Below, piece by piece: positions 1 through 64,000 of a DNA stretch of 64,000 bases. This stretch comes from Poseidonibacter antarcticus (GTDB lineage Bacteria > Campylobacterota > Campylobacteria > Campylobacterales > Arcobacteraceae). Positions within the stretch are counted from its first letter, which is position 1. Every line of letters begins with the position of its first letter. The notes beneath the pieces are model-generated. The model did not search any database and was not told the origin of the DNA. It saw only the letters and a list, made by a program, of their open reading frames with translations. Made by a program: the position numbers and the translations under genes. The DNA lies in NCBI RefSeq assembly GCF_003667345.1, contig NZ_RCWF01000002.1, positions 62,001 to 126,000 on the forward strand, read 5' to 3'.

Positions 1-618
1 CTCAACTATATTTTCAAAAGGTTCACGAACTTGTGGTGATTGTTCGTTTAATCTATATCCAAAAGGAAGTACACAAGAAACTTGGAATTTAGATGTATCA
101 AGTCCTAAAACTTTTTCTACATTTTCTTTTTCAAAACCTTCAATAGGACAAGAATCAATACCTTTTGAAGCAGCACCTGTCATCATATTTCCAATAGCAA
201 TATAAGTTTGTCTTGCAGTCCAAGAATAAATATTTTCATCACTATTTAAAACATCTTTTAAATGTGAACCATAAATTCCAACATAAAATTCTAATTTATC
301 ATCAGGGAAACCTTTTCTTCCTAATTTAGTTCTAACTAAACCTGATTCAACTTTAACACTATCAATTGCTGCTAAAACGATTACTAAATGTGAACAAGAA
401 GTAATTTGAACTTGATCCCAACAAAATGGTCTTATTTTTGCTTTTAACTCTTCATTTGTTATAACTAAAAATTTCCAAGGTTCCATACCAAAAGATGAAG
501 GTGATTTAATTCCTGCTTCTAAAATAAAATTCATATCCTCATCAGATATTTTTTTTGTATCATCAAATGCCTTACACGCATGTCTGAAATCCATTGCTTC
601 CATAAATGTCTTGTTCAT
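1..618 (-). CDS. Nitroreductase family NAD(P)H oxidoreductase (C-terminus beyond window)
   Basis: The frame is open from the ATG at 616-618 to the left edge, 206 codons, so the C-terminus is missing. An AAGGA ribosome site lies about 9 nt before the ATG. The N-terminal half holds the family signature SPSSFGMEPWKF, the FMN-phosphate/substrate region of NfsB-like nitroreductases, and the frame continues through a WTARQTYIAIGNM helix typical of these homodimeric flavoenzymes. Family members reduce nitroaromatics, quinones or FMN in the cytosol with NAD(P)H. It is the last visible gene of a leftward run (MdaB, second nitroreductase, ABM protein) that looks like a quinone/electrophile detoxification operon. 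The family call is secure; the substrate is unknown. Confidence 0.85.
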   Translation of the reverse strand, partial: MNKTFMEAMDFRHACKAFDDTKKISDEDMNFILEAGIKSPSSFGMEPWKFLVITNEELKAKIRPFCWDQVQITSCSHLVIVLAAIDSVKVESGLVRTKLGRKGFPDDKLEFYVGIYGSHLKDVLNSDENIYSWTARQTYIAIGNMMTGAASKGIDSCPIEGFEKENVEKVLGLDTSKFQVSCVLPFGYRLNEQSPQVREPFENIVE

Positions 619-630
619 ATTCTCATCCTT

Positions 631-927
631 TTATATATTTTGTTTTATTAATTTATTTACTTCTAGACTTTCAATTTTGCCTTCAATATTCTTAACAAAA
701 TCTAAAAAATGCTCTTTTTTAGAGTGTTCTTCTAAATCTTCAATACTTGCCCATGTTTCAATAAAAGTGAAAACATTTTCATCTTCAATATTTTTATGTG
801 CATCATATTGGATACAACCTTTATCATTTGCATGTGTAGCTTTATGTAATTTCTGAATTTCTAAATATACTTCATTTATAAACTCTTTTTTTACTTTAGC
901 ATTTGCAACAACTATAATTTGACTCAT
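631..927 (-). CDS. Antibiotic biosynthesis monooxygenase (ABM) domain protein
   Basis: This 98-residue protein is one ABM/YgiN-type ferredoxin-like domain. It begins with a beta strand (IIVVANAKVK), has the acidic FIETW strand near residues 53-57 and the following EHSKKEHF helix that is typical of quinol monooxygenase-like dimers. The ATG is preceded by AAAGGAT at good spacing. YgiN-like proteins in other bacteria are linked to quinone redox cycling, and here the gene sits among two nitroreductases and an MdaB-type quinone reductase, which fits. Only 12 nt separate it from the partial nitroreductase downstream, so co-transcription is likely. Catalytic activity cannot be read from the sequence. 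Confidence 0.8.
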   Translation of the reverse strand: MSQIIVVANAKVKKEFINEVYLEIQKLHKATHANDKGCIQYDAHKNIEDENVFTFIETWASIEDLEEHSKKEHFLDFVKNIEGKIESLEVNKLIKQNI

Positions 928-960
928 TTTTATCCTTTATATTAATTTTATTATTTAAAT

Positions 961-1710
961 CTAATCTTTAAATTCAAAACCTTGATTTTTATAATTTGCA
1001 GCAATTTTTCTAAAATAAATATTTTTATAATAATTTGCAGTTTGTTCGCAATATGATTGAAGATAATTCATATTATTATCTTCTCTATATTGTTTCATTT
1101 GTTTTTCATACTTTAATACACCATCTTTTACTGCTTTATCATTATATGTATCTTCAAAAGCAAATCCTTCTATTGGAATTCTAGGTTTAAGTGGTGCTTC
1201 CTTCGCTTCTTTTGTACTAACACCAATTGTTGTACCAACTATTGGAAATGTTTTTGCTGGAAGATTTAATAGTTTAATCATAGCATCAGGTTCATTTCTA
1301 ACAGCACCAATTGCAGTTGTTCCATAACCTAAACTTTCAGCTGATACTTGAATTGCATTTAACATAATCCCAGCATCAACAGCTCCAACTAAAACACCTT
1401 CTGCTGATTGGTCAATTAAATGTTTTTCTCCTACTTGTTCAACTGCAAAAATTGTTCTATTAAAATCTACTACAATAGTTATAAAAACATCTGCTGAGGC
1501 AACTTGCTCTTGTCCGCCACATAATTTTGCTATTTCTTTTATTTTTTCTTTATCTCTTGTATACACAAGTGATATTTGTTGACCATTTATAGAAGTAGGA
1601 CATCTTTGTGCTGTTTTTATAATAAGCTCTAAATCTTCTACACTAACACTTTGTCCTGTAAATTGTCTAATAGATTTTCTATTTGCTAATTGTCTAATAA
1701 CTTCATTCAT
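961..1710 (-). CDS. NADPH-dependent flavin/nitroreductase (NfsA/Frp-like)
   Basis: At 249 residues this matches the length of NfsA/FRP-type nitroreductases. It starts with the characteristic NRKSIRQFTGQSV segment (Arg residues that bind FMN phosphate), then CPTSINGQQISLVYTRD, and has the central GYGTTAIGAVRN motif around residues 128-139. The C-terminal NYLQSYCEQTANYY helix is also usual for this subfamily. The ATG has AGGAAAAATT in front. It lies 8 nt from the upstream mdaB-like gene, so the two are co-translated on one leftward transcript. Probable role: two-electron reduction of nitro compounds, quinones or flavins in the cytosol. Physiological substrate unknown. Confidence 0.85.
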   Translation of the reverse strand: MNEVIRQLANRKSIRQFTGQSVSVEDLELIIKTAQRCPTSINGQQISLVYTRDKEKIKEIAKLCGGQEQVASADVFITIVVDFNRTIFAVEQVGEKHLIDQSAEGVLVGAVDAGIMLNAIQVSAESLGYGTTAIGAVRNEPDAMIKLLNLPAKTFPIVGTTIGVSTKEAKEAPLKPRIPIEGFAFEDTYNDKAVKDGVLKYEKQMKQYREDNNMNYLQSYCEQTANYYKNIYFRKIAANYKNQGFEFKD

Positions 1711-1718
1711 AATTTTTC

Positions 1719-2306
1719 CTATTTTTGTAAAAAGTTTTTACTTAATACTTTTTCAAATCTATTTAACTCAAGTTCTAAATCTAAATCACCTTTAAAAATA
1801 TCGTGAACCGAATAAGTTTCAAGAGCTTCTAATCCACAAAATTGAAAAGTTTTATGAGTTGCAATATGTGCTTCATCAATTGTTAAACCATCAAAAAAAC
1901 CATCTTTATTATTAAACTCTGAACTTGGACAATTGTAAGTTAAAGATAACATATATTTTGAACCTTGTAATAAACCACCACTTCCATAAGCTTTAGAAGC
2001 ATCACTTCTACTTCTTCCATCACTAGAATATTGTCTTCCTTGAATAAGTGATTCATCGAAGTATTTTTTTACAATCCACGGAACACTCATCCAAAAAACT
2101 GGAAATTGTAAAAGTATATAATCAGCCCATTCAAACTTTTCACACTCTTCTTCAATATTGTAACCTTTTTCAATATGAGTATATTTAATTTCAAAACCAT
2201 TATTTTTAAAAAATTCACTTGCCTTATCTATATAAGTTTGAGTTAATTCACCTTTCGCAACTTCATCATAGTATTGATGTCCATTTATAATTAAAATTTT
2301 TTTCAT
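1719..2306 (-). CDS. mdaB: NAD(P)H quinone oxidoreductase, MdaB family
   Basis: This 195-residue flavodoxin-like fold protein opens with KKILIINGHQYYDEVAKGEL, the FAD/FMN pyrophosphate-binding loop of the MdaB family, and contains ADYILLQFPVFWMSVPW, the conserved segment in which the aromatic residues stack on the flavin. The length agrees with Helicobacter and E. coli MdaB. MdaB reduces quinones by two electrons and protects against oxidative stress. It is the first gene of the leftward operon and faces the AEC permease gene across a 135-bp region containing a clear inverted repeat, so it probably receives the regulated promoter. Confidence 0.87.
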   Translation of the reverse strand: MKKILIINGHQYYDEVAKGELTQTYIDKASEFFKNNGFEIKYTHIEKGYNIEEECEKFEWADYILLQFPVFWMSVPWIVKKYFDESLIQGRQYSSDGRSRSDASKAYGSGGLLQGSKYMLSLTYNCPSSEFNNKDGFFDGLTIDEAHIATHKTFQFCGLEALETYSVHDIFKGDLDLELELNRFEKVLSKNFLQK

Positions 2307-2369
2307 CTGATATTACTTTCTTATATTGTTTCGAAAATTATATATATAATCAACTTAAATATCTCTTAC

Positions 2370-2388
2370 TTTACTTTAGGTAAGTAAA
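2370..2388. promoter_or_regulatory. Inverted repeat, candidate operator between mdaB and the AEC permease
   Basis: The arms are TTTACTT (2370-2376) and AAGTAAA (2382-2388) with a 5-nt spacer, a perfect 7-bp inverted repeat. It sits just upstream of the likely -35 zone of the rightward gene, whose -10 (TATAAT, 2410-2415) is clear, and upstream of the leftward mdaB promoter region. The shape recalls TTACT-N-AAGTAA type sites of HxlR/DUF24 quinone-sensing repressors such as YodB (from memory). No regulator gene is adjacent. The repeat is seen; its function is inferred. Confidence 0.45.
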
Positions 2389-2409
2389 TGAATATTAATA
2401 ATATTCTGT

Positions 2410-2415
2410 TATAAT
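2410..2415 (+). promoter_or_regulatory. Probable -10 box of the AEC permease gene
   Basis: A perfect TATAAT within TGTTATAATTGG lies 27 nt before the ATG at 2442, and an AAGGAG ribosome site follows. The inverted repeat at 2370-2388 would cover the -35 position, so this promoter is a likely target of repression. Confidence 0.5.
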
Positions 2416-2441
2416 TGGAAAATAATTAAGGAGAAATATAT

Positions 2442-3341
2442 ATGGAGAATTTTGCTTTAATTGCGCTTGCAATTATTATTGGATATGTTTTACAAAAACT
2501 GGATATATTTCCTAAAGAAACCCCAAATATACTAAATAAATTTATTATTTATATTTCTTTACCTGCAATAATATTCTTGCAAGTCCCTAAGCTAAACTTT
2601 TCTTTAGATATTTTGATTCCAGCTGTAATTGCATGGATAGTTATGCTTTTATCTGCTCTACTTGTGCTTGGTATTTCAAAATTTTTAAATTGGAATAAAG
2701 AAATAACAGGAAGCTTGCTTTTAGTCGCTATTTTAACAAATAGTTCAATAATGGGTATTCCAATAATAAATGCATATATTGGAGAAGAAGCTCTTCCTTT
2801 TGTTCTTATTTATGATCAACTAGGTAGTTTTCTAGCACTTGCTATATATGGAGCTTTTATCACTGCTTTTTATTCATCAAATTCTAATTTAAGTTTTAAG
2901 CTTATTGTCCAAAAAATAGTTACCTTTCCATCATTTTTAGCACTTCTGATTGCTTTACTTTTCATAGGTCAAACATTTCCACCAGTTATTATAAATATAC
3001 TTTCAACATTTGCTAATACTTTAGTACCTATAGCCTTAGTTGCGGTTGGTTTACAACTACAATTTAAATTACCTAAACATGATATTACACCTTTAAGTAT
3101 TGCTCTTATAATAAAACTAGCAATAGCACCTTTAATTGCATATATTGCAATTAGCTTATTTGGATGGAATAATTTAGCAGGACAAGTATCAATATTTGAA
3201 GCAGGAATGGCACCAATGATTACAGCTGGGGCAATGGCTTCAATGGCTGGATTAGCACCAAGATTGAGTGTAGCAATTGTAGGTTATGGGATTTTAATTT
3301 CATTTTTATCAACAGGTATTATCTTCAAACTAATTATATAA
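2442..3341 (+). CDS. AEC family membrane transporter (auxin-efflux-carrier fold)
   Basis: The 299-residue protein consists almost wholly of hydrophobic helices in two 5-TM halves. It carries the family hallmarks: N-terminal GYVLQKLDIFP, PNILNKFIIYISLPAIIF in the first half, NSSIMGIPI in the crossover helix, and EAGMAPMITAGAMA in the second. AEC permeases move organic anions or other small metabolites; the substrate here is not indicated. The start is supported by AAGGAG 8 nt upstream. The gene diverges from the mdaB quinone-reductase operon and probably shares a regulator through the intergenic inverted repeat, which hints at export of an electrophile or its product. Confidence 0.85.
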   Translation: MENFALIALAIIIGYVLQKLDIFPKETPNILNKFIIYISLPAIIFLQVPKLNFSLDILIPAVIAWIVMLLSALLVLGISKFLNWNKEITGSLLLVAILTNSSIMGIPIINAYIGEEALPFVLIYDQLGSFLALAIYGAFITAFYSSNSNLSFKLIVQKIVTFPSFLALLIALLFIGQTFPPVIINILSTFANTLVPIALVAVGLQLQFKLPKHDITPLSIALIIKLAIAPLIAYIAISLFGWNNLAGQVSIFEAGMAPMITAGAMASMAGLAPRLSVAIVGYGILISFLSTGIIFKLII

Positions 3342-3413
3342 GAGAATTTCTCTTAACTATTTGTTAACACAAAAACAGTAATATTAGCCACAAATTTAAT
3401 ATAGGAAAATTTA

Positions 3414-4142
3414 ATGATCCAAATGACAAAAAAGTTATTCTTAGCTGCAGTTGTAACAACAAGTCTAAATGCAGCAACAGAATTATCAAAAAATGAAGTA
3501 AAACAAATAGAAAACCTTGAATTATTTAAACGAGCTCAAATTAGTATTACAAAAGCTTATGATATAGGAAATTTATATGCTTTAAAAATCAATGTTCAAG
3601 GTAATAATGATCAAGTTTTCTTAACAAAAGATAAAAAAAGTTTAATTACAGGTGAAGTAATTGATACAGAATCTGGCGCAAGTGTTAGTATACCTGCTGA
3701 TTTAACAGGTGTTAGAGGTAAAGAATCATTTGTTTATGGAAGTGGAACAGATGAGTATTTCTTATTTACAGATCCTGAATGTCCATATTGTAAGAAATTT
3801 GAAGAATATTTTTCTCAAATTGAAAAAAATGTAAAAATTAGAGTTTTCTATTATCCATTAGAAATGCATAAAAATGCAAAAGATATGTCAATCTATATTA
3901 TGAGTAAAAAAACTCAAAAAGAAAAAATTGATGCAATGTTAAATCTTGAATTAAGTGATGAGGGATATAAAAATAGAAAATATTCTAAAGATGAATTAGC
4001 AAAACTAGAAGCACAACTAGCTGAGCAAATGGAAATTGCTACAAAATTAAGTGTTCAGGGAACGCCTGCTGTATTTGATAAAGATGGGAAAAGTGTAGCT
4101 TGGCCTAATATGCTTAAAAAATATGGTGTAGACTTAAAATAA
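3414..4142 (+). CDS. Periplasmic thiol:disulfide isomerase, DsbC/DsbG-like
   Basis: This 242-residue exported protein has an N-terminal signal peptide (KKLFLAAVVTTSLNAATE), an N-terminal dimerisation-like region up to about residue 110, and a thioredoxin-fold domain with the active site DPECPYCKKFEEYF near residues 122-135. The cis-Pro loop GTPAVF is at about residues 216-221. CPYC is the catalytic pair expected of DsbA/DsbC/DsbG oxidoreductases in the periplasm. An AGGAAAA site precedes the first ATG; the second ATG three codons on is also possible. It stands alone and ends against a strong bidirectional hairpin. Whether it mainly isomerises or oxidises cannot be told from sequence. Confidence 0.85.
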   Translation: MIQMTKKLFLAAVVTTSLNAATELSKNEVKQIENLELFKRAQISITKAYDIGNLYALKINVQGNNDQVFLTKDKKSLITGEVIDTESGASVSIPADLTGVRGKESFVYGSGTDEYFLFTDPECPYCKKFEEYFSQIEKNVKIRVFYYPLEMHKNAKDMSIYIMSKKTQKEKIDAMLNLELSDEGYKNRKYSKDELAKLEAQLAEQMEIATKLSVQGTPAVFDKDGKSVAWPNMLKKYGVDLK

Positions 4143-4147
4143 TAACA

Positions 4148-4179
4148 AAAAATAAGTATATATAAATATACTTATTTTT
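4148..4179. terminator. Bidirectional hairpin terminator between convergent genes
   Basis: Perfect 13-bp arms (4148-4160 and 4167-4179) enclose a 6-nt loop, with A5 on one side and T5 on the other, so it can act in both directions. It lies between the dsbC/G-like gene and the leftward effector-binding gene and overlaps that gene's last codons. Confidence 0.75.
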
Positions 4180-4621
4180 CTATAGAAATATATATTTCTA
4201 TTTCATCTTCTTTTGTGTAATGTTCAAAATCAATTGTATAAGCTCTTTTATATTCAGTATTATTTTCAAAATATTCCCAAATTTCAGTCCACGTATCAAT
4301 TACAACTTGTGGTAATTCACCCTCTTTTTTGAAAACTAAATATTTTTCATCTTTTATTACAATTGCATTTTTTGCTTTTGTAACTTCAACACCAACAGTA
4401 ACATCATAATCACCATTTAAATCTGATATATAATTTGAATAAACACCATACATTGAGCTATTATTTGCTTTATCATGAGTTGCACTATATACATTTTCTT
4501 CTGAATAATCATCCCAAAGAGTTTGTATTTTTGCTGTTTGCTCATTCATTTCATTTTTATTATTTGTAGTAATAGTTTTACCACTAATCATAAGATTTTT
4601 AACTCTTGTTGTTTTCACCAT
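4172..4621 (-). CDS. Effector-binding (GyrI-like / AraC_E_bind) domain protein
   Basis: This protein of 149 residues reads as a stand-alone effector-binding domain of the kind fused to MerR/AraC activators (BmrR C-terminal fold). The pattern of an N-terminal strand followed by IQTLWDDY, YGVYSNYISDLNGDYDVTVGVEV, VVIDTWTEIWEYF and a final DFEHYTKEDEIEIYISIEK strand is typical, including the terminal D-x-E-x-Y and I-x-I-x-I strands. There is no DNA-binding domain, so it may bind small molecules without acting as a transcription factor. Its ATG overlaps the stop of the upstream yjdM-like gene by one base, indicating translational coupling. Confidence 0.7.
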   Translation of the reverse strand: MVKTTRVKNLMISGKTITTNNKNEMNEQTAKIQTLWDDYSEENVYSATHDKANNSSMYGVYSNYISDLNGDYDVTVGVEVTKAKNAIVIKDEKYLVFKKEGELPQVVIDTWTEIWEYFENNTEYKRAYTIDFEHYTKEDEIEIYISIEK

Positions 4622-4968
4622 TATGATTTTTTTACAAATTTAGGAATGATTTTAATAGCACCAACACCTGTAATTCTACAGTCAATATTGTGATCATCTG
4701 CACTTTCAACTAATTTAATATTCTTGATTTTTGTACCAACTTTAATAACAGAAGAACTACCTTTGATTTTTAAATCTTTTACTATAGTAACATCATCTCC
4801 ACTTCTTAATGTTGCACCATTTGCATCTTTTACTGTAAATTCTGCATCTTCTTCTTGTGCATTTGCATCAACAGTCCATTCGTAAGCACATTCAGGGCAA
4901 ACTAATAATGAACCATCTTCATAAGTATATTCGCTGTTACATTTTGGGCAATTTGGTAATTGTTCCAT
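4621..4968 (-). CDS. yjdM: Zinc-ribbon YjdM/PhnA family protein
   Basis: The protein has 115 residues. It begins with a zinc ribbon made of two CxxC pairs, CPKC at residues 8-11 and CPEC at 28-31, followed by AYEW, then the family C-terminal domain with [27 protein letters not shown]. Length and order match the YjdM family once named PhnA. Despite that old name it is not known to take part in phosphonate catabolism, and no phn genes are nearby. AAGGATAAAA precedes the ATG. Function unknown; probably a small cytosolic metal-binding protein. Confidence 0.88.
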
Positions 4969-5033
4969 TTTTATCCTTTTTTTTAATGTCCGTGATTATA
5001 TCTAAAATCTTGTTATTGTTTGATAATATTTAT

Positions 5034-5915
5034 TTATCTCTTTTTTAAAAGTATAAATGTCGCTATTGATGAGATTAAAATACCAATAATAATTTCAAAA
5101 CTAATTATCTTTGCTTCAAATATAAAGAGCAATATAGCAACTGTTGCAGGATTTAAATATGAATAAGCCATTACTTTGCTCGGTCCTAAAACTATAGTTG
5201 TTCTTTGAAATAAATATACAGTAATAAGCGTAGCAGGAATACTTAGATATAACATATAAATAAACAATTCACCTTGTATCTTTTCCCATTCCAAAGGAAT
5301 ATCTAAAAACAATAAAACAAGACCCATCCAAATAATTCCACCTACTAAAGTAAGAAAAACTACAACAAGAAGTTCATCATCTTCTTTATAGAAAAGTTTG
5401 GTACTAATTAAATATAAAGCCATTGATATTATTGAGAATAAAAAGATAATATCACCTTTGTTTAAACTCATACTTAAAAATAAGCTCAAATCACCTTTGA
5501 AAACAACAATACAAGTCCCAACTATTCCAATCAAATATATTAAATATTGTTTCTTTGAGATATATTGCTTAAAAATAAATATTGAAAGTATTCCTGTTAA
5601 TAACGGTGTTAAAGTAAATATAGTTCCTATATTAATTGCACTTGTGTATTCAAGAGCATTAAACATTCCAATAAAAAATACTGAATAAAAAAAGCTAATT
5701 ATCATTGCTCTTTTAAATGTATTTTTTAGTTTAACTCTATACTTTTGTTTTAAAAATATCAAAGGAGCTAGACAAACAGATGCAATAACAAATCTATAAA
5801 GAGTAATTGAAATTGGATCGATAATTCCAGATAACTTTTCAGATATGATAAACGAACCTCCAACTAAAAAAGTTGCAAGTAATACATATAAATGTGCTTT
5901 AAATTCTTTTGTCAT
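5034..5915 (-). CDS. EamA-family drug/metabolite transporter
   Basis: The 293-residue integral membrane protein has ten predicted hydrophobic helices in two EamA repeats. Each repeat shows the usual end motif: the first has SAINIGTIFTLTPLLTGILS, the second GPSKVMAYSYLNPATVAILL with the conserved Asn-Pro. These transporters export metabolites or drugs through the inner membrane; the substrate cannot be inferred. The ATG directly abuts the stop of the upstream aldo/keto reductase gene (no gap), so the two form a translationally coupled pair. Confidence 0.87.
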   Translation of the reverse strand: MTKEFKAHLYVLLATFLVGGSFIISEKLSGIIDPISITLYRFVIASVCLAPLIFLKQKYRVKLKNTFKRAMIISFFYSVFFIGMFNALEYTSAINIGTIFTLTPLLTGILSIFIFKQYISKKQYLIYLIGIVGTCIVVFKGDLSLFLSMSLNKGDIIFLFSIISMALYLISTKLFYKEDDELLVVVFLTLVGGIIWMGLVLLFLDIPLEWEKIQGELFIYMLYLSIPATLITVYLFQRTTIVLGPSKVMAYSYLNPATVAILLFIFEAKIISFEIIIGILISSIATFILLKKR

Positions 5916-6722
5916 TTAGTTTAATAAACTTTTAATACAATCAACTTCATTTTCTTCTAATACAAACTCATCAATTTGTAAATCTTCTTTCATATGTTCT
6001 TTTGATCTTGTGCCATTAAGTGGTGTTATACCAATCTGATTTAAAAATTTATAAAAGATTTGCTCTTTTGTTTTTTCATATTTTTTAACTAAATCACTAA
6101 TTTCTTTTGATGCTAAAATATGTGGATTTGCAGTTAATGACCAAAAACTTTGATATGTAATATCTTTTTGTTTACAAAATTCTCTTAACTCTTTGTCATA
6201 CTTTGAATCAGCATAAAATCTATTTTGTAAAACTTTTGGTTTAATTTTTGCAATATCGTATAAATATATAAAAAGCTTTAAATCATAACAATTAGAAATA
6301 CCTAACTGCCCTACTTCACCATTTTGTACAAACTCTTCCATAGTTCTATAAACCTTTACCATATCTTCAATTGGATTAAAAGGTGAGTGAATCAAATATG
6401 AATCTATAAAATCAAGTTTTAGGTTTTCTTTTGATTTTAAAAAAGATTTCTCAAGTTGGATAATAATATCATCATGTGTAAAATAAGGCATATTATTTAC
6501 ATCTTGTCCCGATATTGGTGTAAATTTTGTTTGTACAGAAATATCCTCTCTTTTAATACCTTTTTTAAAAGCATTTTCTAATCCAAGCCCTACTAAATCC
6601 TCATGATAATGTCTTGGTTGACAAGCGGTATCAATAGCTTTAAACCCTGATAAAAGAGCATCTTCTACAAGTTTTGTAGTATTTTCTTTTTTCCATGCTG
6701 TTCCATATATCATATTTGGCAT
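5916..6722 (-). CDS. Aldo/keto reductase
   Basis: At 268 residues this is a compact member of the NAD(P)H-dependent aldo/keto reductase TIM-barrel family. The catalytic tetrad can be placed: Asp in AIDTACQPRHYHED, Tyr in the same segment, Lys in VQTKFTP and His in DSYLIHSPF. The cofactor-end loop near the C-terminus (LNQIGITPLNGTRSKEHMKEDL) corresponds to the usual IP-G-T/S segment, here with ITPLNGT. It reduces carbonyl compounds in the cytosol; substrate unknown. It is coupled to the EamA transporter that follows, so the pair may handle one compound. Confidence 0.85.
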   Translation of the reverse strand: MPNMIYGTAWKKENTTKLVEDALLSGFKAIDTACQPRHYHEDLVGLGLENAFKKGIKREDISVQTKFTPISGQDVNNMPYFTHDDIIIQLEKSFLKSKENLKLDFIDSYLIHSPFNPIEDMVKVYRTMEEFVQNGEVGQLGISNCYDLKLFIYLYDIAKIKPKVLQNRFYADSKYDKELREFCKQKDITYQSFWSLTANPHILASKEISDLVKKYEKTKEQIFYKFLNQIGITPLNGTRSKEHMKEDLQIDEFVLEENEVDCIKSLLN

Positions 6723-6755
6723 TGTTTTTCCTTTTTTAAATATTAGCGAATTATT

Positions 6756-6915
6756 TTATAATTCATCTAAATTTGGTAATCTAAAATTATTAATAGTTTT
6801 AAATTCGATTTCAAGCCATAGATTTACTAGAACTAAATCCAAAGTTTTAACAGAGGTATTGCCAAGTTTTCCTTGCTCAATTTTTCCTAAAGTAACTCGA
6901 CTTATTCTACAAAAG
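6756..6915 (-). pseudogene. Degenerate C-terminal copy of the XRE regulator at 7408-7644
   Basis: On the minus strand this stretch still reads ISRVTLGKIEQGKLGNTSVK, then TLDLVLVNLWLEIEFKTINN, ending FRLPNLDEL and TAA. It is nearly the same as the intact regulator 650 bp away. Similarity stops just upstream of the ISRVT segment, where the N-terminal half and the first helix of the HTH are lost. It has no start codon in a sensible place. The two copies flank the ynfA-like gene, suggesting a local duplication followed by decay. This explains most of the otherwise empty 6723-7042 gap. Confidence 0.75.
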
Positions 6916-6969
6916 GAGTCTCCACTTATTTTTTATGTATCTTTTATAGATAATAAGTATAAAGTAGTT

Positions 6970-6994
6970 TTATCATTATTAAAAATTATGATAA
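6970..6994. promoter_or_regulatory. Inverted repeat TTATCAT-N11-ATGATAA
   Basis: A perfect 7-bp inverted repeat (6970-6976 and 6988-6994) lies between the broken XRE copy and the ynfA-like gene. The same heptamer pair recurs at 7672-7691 upstream of the intact XRE gene, and a further TTATCAT is at 7725-7731. This suggests a binding site for that regulator. Function is inferred only. Confidence 0.35.
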
Positions 6995-7042
6995 TAAAGG
7001 TTTATTTAATAATATTTTCTATAAAGTCAAATCCTTAATTAC

Positions 7043-7393
7043 ATGGAGAATTTAAATGATAAAAGAATTTGGAATTTTTTTTTCGCAGCTTTTTTTGAAA
7101 TATTAGGATGTTACAGTTTCTGGCTTTATTTCAAACTACAAAAACCTTCTTTTTGGTTAGTTATAGGTTTTGTTTCACTTATCATTTTCGCATATACTCT
7201 TACTAAAGTAAACCTAGAGTTTGCAGGAAGAGCTTATGCAATTTATGGAGGAGTTTATATAGTTTCATCTCTTGCATGGCTATTTTTTATAGAAAAACAA
7301 ATGTTTAATAAATGGGATATTATAGGCTCTTTTATTATCTTTACAGGTATTTGTGTAATACTATTTGGTAATCAAAGAGGATTAAGTAGTTGA
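7043..7393 (+). CDS. ynfA: YnfA/UPF0060 family small membrane protein
   Basis: The 116-residue protein has four transmembrane helices and strong family motifs: AAFFEILGCYSFWLY in TM1, LTKVNLEFAGRAYAIYGGVYIVSS across TM2-TM3, and WDIIGSFIIFTGICVILFG at the end. UPF0060 proteins share the small-multidrug-resistance fold and have been implicated in drug or dye efflux. The start has no clear ribosome site; the family usually has a slightly shorter N-terminus. It converges on the XRE gene downstream and lies between the two XRE copies, so it may be regulated by that repressor. Confidence 0.87.
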   Translation: MENLNDKRIWNFFFAAFFEILGCYSFWLYFKLQKPSFWLVIGFVSLIIFAYTLTKVNLEFAGRAYAIYGGVYIVSSLAWLFFIEKQMFNKWDIIGSFIIFTGICVILFGNQRGLSS

Positions 7394-7407
7394 TTTACTT
7401 CACTTTT

Positions 7408-7644
7408 TTACAGTTCATCTAAACTTGGTAAACCAAAATTATTAATAGTTTTAAACTCAATTTCAAGTCCTAACATAGCTAATACTAAATCTAAAGTTTT
7501 AACAGAAGTATTACCAAGTTTTCCTTGTTCGATTTTTCCTAAAGTTACTCTACTAATACCACAGTTTGAAGCTAGTTCTTCTTGTGTTAGTTTTTTAGCT
7601 TCCCTTAATGTTTTGATTTGTTTTCCAATTTCGTATAGTTGCAA
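7408..7644 (-). CDS. XRE-family HTH regulator (HipB-like)
   Basis: The whole 78-residue protein is one helix-turn-helix of the Cro/CI type: IGKQIKTLREAKKLTQEELA, SNCGISRVTLGKIEQGK, then a short C-terminal strand and tail. It starts at a TTG codon with a good AGGAG site 8 nt upstream; no ATG fits. It resembles the HipB antitoxin/repressor, but no hipA follows. An inverted repeat sits 28-47 nt upstream of the start and is a natural autoregulatory operator. It lies downstream of the ATPase/HNH module on the same strand and could regulate it or the ynfA-like gene, but this is inference. Confidence 0.8.
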   Translation of the reverse strand: MQLYEIGKQIKTLREAKKLTQEELASNCGISRVTLGKIEQGKLGNTSVKTLDLVLAMLGLEIEFKTINNFGLPSLDEL

Positions 7645-7671
7645 GAGCTAACTCCTAGATTTTTTTATTTA

Positions 7672-7691
7672 ATGATAAAAGTACTTATCAT
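7672..7691. promoter_or_regulatory. Inverted repeat ATGATAA-N6-TTATCAT upstream of the XRE gene
   Basis: Perfect 7-bp arms (7672-7678, 7685-7691) are centred about 38 nt before the TTG start of the XRE regulator. The spacing and position suit an autoregulatory operator. Another half-site TTATCAT lies at 7725-7731 over the stop codon of the HNH gene. Confidence 0.4.
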
Positions 7692-7727
7692 TTGTAGGTA
7701 TATTATGGCAAATGTAAAGTAACTTTA

Positions 7728-8786
7728 TCATTTTGTTAAACTTTTTATTTGAGTATATAGGTCTTTTGTCATTTTTGATAAGGGATGTTTATTAAAATCT
7801 TTTTCATTGGGATAATTTCTAAATATCTTTTTATAATCATTTTCTGTTAAAATATCAAATGTATCTAGAAAAGTCCTATTGCTTTTAGGATATTTTAATA
7901 CATCATCAAAAATATCATTTATATATTCTTTATGAACTTCATTGTATAAAGATTCCAAATGTAAAATATCTGAATTTTTACAAGTTTTATCTTTTGATAT
8001 TATTTTTAATTTTTTTGATTTTTCAGCTGTTAATATAAAATCAAATTTAAAATCATCCTCTTTAATTTCATAAGGACTTAAACAATTTTCTTTAAAAGTA
8101 TCTACATCGCTTTTTATTTTATTACAGAATGCACAAGATGGCAAAAGATTTGAAATACTAAGAGATAAAAAAGGATATATAGATTTTGGAAAAAAATGTT
8201 CTATATCAGGTGATTGATTTTTATTATCTCCACCTACACTATTTTCTTTATAAATTGGATTTATAAAATTTCTATTGCAATATGGACAAACATTCATATT
8301 TTCAAATAAGGTGAAAAATGGTTTTTTAAAAGATGAACTTACTTGACTTAAATTTTTTTGATATAAATTTTCGAATTTTTTTTGATATTTCTTAAAATCA
8401 GATGATTTTAACTTTTTATCTTCTTTCCAAATTAATAAAGAGTTTGAATCAATTTTAACTTTTAAATAATTTTTTATTGTATTTATATCAGCAATTAATA
8501 AAAGATATAAGTCCTTTTTCAGAACTCTTAACTCATTTTTAAAACTACTTGTTAATTTACTTCTTAATAAATTATTGATTTCTTTATCTATCAGTTTTTT
8601 AAATTTTAATACAGAAATGTTATCACTAAAATTTTCATTTTCATAAAATGATAAATCATCATAATTCTTAGTTGTTTTTTCGATTTCTTCAATTTTTTTA
8701 ATTATTTTTTGCTTTAAAATTAAAACATCTTTTTTATCAGAGTTTGAAAAAACTCTTTTTTCAGCACTATTATCAACTTTTATCAT
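7728..8786 (-). CDS. HNH endonuclease, PtuB-like (Septu-type defence)
   Basis: With the ATG at 8784-8786 the protein is 352 residues; a TTG four codons earlier is possible but weaker. The C-terminal half holds an HNH/zinc-finger nuclease: CPYCNRNF near residues 166-173, IEHFFPKS near 196, then NLLPSCAFCNKIKSD. The paired CxxC motifs bracketing the Glu-His match the TIGR02646-like HNH family to which PtuB belongs. The N-terminal ~150 residues are Lys-rich helical and unrecognised. The start overlaps the end of the ATPase gene by 14 nt. An ATPase followed by an overlapping HNH gene is the Septu arrangement. Expected role: DNA cleavage triggered by the ATPase during phage infection. Confidence 0.72.
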   Translation of the reverse strand: MIKVDNSAEKRVFSNSDKKDVLILKQKIIKKIEEIEKTTKNYDDLSFYENENFSDNISVLKFKKLIDKEINNLLRSKLTSSFKNELRVLKKDLYLLLIADINTIKNYLKVKIDSNSLLIWKEDKKLKSSDFKKYQKKFENLYQKNLSQVSSSFKKPFFTLFENMNVCPYCNRNFINPIYKENSVGGDNKNQSPDIEHFFPKSIYPFLSLSISNLLPSCAFCNKIKSDVDTFKENCLSPYEIKEDDFKFDFILTAEKSKKLKIISKDKTCKNSDILHLESLYNEVHKEYINDIFDDVLKYPKSNRTFLDTFDILTENDYKKIFRNYPNEKDFNKHPLSKMTKDLYTQIKSLTK

Positions 8787-11277
8787 TTTGATTTCCAAAT
8801 AATTGTTCTAAAATCTTATTTTGTTTATCCTTACTATACTTATTTAATTCTTCTTTTATCTCTTCAAAGCTTTTATTTTTTAAAGTTTTTACAATAATTG
8901 ATATATCAATATCATCTTCAAATAATGATTTGATTTCATCTTCTAATTTATTTTTTAAGAGTGGTTCACCTATATTTGATATGATTTTTTTGGCTTTAAG
9001 TATTTCTTCTGATGAGATATTTTTCTTTTCGATTTTGTACTGTTTTATTAATCCTATAACTTCTTTTATTTTTGTTTGTGCAAATTCACCCATAAAATCA
9101 TCTACAAAGAAACTATCATTATAAATATCATAGATATTTGCACCAAAAGTACTTTTGATTTTTAGTTTATTTTTATCATCAAATTCTTGTTTATCTTTTG
9201 AAAATTTATCATTTTCTTCTTTTTCTAGAAAAACAACTCTATCGCTAGTTATATCTGATAAAATCATAGGTGAATGTGTCGCATATAGAATATAAAACTT
9301 ATTATTTGTATATTTATTTAGGAATTGTATTAATTCAAAAACAAACTTTCTTTGCCATTCAAGATGGAGTTTTAAATCTGCTTCATCTAAAAGAATTAAA
9401 ATATTTTCATTTGAATTCTTTTCCTTAATCTTTCCAATTGCATTGTTTATTCTTGCATTTATTATATCTTTTGCTTTTTGTCCTGAAGAAATTGGAGGGT
9501 CATAAGTAAAAGCAAATGGATTTACAGAATTTTCTATAAATTTATAATATTTATCCATATTTGGATTTTCTTTGTTTTCTAATGGTGATTCATTTTCACT
9601 TATATATCTATTATAAATTACTTTCAAACTAAACTCTAAATCTATACCTTTAGGTCTATTATTCTTAATAAAAAGTGTCTTATATAATTCTTTTTTTTCT
9701 TTACTATCAATATTCTTTAACTTTAAAAACTTTGTTAAATAACAATATATTGTTCTATAACGAGTAAGTATTTTATCTCTATCTTTTAGATTATCATTTT
9801 TCTTAAATTTTTCCATTCTTTTTATCACTAAAAGTTTAAATATCTTATCATCTAAATTTTCTAAATCATTAGCTAGAAGATTATAAAATAATGAATAATT
9901 AGTTTCAATAATATTTTTAATTTCTCTTATTGTTTTTTCTTTATAATCTGTATGTTTTTTCCCTTCAGAAGATAAACTAAGATGAGTCACTTTTTTATCT
10001 AAAAGTAATAAATCTTTAATCTTATTCTTTTTGATAAAATCTTTAATAATAAAATCACTTACCTTCATTTCATTTTTTAAATAAATAAGTTGATATAAAT
10101 CAAAAAACATTCTTTTATCATCTACAGACTCATTCATTGATTTTAATATTTCTATACATTTATTAAATAATTTTTTTACATAAAAATATTCACTTATTCT
10201 AAGATTTTCTAATTCTCTTACATTAATAGTTTCTTGATATAAATCATTAGGAAAAAGACTCCTTAATTTTTTCAAAATATTTTCTAAATCTGGAGTTTTA
10301 ATATCAAAATTTATCTCATTTAAGTTTTTAAAGAAAGTACTATTAAATATACTTTCTTTTTTATCATCTATTAATTTATCTAAAGACTTTAATGCTTCAT
10401 CTTTATTTATCTTATTTTTCTTAAAAAATATATCAATATCATTTTCATATTCATTTAAATATGTATTAACTAAAGAAGAATCATTTTTAATATCATTTAT
10501 AAAAACATCATTTTCTTTAAAAAAGTATTTTCTTATATCTTCAATGATAAATTCAGGAATTTCATTAAAAAAAATTTCAAAATCATCATACTTTTTATCT
10601 CTTTTACATATTTCAATTACTTTTTCAAATAAATTAATATAAGAGTTTTTTAGCATTTCTTTTGCATCTTCAAAAAATGTTTCAGATAAATCAGTTTTAA
10701 TTGAGTAGCCAAACTCTTTCATCTTGTATAAATCATATATTTCTAATTGATTGATTTTATCATCTAAATTATTATCATTTATTTCATTAAGCAATTTGAT
10801 TTCAGATATGTCATAATCGTCATTCAAATTAGTATTAGTCTTTTCTAATAAAGAACTATAATATATTGATTTGAACTCTCTTTTCTTATCAATCTTTTTA
10901 TCATCTATTTTGACTATTAAACTATCATCTTTTTTAAATGGAATATTATTTTTTATTTCAAACAAATTACTTTCTATCATATAAAAAGTATTATTAACTT
11001 CATATACACAAATAGAATAATCATTTTCTTTATCGCGAATTGAATTTAAAAGTACACTTTTACCTGTTCCATTTTCACCAATTAATAAACCAATATCAAT
11101 TGTACTAGAATAAAAATCTTCTAAAAATTCATCATTCTTTATTTTTTTAAAATAAAATTCATTTTCTTTAGATTTCTGTTCATCAAAAGAAAATTTATAT
11201 TTTTTTGATAAATGAATTATTGAACCCTTTTCAAAAGTTCCAAAATCTTTATAAAAATAGATAAAAAGTAATCTCAT
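8773..11277 (-). CDS. AAA/SMC-like ATPase, PtuA-like (Septu-type defence)
   Basis: This 834-residue ABC/OLD-type ATPase has Walker A GENGTGKS at residues 67-74, a very long Lys/Asp-rich helical insertion, a signature-like ISSGQKAKD near residue 600, Walker B ILILLDEADLKLH near 628-640, and the H-loop YATHSPMILSD. The last ~130 residues are helical. Classical PtuA proteins are clearly shorter, so this is an enlarged variant; it could also be assigned to related ATPase-HNH families. Its ATG follows the dapE stop by only 4 nt, so it must be translated from the dapE transcript unless an internal promoter exists. Codon use is even more A/T-biased than in dapE. Confidence 0.72.
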   Translation of the reverse strand: MRLLFIYFYKDFGTFEKGSIIHLSKKYKFSFDEQKSKENEFYFKKIKNDEFLEDFYSSTIDIGLLIGENGTGKSVLLNSIRDKENDYSICVYEVNNTFYMIESNLFEIKNNIPFKKDDSLIVKIDDKKIDKKREFKSIYYSSLLEKTNTNLNDDYDISEIKLLNEINDNNLDDKINQLEIYDLYKMKEFGYSIKTDLSETFFEDAKEMLKNSYINLFEKVIEICKRDKKYDDFEIFFNEIPEFIIEDIRKYFFKENDVFINDIKNDSSLVNTYLNEYENDIDIFFKKNKINKDEALKSLDKLIDDKKESIFNSTFFKNLNEINFDIKTPDLENILKKLRSLFPNDLYQETINVRELENLRISEYFYVKKLFNKCIEILKSMNESVDDKRMFFDLYQLIYLKNEMKVSDFIIKDFIKKNKIKDLLLLDKKVTHLSLSSEGKKHTDYKEKTIREIKNIIETNYSLFYNLLANDLENLDDKIFKLLVIKRMEKFKKNDNLKDRDKILTRYRTIYCYLTKFLKLKNIDSKEKKELYKTLFIKNNRPKGIDLEFSLKVIYNRYISENESPLENKENPNMDKYYKFIENSVNPFAFTYDPPISSGQKAKDIINARINNAIGKIKEKNSNENILILLDEADLKLHLEWQRKFVFELIQFLNKYTNNKFYILYATHSPMILSDITSDRVVFLEKEENDKFSKDKQEFDDKNKLKIKSTFGANIYDIYNDSFFVDDFMGEFAQTKIKEVIGLIKQYKIEKKNISSEEILKAKKIISNIGEPLLKNKLEDEIKSLFEDDIDISIIVKTLKNKSFEEIKEELNKYSKDKQNKILEQLFGNQNDKS

Positions 11278-11281
11278 TTAT

Positions 11282-12382
11282 CTAAAACTTCTCAATCAAA
11301 TCCATATAAACTTCACATAATCCTTCTACTTCTTTTACTGTAGTTCTCTCCCCTATACTATGAATTGTGTCGTTTATTACTCCAAATTCAATAGCTTCGA
11401 TTCCAAATGCTCCGAAATATCTGGCGTCAGATGTTCCACCAGCTGTACTGTGTTTTGTTGTAACTCCTAGAACATCTTTTATTGATGTTTCCATTGCTTT
11501 TACTACTTTTGATTCTTTATTTGTTACAAAAGGGAAAGAGCCTTGTGTAGTTCGTAATGAATAATCTAAATGACCAAATACTTTTTTTATATATGCTTCG
11601 ACATCTTCTTTTTTTGTATTTGTTGAGTTTCTTACATTAAACATTAAATCCAATTTATTTGGTGTTACATTTGTAACTTGCATTCCAGATCTCATATCTG
11701 TTAATACCATTTTTGATGGTGCGAAATATTCATCACCGTTATCTAGGTCGTGAGCTGCTATTTTGTTTAAAATTGGTGCTATTTGGTGTATTGGGTTTAT
11801 TCCTTTTTCTGGATATGCAGCGTGTCCTTGTCTTCCTTGAATATGTAAATATCCATTGATACTTCCACGACGTCCAACTTTTATTGCATCTCCAAATACT
11901 TCTTCACAAGTTGGTTCTGCTACAACTGCAAAATTTGGAATAAAATCTATTTCTTTTAAATGTTCTAAGGCTTTAATAGTTCCATAAGTTCCCTCACCTT
12001 CTTCATCTGATGTCATCAAAATTGATAAAGTTCCATCAAAATCTTTTGCATGTTTACAAGCATACAAATAAGCAGCTACTCCACTTTTCATATCTTGCGC
12101 ACCTCGTGCAGTTATTACTCCATCAATAATATCAGCAGCAAATGGATCAACATCCCAACCCTCACCTGGAGGTACTACATCTATATGACCTGCAAAACAT
12201 AAGTGCTGTGGCTTGTCGTTGAATTTTTTATAATATACTCTATTTTTTGTATCTTTTACATCAACATTTATACAAGTCCATCGAGAACCTAAATACTCTT
12301 GTATAAAATCAAAAGCCCCATCATCATTGGGAGTTACTGAGTTAAATCTTAATAATTTTTGAAAAAGTTCTATTACTGTCAT
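11282..12382 (-). CDS. dapE: Succinyl-diaminopimelate desuccinylase
   Basis: The protein has 366 residues and is an M20-family metallohydrolase of the lysine/meso-diaminopimelate pathway. It removes succinate from N-succinyl-LL-diaminopimelate in the cytosol using two zinc ions. Metal ligands are visible in CFAGHIDVVPPGEGW (His, Asp), ARGAQDMKSG (Asp), TSDEEGEGTYG (Glu pair) and the C-terminal His of GVINDTIHSIGE. The substrate loop AGGTSDARYFG is also present. AGGAAACAA precedes the ATG. It diverges from the AsmA-like gene. The ATPase/HNH defence pair follows almost without a gap. Confidence 0.95.
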   Translation of the reverse strand: MTVIELFQKLLRFNSVTPNDDGAFDFIQEYLGSRWTCINVDVKDTKNRVYYKKFNDKPQHLCFAGHIDVVPPGEGWDVDPFAADIIDGVITARGAQDMKSGVAAYLYACKHAKDFDGTLSILMTSDEEGEGTYGTIKALEHLKEIDFIPNFAVVAEPTCEEVFGDAIKVGRRGSINGYLHIQGRQGHAAYPEKGINPIHQIAPILNKIAAHDLDNGDEYFAPSKMVLTDMRSGMQVTNVTPNKLDLMFNVRNSTNTKKEDVEAYIKKVFGHLDYSLRTTQGSFPFVTNKESKVVKAMETSIKDVLGVTTKHSTAGGTSDARYFGAFGIEAIEFGVINDTIHSIGERTTVKEVEGLCEVYMDLIEKF

Positions 12383-12483
12383 TTGTTTCCTTTTTAATGC
12401 GTGAATTGTATCAAAATTGATATTATATTTGTTATAATCTAATATACTATACGAAATATAAAATAAATAATAGAGGATAAATA

Positions 12484-15400
12484 ATGGGAAAAATTGAAAA
12501 ATATTTTTATTGGCTTTGCTTTTTTCTAGCTGTTTATATAGTTATAGGCTTTAAATTAATTCCTATAGTTATAAAAGATCAGTTAATAAAAAACCTAGAT
12601 GAAAATTTAGTATTAAAAACTACCGTGCAAAGAGTTGAATTCAATCCATTTATAGCACAGGCGAAAGTTCATAACTTAGCTTTAGTTGATAAAGAAAATA
12701 AAGAAATAATAAGCTTTTCAGAACTTACATTAAATATTGCATTATTACGTTCAATGTTTGAAGCACATATAAGCTTAGATGAAATTTTACTAAAAGATCC
12801 CGTTGTTGATGTTGTTGAAGATCTTGATGGAAATATAAATTTATCAAAGATAGTAAAAGAAACGGAAGTTAAAGAAGAACTAAAAGAAGATGAAAGTTCA
12901 TTAGATATAAAATTTTTAATATCTAAAATAAAACTTGAAAATCTAAATGTAAACTACACAAAGATTACAAAAGACAAGCCTTATCATCTTTCTATAGAAA
13001 ATTCTAACTATACTTTATACGATGTAGGAACATATAAAAATATTCTAGCTTCAAATGATTTGGAATTGAATATAAATAAACATACAAAGCTGATTGTTAC
13101 GGGTGCTTTTAATGTATCACCTTTTAAAATGTACGGTAAAGCTCAAATTATTGATTTACGATTAAAAGAGATTTTAGATCAACAAAAAGAGATAATTGAT
13201 TTTGATATAAATGAAGAAGCTAGTTTAGATTTAGCAATAAACTATAATATTGATATACAAAAAGATTTTAATCTAAAATTTAATACAAGTAAATTAGAAC
13301 TTAACAATATTAATATGAGTAAAAATAAAGAAGATATTATTAAACTTAATAAGTTATTAGTATCAAGATTAGATTTTGATTTATTAACTCAAGATGTAAA
13401 ACTTAATGATATTCAAATCAAAGATTTATATACAAAACTAATCATAGATAAAAGTGGTGTAAATTTAGCAAATTTATTTAAATCTTCTACTAGTGAAAAA
13501 AAACCTACAACAAAAGATGAAACTATTTCAACACCTTCAAAACCTTGGAATATATTATTAACAAATTTAAAACAAACAAATTCAGATTTTGTTTTTACAG
13601 ATAAAACAAGTAATATAGCAGTTGATACTAAAAAATTTAGTACAAATGTTTCAAGTATAAATGTTGCTGGTTCAGATATTACGGTTAGTAATTTTAAAAT
13701 ATCAAATCCAAATATTGAATATCTTGATAACAATAACTCAATGCTTATAAACTCAGATAATAGTAAAATTTCATTTGATAAGTTAGCAATTGCAAATGAT
13801 GATATTAATATCTCAAATATCAATATTGAGAAAAATAATTTCTCTTTTAAAGATAAAAAATCTGCCCTTGATATTAATCTTAATAAACCAAACATCAATA
13901 TTAATAGTCTTAAAATCAAAGGTTCAGATATTTATATCAATAAAATAAATGTAAATACTCCAAAAATTTCATTTGAAGATTCAAAAAATAAAATGAATAT
14001 TCAAACGACAAATACTAACTTGATTACAAATGATTTAAATATTATAAAATCATTTGTTTCAATCACTAGTATCAAACTTGATACACCAAGTCTTAAATTT
14101 AATGATAAAGCTAATAGCTTAGAACTTGACATGAATAAAATAAATGGTAATATCAACTCTTTTTTACTTAATAAAGATGATATTTCAATAAAAACTGTAA
14201 ATATTAAACAAGGTGTCTTAAAACTTAGAGATAATAAAAATAAATTAAACATTGACTCAGAACAAACAGAAGTAAATATAAATAAAATAAAACAGAACAA
14301 AGATTTATTAAGTCTTGAATCACTTAGAATTTATAATCCAAATATTTCGCTTATCAATAAAAAAGACAAAACAAATATTATTGCTAAAAATATAGATATT
14401 AGTGTTACAAATATTTCAAATAGTAAAAATGGTTTAAAAGTTTCAAAAGCAAATATATCAAAACCAAATATATCTGTAATTTTAGAAAAAAATACTTCAA
14501 AAGCGGAAATAAAAGAAGTTGTAGAGAAGAAAAAAGATGAAAAAAGTGCAAAGTTAAATATTGGTCCTATAAATATTAATGATGCGACATTATCATTTGA
14601 AGATAAGAACTTACCTCTTCCTTTTAAAACAATAATAAGTAAATTAAATGGAAAAGTTTCCAAACTTGATACAACTATAGATTCTACATCAAGATTAAAA
14701 GTAAATGGTATTGTTGATAAATATGGTACAACACAAATTACAGGTATTTTAGATCCAAAAAATATAAAAATTTTAACTGATATAAATATGATATTCAAAA
14801 ATATATCTATGCAAAACTTTACACCATATACTGGTAAATTTATCGGTAAAGAATTAAAAAGTGGTAAACTAGACTTAGACTTAAAATATAATATCAAAAA
14901 ATCAAATCTTGATGCAAAGAATAATATTGTAATAACAAAATTAGAACTTGGTAAGAAAGTAGAAAGTAAAGATGCTGTTTCTCTTCCTTTAGAATTAGCT
15001 ATAACTTTATTAGAAGATTCAAATGGTATTATTGATTTAAATATACCTGTTTCTGGTAATATGGATGATCCAAAGTTTGCTATTGGCCCTATTGTTTGGA
15101 AAGCCTTTGTTAATTTAATTACAAAAGCTATAACAGCTCCATTTTCTTTACTTGGATCAATATTCGGTTTTGATGCAGATGAAATAAATAGTGTTAATTT
15201 TAATTATGGAGAAAAAGATATAACTCCAATTCAAAAAGAGACGCTTGATAAAATCTCCATAATATTACAAAAACGTCCAAATCTTGTTTTAGCGTTTAAC
15301 CCTTCATATAATAAAGACAAAGATTTACTTGCTTTAAAAACGATGAAATTTAATAAATTTATTTATAATGAACTAGGTAATAGACAAAAAAAAGATTATA

Positions 15401-15693
15401 AAGAAAATTATCTTGCTTTATTAGAAGAAGTATATGAAGATTTTGATCAGAAACTTAAACCTTTACAAGAAAAATATTTAAATGATGAAAAAGCATATAA
15501 AAATACACTAGAATCATTTATTATTTCAAAACAAAAAGTAAATGAAGAAGACCTTCCAAATCTTGCTTTAAGCAGAATAAACAATATTAAGAATTATTTG
15601 TTAGAAACAAAGAAAATACCAGCTAAACAAATAAAGGTTTCTAAAAAAATTAATATTAAAACTTCAAACATAAATTTAACATTATCTAAATAA
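12484..15693 (+). CDS. Giant AsmA-like / DUF748 repeat protein
   Basis: At 1069 residues this is a large envelope protein. Residues about 8-30 form a single N-terminal membrane anchor; the rest is a long periplasmic beta-rich body. Residues 367-660 comprise seven consecutive repeats of exactly 42 residues, listed separately. The C-terminal part (about 760-900) contains DUF748 features such as SGKLDLDLKYN, SLPLELAITLLEDSNGIIDL and DDPKFAIGPIVWKAFVNLITKA. The tail resembles an OmpA-type end (TPIQKETLDKISIILQKRPN). AsmA/TamB-like proteins form hydrophobic grooves that carry phospholipids between membranes; that role is likely but inferred. Promoter: TATAAT at 12433-12438; AGAGGAT before the ATG. 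Confidence 0.82.
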   Translation: MGKIEKYFYWLCFFLAVYIVIGFKLIPIVIKDQLIKNLDENLVLKTTVQRVEFNPFIAQAKVHNLALVDKENKEIISFSELTLNIALLRSMFEAHISLDEILLKDPVVDVVEDLDGNINLSKIVKETEVKEELKEDESSLDIKFLISKIKLENLNVNYTKITKDKPYHLSIENSNYTLYDVGTYKNILASNDLELNINKHTKLIVTGAFNVSPFKMYGKAQIIDLRLKEILDQQKEIIDFDINEEASLDLAINYNIDIQKDFNLKFNTSKLELNNINMSKNKEDIIKLNKLLVSRLDFDLLTQDVKLNDIQIKDLYTKLIIDKSGVNLANLFKSSTSEKKPTTKDETISTPSKPWNILLTNLKQTNSDFVFTDKTSNIAVDTKKFSTNVSSINVAGSDITVSNFKISNPNIEYLDNNNSMLINSDNSKISFDKLAIANDDINISNINIEKNNFSFKDKKSALDINLNKPNININSLKIKGSDIYINKINVNTPKISFEDSKNKMNIQTTNTNLITNDLNIIKSFVSITSIKLDTPSLKFNDKANSLELDMNKINGNINSFLLNKDDISIKTVNIKQGVLKLRDNKNKLNIDSEQTEVNINKIKQNKDLLSLESLRIYNPNISLINKKDKTNIIAKNIDISVTNISNSKNGLKVSKANISKPNISVILEKNTSKAEIKEVVEKKKDEKSAKLNIGPININDATLSFEDKNLPLPFKTIISKLNGKVSKLDTTIDSTSRLKVNGIVDKYGTTQITGILDPKNIKILTDINMIFKNISMQNFTPYTGKFIGKELKSGKLDLDLKYNIKKSNLDAKNNIVITKLELGKKVESKDAVSLPLELAITLLEDSNGIIDLNIPVSGNMDDPKFAIGPIVWKAFVNLITKAITAPFSLLGSIFGFDADEINSVNFNYGEKDITPIQKETLDKISIILQKRPNLVLAFNPSYNKDKDLLALKTMKFNKFIYNELGNRQKKDYKENYLALLEEVYEDFDQKLKPLQEKYLNDEKAYKNTLESFIISKQKVNEEDLPNLALSRINNIKNYLLETKKIPAKQIKVSKKINIKTSNINLTLSK
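13582..14463 (+). repeat. Seven tandem 126-bp (42-residue) coding repeats
   Basis: Codons 367-660 of the AsmA-like gene divide without any indel into seven units of 42 residues: units start with SDFVF, PNIEY, NNFSF, PKISF, PSLKF, GVLKL and PNISL; an eighth begins at codon 661 with PNISV and then breaks down. Each unit follows P-x-hydrophobic-x-F-x-D-K-x-N-x-L-x-I, a central I-N-x-hydrophobic stretch and an end D-I-x-I-x-x-I-x-I. Nucleotide identity between units looks low, so this is an old protein-level array held by structure. Confidence 0.88.
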
Positions 15694-15694
15694 T

Positions 15695-15720
15695 ATAACA
15701 AAGATTTTTTTCTTTGTTAT
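15695..15720 (+). terminator. Hairpin after the AsmA-like gene
   Basis: Nine-bp arms (15695-15703 ATAACAAAG and 15712-15720 CTTTGTTAT) enclose an A-T7 loop just after the stop codon at 15693. The T tract is in the loop, not behind the stem, so termination may be partial. Confidence 0.5.
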
Positions 15721-15844
15721 ATTAATAAAAACAAAACTTTAAATTATAATTTCAACTTATATAAATTATTATTGACATATAAAATTTTATTTGCTATCAT
15801 TCTATAAATTAGTATTTACTATAATACTTTAATAAGGTTAGCTT

Positions 15845-16387
15845 ATGAATAAAATTCTACCAATTGTTATACTATCGGTTATAACTTTCATAATATTTGC
15901 AGTATTTGAAGAAGTTAATAAATTTGACCCAAATGAAAAAAGATTAGAGTGTCAAGAAAAAACAAAAACATTTGAAAAGATAAATTTCGAAGATCCAATA
16001 TGGAAGGCTAATAATCTAATTGAAACAAATAATTTCACAATTAAATCAAATATAGAATATTCAAAATATATGGATAGTTATTTAGTTAATGTATTAGATA
16101 TTAAACAAGCAGATAAGATATTAAATGATGTATTAAAAAAATACATTGTTTCAAATAAACCAAGTGATAAAAACCTGTTAATTGATTACTATATATATGA
16201 GAATGATAAAGAAGACCCAAGTAAAAAAGGTAAAAAGTCGAAACTTTTTGCTGGTTATCTTGTATTTGCTTTTAAAGTTGATGGAAAATTAGTTTACAAA
16301 ATTCAATCTGATTATATGGATATAGACGGGAAAGATATAAAAGAAAGAATGGATTGTATAATTAAATCTTTCTTATCAATTAAATAA
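15845..16387 (+). CDS. Membrane-anchored hypothetical protein
   Basis: I do not recognise this 180-residue protein. Residues 2-22 form one hydrophobic segment (KILPIVILSVITFIIFAVF), either an uncleaved anchor or a signal peptide, followed by a soluble domain of mixed charge containing SNKPSDKNLLIDYYIYEND, a Lys-rich loop DPSKKGKKSK, and an amphipathic end LVFAFKVDGKLVYKIQSDYMDIDGKD. It has two cysteines (ECQEK and DCIIK) that could pair in the periplasm. AAGGTTAG precedes the ATG. The next gene starts immediately at its stop codon, so the two are coupled and may work together. Confidence 0.7.
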   Translation: MNKILPIVILSVITFIIFAVFEEVNKFDPNEKRLECQEKTKTFEKINFEDPIWKANNLIETNNFTIKSNIEYSKYMDSYLVNVLDIKQADKILNDVLKKYIVSNKPSDKNLLIDYYIYENDKEDPSKKGKKSKLFAGYLVFAFKVDGKLVYKIQSDYMDIDGKDIKERMDCIIKSFLSIK

Positions 16388-16786
16388 ATGAATAAATTAC
16401 AGAAAAAGATTTTTAAAGATAAGTACCATATTTCTGAAGTTGAATTTAAAAAAGAAGAGTTGATATTTAAAAGTGTAGATGAAATTATAAATGAACTAAA
16501 ATTAAAAATTGATGCTCATCCCATTATTGCATTTATTGCGATATTTGATCATTATACACATACTTTATCTTTAAAAATGGGCAAAATAGATCCTAAAATT
16601 AAAAATGCTAAAAATATAATATTTTGTTTTGGAAAAGAGATTCCAAGTCCTGAAGTTTTAGCAGTTCGACCTAGAAGTATTGGAGTATGCGAATTAGAAG
16701 ATTCTTATATTATAAACTATCTTCAAGCACCTAATAAAAATGTAAACAATACTATTGAAGATTTTATAAAATCTTTGAATAAATAA
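16388..16786 (+). CDS. Small conserved hypothetical protein
   Basis: This 132-residue soluble protein begins right after the preceding stop (TAAATG), so translation is coupled. It has no signal peptide. Recognisable stretches are AHPIIAFIAIFDHYTHTLSL, which could place a His-rich site, IIFCFGKEIPSPEVLAVRPRSIGVCEL, and a C-terminal acidic helix. The style resembles short Campylobacterota proteins carrying a DUF of unknown role (a DUF6858-like family is possible, unverified). The neighbour is a membrane-anchored protein, and the gene ends in a strong hairpin shared with mutS2. No function is proposed. Confidence 0.7.
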   Translation: MNKLQKKIFKDKYHISEVEFKKEELIFKSVDEIINELKLKIDAHPIIAFIAIFDHYTHTLSLKMGKIDPKIKNAKNIIFCFGKEIPSPEVLAVRPRSIGVCELEDSYIINYLQAPNKNVNNTIEDFIKSLNK

Positions 16787-16819
16787 AAAGTAATAAAGCT
16801 TTTAAAGCTTTATTACTTT
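16787..16819. terminator. Bidirectional terminator between the hypothetical gene and mutS2
   Basis: Arms of 13 bp (16787-16799 and 16807-16819) with a short T4A3 loop form a nearly perfect palindrome between two convergent genes. The repeat overlaps the final codons of mutS2. Confidence 0.7.
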
Positions 16820-19006
16820 AGCACCAAAACCACCTTGTGATGGATGTGCGTCTGTATATCCTACAACTCTTGGATGTGTATCTAGAAACTGTTTAACAGC
16901 ATATGATAATTTTCCTGTACCAATTCCATGATAAACTAAAACTTCATCAAAACCTGCTATTAGGGCATCTGATAGAAATTTATCTAGATTTCCAATAGCT
17001 TCATCGCTTCTTTGTCCATGTAAATCAAGTTTTACATGACCTGATGATGGTTTTTGAATTGTTACTGTTGCTTTTATAGGTTTTTTTTTTAGTTTTGGTG
17101 GGTTTCCTGATTTATGTAAATCATTTAATTTTACTTGAACTTTCATTCCCATATCATTTTCAATAAATGCTTTTGTACCTTTTATAGAAACTAATGTACC
17201 TTTTGTACTTCTATATTTTACTCTATCACCTATTTTAAGCTCAACTGGATCTTGAACTTTTGTAGTTTTAATTTCACTGGCTTTTTTATGTGCAATATTT
17301 AAATGCTGATGAGATTCTCCTACTAATTTTGCTTTAATAGCTTTTTTAGCTTCATCTCTAGCATCTTTATATTCTTTGTGTAGTTTCGATTTTTCTGAAT
17401 AAATATGCTCATCAAGTGTTTCTTTTTGCTCTTCTAAATTTTTTGATAATTTTTCCATTTTAGAAATTTCACCATTTAATTTTTCAATTTTTAGCTTATA
17501 TTCTTTTTCAAGTTCACTACTTCGCTCTATTAATTCATTTAATTTATCTTTATCATCACCATAAACTTCTTTTGCTTTTTTAACTACATTATTTGGAATT
17601 CCATATCTTGAAGCTGTTTCAAAAGCATAAGATCTTCCAATAGTTCCTTGTAAAAATTCATAAGTTGGTTTTCTATTTGCTTCATCATAAAGTGCAGCTA
17701 TTAATTCTACTTCATCATTTGAAGCCATAAGTGCGGCTAATCTTTTATGGTGAGTTGTGATAATAATCTTTATATCTTTTTTTATTAATTCTTCAATTAT
17801 TACTTTAAATAATGAAGCTGCTTCATCTGAATCTGTTCCTAATTCAATTTCATCAACTCCAACTATTGCATTTTTACTTGTGAAAAGTTTTGAGAACTCT
17901 TGCATTCTTCCTGCAAATGTAGAAATATCATTTTTTACACTTTGAGGATCATCTAAAACTGCATTTATTGATTTAAAATTTCCTATAGTTGTATCATGAT
18001 GAGCTTTATAAGGGATTAGATATTTTGAAAGAAATACTGCTGATAAAATAGATTTTAACATCATAGTTTTACCACCCGCATTTACCCCTGTAATCATTAC
18101 AACAGATTTTGTAAAATTAACACTTATAGGTTTTGGGTCATGAAGTGCAGGATGACAAAAATCAACCAATTTATTTACATTTTTTTTACTAGGAATTATA
18201 AAGTTTTTATCACTTACTTTTGCAAAGAATAATCTAGCTTGATAATGATCAAATCTATCAAACTCTTTGTTTATAAATTTTAGAAACATTAAGTTCTTTT
18301 CAAATAAAGAAGATATTTGCTTACATATTTTTAAAAGAATTTCTTCTTGTTTATTTAATAAATCATTCTGTTTTTGTTTTAATGCACTTACACTATGTGG
18401 AAGTACATAAAAAAATCCAGAGTTTGATCTATCAATTACAGAAGCTTTTAATATATGATTAAAGCCACCTCTTACAAGTAATGACTCTTCCCCATTTATA
18501 TAATGAACTTGTGAATCAACAAGGTAAGATCTAACTTTTTGATTATTGATAATTTTGTATAAACTTTGTTTTATTTGCTCTTTATTAGCAGTTATTGAAG
18601 CTTTGATTGAATCAAATTCTTCATTAATTCCATTTTTTAATTTTGATCTATCATCAAAATAATCACAAATAGCCATAATTTCATCAGGAATAATAATCTT
18701 ATCTATCCATTCTTGAAGTTTTCCATCAAAATTAAATCTTTTTAAATATGTAAAATATTTAATTATCTTTGTAAATTCAATAATATCATCAATTTTTAAG
18801 ACACCCTGCTTTTGGATATGCATCAAAGCTGTATCCAAGTTGGCAACATCATTTGGTGCTTTTACATCAAATTTTTCTAATTCTTTTATTAACTTATGAT
18901 GAAGATTAATATCACCTTCTAAGATAATAGACTTTTGTCTTGCTAAGTATTTTGAGAATGACTCTATATAGTCATGTAAATCTAGTTTTTTTAATATTTC
19001 TTGCAT
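16802..19006 (-). CDS. mutS2: MutS2 (Smr-domain endonuclease / ribosome rescue ATPase)
   Basis: The 734-residue protein has a MutS-like core clamp without a mismatch-binding domain, then ATPase motifs GVNAGGKTMMLKSI (Walker A, about residue 310) and NAIVGVDEIELGTDSDEAA (Walker B), a coiled-coil segment rich in Glu/Lys (about 480-570), a KOW-like region, and a C-terminal Smr domain with LDLHGQRSDEAI and YHGIGTGKLS. MutS2 proteins suppress recombination or split collided ribosomes, depending on the species; the Smr domain can cut nucleic acid. The HGIGTG loop of the Smr domain is intact. It is transcribed alone and converges with the preceding pair of hypothetical genes. Confidence 0.93.
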   Translation of the reverse strand: MQEILKKLDLHDYIESFSKYLARQKSIILEGDINLHHKLIKELEKFDVKAPNDVANLDTALMHIQKQGVLKIDDIIEFTKIIKYFTYLKRFNFDGKLQEWIDKIIIPDEIMAICDYFDDRSKLKNGINEEFDSIKASITANKEQIKQSLYKIINNQKVRSYLVDSQVHYINGEESLLVRGGFNHILKASVIDRSNSGFFYVLPHSVSALKQKQNDLLNKQEEILLKICKQISSLFEKNLMFLKFINKEFDRFDHYQARLFFAKVSDKNFIIPSKKNVNKLVDFCHPALHDPKPISVNFTKSVVMITGVNAGGKTMMLKSILSAVFLSKYLIPYKAHHDTTIGNFKSINAVLDDPQSVKNDISTFAGRMQEFSKLFTSKNAIVGVDEIELGTDSDEAASLFKVIIEELIKKDIKIIITTHHKRLAALMASNDEVELIAALYDEANRKPTYEFLQGTIGRSYAFETASRYGIPNNVVKKAKEVYGDDKDKLNELIERSSELEKEYKLKIEKLNGEISKMEKLSKNLEEQKETLDEHIYSEKSKLHKEYKDARDEAKKAIKAKLVGESHQHLNIAHKKASEIKTTKVQDPVELKIGDRVKYRSTKGTLVSIKGTKAFIENDMGMKVQVKLNDLHKSGNPPKLKKKPIKATVTIQKPSSGHVKLDLHGQRSDEAIGNLDKFLSDALIAGFDEVLVYHGIGTGKLSYAVKQFLDTHPRVVGYTDAHPSQGGFGAKVIKL

Positions 19007-19110
19007 AGTGCGAATTATATCTAAATGCTCTTAATATATTTCAATCTATTTAAGCTATTTATTTATTTTTACTGATATTATTTATTTAACTTATAAATAA
19101 GGCCAACTCT

Positions 19111-19764
19111 ATGACAATGGAAACAATAATTACCTTTGCTAGTATTTCAATACTTTTAGTTATATCACCAGGACCCAATGGTGTACTTTTTCTAAAAACT
19201 GTTCCTCTATATGGTAAAAAATGTGCAATGAGTAATCTTTTTGGAATTTTTATAGCAACCTATGTTCACGGTGCTTTATCATTTTTTGGTTTATCTGCAA
19301 TTGTACTTTCTTCTTCAAATTTATTTATGCTTGTAAAAGTTACAGGAGCATTGTATTTATTATATTTAGGTCTTAAATCTTTATATTCACTATTTAAAAA
19401 AGAAAATAAATTAGAGAATAAATTAAATAAACCTATAAAAAAAGATAAAAAGAAAACTTATAAAATATTTTTTCTTGAAGGCTTTTTAACTCAGATTCTA
19501 AATCCAAAAGTATCTATGTTTTATTTAGCTGCACTTCCTCAACTTATTAATTTTAAAACAGCCAATACAATAGATATTTTTACTTTGGTATCTATACATA
19601 CTTTTACTATACTTATATGGTTTACTGCTTTTATATTTTTATTAGGGAAAGGATCAAAAGCTTTTCAATCAGTATTTATAAAAAAGAGTATTCAAGGTTT
19701 AACAGGAGTTGCTTTTGTATATTTAAGCTATAAGATTTTATCTATTGAATCAAGTACAAAATAA
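19111..19764 (+). CDS. LysE/RhtB family amino-acid exporter
   Basis: This 217-residue protein has six hydrophobic helices and the LysE-family motif SISILLVISPGPNGVLFLKT (Ser-Pro-Gly-Pro) in TM1, plus GALYLLYLGLKSL and FLEGFLTQILNPKVSMFYLAALPQ, where the Asn-Pro-Lys is the second family signature. Members export amino acids or related metabolites from the cytosol. The start MTMET is preceded by a weak AAGGCC site. A stem-loop terminator follows the stop. Substrate not evident. Confidence 0.87.
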   Translation: MTMETIITFASISILLVISPGPNGVLFLKTVPLYGKKCAMSNLFGIFIATYVHGALSFFGLSAIVLSSSNLFMLVKVTGALYLLYLGLKSLYSLFKKENKLENKLNKPIKKDKKKTYKIFFLEGFLTQILNPKVSMFYLAALPQLINFKTANTIDIFTLVSIHTFTILIWFTAFIFLLGKGSKAFQSVFIKKSIQGLTGVAFVYLSYKILSIESSTK

Positions 19765-19791
19765 GAAGATTCCTTATAATAAAGAGTCTTC
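19765..19791 (+). terminator. Terminator hairpin after the LysE gene
   Basis: Arms GAAGATTC (19765-19772) and GAGTCTTC (19784-19791) pair over 8 bp with one T-G wobble and an 11-nt loop, followed by CTTTAGTTTTTAT. It separates convergent genes and may serve both. Confidence 0.6.
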
Positions 19792-19800
19792 CTTTAGTTT

Positions 19801-21135
19801 TTATATAAAATATTGCCAGTAAACTAAGGCAATAGCAGTAATAGCAATAATACCAATAATATTAAATACTACACCAAATTTTGCCATTTGTTTTACTTTT
19901 ATAGCACCACTACTCATTGCAATTGCATTTGGTGGTGTTGCAATTGGCAGCATAAATGCATAAGAAGCACAAATCGTTGCAATCATCAATAATAAAGTCA
20001 TATCCATATGTGTAGCTTCACCTAATGAATAAATAATAGGAAGCGCAATTGAAATAAGAGCTGTATTTGATGTAATCTCTGTTGTAAATGTAATAATTGC
20101 AGCAACCATTAAAATCAATACAACAACAGGTAAATCAGTTAAAGAAAGCATATAATTTGCTACTTCATTTGCTAAACCTGTATTTGAAAATGCTTTTGCA
20201 ATTGTAAAACCAGCACCAAATAAGAAGATAATTTCATAAGGAATATTTTTTGCATCTTCCCATGTAATAAATCCTATTTTTGGAACAAACATTAAAAGTC
20301 CAAAACCTAATAATATTGCAGTCTCATTAAGACCTAATCCTGAATAATAAGGCTCGATTTTTGAGTTTACTAATAAAAGTGTAATTAATCCTAATAAGAT
20401 ATATACTAATCTTTTTTGATCAGGTAATAACTTTTCTTTTAAGTCAAGTTTATTATCAAGTTTTATATCACTTAATCCTAAAGATAAAACCCATGGAATT
20501 AAAATCAGCATAACAATAGCTAATGGTCCTGTTAATAAAATCCATTGAATAAATGCAATTGGTTCAATGGAATGTTGTTCCATAAATCCCATAAGAATCA
20601 AGTTAGGAGGTGTTCCAATTGGTGTAATAATCCCACCAATACTACATCCATAAGCAATAGCTAAAGCTAATCTTGCTTTGAATTTTATATTATCAGTTAA
20701 AAATATAGCAATTGGAATTAAAAGCAATGCCGATGTAGAGTTTGATAATATCGAACTTAACAATGCAGCTGTAATTGCTAATGAAAAAATCATTCCTCGA
20801 GGAGTTGAAGGGAAAATCATTAATAATTTATTTGAAATATATTTATGTAAATTGATTTTTTGTGTTGCAATAGCAATCATAAAACCACCCATAAAAAGAA
20901 AAATTGTCGTATTTGAATAATTTGCAGTTGTAGTTTTAATATCCAAAATCCCAAATGCAGGGAAAAGTACAATAGGAAGTAACGAAACAACACCAATTGG
21001 TAAAGCTTCGTTTGTCCACATTACAACAAGTAGAGCAATTAATGCAATCAAAATAGAATGTTGTGTATTAAAAAACATACTTGCAAGGAAAAAAAATCCT
21101 GCAGATATAACTAATGAAATAAATATATTTTTCAT
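19801..21135 (-). CDS. DASS/SLC13 family anion symporter
   Basis: Taking the ATG at 21133-21135, preceded by AAGGATTGACT, gives 444 residues; a TTG two codons earlier is less likely. The protein has 11-12 hydrophobic helices with the two SNT-type motifs of divalent-anion sodium symporters: SILSNSTSALLLIPIAIFL in the first half and TEITSNTALISIALPI in the second, and the paired IGTPPNLILMG and IATPPNAIAMS loops. Such transporters import C4-dicarboxylates, citrate or sulfate with sodium. The exact substrate is not readable. It follows mogA by 9 nt, so it is the last gene of the long leftward aroB-to-mogA transcript. Confidence 0.88.
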   Translation of the reverse strand: MKNIFISLVISAGFFFLASMFFNTQHSILIALIALLVVMWTNEALPIGVVSLLPIVLFPAFGILDIKTTTANYSNTTIFLFMGGFMIAIATQKINLHKYISNKLLMIFPSTPRGMIFSLAITAALLSSILSNSTSALLLIPIAIFLTDNIKFKARLALAIAYGCSIGGIITPIGTPPNLILMGFMEQHSIEPIAFIQWILLTGPLAIVMLILIPWVLSLGLSDIKLDNKLDLKEKLLPDQKRLVYILLGLITLLLVNSKIEPYYSGLGLNETAILLGFGLLMFVPKIGFITWEDAKNIPYEIIFLFGAGFTIAKAFSNTGLANEVANYMLSLTDLPVVVLILMVAAIITFTTEITSNTALISIALPIIYSLGEATHMDMTLLLMIATICASYAFMLPIATPPNAIAMSSGAIKVKQMAKFGVVFNIIGIIAITAIALVYWQYFI

Positions 21136-21144
21136 AGTCAATCC

Positions 21145-21684
21145 TTACTTTTTCTTTGGTCTAAAAGGCTTGATTACTTCTTCATTACAAACTAAGAAAG
21201 GACCCTCCATTAAATCAATACAATAAGGAATAGCAGGAAAAACTGCATCCAAACATTCTCTAATAGATTTTGGTTTTCCAGGAAGATTTACAATAAGTGA
21301 ACTTCCTCTTAATCCTGCTGTTTGTCTTGAAAGAATTGCAGTTGGTACAAATTTTAAAGACTCAGCACGCATTAACTCACCAAAACCTGGCATCATTCTA
21401 TCGCATACTGCCTCAGTAGCTTCTGGAGTTACATCACGTGCAGAAGGACCTGTCCCTCCTGTTGTTACAACTAAACAACAACCTTCATTGTCAACTAAAT
21501 CTTTCATTGTTTCCTCAAGAGTTTGTTGGTCATCTTCAACACATCTATAAACTTCTTCCCAAGGAGATGTTAAATAATCATTCATTGTATCAATAATTGC
21601 ACGACCAGATAAATCTTCATAAATACCTTTACTAGCCCTATCACTAGCTGTAATTATTCCAATTCTCGCTTTTTTTTCATTCAC
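21145..21684 (-). CDS. mogA: Molybdopterin adenylyltransferase
   Basis: This 179-residue protein adenylylates molybdopterin before molybdate insertion in molybdenum cofactor synthesis. It carries the MoCF family motifs IGIITASDRASKGIYEDLSG, TTGGTGPSARDVTPEAT and VNLPGKPKSI, which together make the nucleotide and pterin site. It starts at GTG with AAGGA 7 nt upstream; an overlapping ATG is out of frame. It is placed between bioV and the DASS transporter on one strand with small gaps. The sequence makes the assignment as MogA rather than MoaB more likely through the DVTPEAT and late LPG-KPK segments. Confidence 0.9.
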   Translation of the reverse strand: MNEKKARIGIITASDRASKGIYEDLSGRAIIDTMNDYLTSPWEEVYRCVEDDQQTLEETMKDLVDNEGCCLVVTTGGTGPSARDVTPEATEAVCDRMMPGFGELMRAESLKFVPTAILSRQTAGLRGSSLIVNLPGKPKSIRECLDAVFPAIPYCIDLMEGPFLVCNEEVIKPFRPKKK

Positions 21685-21708
21685 TGTAATTCCTTAATAT
21701 ATTAAATT

Positions 21709-22248
21709 TTATTTATTTAAAATATGTCCAACGTCTTTTATATAATAAACTGTTGCATATTTAGTAAAAAATTCTTTTGCTTTTAACGATTCGATAATTT
21801 TATCTTTTGAACCTAAAAAGACTTCAATCTTAGTCCCCTTAAGCAGCAAAGCATTAAGCTTTTCTTCACTCCATTCATAATTTAGTAATTCATCTAGTTC
21901 TTCGTATTTTCCTAATTTAAAATATTTAGTACAATCAATATTACTAGGATAAGTAATATTATTTAAGAAATTATTGCAATAAGCCATTTCATCTTTTTTG
22001 AAAAACATTAATTGCATTCTTTTAAATTTTTTATCTTTAGTTTGGAAAAAAGCAGGAGAGAAGAGTTGAAGTTTATCAACTCTTTGATTTGAATTTAGTA
22101 CTTCTTCAAAAGCTTTTATAGCTCCATGTGAAAAACCTGATATTGTAAAATCATTTTTTATAATATATTCAGAAAAAAGTTCTTCTTCATTTTCTAAAGA
22201 AAAACCTGAAAAATAATTTTTAGATATCATCAGATGTAATAACCTCAT
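21709..22248 (-). CDS. bioV: Pimeloyl-ACP methyl ester esterase BioV-like
   Basis: The 179-residue protein is a short alpha/beta hydrolase. The nucleophile elbow GFSHGA lies near residue 38-43, an Asp candidate is in GSKDKIIE, and the catalytic His is in VGHILNK at the very end. Size and the GFSHGA motif match BioV, the esterase that ends pimeloyl-ACP assembly for biotin in Helicobacter and relatives in place of BioH. The first ATG gives 29 nt overlap with the preceding gene; an ATG six codons later (MISKNYF) overlaps by 11 nt and equals the usual BioV start more closely. Ribosome sites do not decide. Confidence 0.75.
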   Translation of the reverse strand: MRLLHLMISKNYFSGFSLENEEELFSEYIIKNDFTISGFSHGAIKAFEEVLNSNQRVDKLQLFSPAFFQTKDKKFKRMQLMFFKKDEMAYCNNFLNNITYPSNIDCTKYFKLGKYEELDELLNYEWSEEKLNALLLKGTKIEVFLGSKDKIIESLKAKEFFTKYATVYYIKDVGHILNK

Positions 22249-23686
22249 TTTTAAGCATTATCTCTTTTAATCTAGTTATCTCATCAGCATTGTGTGATAA
22301 TTCAGCTCTCAAATCATTTTTAATATTATTTAATAATTCATCAACAGAATTTGACATTTTATATTTATTTACTATTTCATTTGCAATTTTATCTGCACTC
22401 TCTAAATCTTTATGATTTATTGCATATTTTTCTTTTTTCATCACTTCTACACCAATAAAACCAGCTAAATCTCTTCTAATATTTTCACATAATTCATGAT
22501 AAGAAGGATATGTAGCATTAATTTTTTCAACACTTTCATCAAATAAAGCTACTTTATTCTTTGAAACAAATGCTTTTGATGCTTGATAAATAGATAAAAT
22601 CTCTTTTTGTTTTTCATCTAATATCTTAATTTGTTTTTTCCCAAACTGAAGTTTATTCTTTGCTATTTCAATATCGTCACTATCTAATATTTTTGAGTTT
22701 CTTTTTATCATATTTAATAAAGCTTCATTAATTAATGTAGCTAAGGCAGCAGAACTAAAACCTGAAGTATCAATTGATAGTTGCTCGATATTTATTTCAT
22801 GATTTTTTTCATTTAGATATAATTCTAAAATCTTTTTTCTATCTTCAATATTAGGAAGTCCAACATGAACTCGTCTATCAAATCTTCCTGCTCTTAAAAG
22901 TGCTTCGTCTAATACTTCAACTTTATTAGTTGCAGCAATTACAATAACACCACTATCACCTTCAAAACCATCCATTTGAGTTAGTAATTCATTTAAAGTA
23001 GATTCTCTCTCATCATTGGAAGTTCCACTTCTTTTTTTACCAACTGCATCAATTTCATCTATAAAAACAATAGCAGGAGCACTTTGTTTTGCTTTTGCAA
23101 ATAGTTCTCTAACTTTCTTTGCACCCATTCCTACGTATATTTGTACAAATGATGCACCACTTTGATAGAAAAAAGGAACATCAGCTTCACCTGCAACTGC
23201 ACGTGCAATTAATGTTTTTCCAACTCCTGGAGGTCCAATTAAAAGAACACCTTTTGGTAATTTTACACCATATTTTAAGTACTTTTTGGGTTCATTTAAA
23301 AAATCTACTACTTCTTCAAGTTCTTCTTTGATTTCTTTTATTCCAGCAACATCTTTAAAAGTTACATTCGAAGTTACTGCTTGAATATTTGTGTTTAAAT
23401 CTTCATTTGAAGCATTTGCTTTTGATTCTTCTAATTGAGAACTAAATGATTTAATTTTTTTATTTTTATTAAAATACTCTTTTAATTTATCTTGTTTTAA
23501 CTTTATTACTAAAGCTACAAAAAGTAAAATAAATAAAAATCCTATTCCTAAATAATATGAACTTCCCTCTATATGAGAGCCGCCTTTATAAAGTGTATAT
23601 AAAAAAAGAATTAATAAAACCATGGCAGAAATTGCCATTAGTTTAAAATTCTTATCTAATATTTTATTATCTGAATTTTGCGACAT
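22220..23686 (-). CDS. FtsH-like AAA ATPase lacking the protease motif
   Basis: This 488-residue protein has two N-terminal transmembrane helices (about 15-32 and 44-61), then a full FtsH AAA module: [15 protein letters not shown], Walker A GPPGVGKT, Walker [12 protein letters not shown] and second region [22 protein letters not shown]. In FtsH the next domain starts with the zinc motif HEAGH; here the same place (about 361-372) reads [12 protein letters not shown], so the HExxH is gone. A vestigial M41 fold remains ([19 protein letters not shown] aligns with the usual DLERAT-IA-MV-YGMS). It is therefore a membrane unfoldase without its own protease. It overlaps mtaB by 20 nt and bioV by 11-29 nt. 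Confidence 0.85.
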
Positions 23687-24935
23687 TATTTTTAGCCTTT
23701 ACATCATAATCATCAATAAATATCCAATCGCCTACTAAATCAACAGTAGAATCAATTTCAATATGATTAAAATGTTGATCTAAACCTATGTATTTCCCAT
23801 TTTTTTCTTGTTCTATTAATATTTCTAAAGTTTTATTATTGTTTTTTCTAAAATTATAATTTTTTTCTTCAATAATTTTAGTTAATTCGTTATAACGTAA
23901 TTTTGCAATATTACCACGAACTTCAGGTTTCATAGTTGCACTTGGTGTTCCATCTCTTTTTGAATATGTAAATGCATGTACATGTGTAAGAGGGAATTTA
24001 TGAAGATTTTCCATAGCTTCTTTCCATAATTCTTCAGTTTCACCTGGGTGTCCTACAATAAAGTCAGTTCCTAAAGCATAGCCATTTTCACTTAAAAATT
24101 CAAAAAGCTCTAAATCTGATAAAACTTTATTTCTTCTATTCATAATTTTTAGCATATCTTTTGAAGTATGTTGAAGTGCAATATGTAGATGCTTTGCCAT
24201 AAATGGTTCATTTACCAATTCTTTAAATTCATCATCAATTTGAATAGGCTCAATACTTCCCATTCTAATTCTTCTAACACCTTTGATTTGTGACATTTTC
24301 TTTAAAAGTTTTGCTAATGAAGTATGCTGTTTTTTTCCATAAGAACCTACATTTGTTCCTGTTAAAATAAATTCACCAAATCCATTTGATGCTAAAGTTT
24401 CAACTTGTTCTAATATTTTTTCTTCACTATAAGATCTTGCATCTCCACGTACGTGAGGAATAATACAATATGAACATCTAAAATCACAACCTTCTTGAAT
24501 TTTGATAAAAGCTCTACTTTTACCTATAAATTCTTCTACGATTGTATTATCAAGATGTTCTAAATCACCAGCTTGGAAAAATCTATCTTCTTGTTGTAAA
24601 AGTTCATTTATTTTTTCTTTTTCTGAATGTCCAAATAAAGCATCAACTTTTTCTTCTTTAAATAAACTCTCACCTTTTGTCCATACTCCACACCCTGTAA
24701 ATACAACTCTTGGATCTTTTGGAAGTTTCTTTAAAGAATTTATATAACCACGAGCTGTACTATCAGCACCATTTGTAACAGTACATGAGTTAATAACTAC
24801 AACATCTGCATCTTTTTCATTTTGTGTAACATCAAAATCTTTTAAGTTACTCATCATAACTTGTGTATCAAAAACATTTGTTCTACATCCAAATGTTTTA
24901 AAATATACTTTTTGTTTATCTTTAGTAAAATTCAT
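23667..24935 (-). CDS. mtaB: tRNA t6A37 methylthiotransferase
   Basis: The 422-residue radical-SAM methylthiotransferase converts t6A37 to ms2t6A37 in tRNA decoding ANN codons. It shows the MTTase N-terminal domain with VYFKTFGCRTNVFDTQVM, VINSCTVTNGAD and FTGCGVWTK (cysteines for the auxiliary cluster), the radical SAM motif GCDFRCSYCIIPHVRG (CxxxCxxC), and the downstream GTNVGSYG and FIVGHPGETEE segments. A C-terminal TRAM-like region is reduced. CRTN rather than CQMN is the MtaB/RimO-distinguishing form seen in MtaB. It is the third gene of the leftward aroB cluster. Confidence 0.9.
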   Translation of the reverse strand: MNFTKDKQKVYFKTFGCRTNVFDTQVMMSNLKDFDVTQNEKDADVVVINSCTVTNGADSTARGYINSLKKLPKDPRVVFTGCGVWTKGESLFKEEKVDALFGHSEKEKINELLQQEDRFFQAGDLEHLDNTIVEEFIGKSRAFIKIQEGCDFRCSYCIIPHVRGDARSYSEEKILEQVETLASNGFGEFILTGTNVGSYGKKQHTSLAKLLKKMSQIKGVRRIRMGSIEPIQIDDEFKELVNEPFMAKHLHIALQHTSKDMLKIMNRRNKVLSDLELFEFLSENGYALGTDFIVGHPGETEELWKEAMENLHKFPLTHVHAFTYSKRDGTPSATMKPEVRGNIAKLRYNELTKIIEEKNYNFRKNNNKTLEILIEQEKNGKYIGLDQHFNHIEIDSTVDLVGDWIFIDDYDVKAKNNVAKFR

Positions 24936-24943
24936 GTATTTTC

Positions 24944-26674
24944 TTAACCCTCTATATCTTCTAAGTCTTCTGGTTTTGGTCTATTTGAACGTGATGGACC
25001 ATAATGATTTTCCGTATTATTCATATTAATTTGTTGAGTAGGATATGCAATATGAATATCATCTTCTTTCATAAATGCTTCTAATATCTCTGGACTCATA
25101 GTACTTCTTAATTGTAAAGCTGCATAAGAATTTGTAAGATACCATCCTGAAATTACAATTCCATACGATTCAACAAAAGTGAATACACGTGGTTCAACTC
25201 CTGTTGCTCTAAGTTGATATTTACTTCTCATTTTGCTTAACTGTTTTCTTGTAATATCTGTATAACCTTTTGAATAATGCTTTAAAATATCTCTTGAAAT
25301 TTTTTGTGCTTTTTTATAATTTGAATCAAAAGTAATAGTAATATCAATACCATCCCAAACAGTTCTAAGTCCTGAATGTGTATAGTTTGCAATCATTTCA
25401 GAGAATATATAATTATTTGGAATAAAGAAAATACGACCTGTTCTTCTATTTACTGTATATGAAGTATAAGTAATATCTTCTCTAATTGTGATTTTAAATA
25501 GTGAAATATCTAAAACATCACCAACAGCTTGAACACCACTTCTACTTACTTTAATTCTATCACCAACTTGTATAGAACCAGATGTAACCATTACCATCCA
25601 TCCAAATATAGACATAAACCAATCTTTTAAAGCAATAGCAATACCAGCTGATGCAAACCCTAAAATTGTTACAAGATATGAAACATTATCAATATACGAA
25701 AACATTAAAATCATCACAATTAAAAATACAACTGTAAAGTTAATAATTTTATTTGTCATATAGTAACTCTCATTTTGTGAGAAGTATTTTTTAAGTGCAA
25801 GTTTTACTAAAAATGAAACGAATGCTAAAACTAAAAGTATTATAAATATAAAAAGAACTTTTTCAACTTGTTGTGATATTTGATTTTTAATCTCTAAAAT
25901 TACTTGTTCGATTTTTCTTGTATAAACTTCTTCTGTAGTTGATACAATTTCTAAAACCATATTAAAATCTTTTTTCTGCTTATCTAGAAAAGTAATCTTT
26001 TCTTTATAATCACTTCTTTGTTCTAAATTAAATAGTTCTAAATATAAAAAGAGTTCTTCGTCTAACTTAATTGTTAAATCACTAATATCTTCTTCTCTAT
26101 TTTTAAATTGGTTTTTACTATCTTCTAACTTTTTAATTTGAGAAAGTGCATTTATAATACCAAAAGGATTTGATATATGATCATAAGCTTCAATTTCTGG
26201 AGGATTAATAAAGCCACCAATTGGTGATCCCTTATACTCTTCTATTAATTCAAGTTCATTTTCTTTTACTCTTATTTTATTATGAAGTTGGTATACCTGC
26301 TCTTCTTCTGCATTTTTCTTATTTGTTAAACTTCTCTTTAAAATAGCTAGTTCTGTAGATATTTTTCTATATGAAAGATAATTAGAATATCTTTTTAAAA
26401 GAATATTATTTTTTAATCCTAATTCAATTTTTTTAATCTTTTCAAGTAAACTTTCAATTTTTGCAAGATTTTGAATATTAATCTCTTTTTTTTTCTTTTC
26501 TTCTAACTCTTTTTTTTCTTTTTCTTTTAATTCAATTTGTGCTTCATTGAATTTTTCTTTTATTATATTTTGTTCGATTTTTTTAACTTCTGCTTTATCT
26601 TTTTTATCAACAACTTCACTTTCGGCAAAAACTGTAATTGTAAAAATAAATATTAATAATAAATTTTTAAGCAC
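24944..26674 (-). CDS. Mechanosensitive ion channel (MscS family) with long N-terminal region
   Basis: At 576 residues this is larger than MscS. A signal peptide (LKNLLLIFIFTITVFAESE) is followed by about 230 residues of charged coiled coil in the periplasm, then three to four transmembrane helices (about 270-370). The pore helix and beta domain carry ITILGFASAGIAIALKDW, MSIFGWMVMVTSGSIQVGDRIKV and FFIPNNYIFSEMIANYT, the family core. It opens under membrane tension to release solutes. It starts at GTG inside the end of aroB (8-nt overlap) with GAGGG upstream. The C-terminal tail is Asn/Pro-rich. Confidence 0.88.
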   Translation of the reverse strand: MLKNLLLIFIFTITVFAESEVVDKKDKAEVKKIEQNIIKEKFNEAQIELKEKEKKELEEKKKKEINIQNLAKIESLLEKIKKIELGLKNNILLKRYSNYLSYRKISTELAILKRSLTNKKNAEEEQVYQLHNKIRVKENELELIEEYKGSPIGGFINPPEIEAYDHISNPFGIINALSQIKKLEDSKNQFKNREEDISDLTIKLDEELFLYLELFNLEQRSDYKEKITFLDKQKKDFNMVLEIVSTTEEVYTRKIEQVILEIKNQISQQVEKVLFIFIILLVLAFVSFLVKLALKKYFSQNESYYMTNKIINFTVVFLIVMILMFSYIDNVSYLVTILGFASAGIAIALKDWFMSIFGWMVMVTSGSIQVGDRIKVSRSGVQAVGDVLDISLFKITIREDITYTSYTVNRRTGRIFFIPNNYIFSEMIANYTHSGLRTVWDGIDITITFDSNYKKAQKISRDILKHYSKGYTDITRKQLSKMRSKYQLRATGVEPRVFTFVESYGIVISGWYLTNSYAALQLRSTMSPEILEAFMKEDDIHIAYPTQQINMNNTENHYGPSRSNRPKPEDLEDIEG

Positions 26675-27725
26675 AAGTAAAACCCTCTAAAACTTCAATC
26701 ATATCTTTTTTATCCACTTCATTTGTGATTAAACAATCACCAATACCACGTGCTAATATAAATTTGATTTTATTATCCAAAGATTTCTTATCTAAAAAGA
26801 AATGCTCATAAAAGTCTTCAACATTTTTAATATTATAACTTGTTGGAATATTATACTTTTCAAGTAATTTTTTAACCCTTAAAGCATCATCTTCGCTCAT
26901 TAAGCCTAACTTAACAGATGCAGCATTTGCCATCATCATACCAATTGCCACAGCTTCACCGTGTAAATAAGTATTATAATTTGTTTCATTTTCAACAACA
27001 TGCCCAAAAGTATGTCCATAATTTAACGCAGCTCTAATACCGTGTTCTTTTTCATCTTGTGAAACTACATAAGCTTTTGTTTCTACAGATTTTTGAATCG
27101 CTATTTTTAAATTAGCTTCATCTGTAATATCATTTTGTTCTAACCATTCAAAGAAGTCTTTATTAAAAGTAACAGCCATTTTAACGATTTCAGCTACTCC
27201 TGCTCCAAATTCTCTTTTTGGAAGAGTTTTTAACATTGAAGGATCAATATAAACTGCAATTGGTTGGTGAAAAGCACCAATTAAGTTTTTTCCAAACTTA
27301 TTGTTAATACCAGTTTTTCCACCAACACTTGCATCAACTTGTGATAAAAGTGTAGTTGGAATTTGAATAAAATCAATACCTCTTTGGTAAATAGAAGCAG
27401 CGAATCCAGTCATATCACCAATAACACCACCACCAAAAGCAACAAGTAATGATTTTCTATCTAGTCTTTTAGTAAAACAGTGTTCTAAAATAGATTCTAT
27501 TGTTTCCATATGCTTATATTGTTCACCATCAGGAATAGTACAAACACTAAGTTCTTTTGCATTAAGCTTAGTTTTTAAGTACTCTAAGTGGAAACCACTA
27601 ACAGTTGGGTTAGTAACAATTACGACTTTTGTATCGAAATAAAGTTCGTTCAGTTTATCTATAAAAATATCATAAGAATTATCGTGGGGTAAATTAATTT
27701 TAACAGTCATTTTAAATATATCCAT
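26667..27725 (-). CDS. aroB: 3-dehydroquinate synthase
   Basis: The 352-residue enzyme makes 3-dehydroquinate from DAHP in the shikimate pathway, using NAD and zinc. NAD-binding GGGVIGDMTGFAASIYQRG, metal ligands in AEIVKMAVTFN (Glu) and ALNYGHTFGHVVENE (His), LHGEAVAIGMMMA (His) and the substrate loop TLLSQVDASVGGKTGINN are all intact. Length is normal. It heads the leftward cluster aroB, MscS, mtaB, FtsH-like, which is also the order I recall in Campylobacter jejuni. Confidence 0.95.
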   Translation of the reverse strand: MDIFKMTVKINLPHDNSYDIFIDKLNELYFDTKVVIVTNPTVSGFHLEYLKTKLNAKELSVCTIPDGEQYKHMETIESILEHCFTKRLDRKSLLVAFGGGVIGDMTGFAASIYQRGIDFIQIPTTLLSQVDASVGGKTGINNKFGKNLIGAFHQPIAVYIDPSMLKTLPKREFGAGVAEIVKMAVTFNKDFFEWLEQNDITDEANLKIAIQKSVETKAYVVSQDEKEHGIRAALNYGHTFGHVVENETNYNTYLHGEAVAIGMMMANAASVKLGLMSEDDALRVKKLLEKYNIPTSYNIKNVEDFYEHFFLDKKSLDNKIKFILARGIGDCLITNEVDKKDMIEVLEGFTCA

Positions 27726-27810
27726 ATTGTTTAGTATAAGTGTAGTTATATTATCTAAAATTTAATAAAAAAGCTTTGAAGAATATTATATTTAATACTC
27801 TATTTAAACT

Positions 27811-27838
27811 TAGTAGAAAATTTTGTCTTTTTCTACTA
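27811..27838 (-). terminator. Hairpin downstream of ppk2
   Basis: Arms of 10 bp (27811-27820 and 27829-27838) with an 8-nt loop lie between the ppk2 stop and aroB. A second, overlapping stem (27836-27843 with 27849-27856) offers an alternative fold closer to ppk2. Either would end the ppk2 transcript and insulate aroB. Confidence 0.5.
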
Positions 27839-27874
27839 TTATTTTACTAATAATAGAAAAAAACAAATCAAAAA

Positions 27875-28762
27875 TTATCCGATGAATTTTCCATTTTTTA
27901 ATCTTTGAGCATCCATTATTTCAATCTCTCTTGCACCTGAGATTACAATTTTAGGATCTACACTATAATCAATATCTGCATCCCTATCTTTATAATCAAC
28001 AGAATTTAATATAACTTTTAAAGCTTCTAATCTAGCTTTTTGTTTATCATTTGAACGAATTACTGTCCATGGAGCATTGTGTGAATGAGTTTGTTTTAAC
28101 ATATTATATTTTGTTAAAGTAAAATCATCCCATCTTTCTTGAGCTTGCATATCAATTTCACTTAATTTCCATTGTCTTAAAGGATCTGTTTTTCTTCTCT
28201 CAAATCTATTAGCTTGTTCATCTTTTGTAACTGAGAAATATAACTTAACAATTATTGTACCTTGTGTTGTTAAATCATTTTCAAAAAAAGTAACACTATT
28301 CATAAAATCTGAATACTCTTTTTCTGTACAAAAATCAAAAACGTGTTCAACCATAGCTCTGTTATACCAAGATCTATCAAAAAGAACTACTTCTCCACCT
28401 CTTGGAAAATGCTCAATATACTTTTGATAATACCATTGAGTTTTTTGCTCTTGTGTTGGTTTACCAAGTGCTACAACTCTATAATGTTTTTCATTCATAT
28501 ATCTTGTTATTCTTCTGATTGTTCCACCTTTTCCAGCAGCATCTCTACCTTCAAAAAGAATAATCATCTTTTGTTGAGTATCTTCTAAATGTTTTTGAAG
28601 TTTAATTAATTCAGCTTGATAAGGCTTAAGTGCTTTTTCAGCCTCTCTTTTACTTGATATCTTTAAACTTTTTTCTTCTAAGTTCTTATAGTTTTTATAG
28701 ATACTAACTAATTCATCTAAAGATACTTCATCTTCATCAATTTTTACAATTTTATCAACCAT
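27875..28762 (-). CDS. ppk2: Polyphosphate kinase 2 (class I PPK2)
   Basis: This protein of 295 residues is a one-domain PPK2, which uses polyphosphate to phosphorylate ADP/GDP or the reverse. It shows Walker A GRDAAGKGGTIRR near residue 72, the lid WYYQKYIEHFPRGGEVVLFDRSWYNRA (Walker B) and VEHVFDFC. C-terminal WTVIRSNDKQKARLEALKVIL is the conserved family end. The size is that of short class I PPK2s. It is a single gene with its own promoter region; the 203 bp before it (28763-28965) contain no other gene. Confidence 0.92.
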   Translation of the reverse strand: MVDKIVKIDEDEVSLDELVSIYKNYKNLEEKSLKISSKREAEKALKPYQAELIKLQKHLEDTQQKMIILFEGRDAAGKGGTIRRITRYMNEKHYRVVALGKPTQEQKTQWYYQKYIEHFPRGGEVVLFDRSWYNRAMVEHVFDFCTEKEYSDFMNSVTFFENDLTTQGTIIVKLYFSVTKDEQANRFERRKTDPLRQWKLSEIDMQAQERWDDFTLTKYNMLKQTHSHNAPWTVIRSNDKQKARLEALKVILNSVDYKDRDADIDYSVDPKIVISGAREIEIMDAQRLKNGKFIG

Positions 28763-28965
28763 TTTATCTCCAATATAAAAAATATACTATACTTTACTCC
28801 ATAGAATAAATATAATTTTAACATAACTGTACCTATTATTAAATTAGAAAGATTTTATATAAAAATAATTACTATTTAGTTACAGATAATCTTAATTAAA
28901 AATAAATAATTAATCCAATGATTTATATAGTTTTCCAAGTTTCTCTGAAATTCTACAAAGAAGTT

Positions 28966-30414
28966 TTATTTCAAGGCACGTAAAACTTTATATTCTTCTA
29001 AAGCATAATCATCGGTCATACCGCTAATATAATCAATAATAAGTCTAACACGATGATACCACTCTAAAATTTCATATGATTTTACATCTTCATTATTTAG
29101 TTCTTTTATGTTATTTTTATATGCGACAATTTGCTTTGGAGAAATTCTTCTTAATAATCTCATAGAAATAAAACAATCAATTTCTTCATCTCTTAATAAT
29201 TTTTCAAAATCTTTTATATCCAAATCTAAAAGTGGTTTATAATTTGTAAATAATCCATTTATTATTGCATAACATTTAAGTTCCAATGTTTGAATGTGTT
29301 TGTTTTGATAAATATATTTCATTGATATATTTTGTAAAATTTTTATTGCTTTGTAATATTTACTTTCTTTATCAAATTCAAGCAAAGCATAGTTAAATTC
29401 TCCATTAAATATTTTTTCATGATTATCTATAAAAATGTCCACAACATGATAAACTAAAGAAGATACAATCTTTGCTCGAACTAGCGTAAAGAACATATTA
29501 AACTGATATGGTTCTTCATCTTCTTTTGCTTTTTCATACCTATCTTGAATAACTTCTAAAAGATAATGTTCATCCTCTTTCTCACACTCTTGTTTTATAA
29601 GATTATAAACATCATCTAATGATAAAATTCCTTTTTCAACTGAATCTTCTAAATCAGCAGTAAGATATGAAATATCATCAGCAGCTTCCATAATATAAGT
29701 TATTGGAAATCTACATCCTTCTTTTACTTCTAAAGTTTCTTGAATTTTTTCTATGAAATTCTTTTCACTATAGTAATAACCTGGCTTTTTCTTTAGATAA
29801 TCAAACTTTTCGCCTTGTTTAGGTTTATCCTCAAAAGCGCCTCTTGTATATTTTAAAACAGATAATATTTGAGTATACGATAGATTTAGTCTTTGTAATT
29901 TTGAGATAACTCTTATAGCTTGTGCGTTTCCATCATAATTACAAATATCTTTTTTGATTAATTCTTTTAAATTTATATGTTCTTTTGTAATTGTTTCAAA
30001 ACTATCTAATTTTGCAATCAAGTTTTTTGAAATCCAATCATTTATAGTTTGCTCAGCAAAATGTCCAAAAGGTGGGTTTCCTATATCATGAAGTAAGCTT
30101 GTCATTTCAGCAGTTGAAACAAAAGCGTTTTCTAAACCTTCTAATTTATAAAAATCTAAACCTTTTTTCTCCTTTAATTTAGAAAGAATAGTTTTAGATA
30201 TAAAACGGGCATTTTGAGAAACTTCTAAAGAATGAGTTAAACGAGTACGAATAGAAGCATTTAATTCTAATGCAAAAACTTGAGTACGCTTTTGCAATCT
30301 TCTAAAAGCAGGAGAAGACAAAATTCTTCCCCTATCACTTTCAACTGAGGCATCAATATTTTTTGAAGGATAAAACTCTCTATCTACTGTAATTTTTTTA
30401 TTATAATCTATCAT
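28966..30414 (-). CDS. dgt: Deoxyguanosinetriphosphate triphosphohydrolase
   Basis: The 482-residue HD-domain protein removes tripolyphosphate from dGTP or other dNTPs. Motifs: SPAFRRLQKRTQVF, RTRLTHSLEVSQ (His), TSLLHDIGNPPFGHFAE (His-Asp metal pair) and YIMEAADDISYLTADLED (Asp). These are in the usual order and spacing, and the N-terminal SDRGRILSSPAFRRL is the family hallmark. AAAGGAAC lies before the ATG. It follows the riboswitch-controlled binding protein gene by 92 nt on the same strand; a shared transcript is possible but no functional link is apparent. Confidence 0.92.
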   Translation of the reverse strand: MIDYNKKITVDREFYPSKNIDASVESDRGRILSSPAFRRLQKRTQVFALELNASIRTRLTHSLEVSQNARFISKTILSKLKEKKGLDFYKLEGLENAFVSTAEMTSLLHDIGNPPFGHFAEQTINDWISKNLIAKLDSFETITKEHINLKELIKKDICNYDGNAQAIRVISKLQRLNLSYTQILSVLKYTRGAFEDKPKQGEKFDYLKKKPGYYYSEKNFIEKIQETLEVKEGCRFPITYIMEAADDISYLTADLEDSVEKGILSLDDVYNLIKQECEKEDEHYLLEVIQDRYEKAKEDEEPYQFNMFFTLVRAKIVSSLVYHVVDIFIDNHEKIFNGEFNYALLEFDKESKYYKAIKILQNISMKYIYQNKHIQTLELKCYAIINGLFTNYKPLLDLDIKDFEKLLRDEEIDCFISMRLLRRISPKQIVAYKNNIKELNNEDVKSYEILEWYHRVRLIIDYISGMTDDYALEEYKVLRALK

Positions 30415-30506
30415 TTGATTATGTTCCTTTAATATACATTCTATTAGAGTCTTTATTTTATCTTTTTCGAATTTATATGTAAAGATATAAAATTATTATT
30501 CTTAAG

Positions 30507-31538
30507 CTATTTTTTTAATAACCATGCATTAAATTGTTCATTTAATTCAGTACCATAATCAGACCAAAAAGCACTGTTAACTTTAAAACCTTCATCTAAA
30601 TGGGCCGTTGGAAGATTTTGCTGTGCTTCTTTATCTACTAAATTAGTTGAAGATTTTCTTGTTGGTCCATAATTAATATCTTTTACTCCAGATAATGGTA
30701 CTGTTGAAGTAGCATAAGCTATAAATTTCTTTGATAATTCTAATTTTTTTGTTCCTTTAACTATGGCCCAACCATCTAAATCAAATCCTTGTGCATCCCA
30801 AACAACATTAAATTTCGTAAATCTACCATTAGGTGCTTGAGACATAATTACTGATCCATCATTTAATAATTGAGGTGATTGCGACCATGAATCAAACCAA
30901 ATAACTGAGTCTTTAATTGTATCAAGTTTTGCAAATGCTCTTTTAACACCTTCTTGTGTTTCTAGAACATCATAAACATCTTTAGCCGCTACGCCATCAG
31001 CTATTAATGCCCATTCCATATTTATTTGTGCTCTCTTGTTCAAACCTCTTTTACCTGGTATCTTTTTTGTATCAAATAAATCATTTATTGTTTTAGGTTT
31101 AATATCACCTATAAATTTGTCGTTATAAGCAAATACAGCAGACCAAAAAGTAATTCCCACAGCACACTCACTTGATAATGCTAAAGGATAAAAATCATTT
31201 TTTGCACTAACTCCATCATCCCCTTTTGGTAAAAACTCTGGATCAATTATTTCTAAAAGATTTTCATTACAAGCTTTTTCTAAATCAATATAATCAATAT
31301 CGATAACATCCCATTTAACATTACCTGAATCTACTTGTGCTTTTATCTCAGCTGTTCCACCTTTATAGTCATCAGTTAAAATATTTATACCTGTTTTTTT
31401 CATAAAAGGTTCAATCATATGTTCTTTCTGGATTTTACTATAATCCCCACCAAACCCCATAACTGTTAAACTCTCTGATGCAAAGCTTGATATGTTTAAA
31501 GATGCTATTAAAGATGCTATTAATACTGTTTTCTTCAT
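30507..31538 (-). CDS. PotD/PotF-like periplasmic substrate-binding protein under a ykkC-class riboswitch
   Basis: The 343-residue protein has a Sec signal peptide (KKTVLIASLIASLNISSFASE) and a bacterial extracellular binding-protein fold of the polyamine cluster: LTVMGFGGDYSKIQ, VKWDVIDIDYIDLEKACNEN, GITFWSAVFAYND, and GAPT-like INYGPTRKSS near the end. Aromatic residues WFDSWSQSP probably line the ligand site. No permease or ATPase is adjacent, so it is an orphan or teams with a distant ABC transporter. The leader holds a structured ykkC-type RNA, so the ligand may be guanidine or a related compound rather than a polyamine. AGGAGAAAC lies before the ATG. Confidence 0.85.
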   Translation of the reverse strand: MKKTVLIASLIASLNISSFASESLTVMGFGGDYSKIQKEHMIEPFMKKTGINILTDDYKGGTAEIKAQVDSGNVKWDVIDIDYIDLEKACNENLLEIIDPEFLPKGDDGVSAKNDFYPLALSSECAVGITFWSAVFAYNDKFIGDIKPKTINDLFDTKKIPGKRGLNKRAQINMEWALIADGVAAKDVYDVLETQEGVKRAFAKLDTIKDSVIWFDSWSQSPQLLNDGSVIMSQAPNGRFTKFNVVWDAQGFDLDGWAIVKGTKKLELSKKFIAYATSTVPLSGVKDINYGPTRKSSTNLVDKEAQQNLPTAHLDEGFKVNSAFWSDYGTELNEQFNAWLLKK

Positions 31539-31573
31539 TTTAGTTTCTCCTAAATAAAATTTGAAACACGTTA

Positions 31574-31712
31574 AGAGGTATTAACCTCCCGGGCTTTTAT
31601 CCCTCCGTGTAACTCTATTTAAGAGTCGATTGCTCTTGGACCAGACAACTTATAAATAAGTTCGGAACCCTAGCTACCATTTGTAGTTATTTTAAATGAG
31701 GTAAATACCTCT
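31574..31712 (-). promoter_or_regulatory. ykkC-class riboswitch, probably guanidine-I
   Basis: On the minus strand the three conserved blocks are in order: CTAGGGTTCCG (31663-31673), TGGTCCAAGAGC (31632-31643) and ACACGGAGGGATAAAAGCCC continuing GGGAG (31586-31610). These are the core of the ykkC family, most like guanidine-I. A closing stem pairs 31704-31712 with 31574-31582, 9 bp without mismatch. Each arm can also fold locally (GAGGT...ACCTC), a possible switch. There is no T-rich terminator before the ATG at 31538. The ppGpp and PRPP subtypes share part of the core, so ligand assignment needs a covariance search. Confidence 0.88.
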
Positions 31713-31804
31713 GATATGTTTCGTTAAATTAATACTATATAATATAACTAATAATAAATAACTAAAGTGTATATAAAATAAACAATATCTATTTTTCTAA
31801 ATTA

Positions 31805-34800
31805 TTACCAATCATCCATCGCATCTTTTGTATCAATTAATGTAAGTTCTACATCATTTGAGCTTTCTCTTGTTCCCATATATATTCTAGGATATGCTTC
31901 AATTATATCATCATCATTTGCAGCTGTTCCATTTATAAAGACGAATTCTAGGTGTTTTGCATACTTCATTAATTCTGTAAAGTAATCTGCTGATATTTGT
32001 CCTATTTCATCTATAATACAATGATATCTTGTGTGTTCATTATTTGCAAATTTATTTGTTACCATTCTAAGTAATGTAATATATATAATAGCTTTTATCA
32101 TAATAGATGTTCCATTACTTCCTACACTATCGAGTGTTGCTATTCCTTTTGTAACTTGTGCATTTTCACTTACATCAAATGTTAAAGTACTTATATCCGA
32201 AACTGTTATATTTTTCTTAAAAGTTTTATCTAATATGATTTGTAAATCTTGTGCTATATTAATAAGTTCATCTTTTACTTGTTCTGATCTATCAGAATTT
32301 TCATAACCAATTAGCATATTAGCACTTAACATATCTCCAATACTTTCGATTTTACTTACTATTTCATCTTTTCCTGTATCTTTAAAACTAAGTCTTATAT
32401 AATCTATTACAGAAATTTTATCAATACCATCACTAATTGTTCTATTTATTTTATTTACATCTTTTACAATACTTTGGAAAGTCCCTTTGATATGTGATAT
32501 TTTACTTACTGCATCATTTATAGCTTCTATTAGTCTATGAAGTTGTAAACTTGTTCCTTCAATATCAAATTTTGTTTTTATAAAATCTATATATGATTTT
32601 GCTATTAAAATATACTGTTCTATATTCTCTTCAAAAATATTTAAATCTGATTTTGTTTTTAATTTCATCATATTTTCAGAAGGAATACCATCAATTATTT
32701 TTCCTGTTTCAAGGATTATAATCTTTTCTTTTTCATTTTGTTGAACTTTTAGTGTTTCGTATCTTTCAAATACTCTTATATATTTTTTACTATCAAGTAA
32801 AGATACTATTTCTTTTTCATCATATTCTTCATAATTATTATTTGCATTTATTTCAACTTGCAATATTTGTTCTTTAAAAGTCTCAAAAGAATCTGAATGA
32901 TTTTTAAAAATAATTATATTTTTTTCTATTTCAATTAATTTATCTTCAATTAAATGAATTGATTCATCAAAATAATCTTTATCACTATTTCTTTGTTTTT
33001 TAATTGTTAGAGCTTGTTCTTTTAGTGAATTAATAGCATTATAGTTCGGTAATACTTCATCTTTATATCTTAAAACTAATGATTTATTATCTTTAATACT
33101 TTTTAATGTTTTATTCAATTGATTAATAGCTTTTTGTAATGATTCAAGTTCTGTTATATCAATATTTTCACTTTGCTTAATTGTATTGTATGTATTGTGG
33201 ATTCTTGAATCTGAGTCTTCTATAAGTTTTTTATATTTTTTATTTATTCCAATAATTTCTTGTTTACAAGTATTTAATTGTGCATTTAAATTACTTTCTT
33301 TATCATTATATTCTTTGTCAATTTTAGCAATAAAATCAGCTTTGTTTTTTCTTATGATAGAAATATAATCTTTAACTTGTATTAATTGTATTTTATATTT
33401 TTCAAGATTACTCTTTTTTTCTTGTATATTTTTTTCTAATTCTTCTTTTAAAAGTTTAGTTTCATCTTCTAATCTTTTTGTTTCATTGATTATTTTTATC
33501 TCATTATCTTTGATTTTTGGAGATAAGATATATAATTCTCTTGATTTTTCTTTTATTAATCTTTGATATTTATTTGATGATGATTTTAAATTGTCCTCAA
33601 GATTTTTGAATTTGATATTGTGTTTTATTATTATTTCATCGAGATCTTTTTGTAAATTTGCTTTAGAATTTTCAAGTGTACTAATATCATATTTACTAGC
33701 CAAAGAATCAATATCACCATTAATTCTTAAACCATAAAAAGAATCATCTTTGTTTTCAAAACTATTTTCAAGTGAAAAATCAAGATGTTTTTCTTCAAAT
33801 AATATCTCATCACTTGCAATAGCAAGTATTTTTGTTTTATTTGGAACATTATTTTTATTTAAGAAACCAAATAAATTATTCTTCCCAATATCTAGTTTTT
33901 GATTTATGCTATCAATTTTTGATTTAATTACATCTTTTTTCTTTGTATATTCATCTACTTCATTTTGTATTTTTTTATTATAATCATCAAAATTAATATC
34001 TCTTTGTTTTTCAAGTTCATTTTTTTCATTTGTTAAGCTTTTGAGCTCTTGACTTATAGTATTTTGTAAGTTTTTTAATCTTTGTAATTCTTCTTTAATT
34101 CTATTTGTTGAAGTACTTTGTAAAGCTTGTTGTGGTAATAAAGCAAGCGTTATTTCTTCTTTAGATACTTTTTTATCTAAATCATTATATTCTGCTGTTT
34201 TACTTTCAAGAGTATCATCCAATGATAATAAAGCAGTTTTAATCTCAATATCTTTATCTTTTGATAATTGTAAAAGCTTAGAATTTATAAGGTCTTTTTT
34301 GTTTTCTAATTCTCTTTTTTCATCTTCTTTTTTATCATTTATACTAACTCTTGCTTTTTGCTTTTCATACTCTTCTTTTGTTTCTAACTCTTTTATACTA
34401 CTTGATATAGAGTCTACTTTTATATTTAATTCATTTAAATTTATTTCGTAAGTATTCTCTTTATCTTGCTCACTTATTAGATGCTCAATTCTGTATTTTT
34501 GAGTAAAATCATTATATGTTTTTTCATTTACTTTGATAATATTGTTTAACTCAGCTATTTGTGTATTGTAATTAGTTGATTTATTCTTCCATTCACTTTG
34601 TAAAATATTTTTTTGTTCATTTTGTATTTTTTGTTGAGCTATAAAATCAACTTGTTTATCATCTATTACTTTTTTGATTTTATTCGTATTATATGCGATT
34701 GTTTCTAATTGAGTTTTAGTATTATTTATCTCATCGCATAAAGCTTTATATGTAATAATTGTTTCATCAAGGTTTAAAATTCTATCTCTTCTGTCTTTTA

Positions 34801-35521
34801 TTAACTCAAAATGAGATACGTTTAGAAGCGCATCTGAAAGTTTAAATTTAAACTCTGAAATATCTAAAGAATACTCTTTCTCACCAATTAGTGAAATAAG
34901 CATATCTTTTATACCTCTATCTCTAACTGATGAGTTTGAATAAATATTAAATAAATATTTACCAAATATACTTGCAGATTCTTCACTATCATAAAAAGAA
35001 AAATCTAAATCAGGTTTATCTTTGTTTGGTAATAATCTATAACTTTTTTTACACATCATTTTTCTAAATGTTGCTACAGTTTCACTCTTGTAAAATGTCA
35101 AAAAGTTTTTTGAACAATTTGCAAGAATTTCTTTTAGATTTAAACTTCTATTATCTTCATCAAGATATAAAGTGCTTATATCTTCTTCAAAATTTTGAAT
35201 ATTTACAAAAACATGCTTTACTTTTCCCTCATCTTTACTTAAGATAATAAGATTTCTACCAATAACATTTTCATATACATAAATAAGATGTGAATAGCTA
35301 CCTTCTAAATGCCAATCATAAAAACTAAGCTCTTTACTAAGAGGTCTAGTTTTATCTTTATCCATAGTATAAAAATAACATATTGCACTCATTACAGTTG
35401 TTTTTCCAACTCCAGAACTACCAAGTAAAAGAGTAAAATCATCTATAATAACTTTTTCATTAGGAAAATGTCCACTATTTATAAATCTTATTTCTTTTAA
35501 TCCAAATGTACTACAGCTCAT
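31805..35521 (-). CDS. SMC-like ATPase of an MksBEF-type condensin (MksB/JetC-like)
   Basis: The ATG at 35519-35521 (MSCSTFGLKE, with TTGAGGAA upstream) gives 1238 residues; a longer frame adds nine codons. Walker A is GSSGVGKT at residues 34-41, followed by an N-terminal head, about 800 residues of Lys/Glu/Asn-rich coiled coil with a possible hinge near 33.8 kb, and a C-terminal head with a weak signature SVGSNGTS and Walker B YHCIIDEIGQI. This head-coil-hinge-coil-head plan is that of SMC/MukB/MksB. The order of the operon (large helical protein, small protein, SMC) is that of MksF-MksE-MksB. There is no JetD/MksG nuclease, so a chromosome-organising role is more likely than Wadjet defence. 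Confidence 0.65.
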   Translation of the reverse strand: MSCSTFGLKEIRFINSGHFPNEKVIIDDFTLLLGSSGVGKTTVMSAICYFYTMDKDKTRPLSKELSFYDWHLEGSYSHLIYVYENVIGRNLIILSKDEGKVKHVFVNIQNFEEDISTLYLDEDNRSLNLKEILANCSKNFLTFYKSETVATFRKMMCKKSYRLLPNKDKPDLDFSFYDSEESASIFGKYLFNIYSNSSVRDRGIKDMLISLIGEKEYSLDISEFKFKLSDALLNVSHFELIKDRRDRILNLDETIITYKALCDEINNTKTQLETIAYNTNKIKKVIDDKQVDFIAQQKIQNEQKNILQSEWKNKSTNYNTQIAELNNIIKVNEKTYNDFTQKYRIEHLISEQDKENTYEINLNELNIKVDSISSSIKELETKEEYEKQKARVSINDKKEDEKRELENKKDLINSKLLQLSKDKDIEIKTALLSLDDTLESKTAEYNDLDKKVSKEEITLALLPQQALQSTSTNRIKEELQRLKNLQNTISQELKSLTNEKNELEKQRDINFDDYNKKIQNEVDEYTKKKDVIKSKIDSINQKLDIGKNNLFGFLNKNNVPNKTKILAIASDEILFEEKHLDFSLENSFENKDDSFYGLRINGDIDSLASKYDISTLENSKANLQKDLDEIIIKHNIKFKNLEDNLKSSSNKYQRLIKEKSRELYILSPKIKDNEIKIINETKRLEDETKLLKEELEKNIQEKKSNLEKYKIQLIQVKDYISIIRKNKADFIAKIDKEYNDKESNLNAQLNTCKQEIIGINKKYKKLIEDSDSRIHNTYNTIKQSENIDITELESLQKAINQLNKTLKSIKDNKSLVLRYKDEVLPNYNAINSLKEQALTIKKQRNSDKDYFDESIHLIEDKLIEIEKNIIIFKNHSDSFETFKEQILQVEINANNNYEEYDEKEIVSLLDSKKYIRVFERYETLKVQQNEKEKIIILETGKIIDGIPSENMMKLKTKSDLNIFEENIEQYILIAKSYIDFIKTKFDIEGTSLQLHRLIEAINDAVSKISHIKGTFQSIVKDVNKINRTISDGIDKISVIDYIRLSFKDTGKDEIVSKIESIGDMLSANMLIGYENSDRSEQVKDELINIAQDLQIILDKTFKKNITVSDISTLTFDVSENAQVTKGIATLDSVGSNGTSIMIKAIIYITLLRMVTNKFANNEHTRYHCIIDEIGQISADYFTELMKYAKHLEFVFINGTAANDDDIIEAYPRIYMGTRESSNDVELTLIDTKDAMDDW

Positions 35522-36077
35522 ATTCAATTTCCTCAATGATATCTTCAATAAATTTAAATGACCGAAGAATCAAGAATTCCCCTGATCTATTACCTACACT
35601 TTGGGCAAAACCGTCATTTTTCAATCTAGTAATAATCGAATCAATTGCTTCACGGTTTGTTGAACGTTTTTTTAAAAAGCTCATTTTATCAGTCATTGTT
35701 TTTAATTCTATATCTTCGTTTAATCTACTTTCCATATTACTAGCACTATATGGACCACCATCTGCTGAGCTTATATTTGTATTTAAAAGTTTTAAAAATC
35801 TATATATTTCTATGTAATCAATATAAGCATTAACATAAGATTTAGGAATAGTTTCATAGCCTTCAATTATAAAAAAGAAAAAACCTTTATCACTTACAAG
35901 TGTATACCCTATAATAGAATAGTAAGTTCTTACATCTTGTGTATATTGTAGTATGAAATTATATGCTTCTTTGATTTTAAAATCACTGCTATTTTCATTA
36001 ATAAATTTACCATTTACTCTACACTCTTCAATTACTTGAAAAATATCTTTATAATCTTCTAATTGTGCTAAATCCAC
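35511..36077 (-). CDS. MksE/JetB-like condensin subunit
   Basis: This 188-residue protein starts at GTG with AAAAAGGGATAGA upstream, two bases after the preceding gene's stop, and overlaps the SMC-like gene by 11 nt. It is predicted mixed helical with a winged-helix look toward the C-terminus (REAIDSIITRLKNDGFAQSVGNRSGEFLILRSF), which resembles the WHD of MksE/MukE. The N-terminal half has a hydrophobic beta hairpin GFFFFIIEGYETIPKSY. The assignment rests on size, the WHD-like end and operon order more than on a signature. It would bridge the kleisin to the ATPase heads. Confidence 0.6.
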   Translation of the reverse strand: MDLAQLEDYKDIFQVIEECRVNGKFINENSSDFKIKEAYNFILQYTQDVRTYYSIIGYTLVSDKGFFFFIIEGYETIPKSYVNAYIDYIEIYRFLKLLNTNISSADGGPYSASNMESRLNEDIELKTMTDKMSFLKKRSTNREAIDSIITRLKNDGFAQSVGNRSGEFLILRSFKFIEDIIEEIEYEL

Positions 36078-36078
36078 T

Positions 36079-37257
36079 CTATCCCTTTTTTATAATATAT
36101 GGCAATTTTATGCCTTTATGTTCAACAATTTCATCTCTTGAAATATATAAAAACTTGTTGTATTGCAGTGTTACTCTAATAAATATTGATAAAAATTGTT
36201 TTTTATCTAAATCTTTTTGTATTAAAAATGAAGCTAAATCTCTATCTTGTTTTATAAAACTATTATAAACTTTTTTTGTTCCAAGAATTTTTTTCATTTT
36301 TAGAACTTTTTTTTCACTAGGTTTAATAGATGCAGGTCTTGGTTCTTCTTTTTTTATCTCTTCATTTACAGGGATATTGTTTTCTTTTGCAATTAAAACA
36401 ATAGCATCAACTAGCTCATTATTATTCATATAATGTGATTTTATTTTTATACTTTTTGCAATATTCTGTACTTTCCCTAATACTGATTCTATATTACTTT
36501 TTTCGAATAATTCACCATTTACTTTTAATTTATATAATTGATTTAGCTTCTTAATCTTTTTAGCTTCTTTTTCAATATGCATTAAATATTTTGAAAGTTC
36601 ATTAAGTGTTTTACTTATATTTTCTCTTACATCGTGAATATGATGAGCTAATTGATTAATATGAAATGATATAGATTCATTTACAAGTTCATCAACAAGA
36701 AATGATTTATTTTTTATTAAAAACTTATCAGTATTTTTCACCGCTTCAGATAATGAAGTCAAATCAGCTCTACAATCATAAAGATTTGCTTTTTTAACCT
36801 CAAAATTTATTTCAGCTTTAAACTTCATTTCTTTTTCATTTAAAGATTCTATTGCTCGATATATAATTTTTTTGATGCTTCTAAAAGAAGAGTTTATTCT
36901 TTTAATTTCTGTAGAATAATCGTTTAAAGCTTTTCTTTTTATATTAATATCTCTAATTAACTTTTTAATATTCTTTTGCTTATCTTCAATATCTAAAATA
37001 TTAACATCTGTATATGTTTGAAGATGAGCATTATAATCATCACTTAATAATAAAGAATATGAATATTCATCATAATCAAATACATTGAAATCAATAAGTT
37101 TTTCAATAGTTCCTGATAAATCTTTATTTTTATTAGAAGCATAATAAGGAAGTTCTTCTATGTATTCAATACTTCCTTTGAAATGTGCATCTATAATTGC
37201 TTCTTTTCCTTCATTTTGTGCTTTTATAAACTCTTTGGGGTTGATATTACTTATCAT
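36079..37257 (-). CDS. MksF/JetA-like kleisin or coiled-coil subunit
   Basis: The 392-residue first gene of the operon encodes a mainly helical protein: an N-terminal region (NPKEFIKAQNEGKEAIID) with YDEYSYSLLLSDDYN, a long helical middle rich in Lys/Ile/Asn (about 80-240) and a C-terminal globular part with KVLKMKKILGTKK, YNSFIKQDRDLASFLIQKDL and a final DEIVEHKGIKLPYIIKK strand. By position and architecture it is the MukF/MksF-like kleisin, but I do not recognise a diagnostic motif. It starts at ATG 37257 and shares the divergent intergenic region with the binding-protein/kinase pair. Confidence 0.55.
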   Translation of the reverse strand: MISNINPKEFIKAQNEGKEAIIDAHFKGSIEYIEELPYYASNKNKDLSGTIEKLIDFNVFDYDEYSYSLLLSDDYNAHLQTYTDVNILDIEDKQKNIKKLIRDINIKRKALNDYSTEIKRINSSFRSIKKIIYRAIESLNEKEMKFKAEINFEVKKANLYDCRADLTSLSEAVKNTDKFLIKNKSFLVDELVNESISFHINQLAHHIHDVRENISKTLNELSKYLMHIEKEAKKIKKLNQLYKLKVNGELFEKSNIESVLGKVQNIAKSIKIKSHYMNNNELVDAIVLIAKENNIPVNEEIKKEEPRPASIKPSEKKVLKMKKILGTKKVYNSFIKQDRDLASFLIQKDLDKKQFLSIFIRVTLQYNKFLYISRDEIVEHKGIKLPYIIKKG

Positions 37258-37334
37258 ATATTATTTTTCTCTTTTCTATCTTACTCAATTATTTCTTTTG
37301 GAATAATATCATTTAATCTTTCATCTTTTCTTTA

Positions 37335-37355
37335 TTTATAGAAGTTTTCTATAAA
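37335..37355. promoter_or_regulatory. Perfect 9-bp inverted repeat in the divergent mks / sensor promoter region
   Basis: TTTATAGAA (37335-37343) and TTCTATAAA (37347-37355) are separated by GTT. It lies between two divergent starts (37257 left, 37443 right), about 80 bp from each. It may be an operator for one or both units. No regulator is evident nearby. Confidence 0.4.
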
Positions 37356-37442
37356 TTATAAATTTTTTACTTAAAAATAAACAAGCTTAGTAATTTTAGA
37401 TAAAAATTGATTTTATGTTACAATATAAAAGGAGATAATATT

Positions 37443-38315
37443 ATGAAAAGAATAAATATTCTTACTTTTTATATTTTTACAATGTTAATACCTATATCTA
37501 TTATAGCTTCTCCTCTTACACTAACTTATCATTCTGCAGATAACAATAAAGATGTTAGAAAACATTATGAAATAGAAATACTAACTCTTGCATTAGAAAA
37601 AACAAAAAATAAATATGGTGATTATAAATTAATTCCTTCAAAAAAAATGACAATAAAACGTGCTGCATATAATTTAAGAAAAAATAAAATAAAGAATTTT
37701 ATCTTAAAAGATTCTGTTAAGAATAAATACCTAGATGAGTTTTCATTTGCTAATTTTCCAGTAGATAGAGGAATTGTAGGCTATCGAGTAAGTTTTATTT
37801 CTCCAAAAATGAAAGAAAAAATTAATGATATTAAATCATTAGAACAACTAAAAACATTAAAAATTGCACAAGGTGTAGGTTGGTTAGATACTGATATTTT
37901 AAAAGTAAATGGATTTAATGTAAGTATAATTGCTAACTATAGTAGTTTTTTTCGTATGTTAACATTAAATAGAATTGATCTTTTTCCAAGAGGAATCAAT
38001 GAAGTTTTAGAAGAATACAATTCATATAAATATTTAGATAAACTAGATTATGATAAAACATTCGCCATATATTACCCTCTTCCTCGTTTTTTCTTTATGA
38101 ATAAAAAAAATAAAGAAATTACAAAAAGAATAGAAAAAGGGCTAAAAATTGCATATTATGATGGTTCATTAAATAAGTTATTTAAGAAATATTACCAACC
38201 TAGTATTGATTTTGTAAATATTAAACAAAGAAAAATTTATAAAATAAATAATCCTTTTCTCATAAATATTGATAAATCTTATGAAAAATACAATTATCAT
38301 TTTTTAATAAAGTAG
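37443..38315 (+). CDS. Periplasmic ligand-binding protein (SBP_bac_3-like) paired with a histidine kinase
   Basis: Start chosen at ATG 37443 with AAAGGAGATAATATT upstream; the longer frame from 37407 lacks a ribosome site. The 290 residues comprise a signal peptide (KRINILTFYIFTMLIPISII), then a two-lobe binding-protein fold: LTLTYHSADNNKDVRKHYEI, LKTLKIAQGVGWLDTDIL, LTLNRIDLFPRGINEVLEE and a C-terminal DGSLNKLFKKYYQP, which is the end of this family. The conserved Arg expected to hold a ligand carboxylate is not clear. The sensor kinase begins 8 nt later, so this protein probably feeds ligand status to that kinase. Confidence 0.78.
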   Translation: MKRINILTFYIFTMLIPISIIASPLTLTYHSADNNKDVRKHYEIEILTLALEKTKNKYGDYKLIPSKKMTIKRAAYNLRKNKIKNFILKDSVKNKYLDEFSFANFPVDRGIVGYRVSFISPKMKEKINDIKSLEQLKTLKIAQGVGWLDTDILKVNGFNVSIIANYSSFFRMLTLNRIDLFPRGINEVLEEYNSYKYLDKLDYDKTFAIYYPLPRFFFMNKKNKEITKRIEKGLKIAYYDGSLNKLFKKYYQPSIDFVNIKQRKIYKINNPFLINIDKSYEKYNYHFLIK

Positions 38316-38323
38316 GTCTAACT

Positions 38324-39733
38324 ATGAGCTTAACTTATAAACTATTTATCTCTGTACTTATTTCAGTAATTATTTCTTTTATTTTATTTGCTAGTGTAGT
38401 AATTAAAATTGAAAAAGACAAAGTTAATGAAGTATTTTATTCAAAAATTGAGCACAATAAAGAAATTTATAGTACTTCAATATCAACCTTACTTTACACA
38501 TTAAATGAAGATGTAATAAAATCAATAATTAATTCGATATATAAAGATAACGAAATTATGAAATTAGAATTAATTGATAATTCTAATTTCATAAATATAA
38601 AAATAGATAGTAATAATTACAAAAATGAAAACTTAGTAAAAAGCGTTATTTCTTTAAAATATAATGATGAAGATTTAGGAAAACTAATAATTTATTATTC
38701 AAAATATTTAATAATTGAACATTTAGAAAAATATAAATTAATAATATTTTCATTTGCTTTACTATTAACTTTATTATTAAGTTTAATTGTTTATTTTTTT
38801 ATTAATAAGGTTTCATCTTCTTTAAAATTATTAACAAATGCAAGTATAAAAATTTCACAAGGAGATTTAAGCCAAGAACTTACTATTGATAGAAAAGATG
38901 AAATAGGTATGCTATCTGAACAATTTGAGTTTATGAGAAAAGCATTAATACAAAGAAGAGATATAAATAAAAAACAATTAATTGAAATAAAAGAAAAAGA
39001 TTCAATATTAATTCAACAAACAAAAATGGCAGCTATGGGTGAAATGTTAGAAAATATTTCGCATCAATGGCGACAACCATTATCAGTTATCTCAACTGCA
39101 GCAACGGGTGCAAAACTTCAAAAAGAAATGGATACTTTATCAGATAGTCAATTAATTTTTATATTAACTAGTATTAATAATTCTGCACAATATCTTTCTC
39201 AAACAATTGAAGACTTTAGTGCTTTCTTTGATCCAAGAAATAATAAAGAAAAGAGTTTTTTGATTTCTGATACAATTAAAAAAACTTTAAGTATTGTAAA
39301 TTTACAATTTACATCTAAAAATATTAATATTATCGAAAATATAGAAGACTGCACTATTCTTGCAATTGAAAATGAATTAATACAAGTTTTTGTTAATATA
39401 TTAAATAATGCAAGAGACGCACTATTAAAATTTGTAGATAAACAAAGATTTATCTTTATTGATACATATATAAAAAATAATTATTTATATATTGATATAA
39501 AAGATAATGCAAAGGGTATTGATGAGAAGATAATTGATAAGATTTTTGAACCATACTTTACTACAAAACATCAAAGTCAAGGCACAGGAGTAGGATTATA
39601 CATGTGTGATAATATTGTTAGAACTCATTTAAAAGGAAATATTATAGTTAAGAATGAGTCATTTAAATATAAAGATATTCTTTATACAGGAACAAAATTC
39701 ACTATTAGTATCAGAATAAAAAAAGAAATTTAG
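38324..39733 (+). CDS. Membrane sensor histidine kinase
   Basis: The 469-residue kinase has TM1 (about 7-27), a small periplasmic sensor of ~105 residues, TM2 (about 139-160), a HAMP domain (TNASIKISQGDLSQELTIDRKDEIGMLSEQF in two parts), a phospho-acceptor motif ENISHQWRQPLSVI, and an ATPase domain with NILNNARDAL (N), DNAKGIDEKII (G1), IFEPYFTTK (F) and GTGVGLYMCD (G2). HQWRQPL is the variant H-box common in Campylobacterota. No response regulator lies nearby. It probably detects a ligand of the upstream binding protein. Confidence 0.9.
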   Translation: MSLTYKLFISVLISVIISFILFASVVIKIEKDKVNEVFYSKIEHNKEIYSTSISTLLYTLNEDVIKSIINSIYKDNEIMKLELIDNSNFINIKIDSNNYKNENLVKSVISLKYNDEDLGKLIIYYSKYLIIEHLEKYKLIIFSFALLLTLLLSLIVYFFINKVSSSLKLLTNASIKISQGDLSQELTIDRKDEIGMLSEQFEFMRKALIQRRDINKKQLIEIKEKDSILIQQTKMAAMGEMLENISHQWRQPLSVISTAATGAKLQKEMDTLSDSQLIFILTSINNSAQYLSQTIEDFSAFFDPRNNKEKSFLISDTIKKTLSIVNLQFTSKNINIIENIEDCTILAIENELIQVFVNILNNARDALLKFVDKQRFIFIDTYIKNNYLYIDIKDNAKGIDEKIIDKIFEPYFTTKHQSQGTGVGLYMCDNIVRTHLKGNIIVKNESFKYKDILYTGTKFTISIRIKKEI

Positions 39734-39767
39734 TAGACATGTTTTTTGATTTTAGATAAAATCACCT

Positions 39768-40376
39768 ATGAAAAAAATTATACTAATATTGTTATTAATA
39801 ACACTACAAATCGTAAATGCGAAGACTTCAAACAATACTATTCTCTTCTTAGGAGATTCTCTAACAGAAGGTTTAGGGGTTAATAAAGAAGATGCATTTC
39901 CAAAATTAGTCGAATCAATGATTCAAAATGAACTTAAAAAAGATATTACTATTATAAATGGTGGAGTAAGTGGATCTACAACTTCTGATGGACTTGCTCG
40001 TTTAAGATGGTACTTAAAAAAGAAACCATATATAGTTTTTTTAGCTCTTGGTGCAAATGATGGATTAAGAGGTTTAAACCTAACTCAAAGTAAAAGAAAT
40101 TTAGAAGAAATTATAAACTACGCACAAAAAGCTAATGCAAAAGTAATACTAGCAGGAATGCTAGTTCCACCAAATTATGGACCTGATTATTCACAACGTT
40201 TTAAAGAGATGTATGAAGAATTAAAAATAAAATACAATTTAAAAACTATGCCATTTTTATTAGATGGAGTTGCAGGAAAAAAAGACCTAAATCAAAGAGA
40301 TGGAATTCATCCAAATGAGCAAGGTCATAAAATAATCGCAAAAAAAGTTTTTATGCTTTTAAAGGAAGAATTATAA
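39768..40376 (+). CDS. tesA: SGNH-hydrolase esterase / lysophospholipase (TesA-like)
   Basis: The 202-residue exported enzyme has a signal peptide (KKIILILLLITLQIVNAKTS) and the four SGNH blocks: FLGDSLTEGLGV (Ser), NGGVSGSTTSDG (Gly), LGANDGLRG (Asn) and DGIHPNEQGHKII (Asp, His). Length and order match E. coli TesA/periplasmic arylesterases acting on acyl thioesters or lysophospholipids. Its stop overlaps the next ABC ATPase start by one base. The linkage tesA - ABC ATPase - FtsX permease is the same as the tesA/ybbA/ybbP locus of proteobacteria, so these act together at the envelope. Confidence 0.9.
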   Translation: MKKIILILLLITLQIVNAKTSNNTILFLGDSLTEGLGVNKEDAFPKLVESMIQNELKKDITIINGGVSGSTTSDGLARLRWYLKKKPYIVFLALGANDGLRGLNLTQSKRNLEEIINYAQKANAKVILAGMLVPPNYGPDYSQRFKEMYEELKIKYNLKTMPFLLDGVAGKKDLNQRDGIHPNEQGHKIIAKKVFMLLKEEL

Positions 40377-41038
40377 TGTTAGAAATAAAATCACTAAAAA
40401 AATCATACCATCAAGGTTCACAAAGTATTGATATATTTGAAAACTTAAATTTTCATGTAGAAAAAGGACAAAGAGTTGCTATTATGGGAAAATCAGGAAG
40501 TGGGAAATCAACACTACTTTCACTTATCTCTGGAATAATAAAAGCAGATTCTGGTGATATTATTTTGAACTCTGTTTCATACAAAGATTTAAAAGAAAGT
40601 GAACTAAATGATTTTAGAGCTACAAATATTGGTTTTGTATTTCAAAATTTTCATTTAGTATCTTATTTAAATGCCTTAGAAAATGTAATGCTTCCTGCAA
40701 AGGTTTGTAATATTCCAAATCCTAAAGAAAAAGCAATTGAACTTTTAGAAAGTGTTGGACTCTCTCATAGATTGGATCATTTACCCTCACAATTAAGTGG
40801 TGGAGAAAAACAAAGAGTTGCAATAGCACGTGCTTTGATACATAATCCTAAAATTATATTGGCAGATGAACCAAGTGGAAACTTGGATGAAGAAACAGGA
40901 ATTGCAGTTATGGATATACTTTTTGAACTAATAAAAAAGAATAATATGACTTTGATTTTAGTAACACACTCAAAAGATGTTGCAACTCGTTGTGAAAAGA
41001 CTTATGAGCTTAATATGGGAAAATTAACTATATGTTAG
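40376..41038 (+). CDS. ybbA: ABC transporter ATP-binding protein, LolD/YbbA type
   Basis: The 220 residues form a single ABC domain with Walker A GKSGSGKSTLLSLI, signature LSGGEKQRVAIARAL, Walker B IILADEPSGNLDEETG and the H-loop LVTHSKDVA. EPSGNLD is typical of the LolD/MacB/FtsE group, which pairs with FtsX-like permeases. It overlaps the permease gene by 7 nt and tesA by 1 nt. The complex is predicted to do mechanical work on an envelope substrate, possibly lipid or lipoprotein extraction; the YbbAP partners in E. coli assist TesA. Confidence 0.9.
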   Translation: MLEIKSLKKSYHQGSQSIDIFENLNFHVEKGQRVAIMGKSGSGKSTLLSLISGIIKADSGDIILNSVSYKDLKESELNDFRATNIGFVFQNFHLVSYLNALENVMLPAKVCNIPNPKEKAIELLESVGLSHRLDHLPSQLSGGEKQRVAIARALIHNPKIILADEPSGNLDEETGIAVMDILFELIKKNNMTLILVTHSKDVATRCEKTYELNMGKLTIC

Positions 41039-43536
41039 TAATAGAACTTGTTTTAAAAGCACTTGCACGTTCAAAATCTTTTTCTTTGGTATTTATTTTA
41101 AACTTTTGTTTAGCTATTGCAGCACTTTCATATCTTCAATTTTTTAAAGGAAGTATAGATACATCTTTAGAAACAAAAGCAAAGGGTTTACTTGGTGCAG
41201 ATTTAGTTATATCTTCTAGATTTCCAATAACTAGTGATCAAATAGAAGATATAAAAAATAAACTCCCACAAATCAAGAAGTTTAATGAAGGAATTTCAAC
41301 TGTTAGTATGATAGCTTCCAAAAAAAGAGCTAGACTAATGGAACTTGTAAAAATAAACGAAGGTTTTCCATATTATGGAGGATTAGTTTTCAAAGATAAA
41401 TCTATTTATCCAAAAGGTGCTATTTTACCTAAAGAAAACGAAGTTTGGGTTTATCAAGAAGTTTTAGATTTACTTGATTTAAAACTAGGAGAATCACTAA
41501 AAATCGGAAAAGAAAACTTTATTATAAGAAAAGTTATAGAAGATGATTCATTAAAAGCTGTAAGTTTTAGTGGTTTTATGCCAAAAGTTTATATAAGTGA
41601 AGAAGGATTAAAAAGAAGTGAACTTCTACAGTTTGGCTCAACTGCTAGATATAAATTAAACTATCAATTCAAAGAAAATTTTGATAATGATAAATTAGAA
41701 GAAATTGAAAATAATCTAGAAAAGAATATTGACCAAAGCTTACGTGCTTTATCTCCAAATGATGGTAGAGATAGATTATTGCGTGTGTTAAACTTTGTTA
41801 CAAATTTCTTATCATTGGTTTCACTTGTTTCTTTCTTTTTAGGACTTGTTGGTCTTATATATTTATACTCAGGATATTTACAAAAACATCAAAAAGATAT
41901 TACAGTATTAAGTGATTTAGGCTTTAGTAAAAGGAATCTAATCCTTACTTATCTTTTACATTTATTTGTATTAATCTCTATTTCAAGTATTATAGTCTTT
42001 TCACTTATTACTTTGTCCGCACAATTTATAGGTCCTATTGTTCAAAAACTTATAGATTTTAATTTTGATTTTTCACTTGATTATTATTTCTTCTTAAAAT
42101 CTTCAGTAATATTATTTTTCTTAAGTTTAAGTATCGGTCTTCCTTTAATTTTGCCTTTAATTCAAAGAGAAAAACAAAACTTTTTTAAGATGGTTTTAGG
42201 ATTTATACCTTTTTTAATTCTTCTTTTGCTTTTATCTCATGGGGTAACTCCTGCAAAAAATGTAGGTTTTTACTTTGCAAGTGCTGTTTTAGTATTAATC
42301 ATTTTCTTTTTTGCTCTTGGCTCATTCGTTTTAAAAAGATTTGATTTTTCTGGACATTTACAAAACCTATCTTTATCATTAGCTTTAAAGAATATTACAA
42401 GAGGAAAGAAAACATCCTTAACACTGTTTACAGCTATTGTGTTATGTACAACATTCTTTAGTCTTATTCCTCAAGTTGGTTCATCTTTATCAAATGCATT
42501 AACTCTAAGTGTTGATGAAAGACCTCGTTTCTTTGTCATTGATGCAAAAGAAGAGCAAATAGAAGATATAAAAACTCAAGTTAATAAAATGGGTGCAAAA
42601 CTAGAAAATATTGCACCAATGATTCGAGGACGAATAATAAAAATAAATAATCTTGATTTTACAAGTCATTCTATTAAAAATGCAGATGAAAAAATAAAAG
42701 AAGAAAAAAGTGAAGTTAAAAATGCAGCTGTAAATCTCTCATATAGAACAAATCTAAAAAATAGTGAAGAGATTATTGAAGGAAGAAAGTTTTCTGGTGT
42801 TTATGATTCTGAAGATTTTTCTAAACCAATAGAAGTAAGTGTTGAAAAAGGTTATGCAAATAGACGAGGAATAAACTTAGGTGATAGCCTAGTTTTTGAT
42901 GTTTTAGGTTTAGAATTACAAGGTGTAGTAGTAAATATTAGAACAGTTAAATGGACTGAATTTGTTCCAAATTTCTTTTTAATCTTGCAAGAAGGTGCTA
43001 TTAATGATGCTCCTAAAACAGTTTTAGCAACAATTTCTTCAGGTGATTATAATGCTCAAGAAATGCTAATAAGCTTATCTGATTTATTTCCATCTTTAAC
43101 TGTTATTGATGTTAAAAATTTATTTGAATCATTTGCAAGTCTTGTAAAAAATGTAACAAATATAACAGACAAAATGAGTCTTTACTCAATCATAATTGGA
43201 CTTCTTATGAGTTTTATAATCATACAATATCAAATGAATTTACAAAAAAACAATATCTTAAGACTAAAAATGATTGGTGTAAAAAACAAAACTATTAGAA
43301 ACTCTTTTTTACTAGAATTTGGTTTAATCTCTTTTACTGCTAGTACTTTTGGAATAATCTTAGGAAGTCTTGGCTCTTACTTTATAAGTTCTTTACTTTT
43401 TGATTCTTATTGGGATTTTAGACCTGATGTTTTATTATTATACTTTTTCTTTATACCAATTTTAACAATCTTGATTGTTAGCTTTTTTACTTCAAAAATG
43501 ATTCATCAAAAAGAGAATATTCTTTTTGGTGAATAA
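41032..43536 (+). CDS. ybbP: FtsX-like ABC transporter permease, YbbP type
   Basis: At 834 residues this is a double FtsX-domain permease: TM1 near residues 15-35, a periplasmic domain of ~200 residues, three TMs (about 250-350), extra helices near 385-430, a second TM and periplasmic domain (about 460-700), and three final TMs (about 715-825). This ten-helix plan is that of YbbP. GADLVISSRFP and YRTNLKNSEEIIEGRKF are the periplasmic strands typical of the family. It works with the upstream ATPase. A strong hairpin directly follows the gene. Confidence 0.88.
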   Translation: MLVIELVLKALARSKSFSLVFILNFCLAIAALSYLQFFKGSIDTSLETKAKGLLGADLVISSRFPITSDQIEDIKNKLPQIKKFNEGISTVSMIASKKRARLMELVKINEGFPYYGGLVFKDKSIYPKGAILPKENEVWVYQEVLDLLDLKLGESLKIGKENFIIRKVIEDDSLKAVSFSGFMPKVYISEEGLKRSELLQFGSTARYKLNYQFKENFDNDKLEEIENNLEKNIDQSLRALSPNDGRDRLLRVLNFVTNFLSLVSLVSFFLGLVGLIYLYSGYLQKHQKDITVLSDLGFSKRNLILTYLLHLFVLISISSIIVFSLITLSAQFIGPIVQKLIDFNFDFSLDYYFFLKSSVILFFLSLSIGLPLILPLIQREKQNFFKMVLGFIPFLILLLLLSHGVTPAKNVGFYFASAVLVLIIFFFALGSFVLKRFDFSGHLQNLSLSLALKNITRGKKTSLTLFTAIVLCTTFFSLIPQVGSSLSNALTLSVDERPRFFVIDAKEEQIEDIKTQVNKMGAKLENIAPMIRGRIIKINNLDFTSHSIKNADEKIKEEKSEVKNAAVNLSYRTNLKNSEEIIEGRKFSGVYDSEDFSKPIEVSVEKGYANRRGINLGDSLVFDVLGLELQGVVVNIRTVKWTEFVPNFFLILQEGAINDAPKTVLATISSGDYNAQEMLISLSDLFPSLTVIDVKNLFESFASLVKNVTNITDKMSLYSIIIGLLMSFIIIQYQMNLQKNNILRLKMIGVKNKTIRNSFLLEFGLISFTASTFGIILGSLGSYFISSLLFDSYWDFRPDVLLLYFFFIPILTILIVSFFTSKMIHQKENILFGE

Positions 43537-43557
43537 AGGGTCAATTTTTGACCCTTT
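43535..43557. terminator. Strong terminator between ybbP and hdeD-like gene
   Basis: Ten-bp arms AAAGGGTCAA (43535-43544) and TTGACCCTTT (43548-43557) with a 3-nt loop and flanking T/A runs. It lies between convergent genes and includes the ybbP stop codon. Confidence 0.8.
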
Positions 43558-43572
43558 TAAATTCTAATATAT

Positions 43573-44118
43573 TTATTTTGACATCTTTTTAAAAATAGAG
43601 CCAGTTACTAGTAAAGCAATACCATCAAAGAAAAGACTAAATCCAATTACTAATCCAATAAGATATTCTGAACTAAAAGGCCAGCCTACTATAAAAAATA
43701 TACCAATAAAAAATGAGAAGAATGCATTTATTAACCACCATATCCAACCATTTACAGGACGCATAGAAAGTGCAAGAGAAAGATTTGCAAATGAATCCAT
43801 AAAAAAATAAATAGCTATTAGTAACCCAACTGTTCCAATTGCTGAAATTGGATAATAAAGAATAAAAAAACCAATAAAGATTAAGATAAAACTCTTAAGC
43901 CATCCTAAATAATCACTTTTATCACTTAAATAAGTGAAATAACCTGCTATAACACCACCTGAAAGCATAAGCCATGCAACAAAAGAAACTGTTACATGCG
44001 TCAAAAACACAGGATAAAGTATTCCTATCAAACCTAATATAATAAAGATAAATCCTGAAATTTTTGAATATTTACTAAAATTATCAAAAAGACTCTCACT
44101 TATAGGATATTTCCACAT
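43573..44118 (-). CDS. HdeD / DUF308 family membrane protein
   Basis: The 181-residue protein has six hydrophobic helices with the repeated glycine-rich ILGLIGILYPVF, ISAIGTVGLLIAIYF and FFIVGWPFSSEYLIGLVIG segments, which are the DUF308 repeats of HdeD acid-resistance proteins. Its role outside enteric bacteria is unknown. It follows the FAD oxidoreductase by 17 nt on the same strand. A ribosome site AAAAGGAATTTTAA precedes the ATG. Confidence 0.82.
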   Translation of the reverse strand: MWKYPISESLFDNFSKYSKISGFIFIILGLIGILYPVFLTHVTVSFVAWLMLSGGVIAGYFTYLSDKSDYLGWLKSFILIFIGFFILYYPISAIGTVGLLIAIYFFMDSFANLSLALSMRPVNGWIWWLINAFFSFFIGIFFIVGWPFSSEYLIGLVIGFSLFFDGIALLVTGSIFKKMSK

Positions 44119-44135
44119 TTAAAATTCCTTTTATT

Positions 44136-45356
44136 TTATAAAATTTTTATTAATTTATCACTTGCTTCAAGTGCAAAATCTGGTGGCATATGACCTTTAT
44201 TATAGTAAAGATAATTATCAAATCCCCATTTCATCATTTTTGATAATGGCGAATAAAAGACAATATCAGTTGAACCTCCATATAAAGCATCTGAAGATAT
44301 AAGTGCAGCATCATAACCACCCATATTCATAATACAAAAAACCTCTAATTTATGTGGTGGTATTACTATATCTTCACCTAATTCTTTCATCAAAGCAGCC
44401 GCTGCAATACCTGCTTGAATAACTGCAATATGTCCTAGTTTTGGTTGAGATAAAGCTGTAATATCTCCTGCTGCAAATATATTATTAAAATCTAAATGTC
44501 TCATATGCATATCAGTAGGAATAAAACCTTTTTCATCACCTAAGTTAGAATCTAGTAAAAATTTTGGAGCACTATATGGAGGAATAACAATTGCTAAATC
44601 ACAATCCATTTTTGTTCCATCTTCAAAAGCTACAAAATCTTTTCCTATCTCAACTAAAACTTTATTTTTATGAAGAGGTATATTTTTTTCTGCCATTATT
44701 TTACCAATAGCCGCTCTTGGTATATCGCCAACATCTTCAAAAAAGACTTCACCAGGTGTAAAAGTATCTATTGAATAATCAACATTTCGTGTAAGCTCCT
44801 TATCTTCTCTAAGATAATAATCAAGCATAAACATAATTTCACCAATAGGACCCTCACAAGGTGCTTTTAAATTAGGAGCATCAACTCTTGAACCCCAAGT
44901 ACTTTTTGCAGAACCTGTAACTATTTTACCGCCTTCGAACTTCTTAACCCTTTTGTAAAGTTTTTGAGCTTGAGTATCATCACAAACTGAATATCCAAAT
45001 TTTCTAAAACCTTTAATTGCATCATAATCTTTTACAACACCAGGTGCTAAGAAAATATAATCATAAGTAAGCTTTTTATCATTTTTAAGAGTAAGTTCAT
45101 TATTTTTAGCATCAATGTTTATAACTTTTTCTTGTATAAATGTAGCACCACGATTTTCAATAGTTTCTCTTAATTCAACAAGAGAATGAGATAAGGCAGC
45201 ACCTTCAAAAGCAATTTCAGGAAGAGAAGGTTTTAAGAGAGAATGACTTCTAGAGTCGATAACTGTAATATCTATTTTTTTACCAATTAGATGTCGAATT
45301 TTATAAAATATATGTAATCCAGCAAAACCAGCACCCAATATAATAATTTTTTTCAT
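44136..45356 (-). CDS. FAD/NAD(P)-dependent quinone oxidoreductase (NDH-2/SQR-like)
   Basis: This 406-residue flavoprotein has the N-terminal FAD Rossmann motif ILGAGFAGLHIFYKIR, a second nucleotide segment KLTYDYIFLAPGVVKDYD, and the C-terminal FAD loop NNIFAAGDITAL, with AVIQAGIAAAALMKEL following. The SQR redox cysteines are not evident in the usual places (CDDTQAQK and APCEGPIGEIMFM carry single cysteines), so it may be a sulfide:quinone reductase relative or an alternative NADH dehydrogenase. APCEGP resembles SQR-type PCAGAP, favouring SQR-like. A C-terminal amphipathic region would bind the membrane surface. Confidence 0.8.
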   Translation of the reverse strand: MKKIIILGAGFAGLHIFYKIRHLIGKKIDITVIDSRSHSLLKPSLPEIAFEGAALSHSLVELRETIENRGATFIQEKVINIDAKNNELTLKNDKKLTYDYIFLAPGVVKDYDAIKGFRKFGYSVCDDTQAQKLYKRVKKFEGGKIVTGSAKSTWGSRVDAPNLKAPCEGPIGEIMFMLDYYLREDKELTRNVDYSIDTFTPGEVFFEDVGDIPRAAIGKIMAEKNIPLHKNKVLVEIGKDFVAFEDGTKMDCDLAIVIPPYSAPKFLLDSNLGDEKGFIPTDMHMRHLDFNNIFAAGDITALSQPKLGHIAVIQAGIAAAALMKELGEDIVIPPHKLEVFCIMNMGGYDAALISSDALYGGSTDIVFYSPLSKMMKWGFDNYLYYNKGHMPPDFALEASDKLIKIL

Positions 45357-45550
45357 AATTAATCCTTTAGTTAAAATATTAATTTCTAACTTTTTAAACT
45401 CCCTACTTTTAGCGTTTTAAATGTGGGAAAAGAGGAATATTTATATGAAATTATAACGATATATAAATTAAAAATAACTTCAAAATACTTAAATAGGTAT
45501 TTTAAGAAATTATTAATTTATTTTATATTTATTAGCTAGTTTAAAAAGAA

Positions 45551-47269
45551 TTACGAAGAACAACTAACGTGAGATATACCACCTACATCAAAGAATTCTA
45601 TTGGTTTTAATCTATAAAATTTCTCTTCAATTTCTTTTGATTGCTCACTATATGGTTCGTTCATAACTTCTTGAAGCTCTTGAACTAAAGTATAATCACC
45701 CTCTTTTGCACTCTCATAAGCAGGAACTAAAAACCACTCACGTAAAGTGTATTTTGGATTAATAAGTTTCATTTTACTTGAAATATCTTCTTTTGAATTT
45801 TCTTTTGATATATCTAATAATAATTCCCATTTTTCAAGCCATTTTGACCAAGAATCTTGTAATTGCTCATCATTTGAAATATCCTTATAAAAGCTTTTTT
45901 TAAGAGAACTAATATCATCAGGAATATTTGAAAGTTCACGAAAGAAAATAATATAATCAACAGAAGTTTTTATCATAAGTTCTTCAAGTTCGTTAAATAA
46001 CTCTTTATTAAAAGTTTTAAGACCAAGTTTAGAAGACCACATTTTTTGCATTTGTTCTTGCATTACATCTGTAAAACCATTTGCTATATTTTCTAATTGC
46101 TTTAAATAGTTTTCATCTTCTGTTAATAAAATTTGTAAAGCATTACAAAAACTAAAAAAATTACGTTGTGCTGCTATTGTTTGGTTGAAAAATGCAAAAT
46201 GATTTCCTCCACCTGTCCAAGACTGATAATCAGGGTCAAATAAATCACAAAAACCAAATGGACCATAATCAAGAGTAAAACCACCAGCTGCACAATTATC
46301 ACTATTAAAATTACCTTGACAATATCCAACACGAATCCAGTTTGCTACAAGAGAAGTCAAACGAGTACGGAATTCTTTTGCAAGTAATATTACTTTTTCA
46401 TAAAGTGTTAAACTTTCATCAATTACATCACCATATTCACGTTTTATCAAATGTAACACAATCTTTTCAAGCTCTTCATAAGCTTTTTCATGTTCATTTT
46501 TTCTAGCACGTCTAGCAAATAGTTCAATTTGACCAACTCTGATAAATGACGGAGCAACACGAGTTGAAATCGCAACTGCTTCTGAAATCATCATATCAGG
46601 GTCAAAAGATTGTGAGCCTTTTTCATACCATGGACGACTTACTTTTTGTGTTTTTGAAGTATATAAACTCAATGATCTTGATGTTGGAATTCCTAGAGCA
46701 TTCATATGTTCTTGTGCTAAAAACTCACGAACACTTGAACGTAAAACTGCTCTACCATCAGCACCTCTACAATATGCAGTTTTCCCACCACCTTTTAACT
46801 GCATTTCCCAACGCTTACCATTTAAAACAGCTTCAAGAACTGAAACCGCTCTTCCATCACCGTAACCATTTCCAGTTTGGAAAGGACATTGTTGATAATA
46901 TTCTGTACCAAAAATAGAAAGAGCATAACCACAAGCCCAACCTACTTTGCTCATTGGCTCTGGAACATTTGATATATCACCTGAAAACATACTAATAAAA
47001 TCAGGAGAAGTTGCTAAACTATCATCAAAACCTAATTCATTAAATAATGTTTTACTATGTGCAATATACTGAGGATTTTTAATCGGCGTTGGATTTACAG
47101 GTACAAAATGACCTGAAAAAACCTGTCTTGGGTTATGGTCAACACCATTTAGGGTAGCTTCTGGGTCACGGTTTAGTGTATTCATTAGTGAATAATCTAC
47201 TGTTTTTGCTAAATCATTAAGTGTTTTTATAATTTGTTTATTTTCTTTTGATACATTTGTTTCATTCAT
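45551..47269 (-). CDS. selO: Protein adenylyltransferase SelO (YdiU family)
   Basis: The 572-residue pseudokinase transfers AMP to Ser/Thr/Tyr of target proteins. ATP-site motifs are [39 protein letters not shown], and [21 protein letters not shown], the DFG-equivalent. The C-terminus ends SCSS: Cys stands where eukaryotic SelO has selenocysteine. Length is slightly above the bacterial average with the conserved N-terminal [10 protein letters not shown]. Upstream lies the divergent M32 carboxypeptidase with a perfect palindrome in the promoter region. A weak hairpin at 45482-45503 may end the transcript. Confidence 0.92.
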
Positions 47270-47325
47270 ATATATATTCCTTGAGATTTTTGAGAAAAAG
47301 TTTATTTTATTTTTTAATTTTTTAG

Positions 47326-47353
47326 TTTAGCATAAAAAGCTTTTTATGCTAAA
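47326..47353. promoter_or_regulatory. 28-bp perfect palindrome in divergent selO / M32 promoter region
   Basis: TTTAGCATAAAAAG (47326-47339) is followed at once by its reverse complement CTTTTTATGCTAAA (47340-47353). It lies 57 bp from the selO start and 30 bp from the M32 start. As there is no rightward gene before it, terminator use is unlikely for the plus strand; it may be an operator or cruciform site. The T-rich tail ATCTTTTT makes it look like a terminator too. Confidence 0.4.
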
Positions 47354-47383
47354 ATCTTTTTAATTTAATTCTTAAGGATATTT

Positions 47384-48865
47384 ATGAAAGCATATAAAAA
47401 ACTTGTCGAGAAATATGAAAGAATACATCACTTATCTCATATGCAATCAATTGTTTATTGGGATCAACAAAGTATGATGCCAAGTGGTTCAAGTAATGCA
47501 AGAGCAAAAGCAATGGCTGAATTTGGAATGATAATTCATGAAGCTTCAGTAGATAAAGAAATATCAATTTTAATAAATGATGCAATGGCTGAAAACTTAA
47601 ATCCACTAGAAAAAGCATCTTTATATGAAATGGAAAAAACATATTCAAACAACACTATTTTACCAAGCACACTTGTAAAAGCACAAAGTCTAGCTCACTC
47701 AAAATGTAATCATATATGGAGTGAGCAAAGAGAAAATAACAACTGGAAAGATTTTGAACCAAGTTTAAAAGAAGTAGTGAAATTATCAAAAGAAGAATCA
47801 CTTATCAGATCAGAAAAAAGTGGATTAAGTGCTTATGATTCTCTTTTAAACTTATTTGAACCTGGAATGAAGAGTGAAACATTAGATGGTATTTTTGCAG
47901 ACGTAAAAACTTGGTTACCAGAATTGATTGAAAATATAGTAGAAAAACAAAAATCACAAAGTTTTAAAAAACCTCAAGGAATATTTGAAATTCAAGCTCA
48001 AAAAGACTTAGGTATAAAAATAATGAACCATTTAGGTTTTGATTTTAATAAAGGTCGAATAGATATTTCAGCACATCCATTTTGTGGAGGAGTTCCTGAA
48101 GATGTTAGACTTACTACAAGATATGATGAAAAAGATTTTTTACAATCACTTATGGGAACAATCCATGAAACAGGTCATGCTTGCTATGAGCAAGGATTAC
48201 CACAAGATTTATTAGCCCTACCAGTTGGACAAGCAAGATCAATGGGAATACATGAAAGTCAAAGTCTATTCTTTGAAATGCAAATGGGAAGAAGCAAAGA
48301 ATTTTTAAAATCAATTCATCCATATATCATAGAATCTTTTGGTAAAAAAGAAGAACTAGAGCTTGATAACTTAATGAAAATTTACTCAAAAGTACAACCC
48401 TCTTTGATTCGTGTAGATGCAGATGAAGTAACTTATGCTTCGCATGTTATTTTAAGATATGAAATAGAAAAAGCTTTGATAAATGGACAAATAGAAACTT
48501 CAGATATTCCAGATATGTGGAATAATAAAATGCAAGAAGCTTTAGCCTTAGATACAAAAGGAAATTATAAAGATGGATGTATGCAAGATGTGCATTGGAG
48601 TGAAGGATTATTTGGATATTTCCCATCATATACTCTTGGAGCTATGAATGCAGCACAACAATTTAATACTGTAAAAAAAGTCTATGCAAATATAAATGAC
48701 TCAATAGAAAAAGGCGACTTAACACAAATCAAATCTTGGCTAAAAGAAAATATTTGGGAAAATGCAAGTATTTACTCAACAGATGAGTTGATGAAAAGAG
48801 CAACAGGTGAGACTTTGAATCCAAAGTATTTTAAAGCACATCTTGAAAATAGATATTTATCATAG
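47384..48865 (+). CDS. Carboxypeptidase, M32 family
   Basis: The 493-residue metallocarboxypeptidase carries the zinc motif GTIHETGHACYEQG near residues 258-271 and the third ligand in HESQSLFFEMQMGRS. Other family features include MQSIVYWDQQSMMPSG near the N-terminus, RLTTRYDE, and IRVDADEVTYASHVILRYEIE. It trims C-terminal residues from peptides in the cytosol. AAGGATATTT precedes the ATG. Length is normal for bacterial M32. The thiamine-precursor transporter genes follow closely on the same strand. Confidence 0.93.
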   Translation: MKAYKKLVEKYERIHHLSHMQSIVYWDQQSMMPSGSSNARAKAMAEFGMIIHEASVDKEISILINDAMAENLNPLEKASLYEMEKTYSNNTILPSTLVKAQSLAHSKCNHIWSEQRENNNWKDFEPSLKEVVKLSKEESLIRSEKSGLSAYDSLLNLFEPGMKSETLDGIFADVKTWLPELIENIVEKQKSQSFKKPQGIFEIQAQKDLGIKIMNHLGFDFNKGRIDISAHPFCGGVPEDVRLTTRYDEKDFLQSLMGTIHETGHACYEQGLPQDLLALPVGQARSMGIHESQSLFFEMQMGRSKEFLKSIHPYIIESFGKKEELELDNLMKIYSKVQPSLIRVDADEVTYASHVILRYEIEKALINGQIETSDIPDMWNNKMQEALALDTKGNYKDGCMQDVHWSEGLFGYFPSYTLGAMNAAQQFNTVKKVYANINDSIEKGDLTQIKSWLKENIWENASIYSTDELMKRATGETLNPKYFKAHLENRYLS

Positions 48866-48875
48866 TAGTGCATTT

Positions 48876-49607
48876 ATGAATAATAATTTTATAGCTAAAA
48901 TACAAAACTTAACTCTTGACTTTAAAGGTAAAACACTCTTTAAAGATTTAAACTTCGATATATTAGAAAATACAAGTAGTGCCTTGCTTGGAAGTTCAGG
49001 AGTTGGAAAATCAACCTTACTTAGATGTATAGCTGATTTAGAAAAAGAAAATATTACAAATGGGGAAATAGTATTAAAAAAAGATACAAACATAGCTTGG
49101 CTTAGTCAAGAAAACTCCCTATATCCTTGGCTTAGTATTTTAGATAATGTTCAACTCTATCATCATCTAAAAGGTACTAAAACAAATAAAACCTTACAAA
49201 AAGCAAAAGAACTTTTGAGCCAAGTAAATATGTCTGAACACTATGATAAAAAAACTTATGAGCTTTCAGGAGGACAAAAACAAAGAGTTGCACTTGCAAG
49301 GACACTTATGCAAGATGCGAATCTTATTTTGATGGATGAGCCTTTCTCAGCATTAGATGCAATTACTAAAATACAATTACAAGATTTAACTTGTAATTTA
49401 TTAAAAAATAAAACTGTAGTTCTTGTAACACACGATCCACAAGAGGCCATAAAACTAGCAAATCATATTTATATTTTAAAAAATCAACCAGTAACTATAG
49501 AAGAAGTAGCCTTTTTAGAAGGAACAATTCCTCATAAATTATCAAATGAAAAACTATGGAATTTACAAGAAGAACTAATATCTGAATTAAAAGGAAATGA
49601 TATATGA
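48876..49607 (+). CDS. thiZ: ABC transporter ATPase for thiamine precursor uptake (ThiZ-like)
   Basis: Start chosen at ATG 48876 (MNNNFIAKIQNL), which avoids overlap with the carboxypeptidase gene; a longer frame from 48843 exists. The 243 residues hold Walker A GSSGVGKSTLL, a Q-loop AWLSQENSLYPW, signature LSGGQKQRVALARTL, Walker B LILMDEPFSALDAIT and H-loop LVTHDPQEA. This is the nitrate/sulfonate/taurine-like subfamily to which ThiZ belongs. ATGA overlap with the permease. It lies before, not behind, the TPP riboswitch, so thiamine control of this part must be indirect or absent. Confidence 0.82.
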   Translation: MNNNFIAKIQNLTLDFKGKTLFKDLNFDILENTSSALLGSSGVGKSTLLRCIADLEKENITNGEIVLKKDTNIAWLSQENSLYPWLSILDNVQLYHHLKGTKTNKTLQKAKELLSQVNMSEHYDKKTYELSGGQKQRVALARTLMQDANLILMDEPFSALDAITKIQLQDLTCNLLKNKTVVLVTHDPQEAIKLANHIYILKNQPVTIEEVAFLEGTIPHKLSNEKLWNLQEELISELKGNDI

Positions 49608-50350
49608 AAAATATTCTAAAAGCATTACTTCCAATTATATTTTTATTTATTTTGTGGCAAGGTATTGTTGTAGTTTTTGATTTGCCTCATTATATATTAC
49701 CAAAACCAAAAGATGTTTTTCTTCAACTAATAAACCAATATAGTTTACTTTGGGAACATACACAAACTACTCTTTTAGAAATTGTTGCAGGAATAATTCT
49801 TGGTTGTTTTTTTGGTCTTAGTTCAGCTTTTGCATTGCTTTATTTTAAAAAACTTGAGAAATATTTACTTCCAATACTTGTAATTTCACAAGCTATACCT
49901 GTATTTGCAATAGCACCTTTATTAGTTTTATGGTTTGGTTATGGAATGGCTTCAAAAATTGTAATGACAGTAATCATCATATATTTTCCTATAACAACAG
50001 CTTGTTATGATGGTCTTAAGAATACACCAAAACAATGGCTACAACTAGCACATACATATAAACTAACACCTTTGCAAATTTTATTTAAAGTACGATTTAA
50101 AGCTAGTTTACCATCCCTTGCTTCTGGACTAAAAATAGCAGTTTGTATTGCACCTATTGGAGCAGTTATTGGTGAATGGGTTGGTTCTTCAAAAGGACTT
50201 GGATATTTAATGTTACATGCAAATGCAAGAATGCAAATTGATTTGATGTTTGCATCACTTTTTATATTAGTTGTATTAACTTTGAGTATTTATTTCTTAA
50301 CTGATTATTTAACAAAGAAGTTTATACCTTGGGCTTCTCATTTACATTAA
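49604..50350 (+). CDS. thiX: ABC transporter permease for thiamine precursor uptake (ThiX-like)
   Basis: The 248-residue permease has six helices and the inner-loop EAA motif QLAHTYKLTPLQILFKVRFKASLPSLASGLK, together with EWVGSSKGLGYLMLHANARMQ, the end typical of nitrate/taurine-type permeases (ThiX, SsuC). It is joined to the ATPase by a 4-nt ATGA overlap. The binding protein and thiM that share its pathway follow after the TPP riboswitch at about 50.4 kb. Predicted substrate: HMP or a formylaminopyrimidine precursor of thiamine, inferred from neighbours. Confidence 0.85.
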   Translation: MKNILKALLPIIFLFILWQGIVVVFDLPHYILPKPKDVFLQLINQYSLLWEHTQTTLLEIVAGIILGCFFGLSSAFALLYFKKLEKYLLPILVISQAIPVFAIAPLLVLWFGYGMASKIVMTVIIIYFPITTACYDGLKNTPKQWLQLAHTYKLTPLQILFKVRFKASLPSLASGLKIAVCIAPIGAVIGEWVGSSKGLGYLMLHANARMQIDLMFASLFILVVLTLSIYFLTDYLTKKFIPWASHLH

Positions 50351-50392
50351 ATTGACTTAAATTCTTTATTCTGATAGAATCTTTTTTTTTAT

Positions 50393-50478
50393 ACATAGGG
50401 AGCTTATTTTATAGGCTGAGAGGAAGTTTTGAGCTTCGACCTTTGAACCTGATCTAGGTAATTCTAGCGTAGGGATTT
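50393..50478 (+). promoter_or_regulatory. TPP riboswitch (THI element)
   Basis: The plus strand shows the diagnostic order: GGGAGC (50398-50403), GGCTGAGAGGAAG (50414-50426), then GACCTTTGAACCTGATCTAG starting at 50438 and GTAATTCTAGCGTAGGGAT (50458-50476). These match the TPP aptamer helices P2-P5. It precedes the binding protein gene by about 145 nt and should control ThiY, thiM and the NRAMP-like gene. No classic G/C-rich terminator follows; the spacer is AT-rich with a weak ATTTG/CAAAT stem, so the control may be at translation. Confidence 0.95.
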
Positions 50479-50622
50479 GTTTTTTGCAAATGTATTTTAT
50501 ACTTCAAATTTAGTCTATCTTTATTTCAAAATAAACTCTTCTTTTCACGCAAATTTAATACATTACGATTTTCTGTGTAAAAGCTTTAAGCCTATTATAA
50601 AAACATACAATAAAGGAAAATT

Positions 50623-51570
50623 ATGAAAAAAGCAATATCAAAAATAACACTAAGCTTATTACTTTTAAGTTCAACTGCTTTTGCAGATAAAGAAAAGTTA
50701 AGTCTACTTTTAGACTGGTTTGTAAATCCAGACCATGCAGCAATTATAATTGCTCAACAAAAAGGTTTTTTTGAAAAAAATAATCTTGAAGTAAAGATTA
50801 TGGAACCAGCTGATCCTTCAATTCCACCAAAATTAGTAGCTGCAAAAAAAGCTGATTTGGCAGTTGATTATCAGCCACAACTCCAAATGCAAGTAGCCCA
50901 AGGTTTACCATTGGTTAGAATAGCAACTCTTATAAACTCACCTCTTAATAGCTTAGTAGTATTAAAAACAAGTGGTATAGAAAAAATTGAAGATTTAAAA
51001 GGTAAAAAAATAGGATATTCAGTAAGTGGCTTTGAAACAGCACTATTAGATTCTATGCTTAAATCTGCAAATTTATCTTCAAAAGATGTAGAACTTATAA
51101 ATGTTAATTGGTCTTTATCTCCATCACTGATGAGTAAACAAGTTGATGCTGTAATTGGAGCATATAGAAACTTTGAATTAAATCAATTAAAATTAGAAAA
51201 TCAAGAAGGAAAGGCATTTTTCCTTGAAGACTATGGAATTCCAAAATATGATGAACTTGTAGTTATAGCAAATAAAGAGACTATATCTGAAGAAAAATAT
51301 AAAAAATTTGTAAAATCCTTACAAGAAGCTACTGTATATATAAAAGAGAATCCAAAAAAATCTTGGGAAGCGTTTGTAAGTTATAAACCAAAAGAATTAA
51401 ACAATGAATTAAATCGTCTTGCTTGGAGTGATACTTTACCTTATCTAGCACAAAATCCTGCTACTTTTGACAAAGCTGTATATAATCAAATGGCTAATTT
51501 TATGAAAGAAAATAATCTTATCAAAACAATACCAAACCTAGATGAATATGCACAAGAACTAGTAAAATAA
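50623..51570 (+). CDS. thiY: Thiamine-precursor binding protein (ThiY/NMT1-like)
   Basis: The 315-residue protein has a signal peptide (KKAISKITLSLLLLSSTAFAD) and the NMT1/THI5-type fold: LSLLLDWFVNPDHAAIIIAQ and KGFFEKNNLEVKIMEPADPS at the start, AVDYQPQLQMQVAQGLPLV, and KIGYSVSGFETALLDSML. These are the signature of HMP/N-formyl-aminopyrimidine binding proteins. An AAAGGAAAATT ribosome site precedes the ATG. It is the first gene behind the TPP riboswitch; its ABC partners thiZ and thiX lie before the riboswitch. Confidence 0.9.
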   Translation: MKKAISKITLSLLLLSSTAFADKEKLSLLLDWFVNPDHAAIIIAQQKGFFEKNNLEVKIMEPADPSIPPKLVAAKKADLAVDYQPQLQMQVAQGLPLVRIATLINSPLNSLVVLKTSGIEKIEDLKGKKIGYSVSGFETALLDSMLKSANLSSKDVELINVNWSLSPSLMSKQVDAVIGAYRNFELNQLKLENQEGKAFFLEDYGIPKYDELVVIANKETISEEKYKKFVKSLQEATVYIKENPKKSWEAFVSYKPKELNNELNRLAWSDTLPYLAQNPATFDKAVYNQMANFMKENNLIKTIPNLDEYAQELVK

Positions 51571-51579
51571 AGGGAATAG

Positions 51580-52374
51580 ATGCAATCAAACAATCTACAA
51601 AAGCTACGAGAAAAAAGTCCATTAATCCATAATATAACAAATATAGTTGTAGCTAATTATACAGCAAATGGATTATTAAGTCTTGGATGCTCACCTATTA
51701 TGTCAAATGCAATTGAAGAGATGGACGAAATACCAGCTATGTGTCAAGCTTTAGTTATAAATATAGGAACTCTCACAAGCCAAACAGTAAAATCTATGCT
51801 AAAAGCTGGTAAAAGTGCAAATAAAAATAATGTTCCAGTTGTCTTAGATCCTGTTGGTGTTGGAGCTACAACATTCCGACAAGAAACTGTAAAAACTCTT
51901 TTAAATGAAATAAAATTTGATTTAATTAGAGGAAATACAGGAGAACTTGCTCATCTTGCCCAAGCAAATTGGAAATCAAAAGGTGTAGATGCTGGAAGTG
52001 GAGAAGCAGATTTATCACAAATAGTTAAAGATGTGGCTTTAAAATATGATTGTATCGTTTCTATGAGTGGTGAGATTGATTATATAAGTGATGGTACAAA
52101 AGTAGCAAAAATATACAATGGAACTGCACTTTTTCCAAAGATCACAGGTTCAGGTTGTCTTTTAAGTGCAGTTTGTGGTGCATTTTTGACTTTAGAAGGA
52201 AATAATTTTGATCTTACTTTAAGTGCTTGTACATCTTATGCAATCGCAGGAGAAATTGTACAAAAAAATTTAAGCAATACACAAACGGGACAATTTTATA
52301 TTGGATTACTTGATAGTTTAGCAAAACTAGATGATAAAACTGTAGAAGAATATGCCAAAATAAGTTTTGAATAA
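51580..52374 (+). CDS. thiM: Hydroxyethylthiazole kinase
   Basis: The 264-residue kinase phosphorylates 4-methyl-5-(2-hydroxyethyl)thiazole for thiamine salvage. Motifs: SPLIHNITNIVVANYTANGLL, SPIMSNAIEEMDE, VPVVLDPVGVGAT, LIRGNTGELAHLA and the anion hole KITGSGCLLSAVCGAF with the catalytic Cys/Ser loop. The length matches the family. AGGGAATAG lies before the ATG, 9 nt after the binding protein stop. It implies that the host imports thiazole as well as pyrimidine precursors. Confidence 0.95.
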   Translation: MQSNNLQKLREKSPLIHNITNIVVANYTANGLLSLGCSPIMSNAIEEMDEIPAMCQALVINIGTLTSQTVKSMLKAGKSANKNNVPVVLDPVGVGATTFRQETVKTLLNEIKFDLIRGNTGELAHLAQANWKSKGVDAGSGEADLSQIVKDVALKYDCIVSMSGEIDYISDGTKVAKIYNGTALFPKITGSGCLLSAVCGAFLTLEGNNFDLTLSACTSYAIAGEIVQKNLSNTQTGQFYIGLLDSLAKLDDKTVEEYAKISFE

Positions 52375-52385
52375 AGGTAAATAAA

Positions 52386-53591
52386 ATGAAAGAGTTTTTG
52401 AAGAATTTTGGACCAGGTATTATCATGGCTTCATCAGCTATTGGTGGTTCACATATCATTGCTTCTACACAAGCTGGAGCATACTATGGTTATCAATTAG
52501 CACTATTTATTATCTTAGTAAATCTATTAAAATATCCATTTTATAGAATCGCTTTTGATTATAGTACACTTCATAATAAAACTCTACTTCAAGGTTATAG
52601 TCAAAAAGGTAAAGGCTATTTATGGGTATTTTTAGTTTTTAATGCATTTGCAACAGTTGTAAATGTAGCAGGTGGAACGCTTCTAGGAGCAGTTTTACTT
52701 AAAATGCTAATACCTTATTATTTATCATTGCAGTTTTATAGTATTTTTATACTTCTTTCTTATCTATTTATACTTTATTATAAACAATACAAAGCCTTAG
52801 ATACTGTATCTAAAATCATTATGCTATTTTTAACTATCATTACTCTAATAGCTTTGATTTTAGCCTTTTCTCAAACAAATGAAAAAGCAATTGATTTTAT
52901 AGAACCAAATCCATTTCAATTAGCAGCAATTCCATTTTTAATAGCACTTATGGGTTGGATGCCTTCACCTATGGAGCTTAGTGTTTCTGCTTCTATTTGG
53001 GTAGTTGAGAAAAATAAACTAAACCCTGAATACAAAAAAAGAAGAATGATAGACTTTAATAGTAGTTATCTCATCACTATAATTTTGGCTTTGATGTTTA
53101 TGTCTTTGGGTGCTTTAGTGCAATATGGAGAAGACATCACGCCACTAAGCGGTGGGAAATTTATCAATCAATTTATTGATATGTATGCACGTAGTATTGG
53201 AGAGTGGACAAGATGGTTTATCACTTTTGTAGCATTTATTTGTATATACGGGACAACTATAGTCGCAGTTGATGGATATTCACGATGTAATCAACAAAGT
53301 GTAGCCTTGCTAAAAGATAAAACAACAACAATATTCTCACATAAAGCGTTGCAATACTCTATGCTTTTTACAACTATAATATCATTTGTAGTAATACAGT
53401 TTTTTAGTAGTTCAATTGGAAAAATGATACCTTTTGCAATGACAGCATCATTTATATCAGCACCTGTATTTGCCTATTTAAACTATAGTTTATCAAAGCA
53501 ATATGAAAAACCAAAATGGCTTACACTTTTAGCACTTTTAGGACTTGTTTATTTGGCTTCTATGGTTGTGGTTTATTTTATCTTTTTTTAA
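52386..53591 (+). CDS. Non-canonical NRAMP-family transporter in the thiamine operon
   Basis: The 401-residue membrane protein has 11 hydrophobic helices and NRAMP architecture. TM1 reads GPGIIMASSAIGGSH then IIASTQAGAYYGYQL, aligning without gaps to the NRAMP TM1 whose metal motif is DPGN; here that site is GGSH. TM6 shows MGWMPSPMELSVSASIW in place of the MPHNLYLHS metal motif. It therefore lacks the metal-binding side chains of MntH and is probably not a manganese transporter. Placed 11 nt after thiM and behind the TPP riboswitch, it may import thiazole, HMP or thiamine. AAAGGTAAATAAA precedes the ATG. Confidence 0.82.
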   Translation: MKEFLKNFGPGIIMASSAIGGSHIIASTQAGAYYGYQLALFIILVNLLKYPFYRIAFDYSTLHNKTLLQGYSQKGKGYLWVFLVFNAFATVVNVAGGTLLGAVLLKMLIPYYLSLQFYSIFILLSYLFILYYKQYKALDTVSKIIMLFLTIITLIALILAFSQTNEKAIDFIEPNPFQLAAIPFLIALMGWMPSPMELSVSASIWVVEKNKLNPEYKKRRMIDFNSSYLITIILALMFMSLGALVQYGEDITPLSGGKFINQFIDMYARSIGEWTRWFITFVAFICIYGTTIVAVDGYSRCNQQSVALLKDKTTTIFSHKALQYSMLFTTIISFVVIQFFSSSIGKMIPFAMTASFISAPVFAYLNYSLSKQYEKPKWLTLLALLGLVYLASMVVVYFIFF

Positions 53592-53644
53592 GCATATTGA
53601 ATAGATTTGATTTGTAATAAATAATCACTAACCTGCTTTTAAAT

Positions 53645-54064
53645 TTAACTCTCTACTCTTCCACGCAACTTCTTTTGAGAACTTAGTTTCTTTTTAGAGT
53701 TCAATCGTCTGTTTACAGATCCTTTTGTTGGTTTTGTAGGTACTCTTCTTTTTTGTACTATATTCACACTTTTTATTAGCTCTACCAAACGTTCAAGTGC
53801 TTCGTCTCTATTTTGTTCTTGGCTTCTATGCTGTTGTGACTTTATAACTATAATGCCATCTTTGGTAATACGTTTATCTTTAAGTTCTAATAACTTCTCT
53901 TTATAAAACTTTGGCAATGACGAAGAATCTATATTAAAACGCAAATGAATAGCAGCAGAAACCTTATTGACCTTCTGCCCACCAGAACCTTGTGCTCTAA
54001 TAGCAGATATTTCTATTTCGTTTTCATCTAGTGTTGTACTGTTTGATATTTTTAATTCTGACAT
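53645..54064 (-). CDS. arfB: Ribosome-rescue peptidyl-tRNA hydrolase ArfB
   Basis: At 139 residues this is the short release-factor homologue with the catalytic loop GSGGQKVNKVSAAIHLRF near residues 27-44 and the conserved IKSQQHRSQEQNRDEALERL segment. The basic C-terminal tail, rich in Arg/Lys (SVNRRLNSKKKLSSQKKLRG), is what inserts into the empty mRNA channel of stalled ribosomes. It lies 12 nt downstream of a RelE-type toxin gene and probably shares its transcript. Confidence 0.93.
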   Translation of the reverse strand: MSELKISNSTTLDENEIEISAIRAQGSGGQKVNKVSAAIHLRFNIDSSSLPKFYKEKLLELKDKRITKDGIIVIKSQQHRSQEQNRDEALERLVELIKSVNIVQKRRVPTKPTKGSVNRRLNSKKKLSSQKKLRGRVES

Positions 54065-54076
54065 GTTATTTTTATC

Positions 54077-54406
54077 CTAACCCAAATTATTCATATATTT
54101 TTTTATAATATTACTTAACTCTTCGTCACTAAGATTTTCTTTTTCAGTTTTAGAATAGATTGATATTAATATCAATCTATCTTCAATTTGTTTATAAAAA
54201 ATCACTCTAAATCCACCACTTTTACCTGTTGGTATTGATGAATTTTTAACTCTTTTTTTAAATAAATTGAAGCCTAAATAAACACCTAAATCATTTTTTA
54301 GTTTTATTTCTTCCACAGCATCTTGTAAGTCAGGCTTTATAAGTTTGAACTTCTTTGATAGTTTTTTAGCTTCTTTTAAAAAGCTATCACTGTATTCAAT
54401 AATCAC
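54077..54406 (-). CDS. RelE/ParE superfamily toxin
   Basis: The 109-residue protein has the RelE/HigB-type pattern: IIEYSDSFLKEAKKLSKKF at the start, GKSGGFRVIFYKQIEDRLILISIYSKTEKENLS in the core, and a C-terminal helix. SGGFRVI with a following Tyr-Ser-Lys-x-Glu is the usual catalytic strand of ribosome-dependent mRNA interferases. It starts at GTG with a GTGA overlap to the antitoxin stop. Its likely action is cutting mRNA in the ribosome A site when the antitoxin is lost. Confidence 0.85.
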   Translation of the reverse strand: MIIEYSDSFLKEAKKLSKKFKLIKPDLQDAVEEIKLKNDLGVYLGFNLFKKRVKNSSIPTGKSGGFRVIFYKQIEDRLILISIYSKTEKENLSDEELSNIIKKYMNNLG

Positions 54407-54684
54407 AATTCATCCCATAATTTATCAATACTATGAGTTCTTCCTTTTTCTATATCTTCAAAACCATTTTCAATAGATTGTAAAATCTTTTTAGCTTCCA
54501 TTTCTTTTAAAGCTTCTTTCATACTTTCGTACTCATCTTTTGAGATAATTATTGCTTCTACTTTATTGTTTTTTAGTACTGCTAGTTTATCTACACTTTG
54601 GTCTTTGATTTGTGCTAGATAAGAACCAAACTTTTTAGCAAGTTCGGATGATGATATTAGTTCATTTGTAGAATAAGTTACCAT
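54403..54684 (-). CDS. Phd/YefM-type antitoxin
   Basis: The start at ATG 54684 (MVTYSTNELIS) has AGAGGGAAATAATA just upstream and gives 93 residues; an ATG six codons earlier is also in frame. The N-terminal half matches the YefM/Phd fold (STNELISSSELAKKFGSYLAQ, KLAVLKNNKVEAIIISKDEYE), which binds the operator, and the acidic C-terminal tail (NGFEDIEKGRTHSIDKLWDEL) would wrap the toxin. It precedes its toxin with 4-nt overlap. Confidence 0.87.
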   Translation of the reverse strand: MVTYSTNELISSSELAKKFGSYLAQIKDQSVDKLAVLKNNKVEAIIISKDEYESMKEALKEMEAKKILQSIENGFEDIEKGRTHSIDKLWDEL

Positions 54685-54756
54685 TATTATTTCCCTCTTC
54701 ATTTTCCGTAAAATTTTATATAAAATTATAACACAAAATCAAGTAATATTACTTGA

Positions 54757-56238
54757 TTATTGAATTTCTGAGTTCAATTTTTCCAATATCTTAACCATCG
54801 CCAAGGTATCCAACTTACAATACTCAATAAGTGCAGTTCGCATTCTTTCTTTTTCGCCCTCTTCCATCTTGCTCATATTTGCAAAGGCGTTCATAGCTTG
54901 GCTTCCATTTTGTACTCCATCTAGTTCTTTGTATGCTTGGGCAAATTTTGGAACTAGTGCTGGTAGTACATATTTGATAGAATATGAACCATTCATTGAT
55001 GGTGTTACGTAGTATTTCTTTTGGAATGGTATCATTAAATCTTTTATATTTTCATTTATACTTAAAAAATTTGTACATAAATTAGGAAAAGAATCTGCTA
55101 GTTTTTTTATAACACCTTTTTCAAAACTCATATTATAAGCTAATACCGTTACATTATTTGGAATATTTTCACACAATGATTTTGCTATTTGCTCTCTTGG
55201 GTCAATTCCATCAAGTGCTAAATACTCTTTGTGTTCTAGTCTTCCATCTTCATACTCAATATGAAGTGAATATTGAAATGGTATTTGTTGGTATGGGCTG
55301 ATAACTTTCCATTCTGGTATGGCTTGTTGGAAAGTTTCAAAATCTAAGTGATAGATAGGATAAGTTAAAGTATCTATGAATTCTTTGATTTTTTCTTTAT
55401 TTATAAATGTTTCTTTTGATTTGTAGATTTGCACTGCTGCTTTTTGATTTGCTGTCATATCAAAATCATCGGGTATATCTTCAATGTTTTTTATACCTTG
55501 TGAATACAATTCAATTTGTTTTTTACTTCCTAGATTGAAGATATTGAAAATAGAATATTCAGGTATTTGTCTTTGCGTTTTCCAACAGTAATCTTTTGCA
55601 TCACAAACGTATGGATCATGACAATGTTTTCCTATATCAATATTTGGTTCGTTTATCTTATCTTCTAATACTGTTTCAAACTCTTTTAAAATACTAGGAA
55701 TATTTATCTGTAAGTCTACAACTTCTTGTGTAATATCTGCAATAGTAAAAAGCTCATCCAATTCTAAAGTATCAGCTCTTATATAAGAGCTATTGATATG
55801 TACTACATTTGCAGTTTTTATAGAAAATCCTAGTTGTTTTAATACATAGTATTGAATAGAAGTATCATGAACATATATATCTTTTACACTTGATGAACTT
55901 TTTACTTCATAAATACAAACTCCATCTTCATTTATTTCTAAAACATCGACCATAACCAAAATACCATCAAAAGAAAAAGTAGCTTCATAAATATACTTGA
56001 TACCATCATCTATATATTTTCTAGTTTGTTTTATCATCTCATCAAAGTTTGTAGTATAGGCAATTTCTCGACCATTTGGGAAAAGTTTACAAGCTAAAGT
56101 TCCTACTTCATTACCTGTTTCAAATCTAGCTAATGCTGTTTCATCTGGTGGAGTTAGTACTTCTTTTCTGTACTTTTTTAGCCAAAGTGCTTTTTGGCAT
56201 TGGATGCCTTTTGTGTATAGCGATTTAGATAGGTTCAT
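54757..56238 (-). CDS. DUF2779 protein: RecB/Cas4-like nuclease fused to a DEDD exonuclease
   Basis: At 493 residues, the N-terminal half has the Cas4/RecB pattern: CQKALWLKKYRKE (first Cys, residue 13), Asp in VMVDVLEIN, the E-x-K pair in VCIYEVKSSS and the QYYVLKQLG motif, followed by Cys residues in GKHCHDPYVCDAKDYCW, apt for a 4Fe-4S cluster. The C-terminal half (from about residue 290) has IYHLDFETFQQAIP (D-x-E), a typical DnaQ-like exonuclease start, and a late AYNMSFEKGVIKKL with final CKLDTLAMVKIL (His replaced or Asp-terminal). It overlaps abi by 14 nt. An almost identical 5' copy lies at 57178-57534. Substrate unknown; likely part of the defence island. Confidence 0.78.
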   Translation of the reverse strand: MNLSKSLYTKGIQCQKALWLKKYRKEVLTPPDETALARFETGNEVGTLACKLFPNGREIAYTTNFDEMIKQTRKYIDDGIKYIYEATFSFDGILVMVDVLEINEDGVCIYEVKSSSSVKDIYVHDTSIQYYVLKQLGFSIKTANVVHINSSYIRADTLELDELFTIADITQEVVDLQINIPSILKEFETVLEDKINEPNIDIGKHCHDPYVCDAKDYCWKTQRQIPEYSIFNIFNLGSKKQIELYSQGIKNIEDIPDDFDMTANQKAAVQIYKSKETFINKEKIKEFIDTLTYPIYHLDFETFQQAIPEWKVISPYQQIPFQYSLHIEYEDGRLEHKEYLALDGIDPREQIAKSLCENIPNNVTVLAYNMSFEKGVIKKLADSFPNLCTNFLSINENIKDLMIPFQKKYYVTPSMNGSYSIKYVLPALVPKFAQAYKELDGVQNGSQAMNAFANMSKMEEGEKERMRTALIEYCKLDTLAMVKILEKLNSEIQ

Positions 56239-56857
56239 TTATAAGTTCCTTTGTAAAAACACAAATTTCATCATCAAAATATGTTAATAAGGTATAAATA
56301 TCTTCTTTTATATTAAGATATTCTTGTTTATGAATAATTCGTTCATAATGAAATATCCTATTTCTAAACTTTCGGATTTTATTTAACTCTTTATCTAGTT
56401 CATATCTTGTAATAAATTTCTCATTTTTTTTTGGAATATTTGGGAAGATATTTTTTATATCTTTTATTCTAAATAAATTTGAATATGACTTTCTAAATAA
56501 CGATGTCCAAAAGCCAAAAGATAATTCAGCAATGATTTTATCATGATTTATTTTTTCTTTTCTTTGAGAGATCTTATTTTTAGATTCAATAATTCTTTGT
56601 TTTGTATCTCTATGAAGTATTTCTGAGCTTAACCAATCTTTAGAAATCTTTTCTCTAAAATAATTATCTATAGAATTTCTTAAACTAATTTCAAATATTG
56701 ACAATAAAATATAATATTCTTTTGAATCTTTAATATTTTGTTTATATTCATCAAAATCTTTATAAGGACTAAGCCGAATGTCACTTATAAATTTCGATTT
56801 AATATCATCTCTCACTTGACTTTCCTTAATTATTTTTATATAATCCCAATACGACAC
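56225..56857 (-). CDS. Abi-family (AbiD/F-like) HEPN protein
   Basis: The 210-residue protein is an abortive infection protein of the Abi_2 type: STYWDY-like start MSYWDYIKIIKESQVRDD, LLSIFEISLRNSIDNYFREK, IIAELSFGFWTSLFRKSY and a HEPN RNase motif IRKFRNRIFHYERII (R-x4-H) near residues 164-174. It starts at GTG inside a conserved-looking leader. AbiF-type proteins act as toxins, sometimes with a noncoding RNA antitoxin from the 5' region. It overlaps the DUF2779 gene. Function in phage defence is inferred from family. Confidence 0.8.
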   Translation of the reverse strand: MSYWDYIKIIKESQVRDDIKSKFISDIRLSPYKDFDEYKQNIKDSKEYYILLSIFEISLRNSIDNYFREKISKDWLSSEILHRDTKQRIIESKNKISQRKEKINHDKIIAELSFGFWTSLFRKSYSNLFRIKDIKNIFPNIPKKNEKFITRYELDKELNKIRKFRNRIFHYERIIHKQEYLNIKEDIYTLLTYFDDEICVFTKELINEPI

Positions 56858-56938
56858 CCAGTAAGTCTTAAGCCTTTGAGTTTAAGCTTGGGTTTTTTTA
56901 TGTCTAATTTTTATCGTTTTCCCGACGTCGGCAGAATA
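56851..56938 (-). ncRNA. Structured leader upstream of abi (candidate AbiF-associated RNA)
   Basis: The minus-strand sequence has a self-complementary CCGACGTCGG (56923-56932), then CCCAAGCTTAAAC and GGCTTAAGACTTACTGGGTGTCG running into the abi GTG. ACCCA (56890s) pairs with TGGGT (56856-56860) around an inner TTAA stem, and CGAC of the palindrome can pair with GTCG at the gene start. A conserved abiF RNA motif has been described upstream of such genes; this is a candidate member. On the plus strand the same hairpin ends in T7 and could be a terminator instead. Confidence 0.5.
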
Positions 56939-57072
56939 TTCTAAAATGCCTTCTTACTATATAATCTTTTGTATTATAATATAAATATTAATTGTTATTA
57001 AAATATATTTCATTTTGTAATATTTATTTTATTCTTTTTTAAGATTAGAATTCATTTATAAATTACTATTTT

Positions 57073-57135
57073 ATGATAAAATACCAGTCTAAATTCCTTC
57101 GGGACGACCCATCTTTTGATGGGGTTAATCAATCA
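57073..57135 (+). ncRNA. Short structured element, possible small RNA
   Basis: This stretch lies in the gap between abi and the truncated DUF2779 copy. It holds TCC-TTCG-GGA (57099-57108, a UUCG tetraloop stem) followed by ACCCATC-TTTT-GATGGGGT (57110-57128). The sequence TATGATAAAAT just upstream (57072-57082) resembles a -10 box on the plus strand. GC content is well above its flanks, which are plain AT-rich spacer (56945-57070). Whether it is transcribed, and from which strand, is unknown. Confidence 0.35.
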
Positions 57136-57177
57136 AATTTTTAAACTTCTTTTTCTCTTGGAAAAATATTGATAGTA

Positions 57178-57534
57178 TCAATAAAATTTTGATTTAATAT
57201 TTAAATAAATACCTTGAATTTTTAATATCTCTACAGACACAGTAATATGATTGAAAGAAAAAGTAGCTTCATAAATATACTTGATACCATCTTCTATATA
57301 TTTTCTAGTTTGTTTTATCATCTCATCAAAGTTTGTAGTATAGACTATTTCTCGACCATTTGGGAAAAGCTCACAAGCTAAGTCCCCTACTTCATTACCC
57401 GTTTCAAATCTAGCTAATGCTGTTTCATCAGGTGGAGTTAGTACTTCTTTATTGTACTTTTTTAGACAAAGTGCTTTTTGGCATTGGATGCCTTTTGTGT
57501 ATAGGGATTTAGATAGGTTCATAGATAAACTCAT
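57178..57534 (-). pseudogene. Truncated duplicate of the DUF2779 gene
   Basis: This 118-codon frame starts at ATG 57534, overlapping the hamB stop (TGATG), or at ATG 57522 that matches the start of the intact gene. It is almost identical to the first ~95 residues of the DUF2779 protein (CQKALCLKKYNKE, TPPDETALARFETGNEVG, EMIKQTRKYIEDGIKYIYEA) and then diverges and stops after IQGIYLNIKSKFY. It lacks the ExK nuclease core, the cysteine cluster and the exonuclease half, so it cannot act as a nuclease. It marks where DUF2779 originally followed hamB. Confidence 0.82.
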
Positions 57535-60044
57535 CAAGCTAATAAATTCTTAATTTCTTGTTTACAAATTTCAGGAATATCTAGAAAATTTACCTCAATA
57601 TTTTGTAATGCCTTAAAACAATTAGTTGAAGACGGTTCTTCACAAGAAAAGTATTTTGATTGTTTTAGTTTAATACTAGTTAGCCTTGATAATCCCAAAG
57701 AAATTAAATTTATTACAATTAGGTCAGCTGATCCACATTCTAAATATAATGGCAAATTAGGAATATTTTCAAATTCATCATCAGTAAGCTTTTTTTCTTC
57801 AATAACTAACTTTAATATGTCTATATATGCACCTGTATATAAAACATATTTGAACCTAACATAACTTTCAATTATATTTAAAGTTTCTCTAATACTAGAA
57901 TTAATTGTTCTTGATGGATTATTCTTTGCGTAGTAATTGTGATTACTATTAATAATTTCACTTAATGTATTATCATGTATCCATGAAGACGCATATTTTG
58001 AATATAGTTTATATTGAAAATTAATTTTATTTAAAAAAATGATATCAATTTTTTCAAATATTTTAGATAATCGTTCATTAGTTCCATCTTCATATGGTAA
58101 TTCTTTCTTCTTTTGAAAAACATTTTTTGGTACCCACAATTTTAAATCATTTTCATTTTTAAAAAAAAGATATAATTCATTTAAACTCTTTGGATGAATA
58201 GAATAATGTTTTTTTATTATTTCGGTAGACACTTCCAACTTATATTTTTCACACTCTGTTATTACTTTTTGTAATTCATCTTTATTAATTAACTTCTTAT
58301 CATCCTTTAAACGTGAATCTCCAATTAAAAAATCAGCATAAAACTTTCCAAAAACAGGTAAGTATTCAATAAATTCTAAAGAATTATGATTTTTGGATAA
58401 TTCTATTAATGATTCACTATTATTATTTAAGATTTTAATATAATATGATTCAATTGTTTGAAGTTTTTCGCCCTCAAAACTCTTATTTTCCCAATCAGAA
58501 GGATCAATACACCATATATTTCCTTGAAATTCACATTTTAATCTACCTGCTCTTCCAATTAAATTAAGAAAATCTCTTCTTTCCATCGGTTTTGATTGTC
58601 CTTTAAAAGGATTAAATAATATGATGTTTTTTGTTGGAAGATTAACTCCTTGAAGAAGAGTACTTGTTGAAAAAACAAATTTTAACTTTCCATCACTTGC
58701 TAATTTCTCTATACTTGCCCTTACCGTTGATGGCACTTTCCCATAATGATAAGATACACCTTTTTTTAAACACTTTATAAGAGAATAATCTTTGTGAATA
58801 TCTTCTTCAATAAAATTTATTAATGATTCTATTTCTTCATCAACTACTTCCTCCTCAATTGAGTCCGCAATCTTTAATGCTAACCTTTCTGTATCTGATG
58901 GATTATTACAATAAATTAAAGTTAACTCATCATCTTTTGTAATTTCCTTTGCTAATGTAATCATGCGATCACTTTTTCGGAATTTTCCGTTAAAGTTTAT
59001 TTCACCTAAATCAATATATTCATTACTGTGTAATAACTCCATCTTTGCTAATTTTGGTTTTCTACTTATAGAAGATAGAAAAATTATATTTTGACCAACA
59101 GGAGACAAATTCTCTGTAAAATATTTTTTATCAGTATCTAAATCTAAAAGATCATTGAAATATTCAGGATTACTAATTAAAGGACTTGCAAAAAATAAAT
59201 TAATATTTGGAAATCTACGGAGTATAATTTCTAATGTATTTTGGAGAACCACTCCTCTATTACTTTGTATTTCTTGTGCTTCATCAACAAATAATGTGTC
59301 CAAAGAAATTTCTGTTTCACATAATAGTGTATTTAATCTTTCTTGAGTCAATACATATATAATACCTTTATCATTAATATCATCTTCTACAAGAGGAACA
59401 GTCCTTACATTTATATCATTAGCTAAATTATATTCTTTTAATCCATTAAAAACTTTTTCACTTAATTCTTTTATCAATGCTCTTGTAGGTACAACTAACA
59501 CAATTTTTTCTTTCTTATTTTGAATAAATCTTTTAATAATAGATAATGTGAAAACATAAGATTTCCCAGCGGATGTTGGAGCAGAAACACTATAAAATTT
59601 TTCATTAGTTAATATATCAAAAAACTGTTTTTGAAAATCTGTTAATAATGATTTATTACCCAATAGATTAATACTATTTTCAACTTCTCTAGAAATAGTT
59701 TCAATTTTTAAAATTGGGCTTTGATTAAGATTATTGTCATTAAAACCATAGTCATTTAATAATTCTCTATTTGGAAAATTACCTAATCTTGATAAAATTG
59801 AATATGCGATTGAATATAAGTTTGGATATGAACTATGAAAAATTTTAAATAATTTTGTAATTATTTCATAAGCTAATGCTTGTTCTTCATTATTATCACT
59901 TAATGATTTTATTGAAGAAATTTTACATAAATATTCAATTTCTTCTTCAGATATTTTACAATCATTAATTAATTCTAAACCTTCATGTAAGTTTTGACTA
60001 ATATCCATAATTACTAACTTGTTTATAATTTCTGTTTCATTCAT
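57534..60044 (-). CDS. hamB: Hachiman helicase HamB
   Basis: The 836-residue SF2 helicase has Walker A in FYSVSAPTSAGKSYVF near residues 147-158, the DEAH/Q box LFVDEAQEIQS near 250, motif III FFASPLISN, motif IV-V FSTSTLLQGVNLPTKNIILF and the arginine-finger motif FLNLIGRAGRLKCEFQG. Length and the low-complexity C-terminus agree with HamB. It follows hamA by 12 nt on the same strand. HamA-HamB form the Hachiman anti-phage system in which the helicase senses DNA damage or free ends and releases the HamA nuclease. Confidence 0.85.
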   Translation of the reverse strand: MNETEIINKLVIMDISQNLHEGLELINDCKISEEEIEYLCKISSIKSLSDNNEEQALAYEIITKLFKIFHSSYPNLYSIAYSILSRLGNFPNRELLNDYGFNDNNLNQSPILKIETISREVENSINLLGNKSLLTDFQKQFFDILTNEKFYSVSAPTSAGKSYVFTLSIIKRFIQNKKEKIVLVVPTRALIKELSEKVFNGLKEYNLANDINVRTVPLVEDDINDKGIIYVLTQERLNTLLCETEISLDTLFVDEAQEIQSNRGVVLQNTLEIILRRFPNINLFFASPLISNPEYFNDLLDLDTDKKYFTENLSPVGQNIIFLSSISRKPKLAKMELLHSNEYIDLGEINFNGKFRKSDRMITLAKEITKDDELTLIYCNNPSDTERLALKIADSIEEEVVDEEIESLINFIEEDIHKDYSLIKCLKKGVSYHYGKVPSTVRASIEKLASDGKLKFVFSTSTLLQGVNLPTKNIILFNPFKGQSKPMERRDFLNLIGRAGRLKCEFQGNIWCIDPSDWENKSFEGEKLQTIESYYIKILNNNSESLIELSKNHNSLEFIEYLPVFGKFYADFLIGDSRLKDDKKLINKDELQKVITECEKYKLEVSTEIIKKHYSIHPKSLNELYLFFKNENDLKLWVPKNVFQKKKELPYEDGTNERLSKIFEKIDIIFLNKINFQYKLYSKYASSWIHDNTLSEIINSNHNYYAKNNPSRTINSSIRETLNIIESYVRFKYVLYTGAYIDILKLVIEEKKLTDDEFENIPNLPLYLECGSADLIVINLISLGLSRLTSIKLKQSKYFSCEEPSSTNCFKALQNIEVNFLDIPEICKQEIKNLLA

Positions 60045-60056
60045 AGTATTATCCTA

Positions 60057-60989
60057 TTATAGTTTTGCATTAAAAGAATTTCTTAACTCTTGTACACTTT
60101 GAAATGGTAGAAAAAAAACATCAAAAGAAAATTCTTTTTTTGAAAACTTATCAAATCTCGATTGAATTAAAGAAGTTAGTCGTTTGGTTTCTTCTTCGTA
60201 TAATGTAACAAAATTTTCTATAAAATACTTCCTCTCATCATTATCAAGTTTCATATATTGATCCCAGTCATAACCAATAAGACAAGCATGTCTTATTTTA
60301 ACTTCATCTTGTTCTATTTGATTTGTAATAAATTGATAAACTTTATCTTGCTGACTGTCATTTAAATGTTTATAATGAGTTGTAACTAAATTATATTCTC
60401 TTGAATGCATTGAGTCTTCATGAAATTTTTCTATACTCTCAAATGCGCTATCAAGTGCCCCATATATATTATTATAAAATTTAGCTTCACCAAAATATAA
60501 GTTTAAAACTTCTTCATCTATTTTTACATGTATCCCATCTGAGCCAAAAACTTCTAATTTTGAATTCGTTTTTAAATCCATTTTTGCAACTATTTGTGGA
60601 GCTTTCAAAATTACTTCCATAAGTAACCACAAAATCATTTCTCCTATTTCTCCAGCTTTAGGTTGATTGTCATCAGTTATATCCTCATCTTTCCATTTCC
60701 TAAATAAAGCCCTAGCCTCATCTTTTAATTGACTAAAAAACATTTCTTTTTCTACATCACTCATTCCATCACTATTTCTTTTTTTTGATGAAAAACAATA
60801 ATGTGTAAAATAAGCAAACAATATATCAATTAATTTATCTATTTTTGGATTTCCATTTGGGTCAAATTTTAAATACTTAAAATGTAAATCAACTTCAACC
60901 CCATTAACAATATTTGTATGTTCAACATTGTCAAAAACCATATCATAATATTTTTTTGAACCAATAATATATTTTTCTAATTCATTCAT
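60057..60989 (-). CDS. hamA: Hachiman effector nuclease HamA (DUF1837)
   Basis: The 310-residue protein matches DUF1837. The nuclease core is visible: QPKAGEIGEMILWLLMEVIL (Glu-114, Glu-117), KLEVFGSDGIHV (Asp-151) and VLNLYFGEAKFYN (Glu-168, Lys-170), i.e. a PD-(D/E)xK site. HamA degrades DNA in the cytosol once freed from HamB. The adjacent helicase supports a complete Hachiman system. The start MNELEKYI is at ATG 60989, preceded by AGGAAAATTAT. Confidence 0.87.
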   Translation of the reverse strand: MNELEKYIIGSKKYYDMVFDNVEHTNIVNGVEVDLHFKYLKFDPNGNPKIDKLIDILFAYFTHYCFSSKKRNSDGMSDVEKEMFFSQLKDEARALFRKWKDEDITDDNQPKAGEIGEMILWLLMEVILKAPQIVAKMDLKTNSKLEVFGSDGIHVKIDEEVLNLYFGEAKFYNNIYGALDSAFESIEKFHEDSMHSREYNLVTTHYKHLNDSQQDKVYQFITNQIEQDEVKIRHACLIGYDWDQYMKLDNDERKYFIENFVTLYEEETKRLTSLIQSRFDKFSKKEFSFDVFFLPFQSVQELRNSFNAKL

Positions 60990-61012
60990 ATAATTTTCCT
61001 ATTTTTAAACAT

Positions 61013-61828
61013 TTACATTTCCAATATTGAATTTGCAAGTCTTTTTTCTGTTCCAATTAAAGTAGTATAATATCGTTGTTCAATTCCAAATAGTACTAAC
61101 TTGAGATGATCTTCTGTTTCAATAACAAATGTATTATTACTAATATTTAAATCAACACAATAAGATTGTGTATAATCACAAATTTGAATAACTTCATCAT
61201 CAGTAAAACGACTAAGAGTATCTAGTGCCATAGCAATTCTTCTTCTATTTGCAACTTTAACACTTGCCGAAGTAAAATTATTTCCTAATGAAATAAAATC
61301 TTTATTAAGAAAAGTATTAACTTCAACTTGAGTTGCTTCTCTATAAAGGTCACCTATCCCGTTAAACATTTGCTTTATTTTTACAATATCTTTAAAATAA
61401 AGGATATCTTCGTCTTTATTATAAATTGCGTCAATCCAATCATTTATTACTATAATTGGTTTATCTCTTTGTAATGAAGGAGAATCTGAAATATGAAGCC
61501 ATTTTTTTGATAGTAGTTGAGTTTGTGATAATTTTTGGAATAAAAATAAATTATCTTGTTTACAACATAGGTATATAATATCTTTATATTGTATTGGTAA
61601 AATCTGATTATGATTTGTACCAGAAAAAGTTCTCTCTATTAAACCATTTCTAAAAGTACGTCCCAAAAAATTATCTAATCTAAACCACTCATCATCATCT
61701 AGCTTGTACGTAGGTGCATAATTTTCATTATTTGATAAGTCTGGTACCTCAAAGATACTATCTCTTGTTGCTATAACCTTTAAAAAGTTATCACCTCTGC
61801 CTTTTATTTTTGCTAATAAATAATTCAT
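61013..61828 (-). CDS. KwaB-like protein (DUF4868-type) of a Kiwa-like pair
   Basis: The 271-residue soluble protein has an N-terminal beta-rich part (LLAKIKGRGDNFLKVIATR) and a C-terminal region (NRRRIAMALDTLSRFTDDEV, YTQSYCVDLNISNNTF, LVLFGIEQRYYTTLIGTEKR) that resembles the DUF4868/KwaB pattern of conserved Arg and Tyr-Thr residues before a terminal helix. Its ATG overlaps the stop of the tetraspan membrane protein gene (ATGA), the same linkage as kwaA-kwaB. The assignment rests on this architecture; similarity to KwaB is remembered, not searched. Kiwa acts at the membrane against phage infection. It lies 23 nt from hamA. Confidence 0.58.
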   Translation of the reverse strand: MNYLLAKIKGRGDNFLKVIATRDSIFEVPDLSNNENYAPTYKLDDDEWFRLDNFLGRTFRNGLIERTFSGTNHNQILPIQYKDIIYLCCKQDNLFLFQKLSQTQLLSKKWLHISDSPSLQRDKPIIVINDWIDAIYNKDEDILYFKDIVKIKQMFNGIGDLYREATQVEVNTFLNKDFISLGNNFTSASVKVANRRRIAMALDTLSRFTDDEVIQICDYTQSYCVDLNISNNTFVIETEDHLKLVLFGIEQRYYTTLIGTEKRLANSILEM

Positions 61829-62441
61829 TCTTCTTCCTTTTTTATATCAATAAATGTATAATTTGTAATTCTTTTTAGTTCACTGAATTCAATATCTAAG
61901 GTATTCTTTAACTCTCTCTTGGTTATTAATAATACTTTTACATTATTATTATTTGTCACATAATAAAAGTTAAATCCAAAGAGAAAAAACATTGGATTAA
62001 AATAAGATATTCTTGAATAAAATATAAATATTGCAATTATTCCAAATACTACAAAAAATATTTGAATATCTGTTACGCTTAATGCTACGAAAAAATATCC
62101 CAAATAGCTTGGTAAAAAAGCATCATTTGCTGGTTCAATATTAGTTATTGTATTTTCTTCAATACTGTCATCTGATAAATATTTAATAAAAAATATACTA
62201 ATACTAGATAAAATTAGTATCACTATAAAATAAATAGAATAAGAAACCATATTTAATACTTCATATAAGTTATTTATAATAAATTCAGATCCAATTTTTT
62301 TTCTACTAGATAACTACATGTTTGATAATAATAATATTCGATGCTTTCAATTGTCATTTTATTATTAATTGCAAAAATTACAAAAGATAAGGATAGAGAA
62401 TTTATTATTAAAAAAAATCTAAATATATAACTCATAATCAT
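61825..62441 (-). pseudogene. KwaA-like tetraspan membrane protein, split by a frameshift at an A8 tract
   Basis: Two frames cover this span: 62441-62274 (MIMSYIFRFFL... ending VEKKLDLNLL) and 62250-61825 (MVSYSIYF..., 141 residues). At 62295-62302 the minus strand has eight A's. One added A turns the reading into VEKKIGSEFIINNLYEVLNM and runs straight into the second frame, giving about 205 residues with four membrane segments (TM1 SYIFRFFLIINS, TM2 YSIYFIVILILSSIS, TM3/4 in LGYFFVALSV...IIAIFIFY and FFLFGFNFYY). That is the size and topology of KwaA. The cause may be phase variation, slippage or a sequencing error. Confidence 0.7.
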
Positions 62442-62442
62442 A

Positions 62443-62757
62443 TTAGGAATATACTCCCCAATCTCTTTCAAAAATCCAATTTGGTTCCCATTTTACATAA
62501 TCTGCGGGATCAAAACTTTCAGATTCTAATACATTAATTTCTTGTATTTGATTAGGAAATAATGGTAGGTTATGTCTACTATTTGGACTGTTTAAATCAA
62601 AGAAATGATATTTATCACTTTTATCCTTTGATTTAGAACTAACTCCATAATCGAATGGAACACATTTTCTTTCTCTGATTTGACCATCACTCTTAGCAAT
62701 AAACCTAACCTCTATTAACTTTTTATTATTAATCGCTTCTAAAAACTTTTCTAACAT
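62443..62757 (-). CDS. Small conserved hypothetical protein between sbcC and the Kiwa-like genes
   Basis: The 104-residue protein is soluble and starts at ATG 62757 with AAAAGGAAAAG upstream, 12 nt after sbcC. It begins with a helix (EKFLEAINNKKLIEVRFIAKS) followed by a strand-rich part, DGQIRERKCVPFDYGVSSK and NLPLFPNQIQEINVLESESF, that recalls the WYL fold (a basic strand, then R-x-F/P-I/L motifs), though the match is loose. The end VKWEPNWIFERDWGVYS is aromatic. It is the first gene after sbcC and may be co-transcribed with both sides. I cannot name a function. Confidence 0.6.
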   Translation of the reverse strand: MLEKFLEAINNKKLIEVRFIAKSDGQIRERKCVPFDYGVSSKSKDKSDKYHFFDLNSPNSRHNLPLFPNQIQEINVLESESFDPADYVKWEPNWIFERDWGVYS

Positions 62758-62769
62758 TACTTTTCCTTT

Positions 62770-64000
62770 TTAATTCATCTCAACAAAACTAGTCCCATCA
62801 CCCCGAGGCTCAACCTTTATCTGCAATGGTATTCGCTCTTTCAGTGCTTGCACATGTGAAATCACACCGACCATTTTCCCGCTGCTTTGTAGTAGGTTTA
62901 GTGCATTTAGTGCTAACTCTAGGCTATCTTCATCTAGTGTTCCAAATCCTTCATCTAAAAACAGTGAATCTATTGCTATTTTTTGACTAGCTAGGCTTGA
63001 AAGTCCTAAGGCTAGTGAAAGGCTTACTATGAAGCTTTCTCCTCCTGATAGTGTGCTTACTGGTCTTATTGTATTTCCTTGAAAACTATCACATACATCT
63101 ATTTCTAGGATTTGTTTTGGTTCACGACTTCTTTGTAGTTCGTATCTGCTTGATAATAAATTCAAGTGTTGGTTTGCTAGATTTATTAATTGGTCTAGTG
63201 TAATTCCTTGGGCAAATTTGGCGAATTTATTTCCATCCGCTGATCCTATCATTTCATTTAGTTTTACCCATACTTTAAACTTTTCTTTTTTTTCTTCTAG
63301 TTCTTGTATTTTTTCTTTGTGTTTTTGGCTGTCTTCTTCGTTTCTTTTTAGTGTTTGGCTTAATGCTCCTATATTTTCTTGGAGTTCATCTATTTTTGAT
63401 TGTAATTCTTGAAGTTCTTGGACTACCTCATCTATAGTTTTTTTCTTTTCTTTTGATTCTTGATTTTTTTCTTCTTTTTCTTTGTGTTCTTTTAGTTTAT
63501 CTTGTGTGTCTTGTTTTAGTGTTTTATAGTTATTGTATGTTTCATCTATTTTTTTACATAACAGAGCTAATTCTTCTCTTTGCTCTTTTTCTAAGATTGC
63601 TTTTTTAAACTCTTCAATATTTTCAAAGTCATTTGCTTGTAGTTCTATTTCTAATTTTTCTTTTAATTGCTTAGATATGTCTTCATTTGATGTTATATTT
63701 GTTTGAAGTTGGTTTTTTTGTTGTTCTTGTTGTTCTTGTGTTGTTTGAAGTTTTGTTAACTCATTTTTTAGGTTTTTTTCTTTTTCTTGTATATTTTGAT
63801 AATTTGTATTAAGTTCTATTTCATATATGTCTATATCTGCTATATTTAAAATACTTGTACTTTTTTCTTTTTGCTCTTTTATGAACTCTTCATATTTAGC
63901 TTCAGTTTCTTTTTGTGTTTTTACTGTAGTTTTTATATCTGTTAGTTTTGTTTCTAGTTCTTTTATTTGTAGGGCTTTTTGATTCTTTTCTAGCTCACAC
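62770..64000 (-). CDS. sbcC: Exonuclease SbcC, C-terminal part (start beyond window)
   Basis: The frame is open from the right edge to the stop at 62770-62772, 410 codons. The first ~245 residues are long Lys/Glu coiled coil typical of the SbcC/Rad50 arm. The end has the C-terminal head: LNEMIGSADGNKFAKFAQ, the ABC signature VSTLSGGESFIVSLSLALGLSS and Walker B SLFLDEGFGTLDEDSLELAL, then MVGVISHVQALKERIPLQIKV. SbcCD cleaves hairpins and blocked DNA ends. sbcC here sits at the right border of the defence island. Confidence 0.93.
   Translation of the reverse strand, partial: CELEKNQKALQIKELETKLTDIKTTVKTQKETEAKYEEFIKEQKEKSTSILNIADIDIYEIELNTNYQNIQEKEKNLKNELTKLQTTQEQQEQQKNQLQTNITSNEDISKQLKEKLEIELQANDFENIEEFKKAILEKEQREELALLCKKIDETYNNYKTLKQDTQDKLKEHKEKEEKNQESKEKKKTIDEVVQELQELQSKIDELQENIGALSQTLKRNEEDSQKHKEKIQELEEKKEKFKVWVKLNEMIGSADGNKFAKFAQGITLDQLINLANQHLNLLSSRYELQRSREPKQILEIDVCDSFQGNTIRPVSTLSGGESFIVSLSLALGLSSLASQKIAIDSLFLDEGFGTLDEDSLELALNALNLLQSSGKMVGVISHVQALKERIPLQIKVEPRGDGTSFVEMN

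Follow-up and report, generated by a model that had tools for sequence, protein, structure and literature searches.

Integrons carry stacks of gene cassettes that all face the same way and are bounded by repeated sequences. The locus described here is alike in that its modules are stacked in a single orientation between repeated boundaries, but these boundaries are 5' fragments, variable in length, of a protein-coding gene. Defence-island hotspots of E. coli have been described as integration sites of mobile elements between core genes (PMC10121019). With these hotspots the locus shares constant flanking genes and the presence of many defence systems at one address, whereas it shows no mobile element in the modules examined, occurs on plasmids too, and is flanked by nuclease genes (SbcCD and a predicted Cas4/DEDD fusion, then dgt), with stubs of a flank gene lying between modules. 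A further precedent concerns a single module: AbiF has an RNA antitoxin, RCd22 (PMC12373285), and PD-T4-5 has been reported to be distantly related to AbiF/D (PMC9519451). Similarly, the HEPN Abi protein of the present locus is preceded by a short structured RNA, although this hairpin has no match to the Rfam abiF family.

The window, that is, the whole 64,000-nt stretch of DNA that was analysed, comes from Poseidonibacter antarcticus (contig NZ_RCWF01000002.1, positions 62,001 to 126,000). Its DUF2779 gene is referred to as D, the truncated upstream stub copy as T, and the start of the intact downstream D as F. The order on the minus strand is sbcD, sbcC, a 104-aa ORF, kwaA, kwaB, hamA, hamB, T, a mazF-like remnant with an element b, an element a with abi, and D (Table 1). 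The sbcC gene continues in G000:C2, with sbcD ahead of it; 3' of D, the window holds a small two-gene pair resembling a toxin-antitoxin pair and then arfB. The names SbcCD, MazF-like and arfB derive from reading the sequences and from the annotation of homologues, that of the decayed MazF-like remnant being assigned by eye. Both genes of the Kiwa pair are present, with moderate scores, as are both genes of the Hachiman pair. On the A. cryaerophilus plasmid pCNAC48, the gene in the position of the 104-aa ORF carries a WYL annotation.

Table 1. Features of the window, and copies of element b in other genomes
Feature	Position	Strand	Remarks
sbcC 3' part, left slot landmark	62770..63999	-	homologues upstream of D in most family loci
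104-aa ORF	62443..62757	-	homologue directly after sbcC in L078 and L128 slots, 55-57% identity
kwaA (Kiwa)	61825..62250	-	PADLOC KwaA 55.1 bits; NCBIfam KwaA 25.4 bits, below cut-off
kwaB (Kiwa)	61013..61828	-	PADLOC KwaB 59.1 bits
hamA (Hachiman)	60057..60989	-	Pfam HamA 169.8 bits, PADLOC HamA 291.9 bits
hamB (Hachiman helicase)	57534..60044	-	PADLOC HamB 756 bits
stub T, first ~276 nt of DUF2779	57247..57522	-	truncated copy; ORF 57178-57537
decayed MazF/PemK-like C-terminus (KKKFKNLID, stop)	57125..57154	-	80% over 10 residues to G042 gene carrying element b
element b, variable hairpin then GTCGTCCCGNAGGAATTTAGA	57064..57155	-	at 3' end of MazF-like genes elsewhere
element a, covarying hairpin RNA	56856..56894	-	directly upstream of abi
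HEPN/Abi gene	56225..56857	-	PADLOC PD-T4-5 55.7 bits; RNRIFH (Rx4H) motif; probable start GTG 56815
full-length D, right slot landmark	54757..56238	-	Pfam DUF2779 154.5 bits
element b copies	G042:C15:104477, G092:C6:37815, G044:C4:24805, G062:C2:214457		

In the Arcobacteraceae and their relatives, D closes a slot that opens at an sbcD-sbcC or Mre11/Rad50 pair. A match to D, whole or partial, was found in 56 of the 104 family genomes, and SbcD/SbcC or Mre11/Rad50 sequence lies upstream of it in 34 of the 51 loci examined (our own count). Between the landmarks are compact, mostly co-directional genes that differ from genome to genome and include Kiwa, Hachiman, Gabija, Mokosh, SIR2-HerA, Lamassu and others. 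PADLOC models (Gabija, Mokosh, SIR2-HerA, Old, Ppl, Lamassu, Ietas, HamB-like, restriction) were matched by 24 of 30 slot proteins tested, a count that refers to hand-picked, mostly large proteins and stands without a background rate. To this content the window adds kwaAB, hamAB and abi. Constant flanks with contents varying across genomes are the marks of a defence hotspot; since no integrase or transposase was found in the stub-bounded modules examined, the slot does not classify as an integration hotspot of mobile elements. An empty slot is seen in a Sulfurimonadaceae genome (L133), where sbcC and D overlap. The left border offers a mirror image, with isolated sbcC 3' ends and, in L070, a repeat of the last ~93 nt of sbcC. 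No description of an sbcC-DUF2779 hotspot was found in the literature searched; one plasmid paper tables SbcCD, DUF2779 and dGTPase, and a term search of it returned no discussion of a hotspot.

A dGTPase gene is frequently found 3' of D, often after a second variable stretch. Thus, the backbone of the Aliarcobacter plasmids reads parAB, a RelA/SpoT-domain gene, sbcD, sbcC, slot 1, D, slot 2, dgt. Two such plasmids, pAFAEC and pM830MA, share ~94% identity up to the end of sbcC and, starting at the second base of D, 98.5% identity across 13.4 kb, with unrelated slot 1 contents; their difference is exactly one whole slot, bounded by the sbcC end and the D ATG. The annotation splits the D gene of pAFAEC (L244 14001-15476) into two ORFs (14001-14186 and 14202-15476), and this copy may therefore be broken near its start. 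On pCNAC48 a transposase lies downstream of D, outside slot 1. The same region (L246 15856-23805) carries annotated ere(B), msr(D) and mef(A) genes together with transposases, and these resistance genes occupy the place that slot 2 and dgt have in other plasmids of the kind. This plasmid was considered, and rejected, as a clean counterpart of pAFAEC with the Mokosh site empty, its DUF6602 gene being unalignable to pAFAEC's at the DNA level.

The sequence-only reading of the window had reported about 276 bp of the DUF2779 start in two copies 1284 bp apart. The duplication is real, at 93-94% identity. A repeat search of the window returned a direct repeat of 300 nt (55934-56233 / 57218-57517; 90%, spacing 1284), BLAST aligned T and F at 94.4% over 269 nt beginning exactly at the D ATG, and a base-by-base count gave 93.1% over 276 nt, the longest identical runs being 51, 38, 38 and 29 nt. 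Past nucleotide ~276-281 of D the similarity falls away. The upstream copy is truncated and coupled to hamB, as had been proposed, through a TGATG in which the hamB stop and a start codon are shared (CTTGATGAGTTTATCTATGAACC), the conserved D ATG lying 12 nt downstream. The downstream copy is intact and, again as proposed, overlapped by abi, the ORF of which ends 14 nt within D with a stop drawn from D's own CTATCTAA. A HEPN/Abi gene does lie between the copies, but what had been taken for its leader resolves into two separate elements, b and a. T and F are mutually closest (93-94%, against at most about 89% for the other alleles tested), which fits either a fairly recent duplication or gene conversion at a later time. 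The suggestion that the flanking repeats could excise the module agrees with their length (276 nt, identical runs up to 51 nt); recombination between T and F would delete 1284 bp and re-join hamB to D.

These features had been interpreted as the recent arrival of an Abi module within a hamA-hamB-DUF2779 operon. The evidence supports that interpretation in treating abi as an addition between hamB and D, but this is not the whole story. A single event is too narrow a reading, because D, rather than being a Hachiman gene, forms the constant end of a slot for many kinds of defence system, and the second, decayed module between stub and abi (a mazF-like C-terminus plus an RNA-like element) indicates at least two layered events. 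A role of DUF2779 as a Hachiman component is not supported: window-type hamA lies near no other D examined, and D elsewhere comes after Mokosh, SIR2-HerA plus Mokosh, abi, MazF-like or other genes. In the family search, which covered one genome per species, no other window-type hamB was found, only distant helicases, and neither an excised circle nor a within-species pair with and without the window's own module was seen. The genome with a hamB-DUF2779 junction and no abi that had been called for was found once, in Epsilonproteobacteria bacterium SZUA-451 (L132), where a full-length DUF2779 begins 4 nt past the stop of a HamB (655 bits, PADLOC). This HamB is distant from that of the window (31% identical), and the contig begins inside hamB. 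A related abi (89% identical protein) lies between two D stubs in G065, so that the abi-plus-stub layout is not unique to the window genome.

Stubs of D recur between modules. They measure 32-388 nt, are all direct, and always begin at codon 1. Besides the window, stubs upstream of an intact D are found in G065 (388 + 78 nt), G078, G069, G060, G012, G032, G082 and G033 (two), in two Sulfurovum genomes (L115, 152 nt; L177, 67 nt) and, weakly, in G021; the last genome carries the same D locus on C8 and C11 (L082, L083) with identical match scores, either a true duplication or an assembly effect. In four genomes (G054, G102, G085, G080) a stub lies without an intact D nearby, and in L123 a stub lies downstream of D. 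Of 110 D genes, 11 are accompanied in their locus by a partial direct duplicate anchored at the start, versus 11 of 1251 other ORFs (Fisher p = 2e-7, a guide only, as the 110 are distinct D loci of which related ones are partly non-independent); several of the latter 11 are tandem paralogues. About nine in ten D loci have no detectable stub. Compared with the intact D in their own locus, stubs are between 82% and 99% identical, indicating that stub ages differ widely. Both stubs of G065 (L054) are followed by AGTTCCGGTGACAGTTTACTTAATTATA, which none of the other loci searched contains. The left-end motif AGTTCCGGTGACAGTTTAC, shared behind these two stubs, was discarded as a general feature, being confined to that locus.

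The cargo behind a stub can be compared with the stub itself. A Mokosh module (MkoA-like, 1120 aa, and MkoB-like, 434 aa) sits behind a stub of 77-84 nt in G069, G060 and G012 (A. faecis pAFAEC), with different cargo upstream of the stub (Old, Ppl and SIR2-HerA-DUF6602, respectively) and different landmark types. Between G069 and G060, two different species, the Mokosh cargo is 99.2% identical over 4654 nt, versus 8 mismatches in 77 nt for the stub and 91.4% for D, and in a sliding plot the identity changes abruptly on reaching the stub and D. Likewise, the cargo of an 896-aa module behind a ~120-nt stub in G078, G082 and G085 is 95-96% identical, its stub 80-92%. The contrast is strong in one pair and moderate in the others. 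Cargo identity above flank identity indicates that the cargo moved more recently than the D-derived flanks diverged, as would be expected if crossovers fall in those flanks.

The slot, its varied contents, the stubs, and cargo closer between genomes than the D-derived flanks are direct observations. They probably reflect an exchangeable defence slot in which modules enter, leave and stack by homologous recombination on landmark arms, stubs staying at the junctions. The window locus would be one instance, with sbcD-sbcC (or Mre11/Rad50) on the left, the 5' end of D on the right, and these conserved landmark genes serving as arms once DNA has entered by natural transformation or on a plasmid. 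Where modules stack, the junction would keep a 5' stub of D; redundant D copies in tandem cargo-D-X arrays would lose their 3' part, giving rise to many stubs, which could then act as ready-made homology arms. The layers of the window would accordingly read kwaAB-hamAB, T, the decayed mazF-like module, the hairpin RNA with the HEPN abi, and intact D. On these grounds the D stubs look like both scars and handles of module exchange.

It is conceivable, if unlikely, that the stubs are passive relics: tandem cargo-D-X units would arise by duplication or transfer and the upstream D would lose its 3' part, with no role in later exchange. The genes that follow stubs (896 aa, 694 aa, Bro-N, abi) sit directly behind an intact D in other genomes, and the L061 stub consists of D codons 1-79 joined directly to a match of codons 459-493, so that many stubs probably are redundant D copies without their 3' part. 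Stops and non-synonymous changes in stubs point the same way. The occurrence of those genes behind intact D also weakens the notion that entry of new modules always takes place inside D. Evidence against purely passive relics comes from the G069/G060 tract of 99.2% identity that spans from stub to D while stub and D themselves are ~9-10% diverged, and from one stub length in three genomes with unrelated cargo upstream. The cargo-versus-flank comparisons of the Mokosh and 896-aa modules favour use of stubs as later arms over scars only.

That stubs are instead kept for a function, for example as a leader peptide, for translational coupling or as a free N-terminal domain of D, is very improbable: they are in frame from codon 1 and several are open over their whole length, but lengths vary widely, T differs from F by 8 non-synonymous and 6 synonymous codon changes, and the stubs of L059 and L061 contain internal stops. 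Least credible of all is a site-specific or transposable element that inserts at the 5' end of D, bringing a new 5' end and leaving the old one behind, since the common start at codon 1, a possible hint of a fixed site, is explained simply by cargo always abutting the D ATG, while the inner ends of the stubs are scattered between 32 and 388 nt, annotated stub-bounded modules lack an integrase or transposase, and a conserved DNA site at the D start finds no support in synonymous conservation (0.69 over codons 1-20 versus about 0.65 overall).

Exchange by homologous recombination could be taken a step further, to an integron-like platform that works without a recombinase, the D 5' stubs being kept as portable arms while the nucleases SbcCD and D promote capture, stacking and loss of cassettes; we regard this extension as doubtful. 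The D protein itself is predicted to be a fusion of a Cas4-like Fe-S nuclease with a DEDD-type exonuclease. Residues C14, C206, C212, C218, E111 and K113 are invariant, and the structure model (pLDDT 93.7) matches Cas4 and the exonuclease of DNA polymerase B; as predicted, the N-terminal part combines four putative Fe-S cysteines, PD-(D/E)XK-type residues and a Cas4 fold.

The abi protein of the window matches PD-T4-5 (E 1.1e-15) and contains a HEPN Rx4-6H motif; it has no match in Pfam or NCBIfam. Its listed start, GTG 56857, falls within the conserved hairpin, and GTG 56815 is likelier because homologues carry in-frame stops upstream of that point. Homologues occur in 17 family genomes. Hairpin a, of the form CCC..AGCU..stem..RNCUUAC..GGG, immediately precedes the gene in 19 of 19 close homologues (homologous loci L033-L045, L253-L257). 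Among 17 distinct sequences, 95.8% of cells are paired and 8 pairs show compensatory changes, with a covariation score of 0.462; shuffles scored 0.187, and sliding gave no more than 0.117. The abiF RNA (RF03085) was rejected as its identity, the hairpin having no match in Rfam; other abi loci gave only sub-threshold scores against abiF (22.9 vs 37 bits). Hairpin a persists with no abi behind it in G091 (next to D), G019 and G002. More distant homologues (the L081-locus relatives L046, L049, L258, L259) have a different hairpin ~90-105 nt upstream (..GAGAGGA..), which suggests that each abi subfamily has its own RNA. Given the AbiF/RCd22 precedent and the distant relationship of PD-T4-5 to AbiF/D, hairpin a is a candidate RNA antitoxin, and by analogy the abi module is probably AbiF-like, with a HEPN RNase toxin restrained by the hairpin RNA upstream. 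Element b belongs to another kind of module. It lies at the 3' end of MazF-like genes (G042, G092, G044, G058, G032), often just upstream of D; its stem sequence changes while the trailing GTCGTCCCGNAGGAATTTAGA is near-constant. In the window, the element b region adjoining the decayed C-terminus gives a DNA match of 85-91%.

The locus bears on how strains swap defence systems in the absence of an integrase. Its stubs would provide a readable record of successive module gains, with boundaries resolved to the base, and the presence of the slot on chromosomes as well as plasmids makes natural comparison pairs available. The landmarks may also serve as bait, any gene between sbcC and DUF2779 in the Campylobacterota being a candidate defence gene, and the covarying hairpin beside a PD-T4-5-like HEPN protein is an RNA-antitoxin candidate missing from Rfam.

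What the first reader, a model, noticed from the sequence alone, without database searches (positions are those of the whole stretch)
61825..62441. KwaA-like membrane gene interrupted at an A8 tract; one extra A restores a ~205-aa tetraspan protein
Seen directly: upstream of the 141-residue membrane ORF the same frame reads KIGSEFIINNLYEVLN without a stop back to an eight-A run, and the adjacent 5' ORF (ATG 62441) runs into that tract in the other frame. Adding one A (A9) joins them into one protein with four membrane segments and an ATGA link to the KwaB-like gene. Homopolymer phase variation is common in Campylobacterota, and A-tract transcriptional slippage or -1 frameshifting could also give a mixed output. 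An on/off Kiwa-type defence gene would be notable.
Basis: partly seen in the sequence, partly recalled or inferred. Interest (0 to 1): 0.78.

Follow-up and report, generated by a model that had tools for sequence, protein, structure and literature searches.

The report
Frame-broken kwaA defence gene
A bacterial anti-phage (Kiwa) membrane gene is broken by a one-base reading-frame slip at a run of eight A's; relatives carry it whole, so this looks like a recent off-copy that might switch back, but nothing here shows that it does.

Summary
On the minus strand a 55-aa frame (ATG 62441) runs into A8 at 62295-62302; the -1 frame carries the rest of a tetraspan protein and ends in an ATGA overlap with kwaB. 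Both pieces match one gene, kwaA of Kiwa, which four close relatives encode as one 200-203 aa frame. A relative's predicted structure matches solved KwaA, with moderate scores. A frame-switch scan peaks at the tract.

Programmed frameshifting is not supported: no tract there in those relatives, no stem-loop stimulator, and 79 of 79 other kwaA genes are single frames (a set that favours intact genes). Both pieces still look constrained, so the break is recent or some product is made. This contig avoids A runs of 8 or more and the genome has no MutL hit, so slippage is plausible, but A8 is common here.

Kiwa genes are interrupted in 7 of 26 other loci found in the same phylum, 6 of them without such a run being shown at the break. 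Two further kwaB genes (one there, one Halomonas) are broken exactly at A8 in the same register. Best reading: a recent single-lesion off allele. Reversible switching, leaky slippage and an assembly error remain open.

The parts
62274..62441 (-). 5' piece of kwaA (55 aa, TM helix 1), ends in frame 1 just after the tract
   Evidence: KwaA profile 1-46 of 179, E 2.7e-7
62295..62302 (-). A8 run at which the reading frame of kwaA is broken (-1 register)
61825..62295 (-). 3' piece of kwaA in the -1 frame (156 aa; own first ATG at 62250 gives 141 aa): TM2-TM4 and C-terminal domain
   Evidence: PADLOC KwaA 2.5e-15 for the 141-aa ORF; profile 32-177 of 179, E 1.4e-58
61013..61828 (-). kwaB, 271 aa, full length by profile; ATG overlaps the kwaA stop (ATGA)
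   Evidence: PADLOC KwaB 1e-16; profile 1-274 of 275
60057..60989 (-). hamA of a Hachiman system, full length by profile, 23 bp after kwaB
   Evidence: PADLOC HamA 1.5e-87 (profile 8-310 of 312); Pfam HamA 1.1e-49
57534..60044 (-). hamB helicase of the Hachiman system, full length by profile
   Evidence: PADLOC HamB 1.1e-227 (profile 19-858 of 864)
62443..62757 (-). 104-aa ORF of unknown family directly upstream of kwaA
   Evidence: no PADLOC or Pfam match at E 1

Best explanation
The feature is kwaA of a Kiwa anti-phage pair. It sits at the 5' side of a Hachiman operon and is interrupted by a recent one-nucleotide frameshift at an A8 run, so in this genome it is an off (or very low) allele. 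Ribosomes starting at 62441 make a 55-aa fragment with TM1 only. A three-TM fragment could at most be made by re-initiation at 62250, and kwaB loses its normal ATGA translational coupling to kwaA (both inferred). Loss by slippage in an A-rich stretch is the likely origin (inferred). Return to the open frame by a later slip is possible in principle but not shown. HamA and HamB are full length, so Hachiman should be unaffected (inferred).
For: KwaA and KwaB by profile and KwaA fold of the same-genus relative L003 to 9mrx_A and 9mrg. Single frames of 200-203 aa in L003, L014, L015 and L016 and single open frames in 79 of 79 loci. The frame switch maps to the tract, in the turn at residues 44-46 between a loop helix and TM2 of the L003 model. 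Both pieces are conserved: against L015, N part dN 0.27 / dS 0.76, C part 0.17 / 1.38, kwaB 0.25 / 0.82 (dS is near saturation), so no sign of long decay. A runs of 8 or more are avoided in this contig (sense A8 89 against 151 expected, A9+ 14 against 78), as expected if they slip. No MutL match in the genome; the same search rings in 11 of 14 control genomes. Interrupted Kiwa genes are frequent among the loci found in the phylum: 8 of 27, this one included.
Against: The break is known from one assembly only, so an assembly error cannot be excluded. No proof that the allele is off: slippage at A8 or re-initiation at 62250 could give some product. Conserved halves fit a gene that is still expressed as well as a recent loss.
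Confidence: 0.6

Rival explanations
1. Reversible phase variation: the A8 tract is a contingency locus that switches Kiwa on and off by replication slippage, and is kept by selection.
For: Single clean lesion at a homopolymer in a genome with no MutL match; runs of 8 or more avoided, hence slippery; both halves constrained. Two other Kiwa genes are broken exactly at A8 in the same register: kwaB of L032 and kwaB of L080, Halomonas sp. QHL1. Runs of 8 or more are less depleted in kwaA (ratio to shuffles 0.88) than in the other genes of the same loci (0.46). A BREX discussion (PMC6326788, one passage) mentions phase variation by a homopolymer in brxX.
Against: The tract is not conserved: L003, L014, L015 and L016 lack it at that place (for L016 by its copy L038). 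Runs of 8 or more are not enriched over synonymous shuffles in kwaA (13 against 14.7) or kwaB (10 against 21.3). In L032, and by the protein alignment probably in L080, intact relatives carry a non-A base or its residue in that stretch, so the A8 may be the product of the lesion and not an old switch. Other interrupted Kiwa genes of the phylum show an in-frame stop (L007), a frame change without a long run (L023, L150), several lesions (L028, L154) or an apparent deletion (L151).
Confidence: 0.13
2. Slippage supplies full-length KwaA: RNA polymerase adds an A at A8, or ribosomes shift -1 at A_AAA_AAA, giving a low, possibly useful dose.
For: The zero-frame heptamer A_AAA_AAA is present. A11 in C. 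rodentium tssM1 gives about 20% frame restoration by transcriptional slippage (PMC4256274 sections 7-8). A passage of PMC1088944 cites a human gene in which a run of eight As gives about a tenth full-length product, and says that in some bacteria shorter runs than nine may slip. Conserved halves; avoidance of A8 in this contig.
Against: No stem-loop after the tract (z +1.62, 191 of 200 shuffles fold at least as well) and no Shine-Dalgarno-like element before it (by eye). In E. coli, frameshift-prone heptamers without stimulators reach only 2.1 to 10 times a 0.055% background (PMC4066793 section 17). Selection against slippage is evident at nine in a large proportion of bacterial genomes (PMC1088944 passages). 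Relatives do not use it.
Confidence: 0.12
3. Assembly or sequencing error in the homopolymer; the gene is intact.
For: Draft of 55 contigs with no reads available; a homopolymer length change is a typical miscall (recalled).
Against: 150 A/T runs of 8 or more lie in 444 kb of this contig. Of 14 listed run-linked frame changes at runs of 7 or more (13 sites, two rows being one gene pair) only kwaA looked like a genuinely split gene (by eye). So homopolymer miscalls are not widespread, although the filter sees only splits of some size.
Confidence: 0.13
4. Two cooperating polypeptides: a TM1 peptide and a separately started three-TM fragment reassemble into KwaA.
For: ATG 62250 lies 23 bases after the stop of the first piece and just before the membrane part of TM2.
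Against: No relative in the 79 loci is split this way; the 15 codons before ATG 62250 align with coding sequence of the joined protein in the close relatives; only a weak ribosome-binding sequence before 62250 (by eye).
Confidence: 0.02

Closest known systems
Kiwa (KwaA-KwaB) anti-phage system
   Same: KwaA profile and fold, four TM helices with a C-terminal strand-rich domain, kwaB directly downstream
   Different: kwaA is frame-broken here; sequence is remote from the solved KwaA (no PDB sequence match at E 1); the pair is followed at once by hamA and hamB
Phase-variable defence genes (brxX of BREX, one passage; type I and III R-M genes, recalled)
   Same: A coding homopolymer in a phage-defence gene with a one-unit frame break
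   Different: Tract is short (A8), not conserved, and no length variation has been seen
Poly-A rescue of interrupted genes (C. rodentium tssM1, PMC4256274)
   Same: Interrupted gene with a poly-A run before the early stop
   Different: A8, not A11; no product measured; relatives intact

Membership tests
Kiwa (KwaA) | KwaA sequence profile | tested here: met
   PDLC00216 2.5e-15 (141-aa ORF); both pieces by the relatives' profile
Kiwa (KwaA) | KwaA fold, four membrane helices | tested here: met
   Tested on the intact same-genus homologue L003, not on the window copy: pLDDT 84.5; 9mrx_A E 7.8e-5, 9mrg_B 4.5e-4 and 9mrg_D 7.7e-4 are the only matches at E 0.001 or less; TM-scores moderate, 0.43-0.57
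Kiwa (KwaB) | KwaB (DUF4868) gene next to kwaA | tested here: met
   61013-61828, 1e-16; ATGA overlap
Kiwa | one uninterrupted kwaA reading frame | tested here: not met
   Broken at 62295-62302; so this is a Kiwa locus with a broken kwaA, not an intact Kiwa system
Kiwa | phage defence activity | not testable with these tools
   needs a plaque assay
Phase-variable contingency locus | tract length differs between cells or strains | not testable with these tools
   one assembly; no reads or second strain held
Phase-variable contingency locus | tract kept in related genes or enriched beyond codon choice | tested here: not met
   absent at that place in L003, L014, L015 and L016 (by its copy L038); runs of 8 or more not enriched in kwaA or kwaB over shuffles, though less depleted in kwaA than in neighbouring genes
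Programmed -1 frameshift | slippery heptamer in frame | tested here: met
   A_AAA_AAA, zero frame; trivially true for an A8 run in this register
Programmed -1 frameshift | stimulator and conservation in relatives | tested here: not met

The most novel reading that the evidence does not exclude
Kiwa genes are repeatedly kept in a slippery A8, -1-register, frame-broken state (here kwaA; kwaB in L032 and in Halomonas L080). Slippage at A8 then gives a low, tunable or switchable dose of a costly membrane defence complex, while other lesions lead to full decay.
Probability: 0.1. Interest if true: 0.6.

Novelty: new member of a known kind. Interest (0 to 1): 0.3.

Why it matters
If the A8 allele switches or leaks, Kiwa would join the defence systems whose cost is managed by heterogeneous expression, and the three A8-broken loci would be ready test cases. 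If not, the locus is one more example of Kiwa inactivation in this phylum (8 of the 27 loci found here), and a caution for annotation tools that call KwaA from a 141-aa fragment.

Tried and rejected
Programmed frameshift: rejected as the main reading, because the tract is not conserved and no stimulator was found. Widespread homopolymer miscalls: not supported in 444 kb. Two separate genes: rejected by the single frames in relatives. Kiwa genes as enriched in long runs over synonymous shuffles: tested, not so (kwaA 0.88, kwaB 0.47, other genes 0.46 of expectation). Relatives in phages (tblastn with KwaB) and in viral contigs (KwaA alignments): none. Plasmids: one match covering 13% of the query. 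Solved-structure sequence search for KwaA and KwaB: nothing at E 1. Uniform single-base deletions would leave exactly A8 at 26 of 43008 positions in kwaA (0.06%) and 57 of 64440 in kwaB (0.09%), so three A8 breaks are more than uniform deletion gives. But slippage hot spots explain this without selection, and L080 and L032 were noticed before the count, so I do not use it as a test.

Limits: the 79 loci are from the best 80 of 127 relatives, ranked by match, which favours intact genes, and three of them (L037-L039) are the same or near-same loci as L014-L016. One search holds 78 of the 79 kwaA genes (L040 was missed by my ORF caller). In one search the power to see breaks in genes other than Kiwa is lower, and L032 and the window were put in knowingly. 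The 27 loci are those met in sampled genomes (150 relatives, 397 of the phylum, 104 of the family, 398 of the order, overlapping sets), not a census. L034, L008, L017 and L019 had a KwaA match but no KwaB match and were left out; L005 is cut by its contig end and was counted as not interrupted; kwaA beside L152 was not examined; the breaks in kwaB of L028 were not checked for runs. The C part was cut one codon early, which adds one unaligned column at its front. That the genomes are Campylobacterota is inferred from named records that match these loci (Sulfurimonas, Sulfurospirillaceae).

Full report
WHAT IS THERE. On the minus strand, downstream of an SbcC-like ATPase (Pfam SbcC_Walker_B) and a 104-aa ORF with no family match, a frame starting at ATG 62441 reads 55 residues, runs through A8 at 62302-62295, and stops at 62274-62276. 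The -1 frame is open from the tract to 61825. It holds the rest of the protein, and its stop overlaps the ATG of the next gene as ATGA. That gene is kwaB; hamA and hamB of a Hachiman system follow.

IT IS ONE BROKEN GENE. The 141-aa downstream ORF matches KwaA in PADLOC (2.5e-15). The same-genus relative L003 and the relatives L014, L015 and L016 (same order, other families) encode a single KwaA of 201, 202, 200 and 203 aa whose two ends match the two window pieces. A profile from other loci finds both window pieces, positions 1-46 and 32-177 of 179. Sliding the frame change along the gene gives the best similarity at or just before the tract (276 against 98 without a change and 76 for the other direction; places within about six codons score nearly as well, 265 to 276). 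The AlphaFold model of L003 (31 rows, pLDDT 84.5) has helices 2-24, 30-43, 47-86, 104-120 and 124-140 and a C-terminal strand-rich part. Its only solved matches at E 0.001 or less are KwaA (9mrx_A, 9mrg_B, 9mrg_D), with moderate TM-scores of 0.43-0.57. The break falls at residues 44-46, in a loop that most rows of the wider family have shorter. The lost part, TM1, holds nearly invariant residues R6, L9, N12, S15 and L16.

IS THE FRAMESHIFT USED? No sign of it. All 79 loci of the genome scan carry kwaA as one open frame (175-258 codons; the set favours intact genes), and the close relatives have no A run at that place (L016 by its copy L038). The RNA after the tract folds worse than its shuffles (z +1.62). 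In E. coli, frameshift-prone heptamers without stimulators give 2.1 to 10 times a 0.055% background (PMC4066793, section 17). [quoted passage not shown] A11 in C. rodentium tssM1 gives about 20% (PMC4256274, sections 7 and 8). So A8 may leak, but a programmed role has no support.

IS IT RECENT? Nei-Gojobori distances show constraint in both pieces, much as in kwaB (synonymous sites are near saturation). The gene was therefore under selection until recently, or still is.

IS A8 SPECIAL HERE? In 444 kb of the contig there are 127 A/T runs of exactly 8 and 23 longer ones. In the sense strand of 375 called ORFs, A6 and A7 are above synonymous-shuffle expectation, but A8 (89 against 150.9) and A9+ (14 against 78.2) are depleted; none of 200 shuffles was as low. 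The contig thus seems to avoid slippery lengths, and MutL is not found in the genome, although a MutS domain is. Still, there is about one such run for every four ORFs. Of 14 listed frame changes at runs of 7 or more, which are 13 sites since two rows are one gene pair, only kwaA looked like a split gene; the rest looked like neighbouring genes with their own start or frames opposite to genes (judged by eye).

OTHER BROKEN KIWA GENES. In the sampled genomes of this phylum I count 27 kwaA/kwaB loci, 23 and four more. Eight have an interrupted gene: the window (kwaA), L023 (kwaA, no long run), L028 (both genes, several pieces), L007 (kwaB, in-frame stop), L032 (kwaB, exactly at A8), L150 (kwaB, frame change with no run of 7 or more there), L154 (kwaB, several) and L151 (kwaB lacks its first part, an apparent deletion). 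Among the 79 wider loci, kwaA is never interrupted, kwaB is once (L080, Halomonas sp. QHL1), again exactly at an A8 in the same register, and one kwaB (L079) is cut by its contig end. That makes three independent A8 breaks. In L032 the intact same-genus relative L026 has one non-A base inside the same stretch, and in L080 several relatives' proteins have a glutamate there, so the A8 may be the product of the lesion. Long runs are not enriched in kwaA or kwaB over shuffles, though kwaA is less depleted (0.88) than the other genes of these loci (0.46). Among 150 run-linked candidates in the 79 loci, the window and L032, the only homology-supported breaks were these three Kiwa genes, but breaks in other genes were harder to see and two of the three loci were put in knowingly. 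I read this as slippage-prone A-rich stretches plus frequent loss of Kiwa. Selection for switchable or leaky alleles is possible but not shown.

LIKELY CONSEQUENCE (inferred). Published summaries describe KwaA as the inner-membrane tetramer that senses infection and brings KwaB to the incoming DNA (PMC12904381, passages). Another says that KwaB can act without KwaA but that KwaA is believed to be needed for its controlled expression (PMC11514479, passages). The A8 allele should therefore disable normal Kiwa and weaken kwaB translation by removing the ATGA coupling, with Hachiman left alone; KwaB acting alone is not excluded.

NOVELTY. In the searches for phase variation with defence or Arcobacter terms (8 of 8 listed, 12 of 18 listed), none of the listed titles concerns Kiwa; I did not read those papers beyond one BREX passage, and the primary Kiwa paper was not held. 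A homopolymer frame break in a defence gene is a known kind of thing. What may be new is the gene and the recurrence at A8.

Wording, counts and call numbers were mended, and results against my reading were added (A8 slippage in a human gene; kwaA less depleted in long runs).

Noticed in passing
L037-L115, gene directly upstream of kwaA: This branch of kwaAB is often appended to restriction or Hachiman operons. 28 of 79 loci have a same-strand gene within 60 bp upstream; among these 28, 13 match Methylase_S (HsdS), 10 HSDR_N (HsdR) and 1 MmeI (counts per family), and 2 are HamB by phmmer. No listed title (12 of 37 listed; 15 of 15) describes this; those papers were not read for it.
   Followed up: partly
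window 57534-61828; L014, L015: Kiwa and Hachiman are adjacent in both orders: kwaA-kwaB-hamA-hamB here, hamB-kwaA-kwaB in L014 and L015 with different best-matching HamB models.
   Followed up: partly
L080 about 10747-10754: kwaB of Halomonas sp. QHL1 is frame-broken exactly at an A8 run.
   Followed up: partly
   Followed up: partly
window 54757-56238 and 57178-57537: The 119-aa ORF after hamB looks like a truncated duplicate of the start of the 493-aa ORF at 54757-56238 (by eye).
   Followed up: no
downstream of kwaB in L037-L115: RhuM-family genes lie within 60 bp after kwaB in 5 of the 24 loci with such a same-strand gene.
   Followed up: no
G000 whole genome: A MutS_I match (994-codon frame) but no MutL match (PF01119) in the window's genome.
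   Followed up: no
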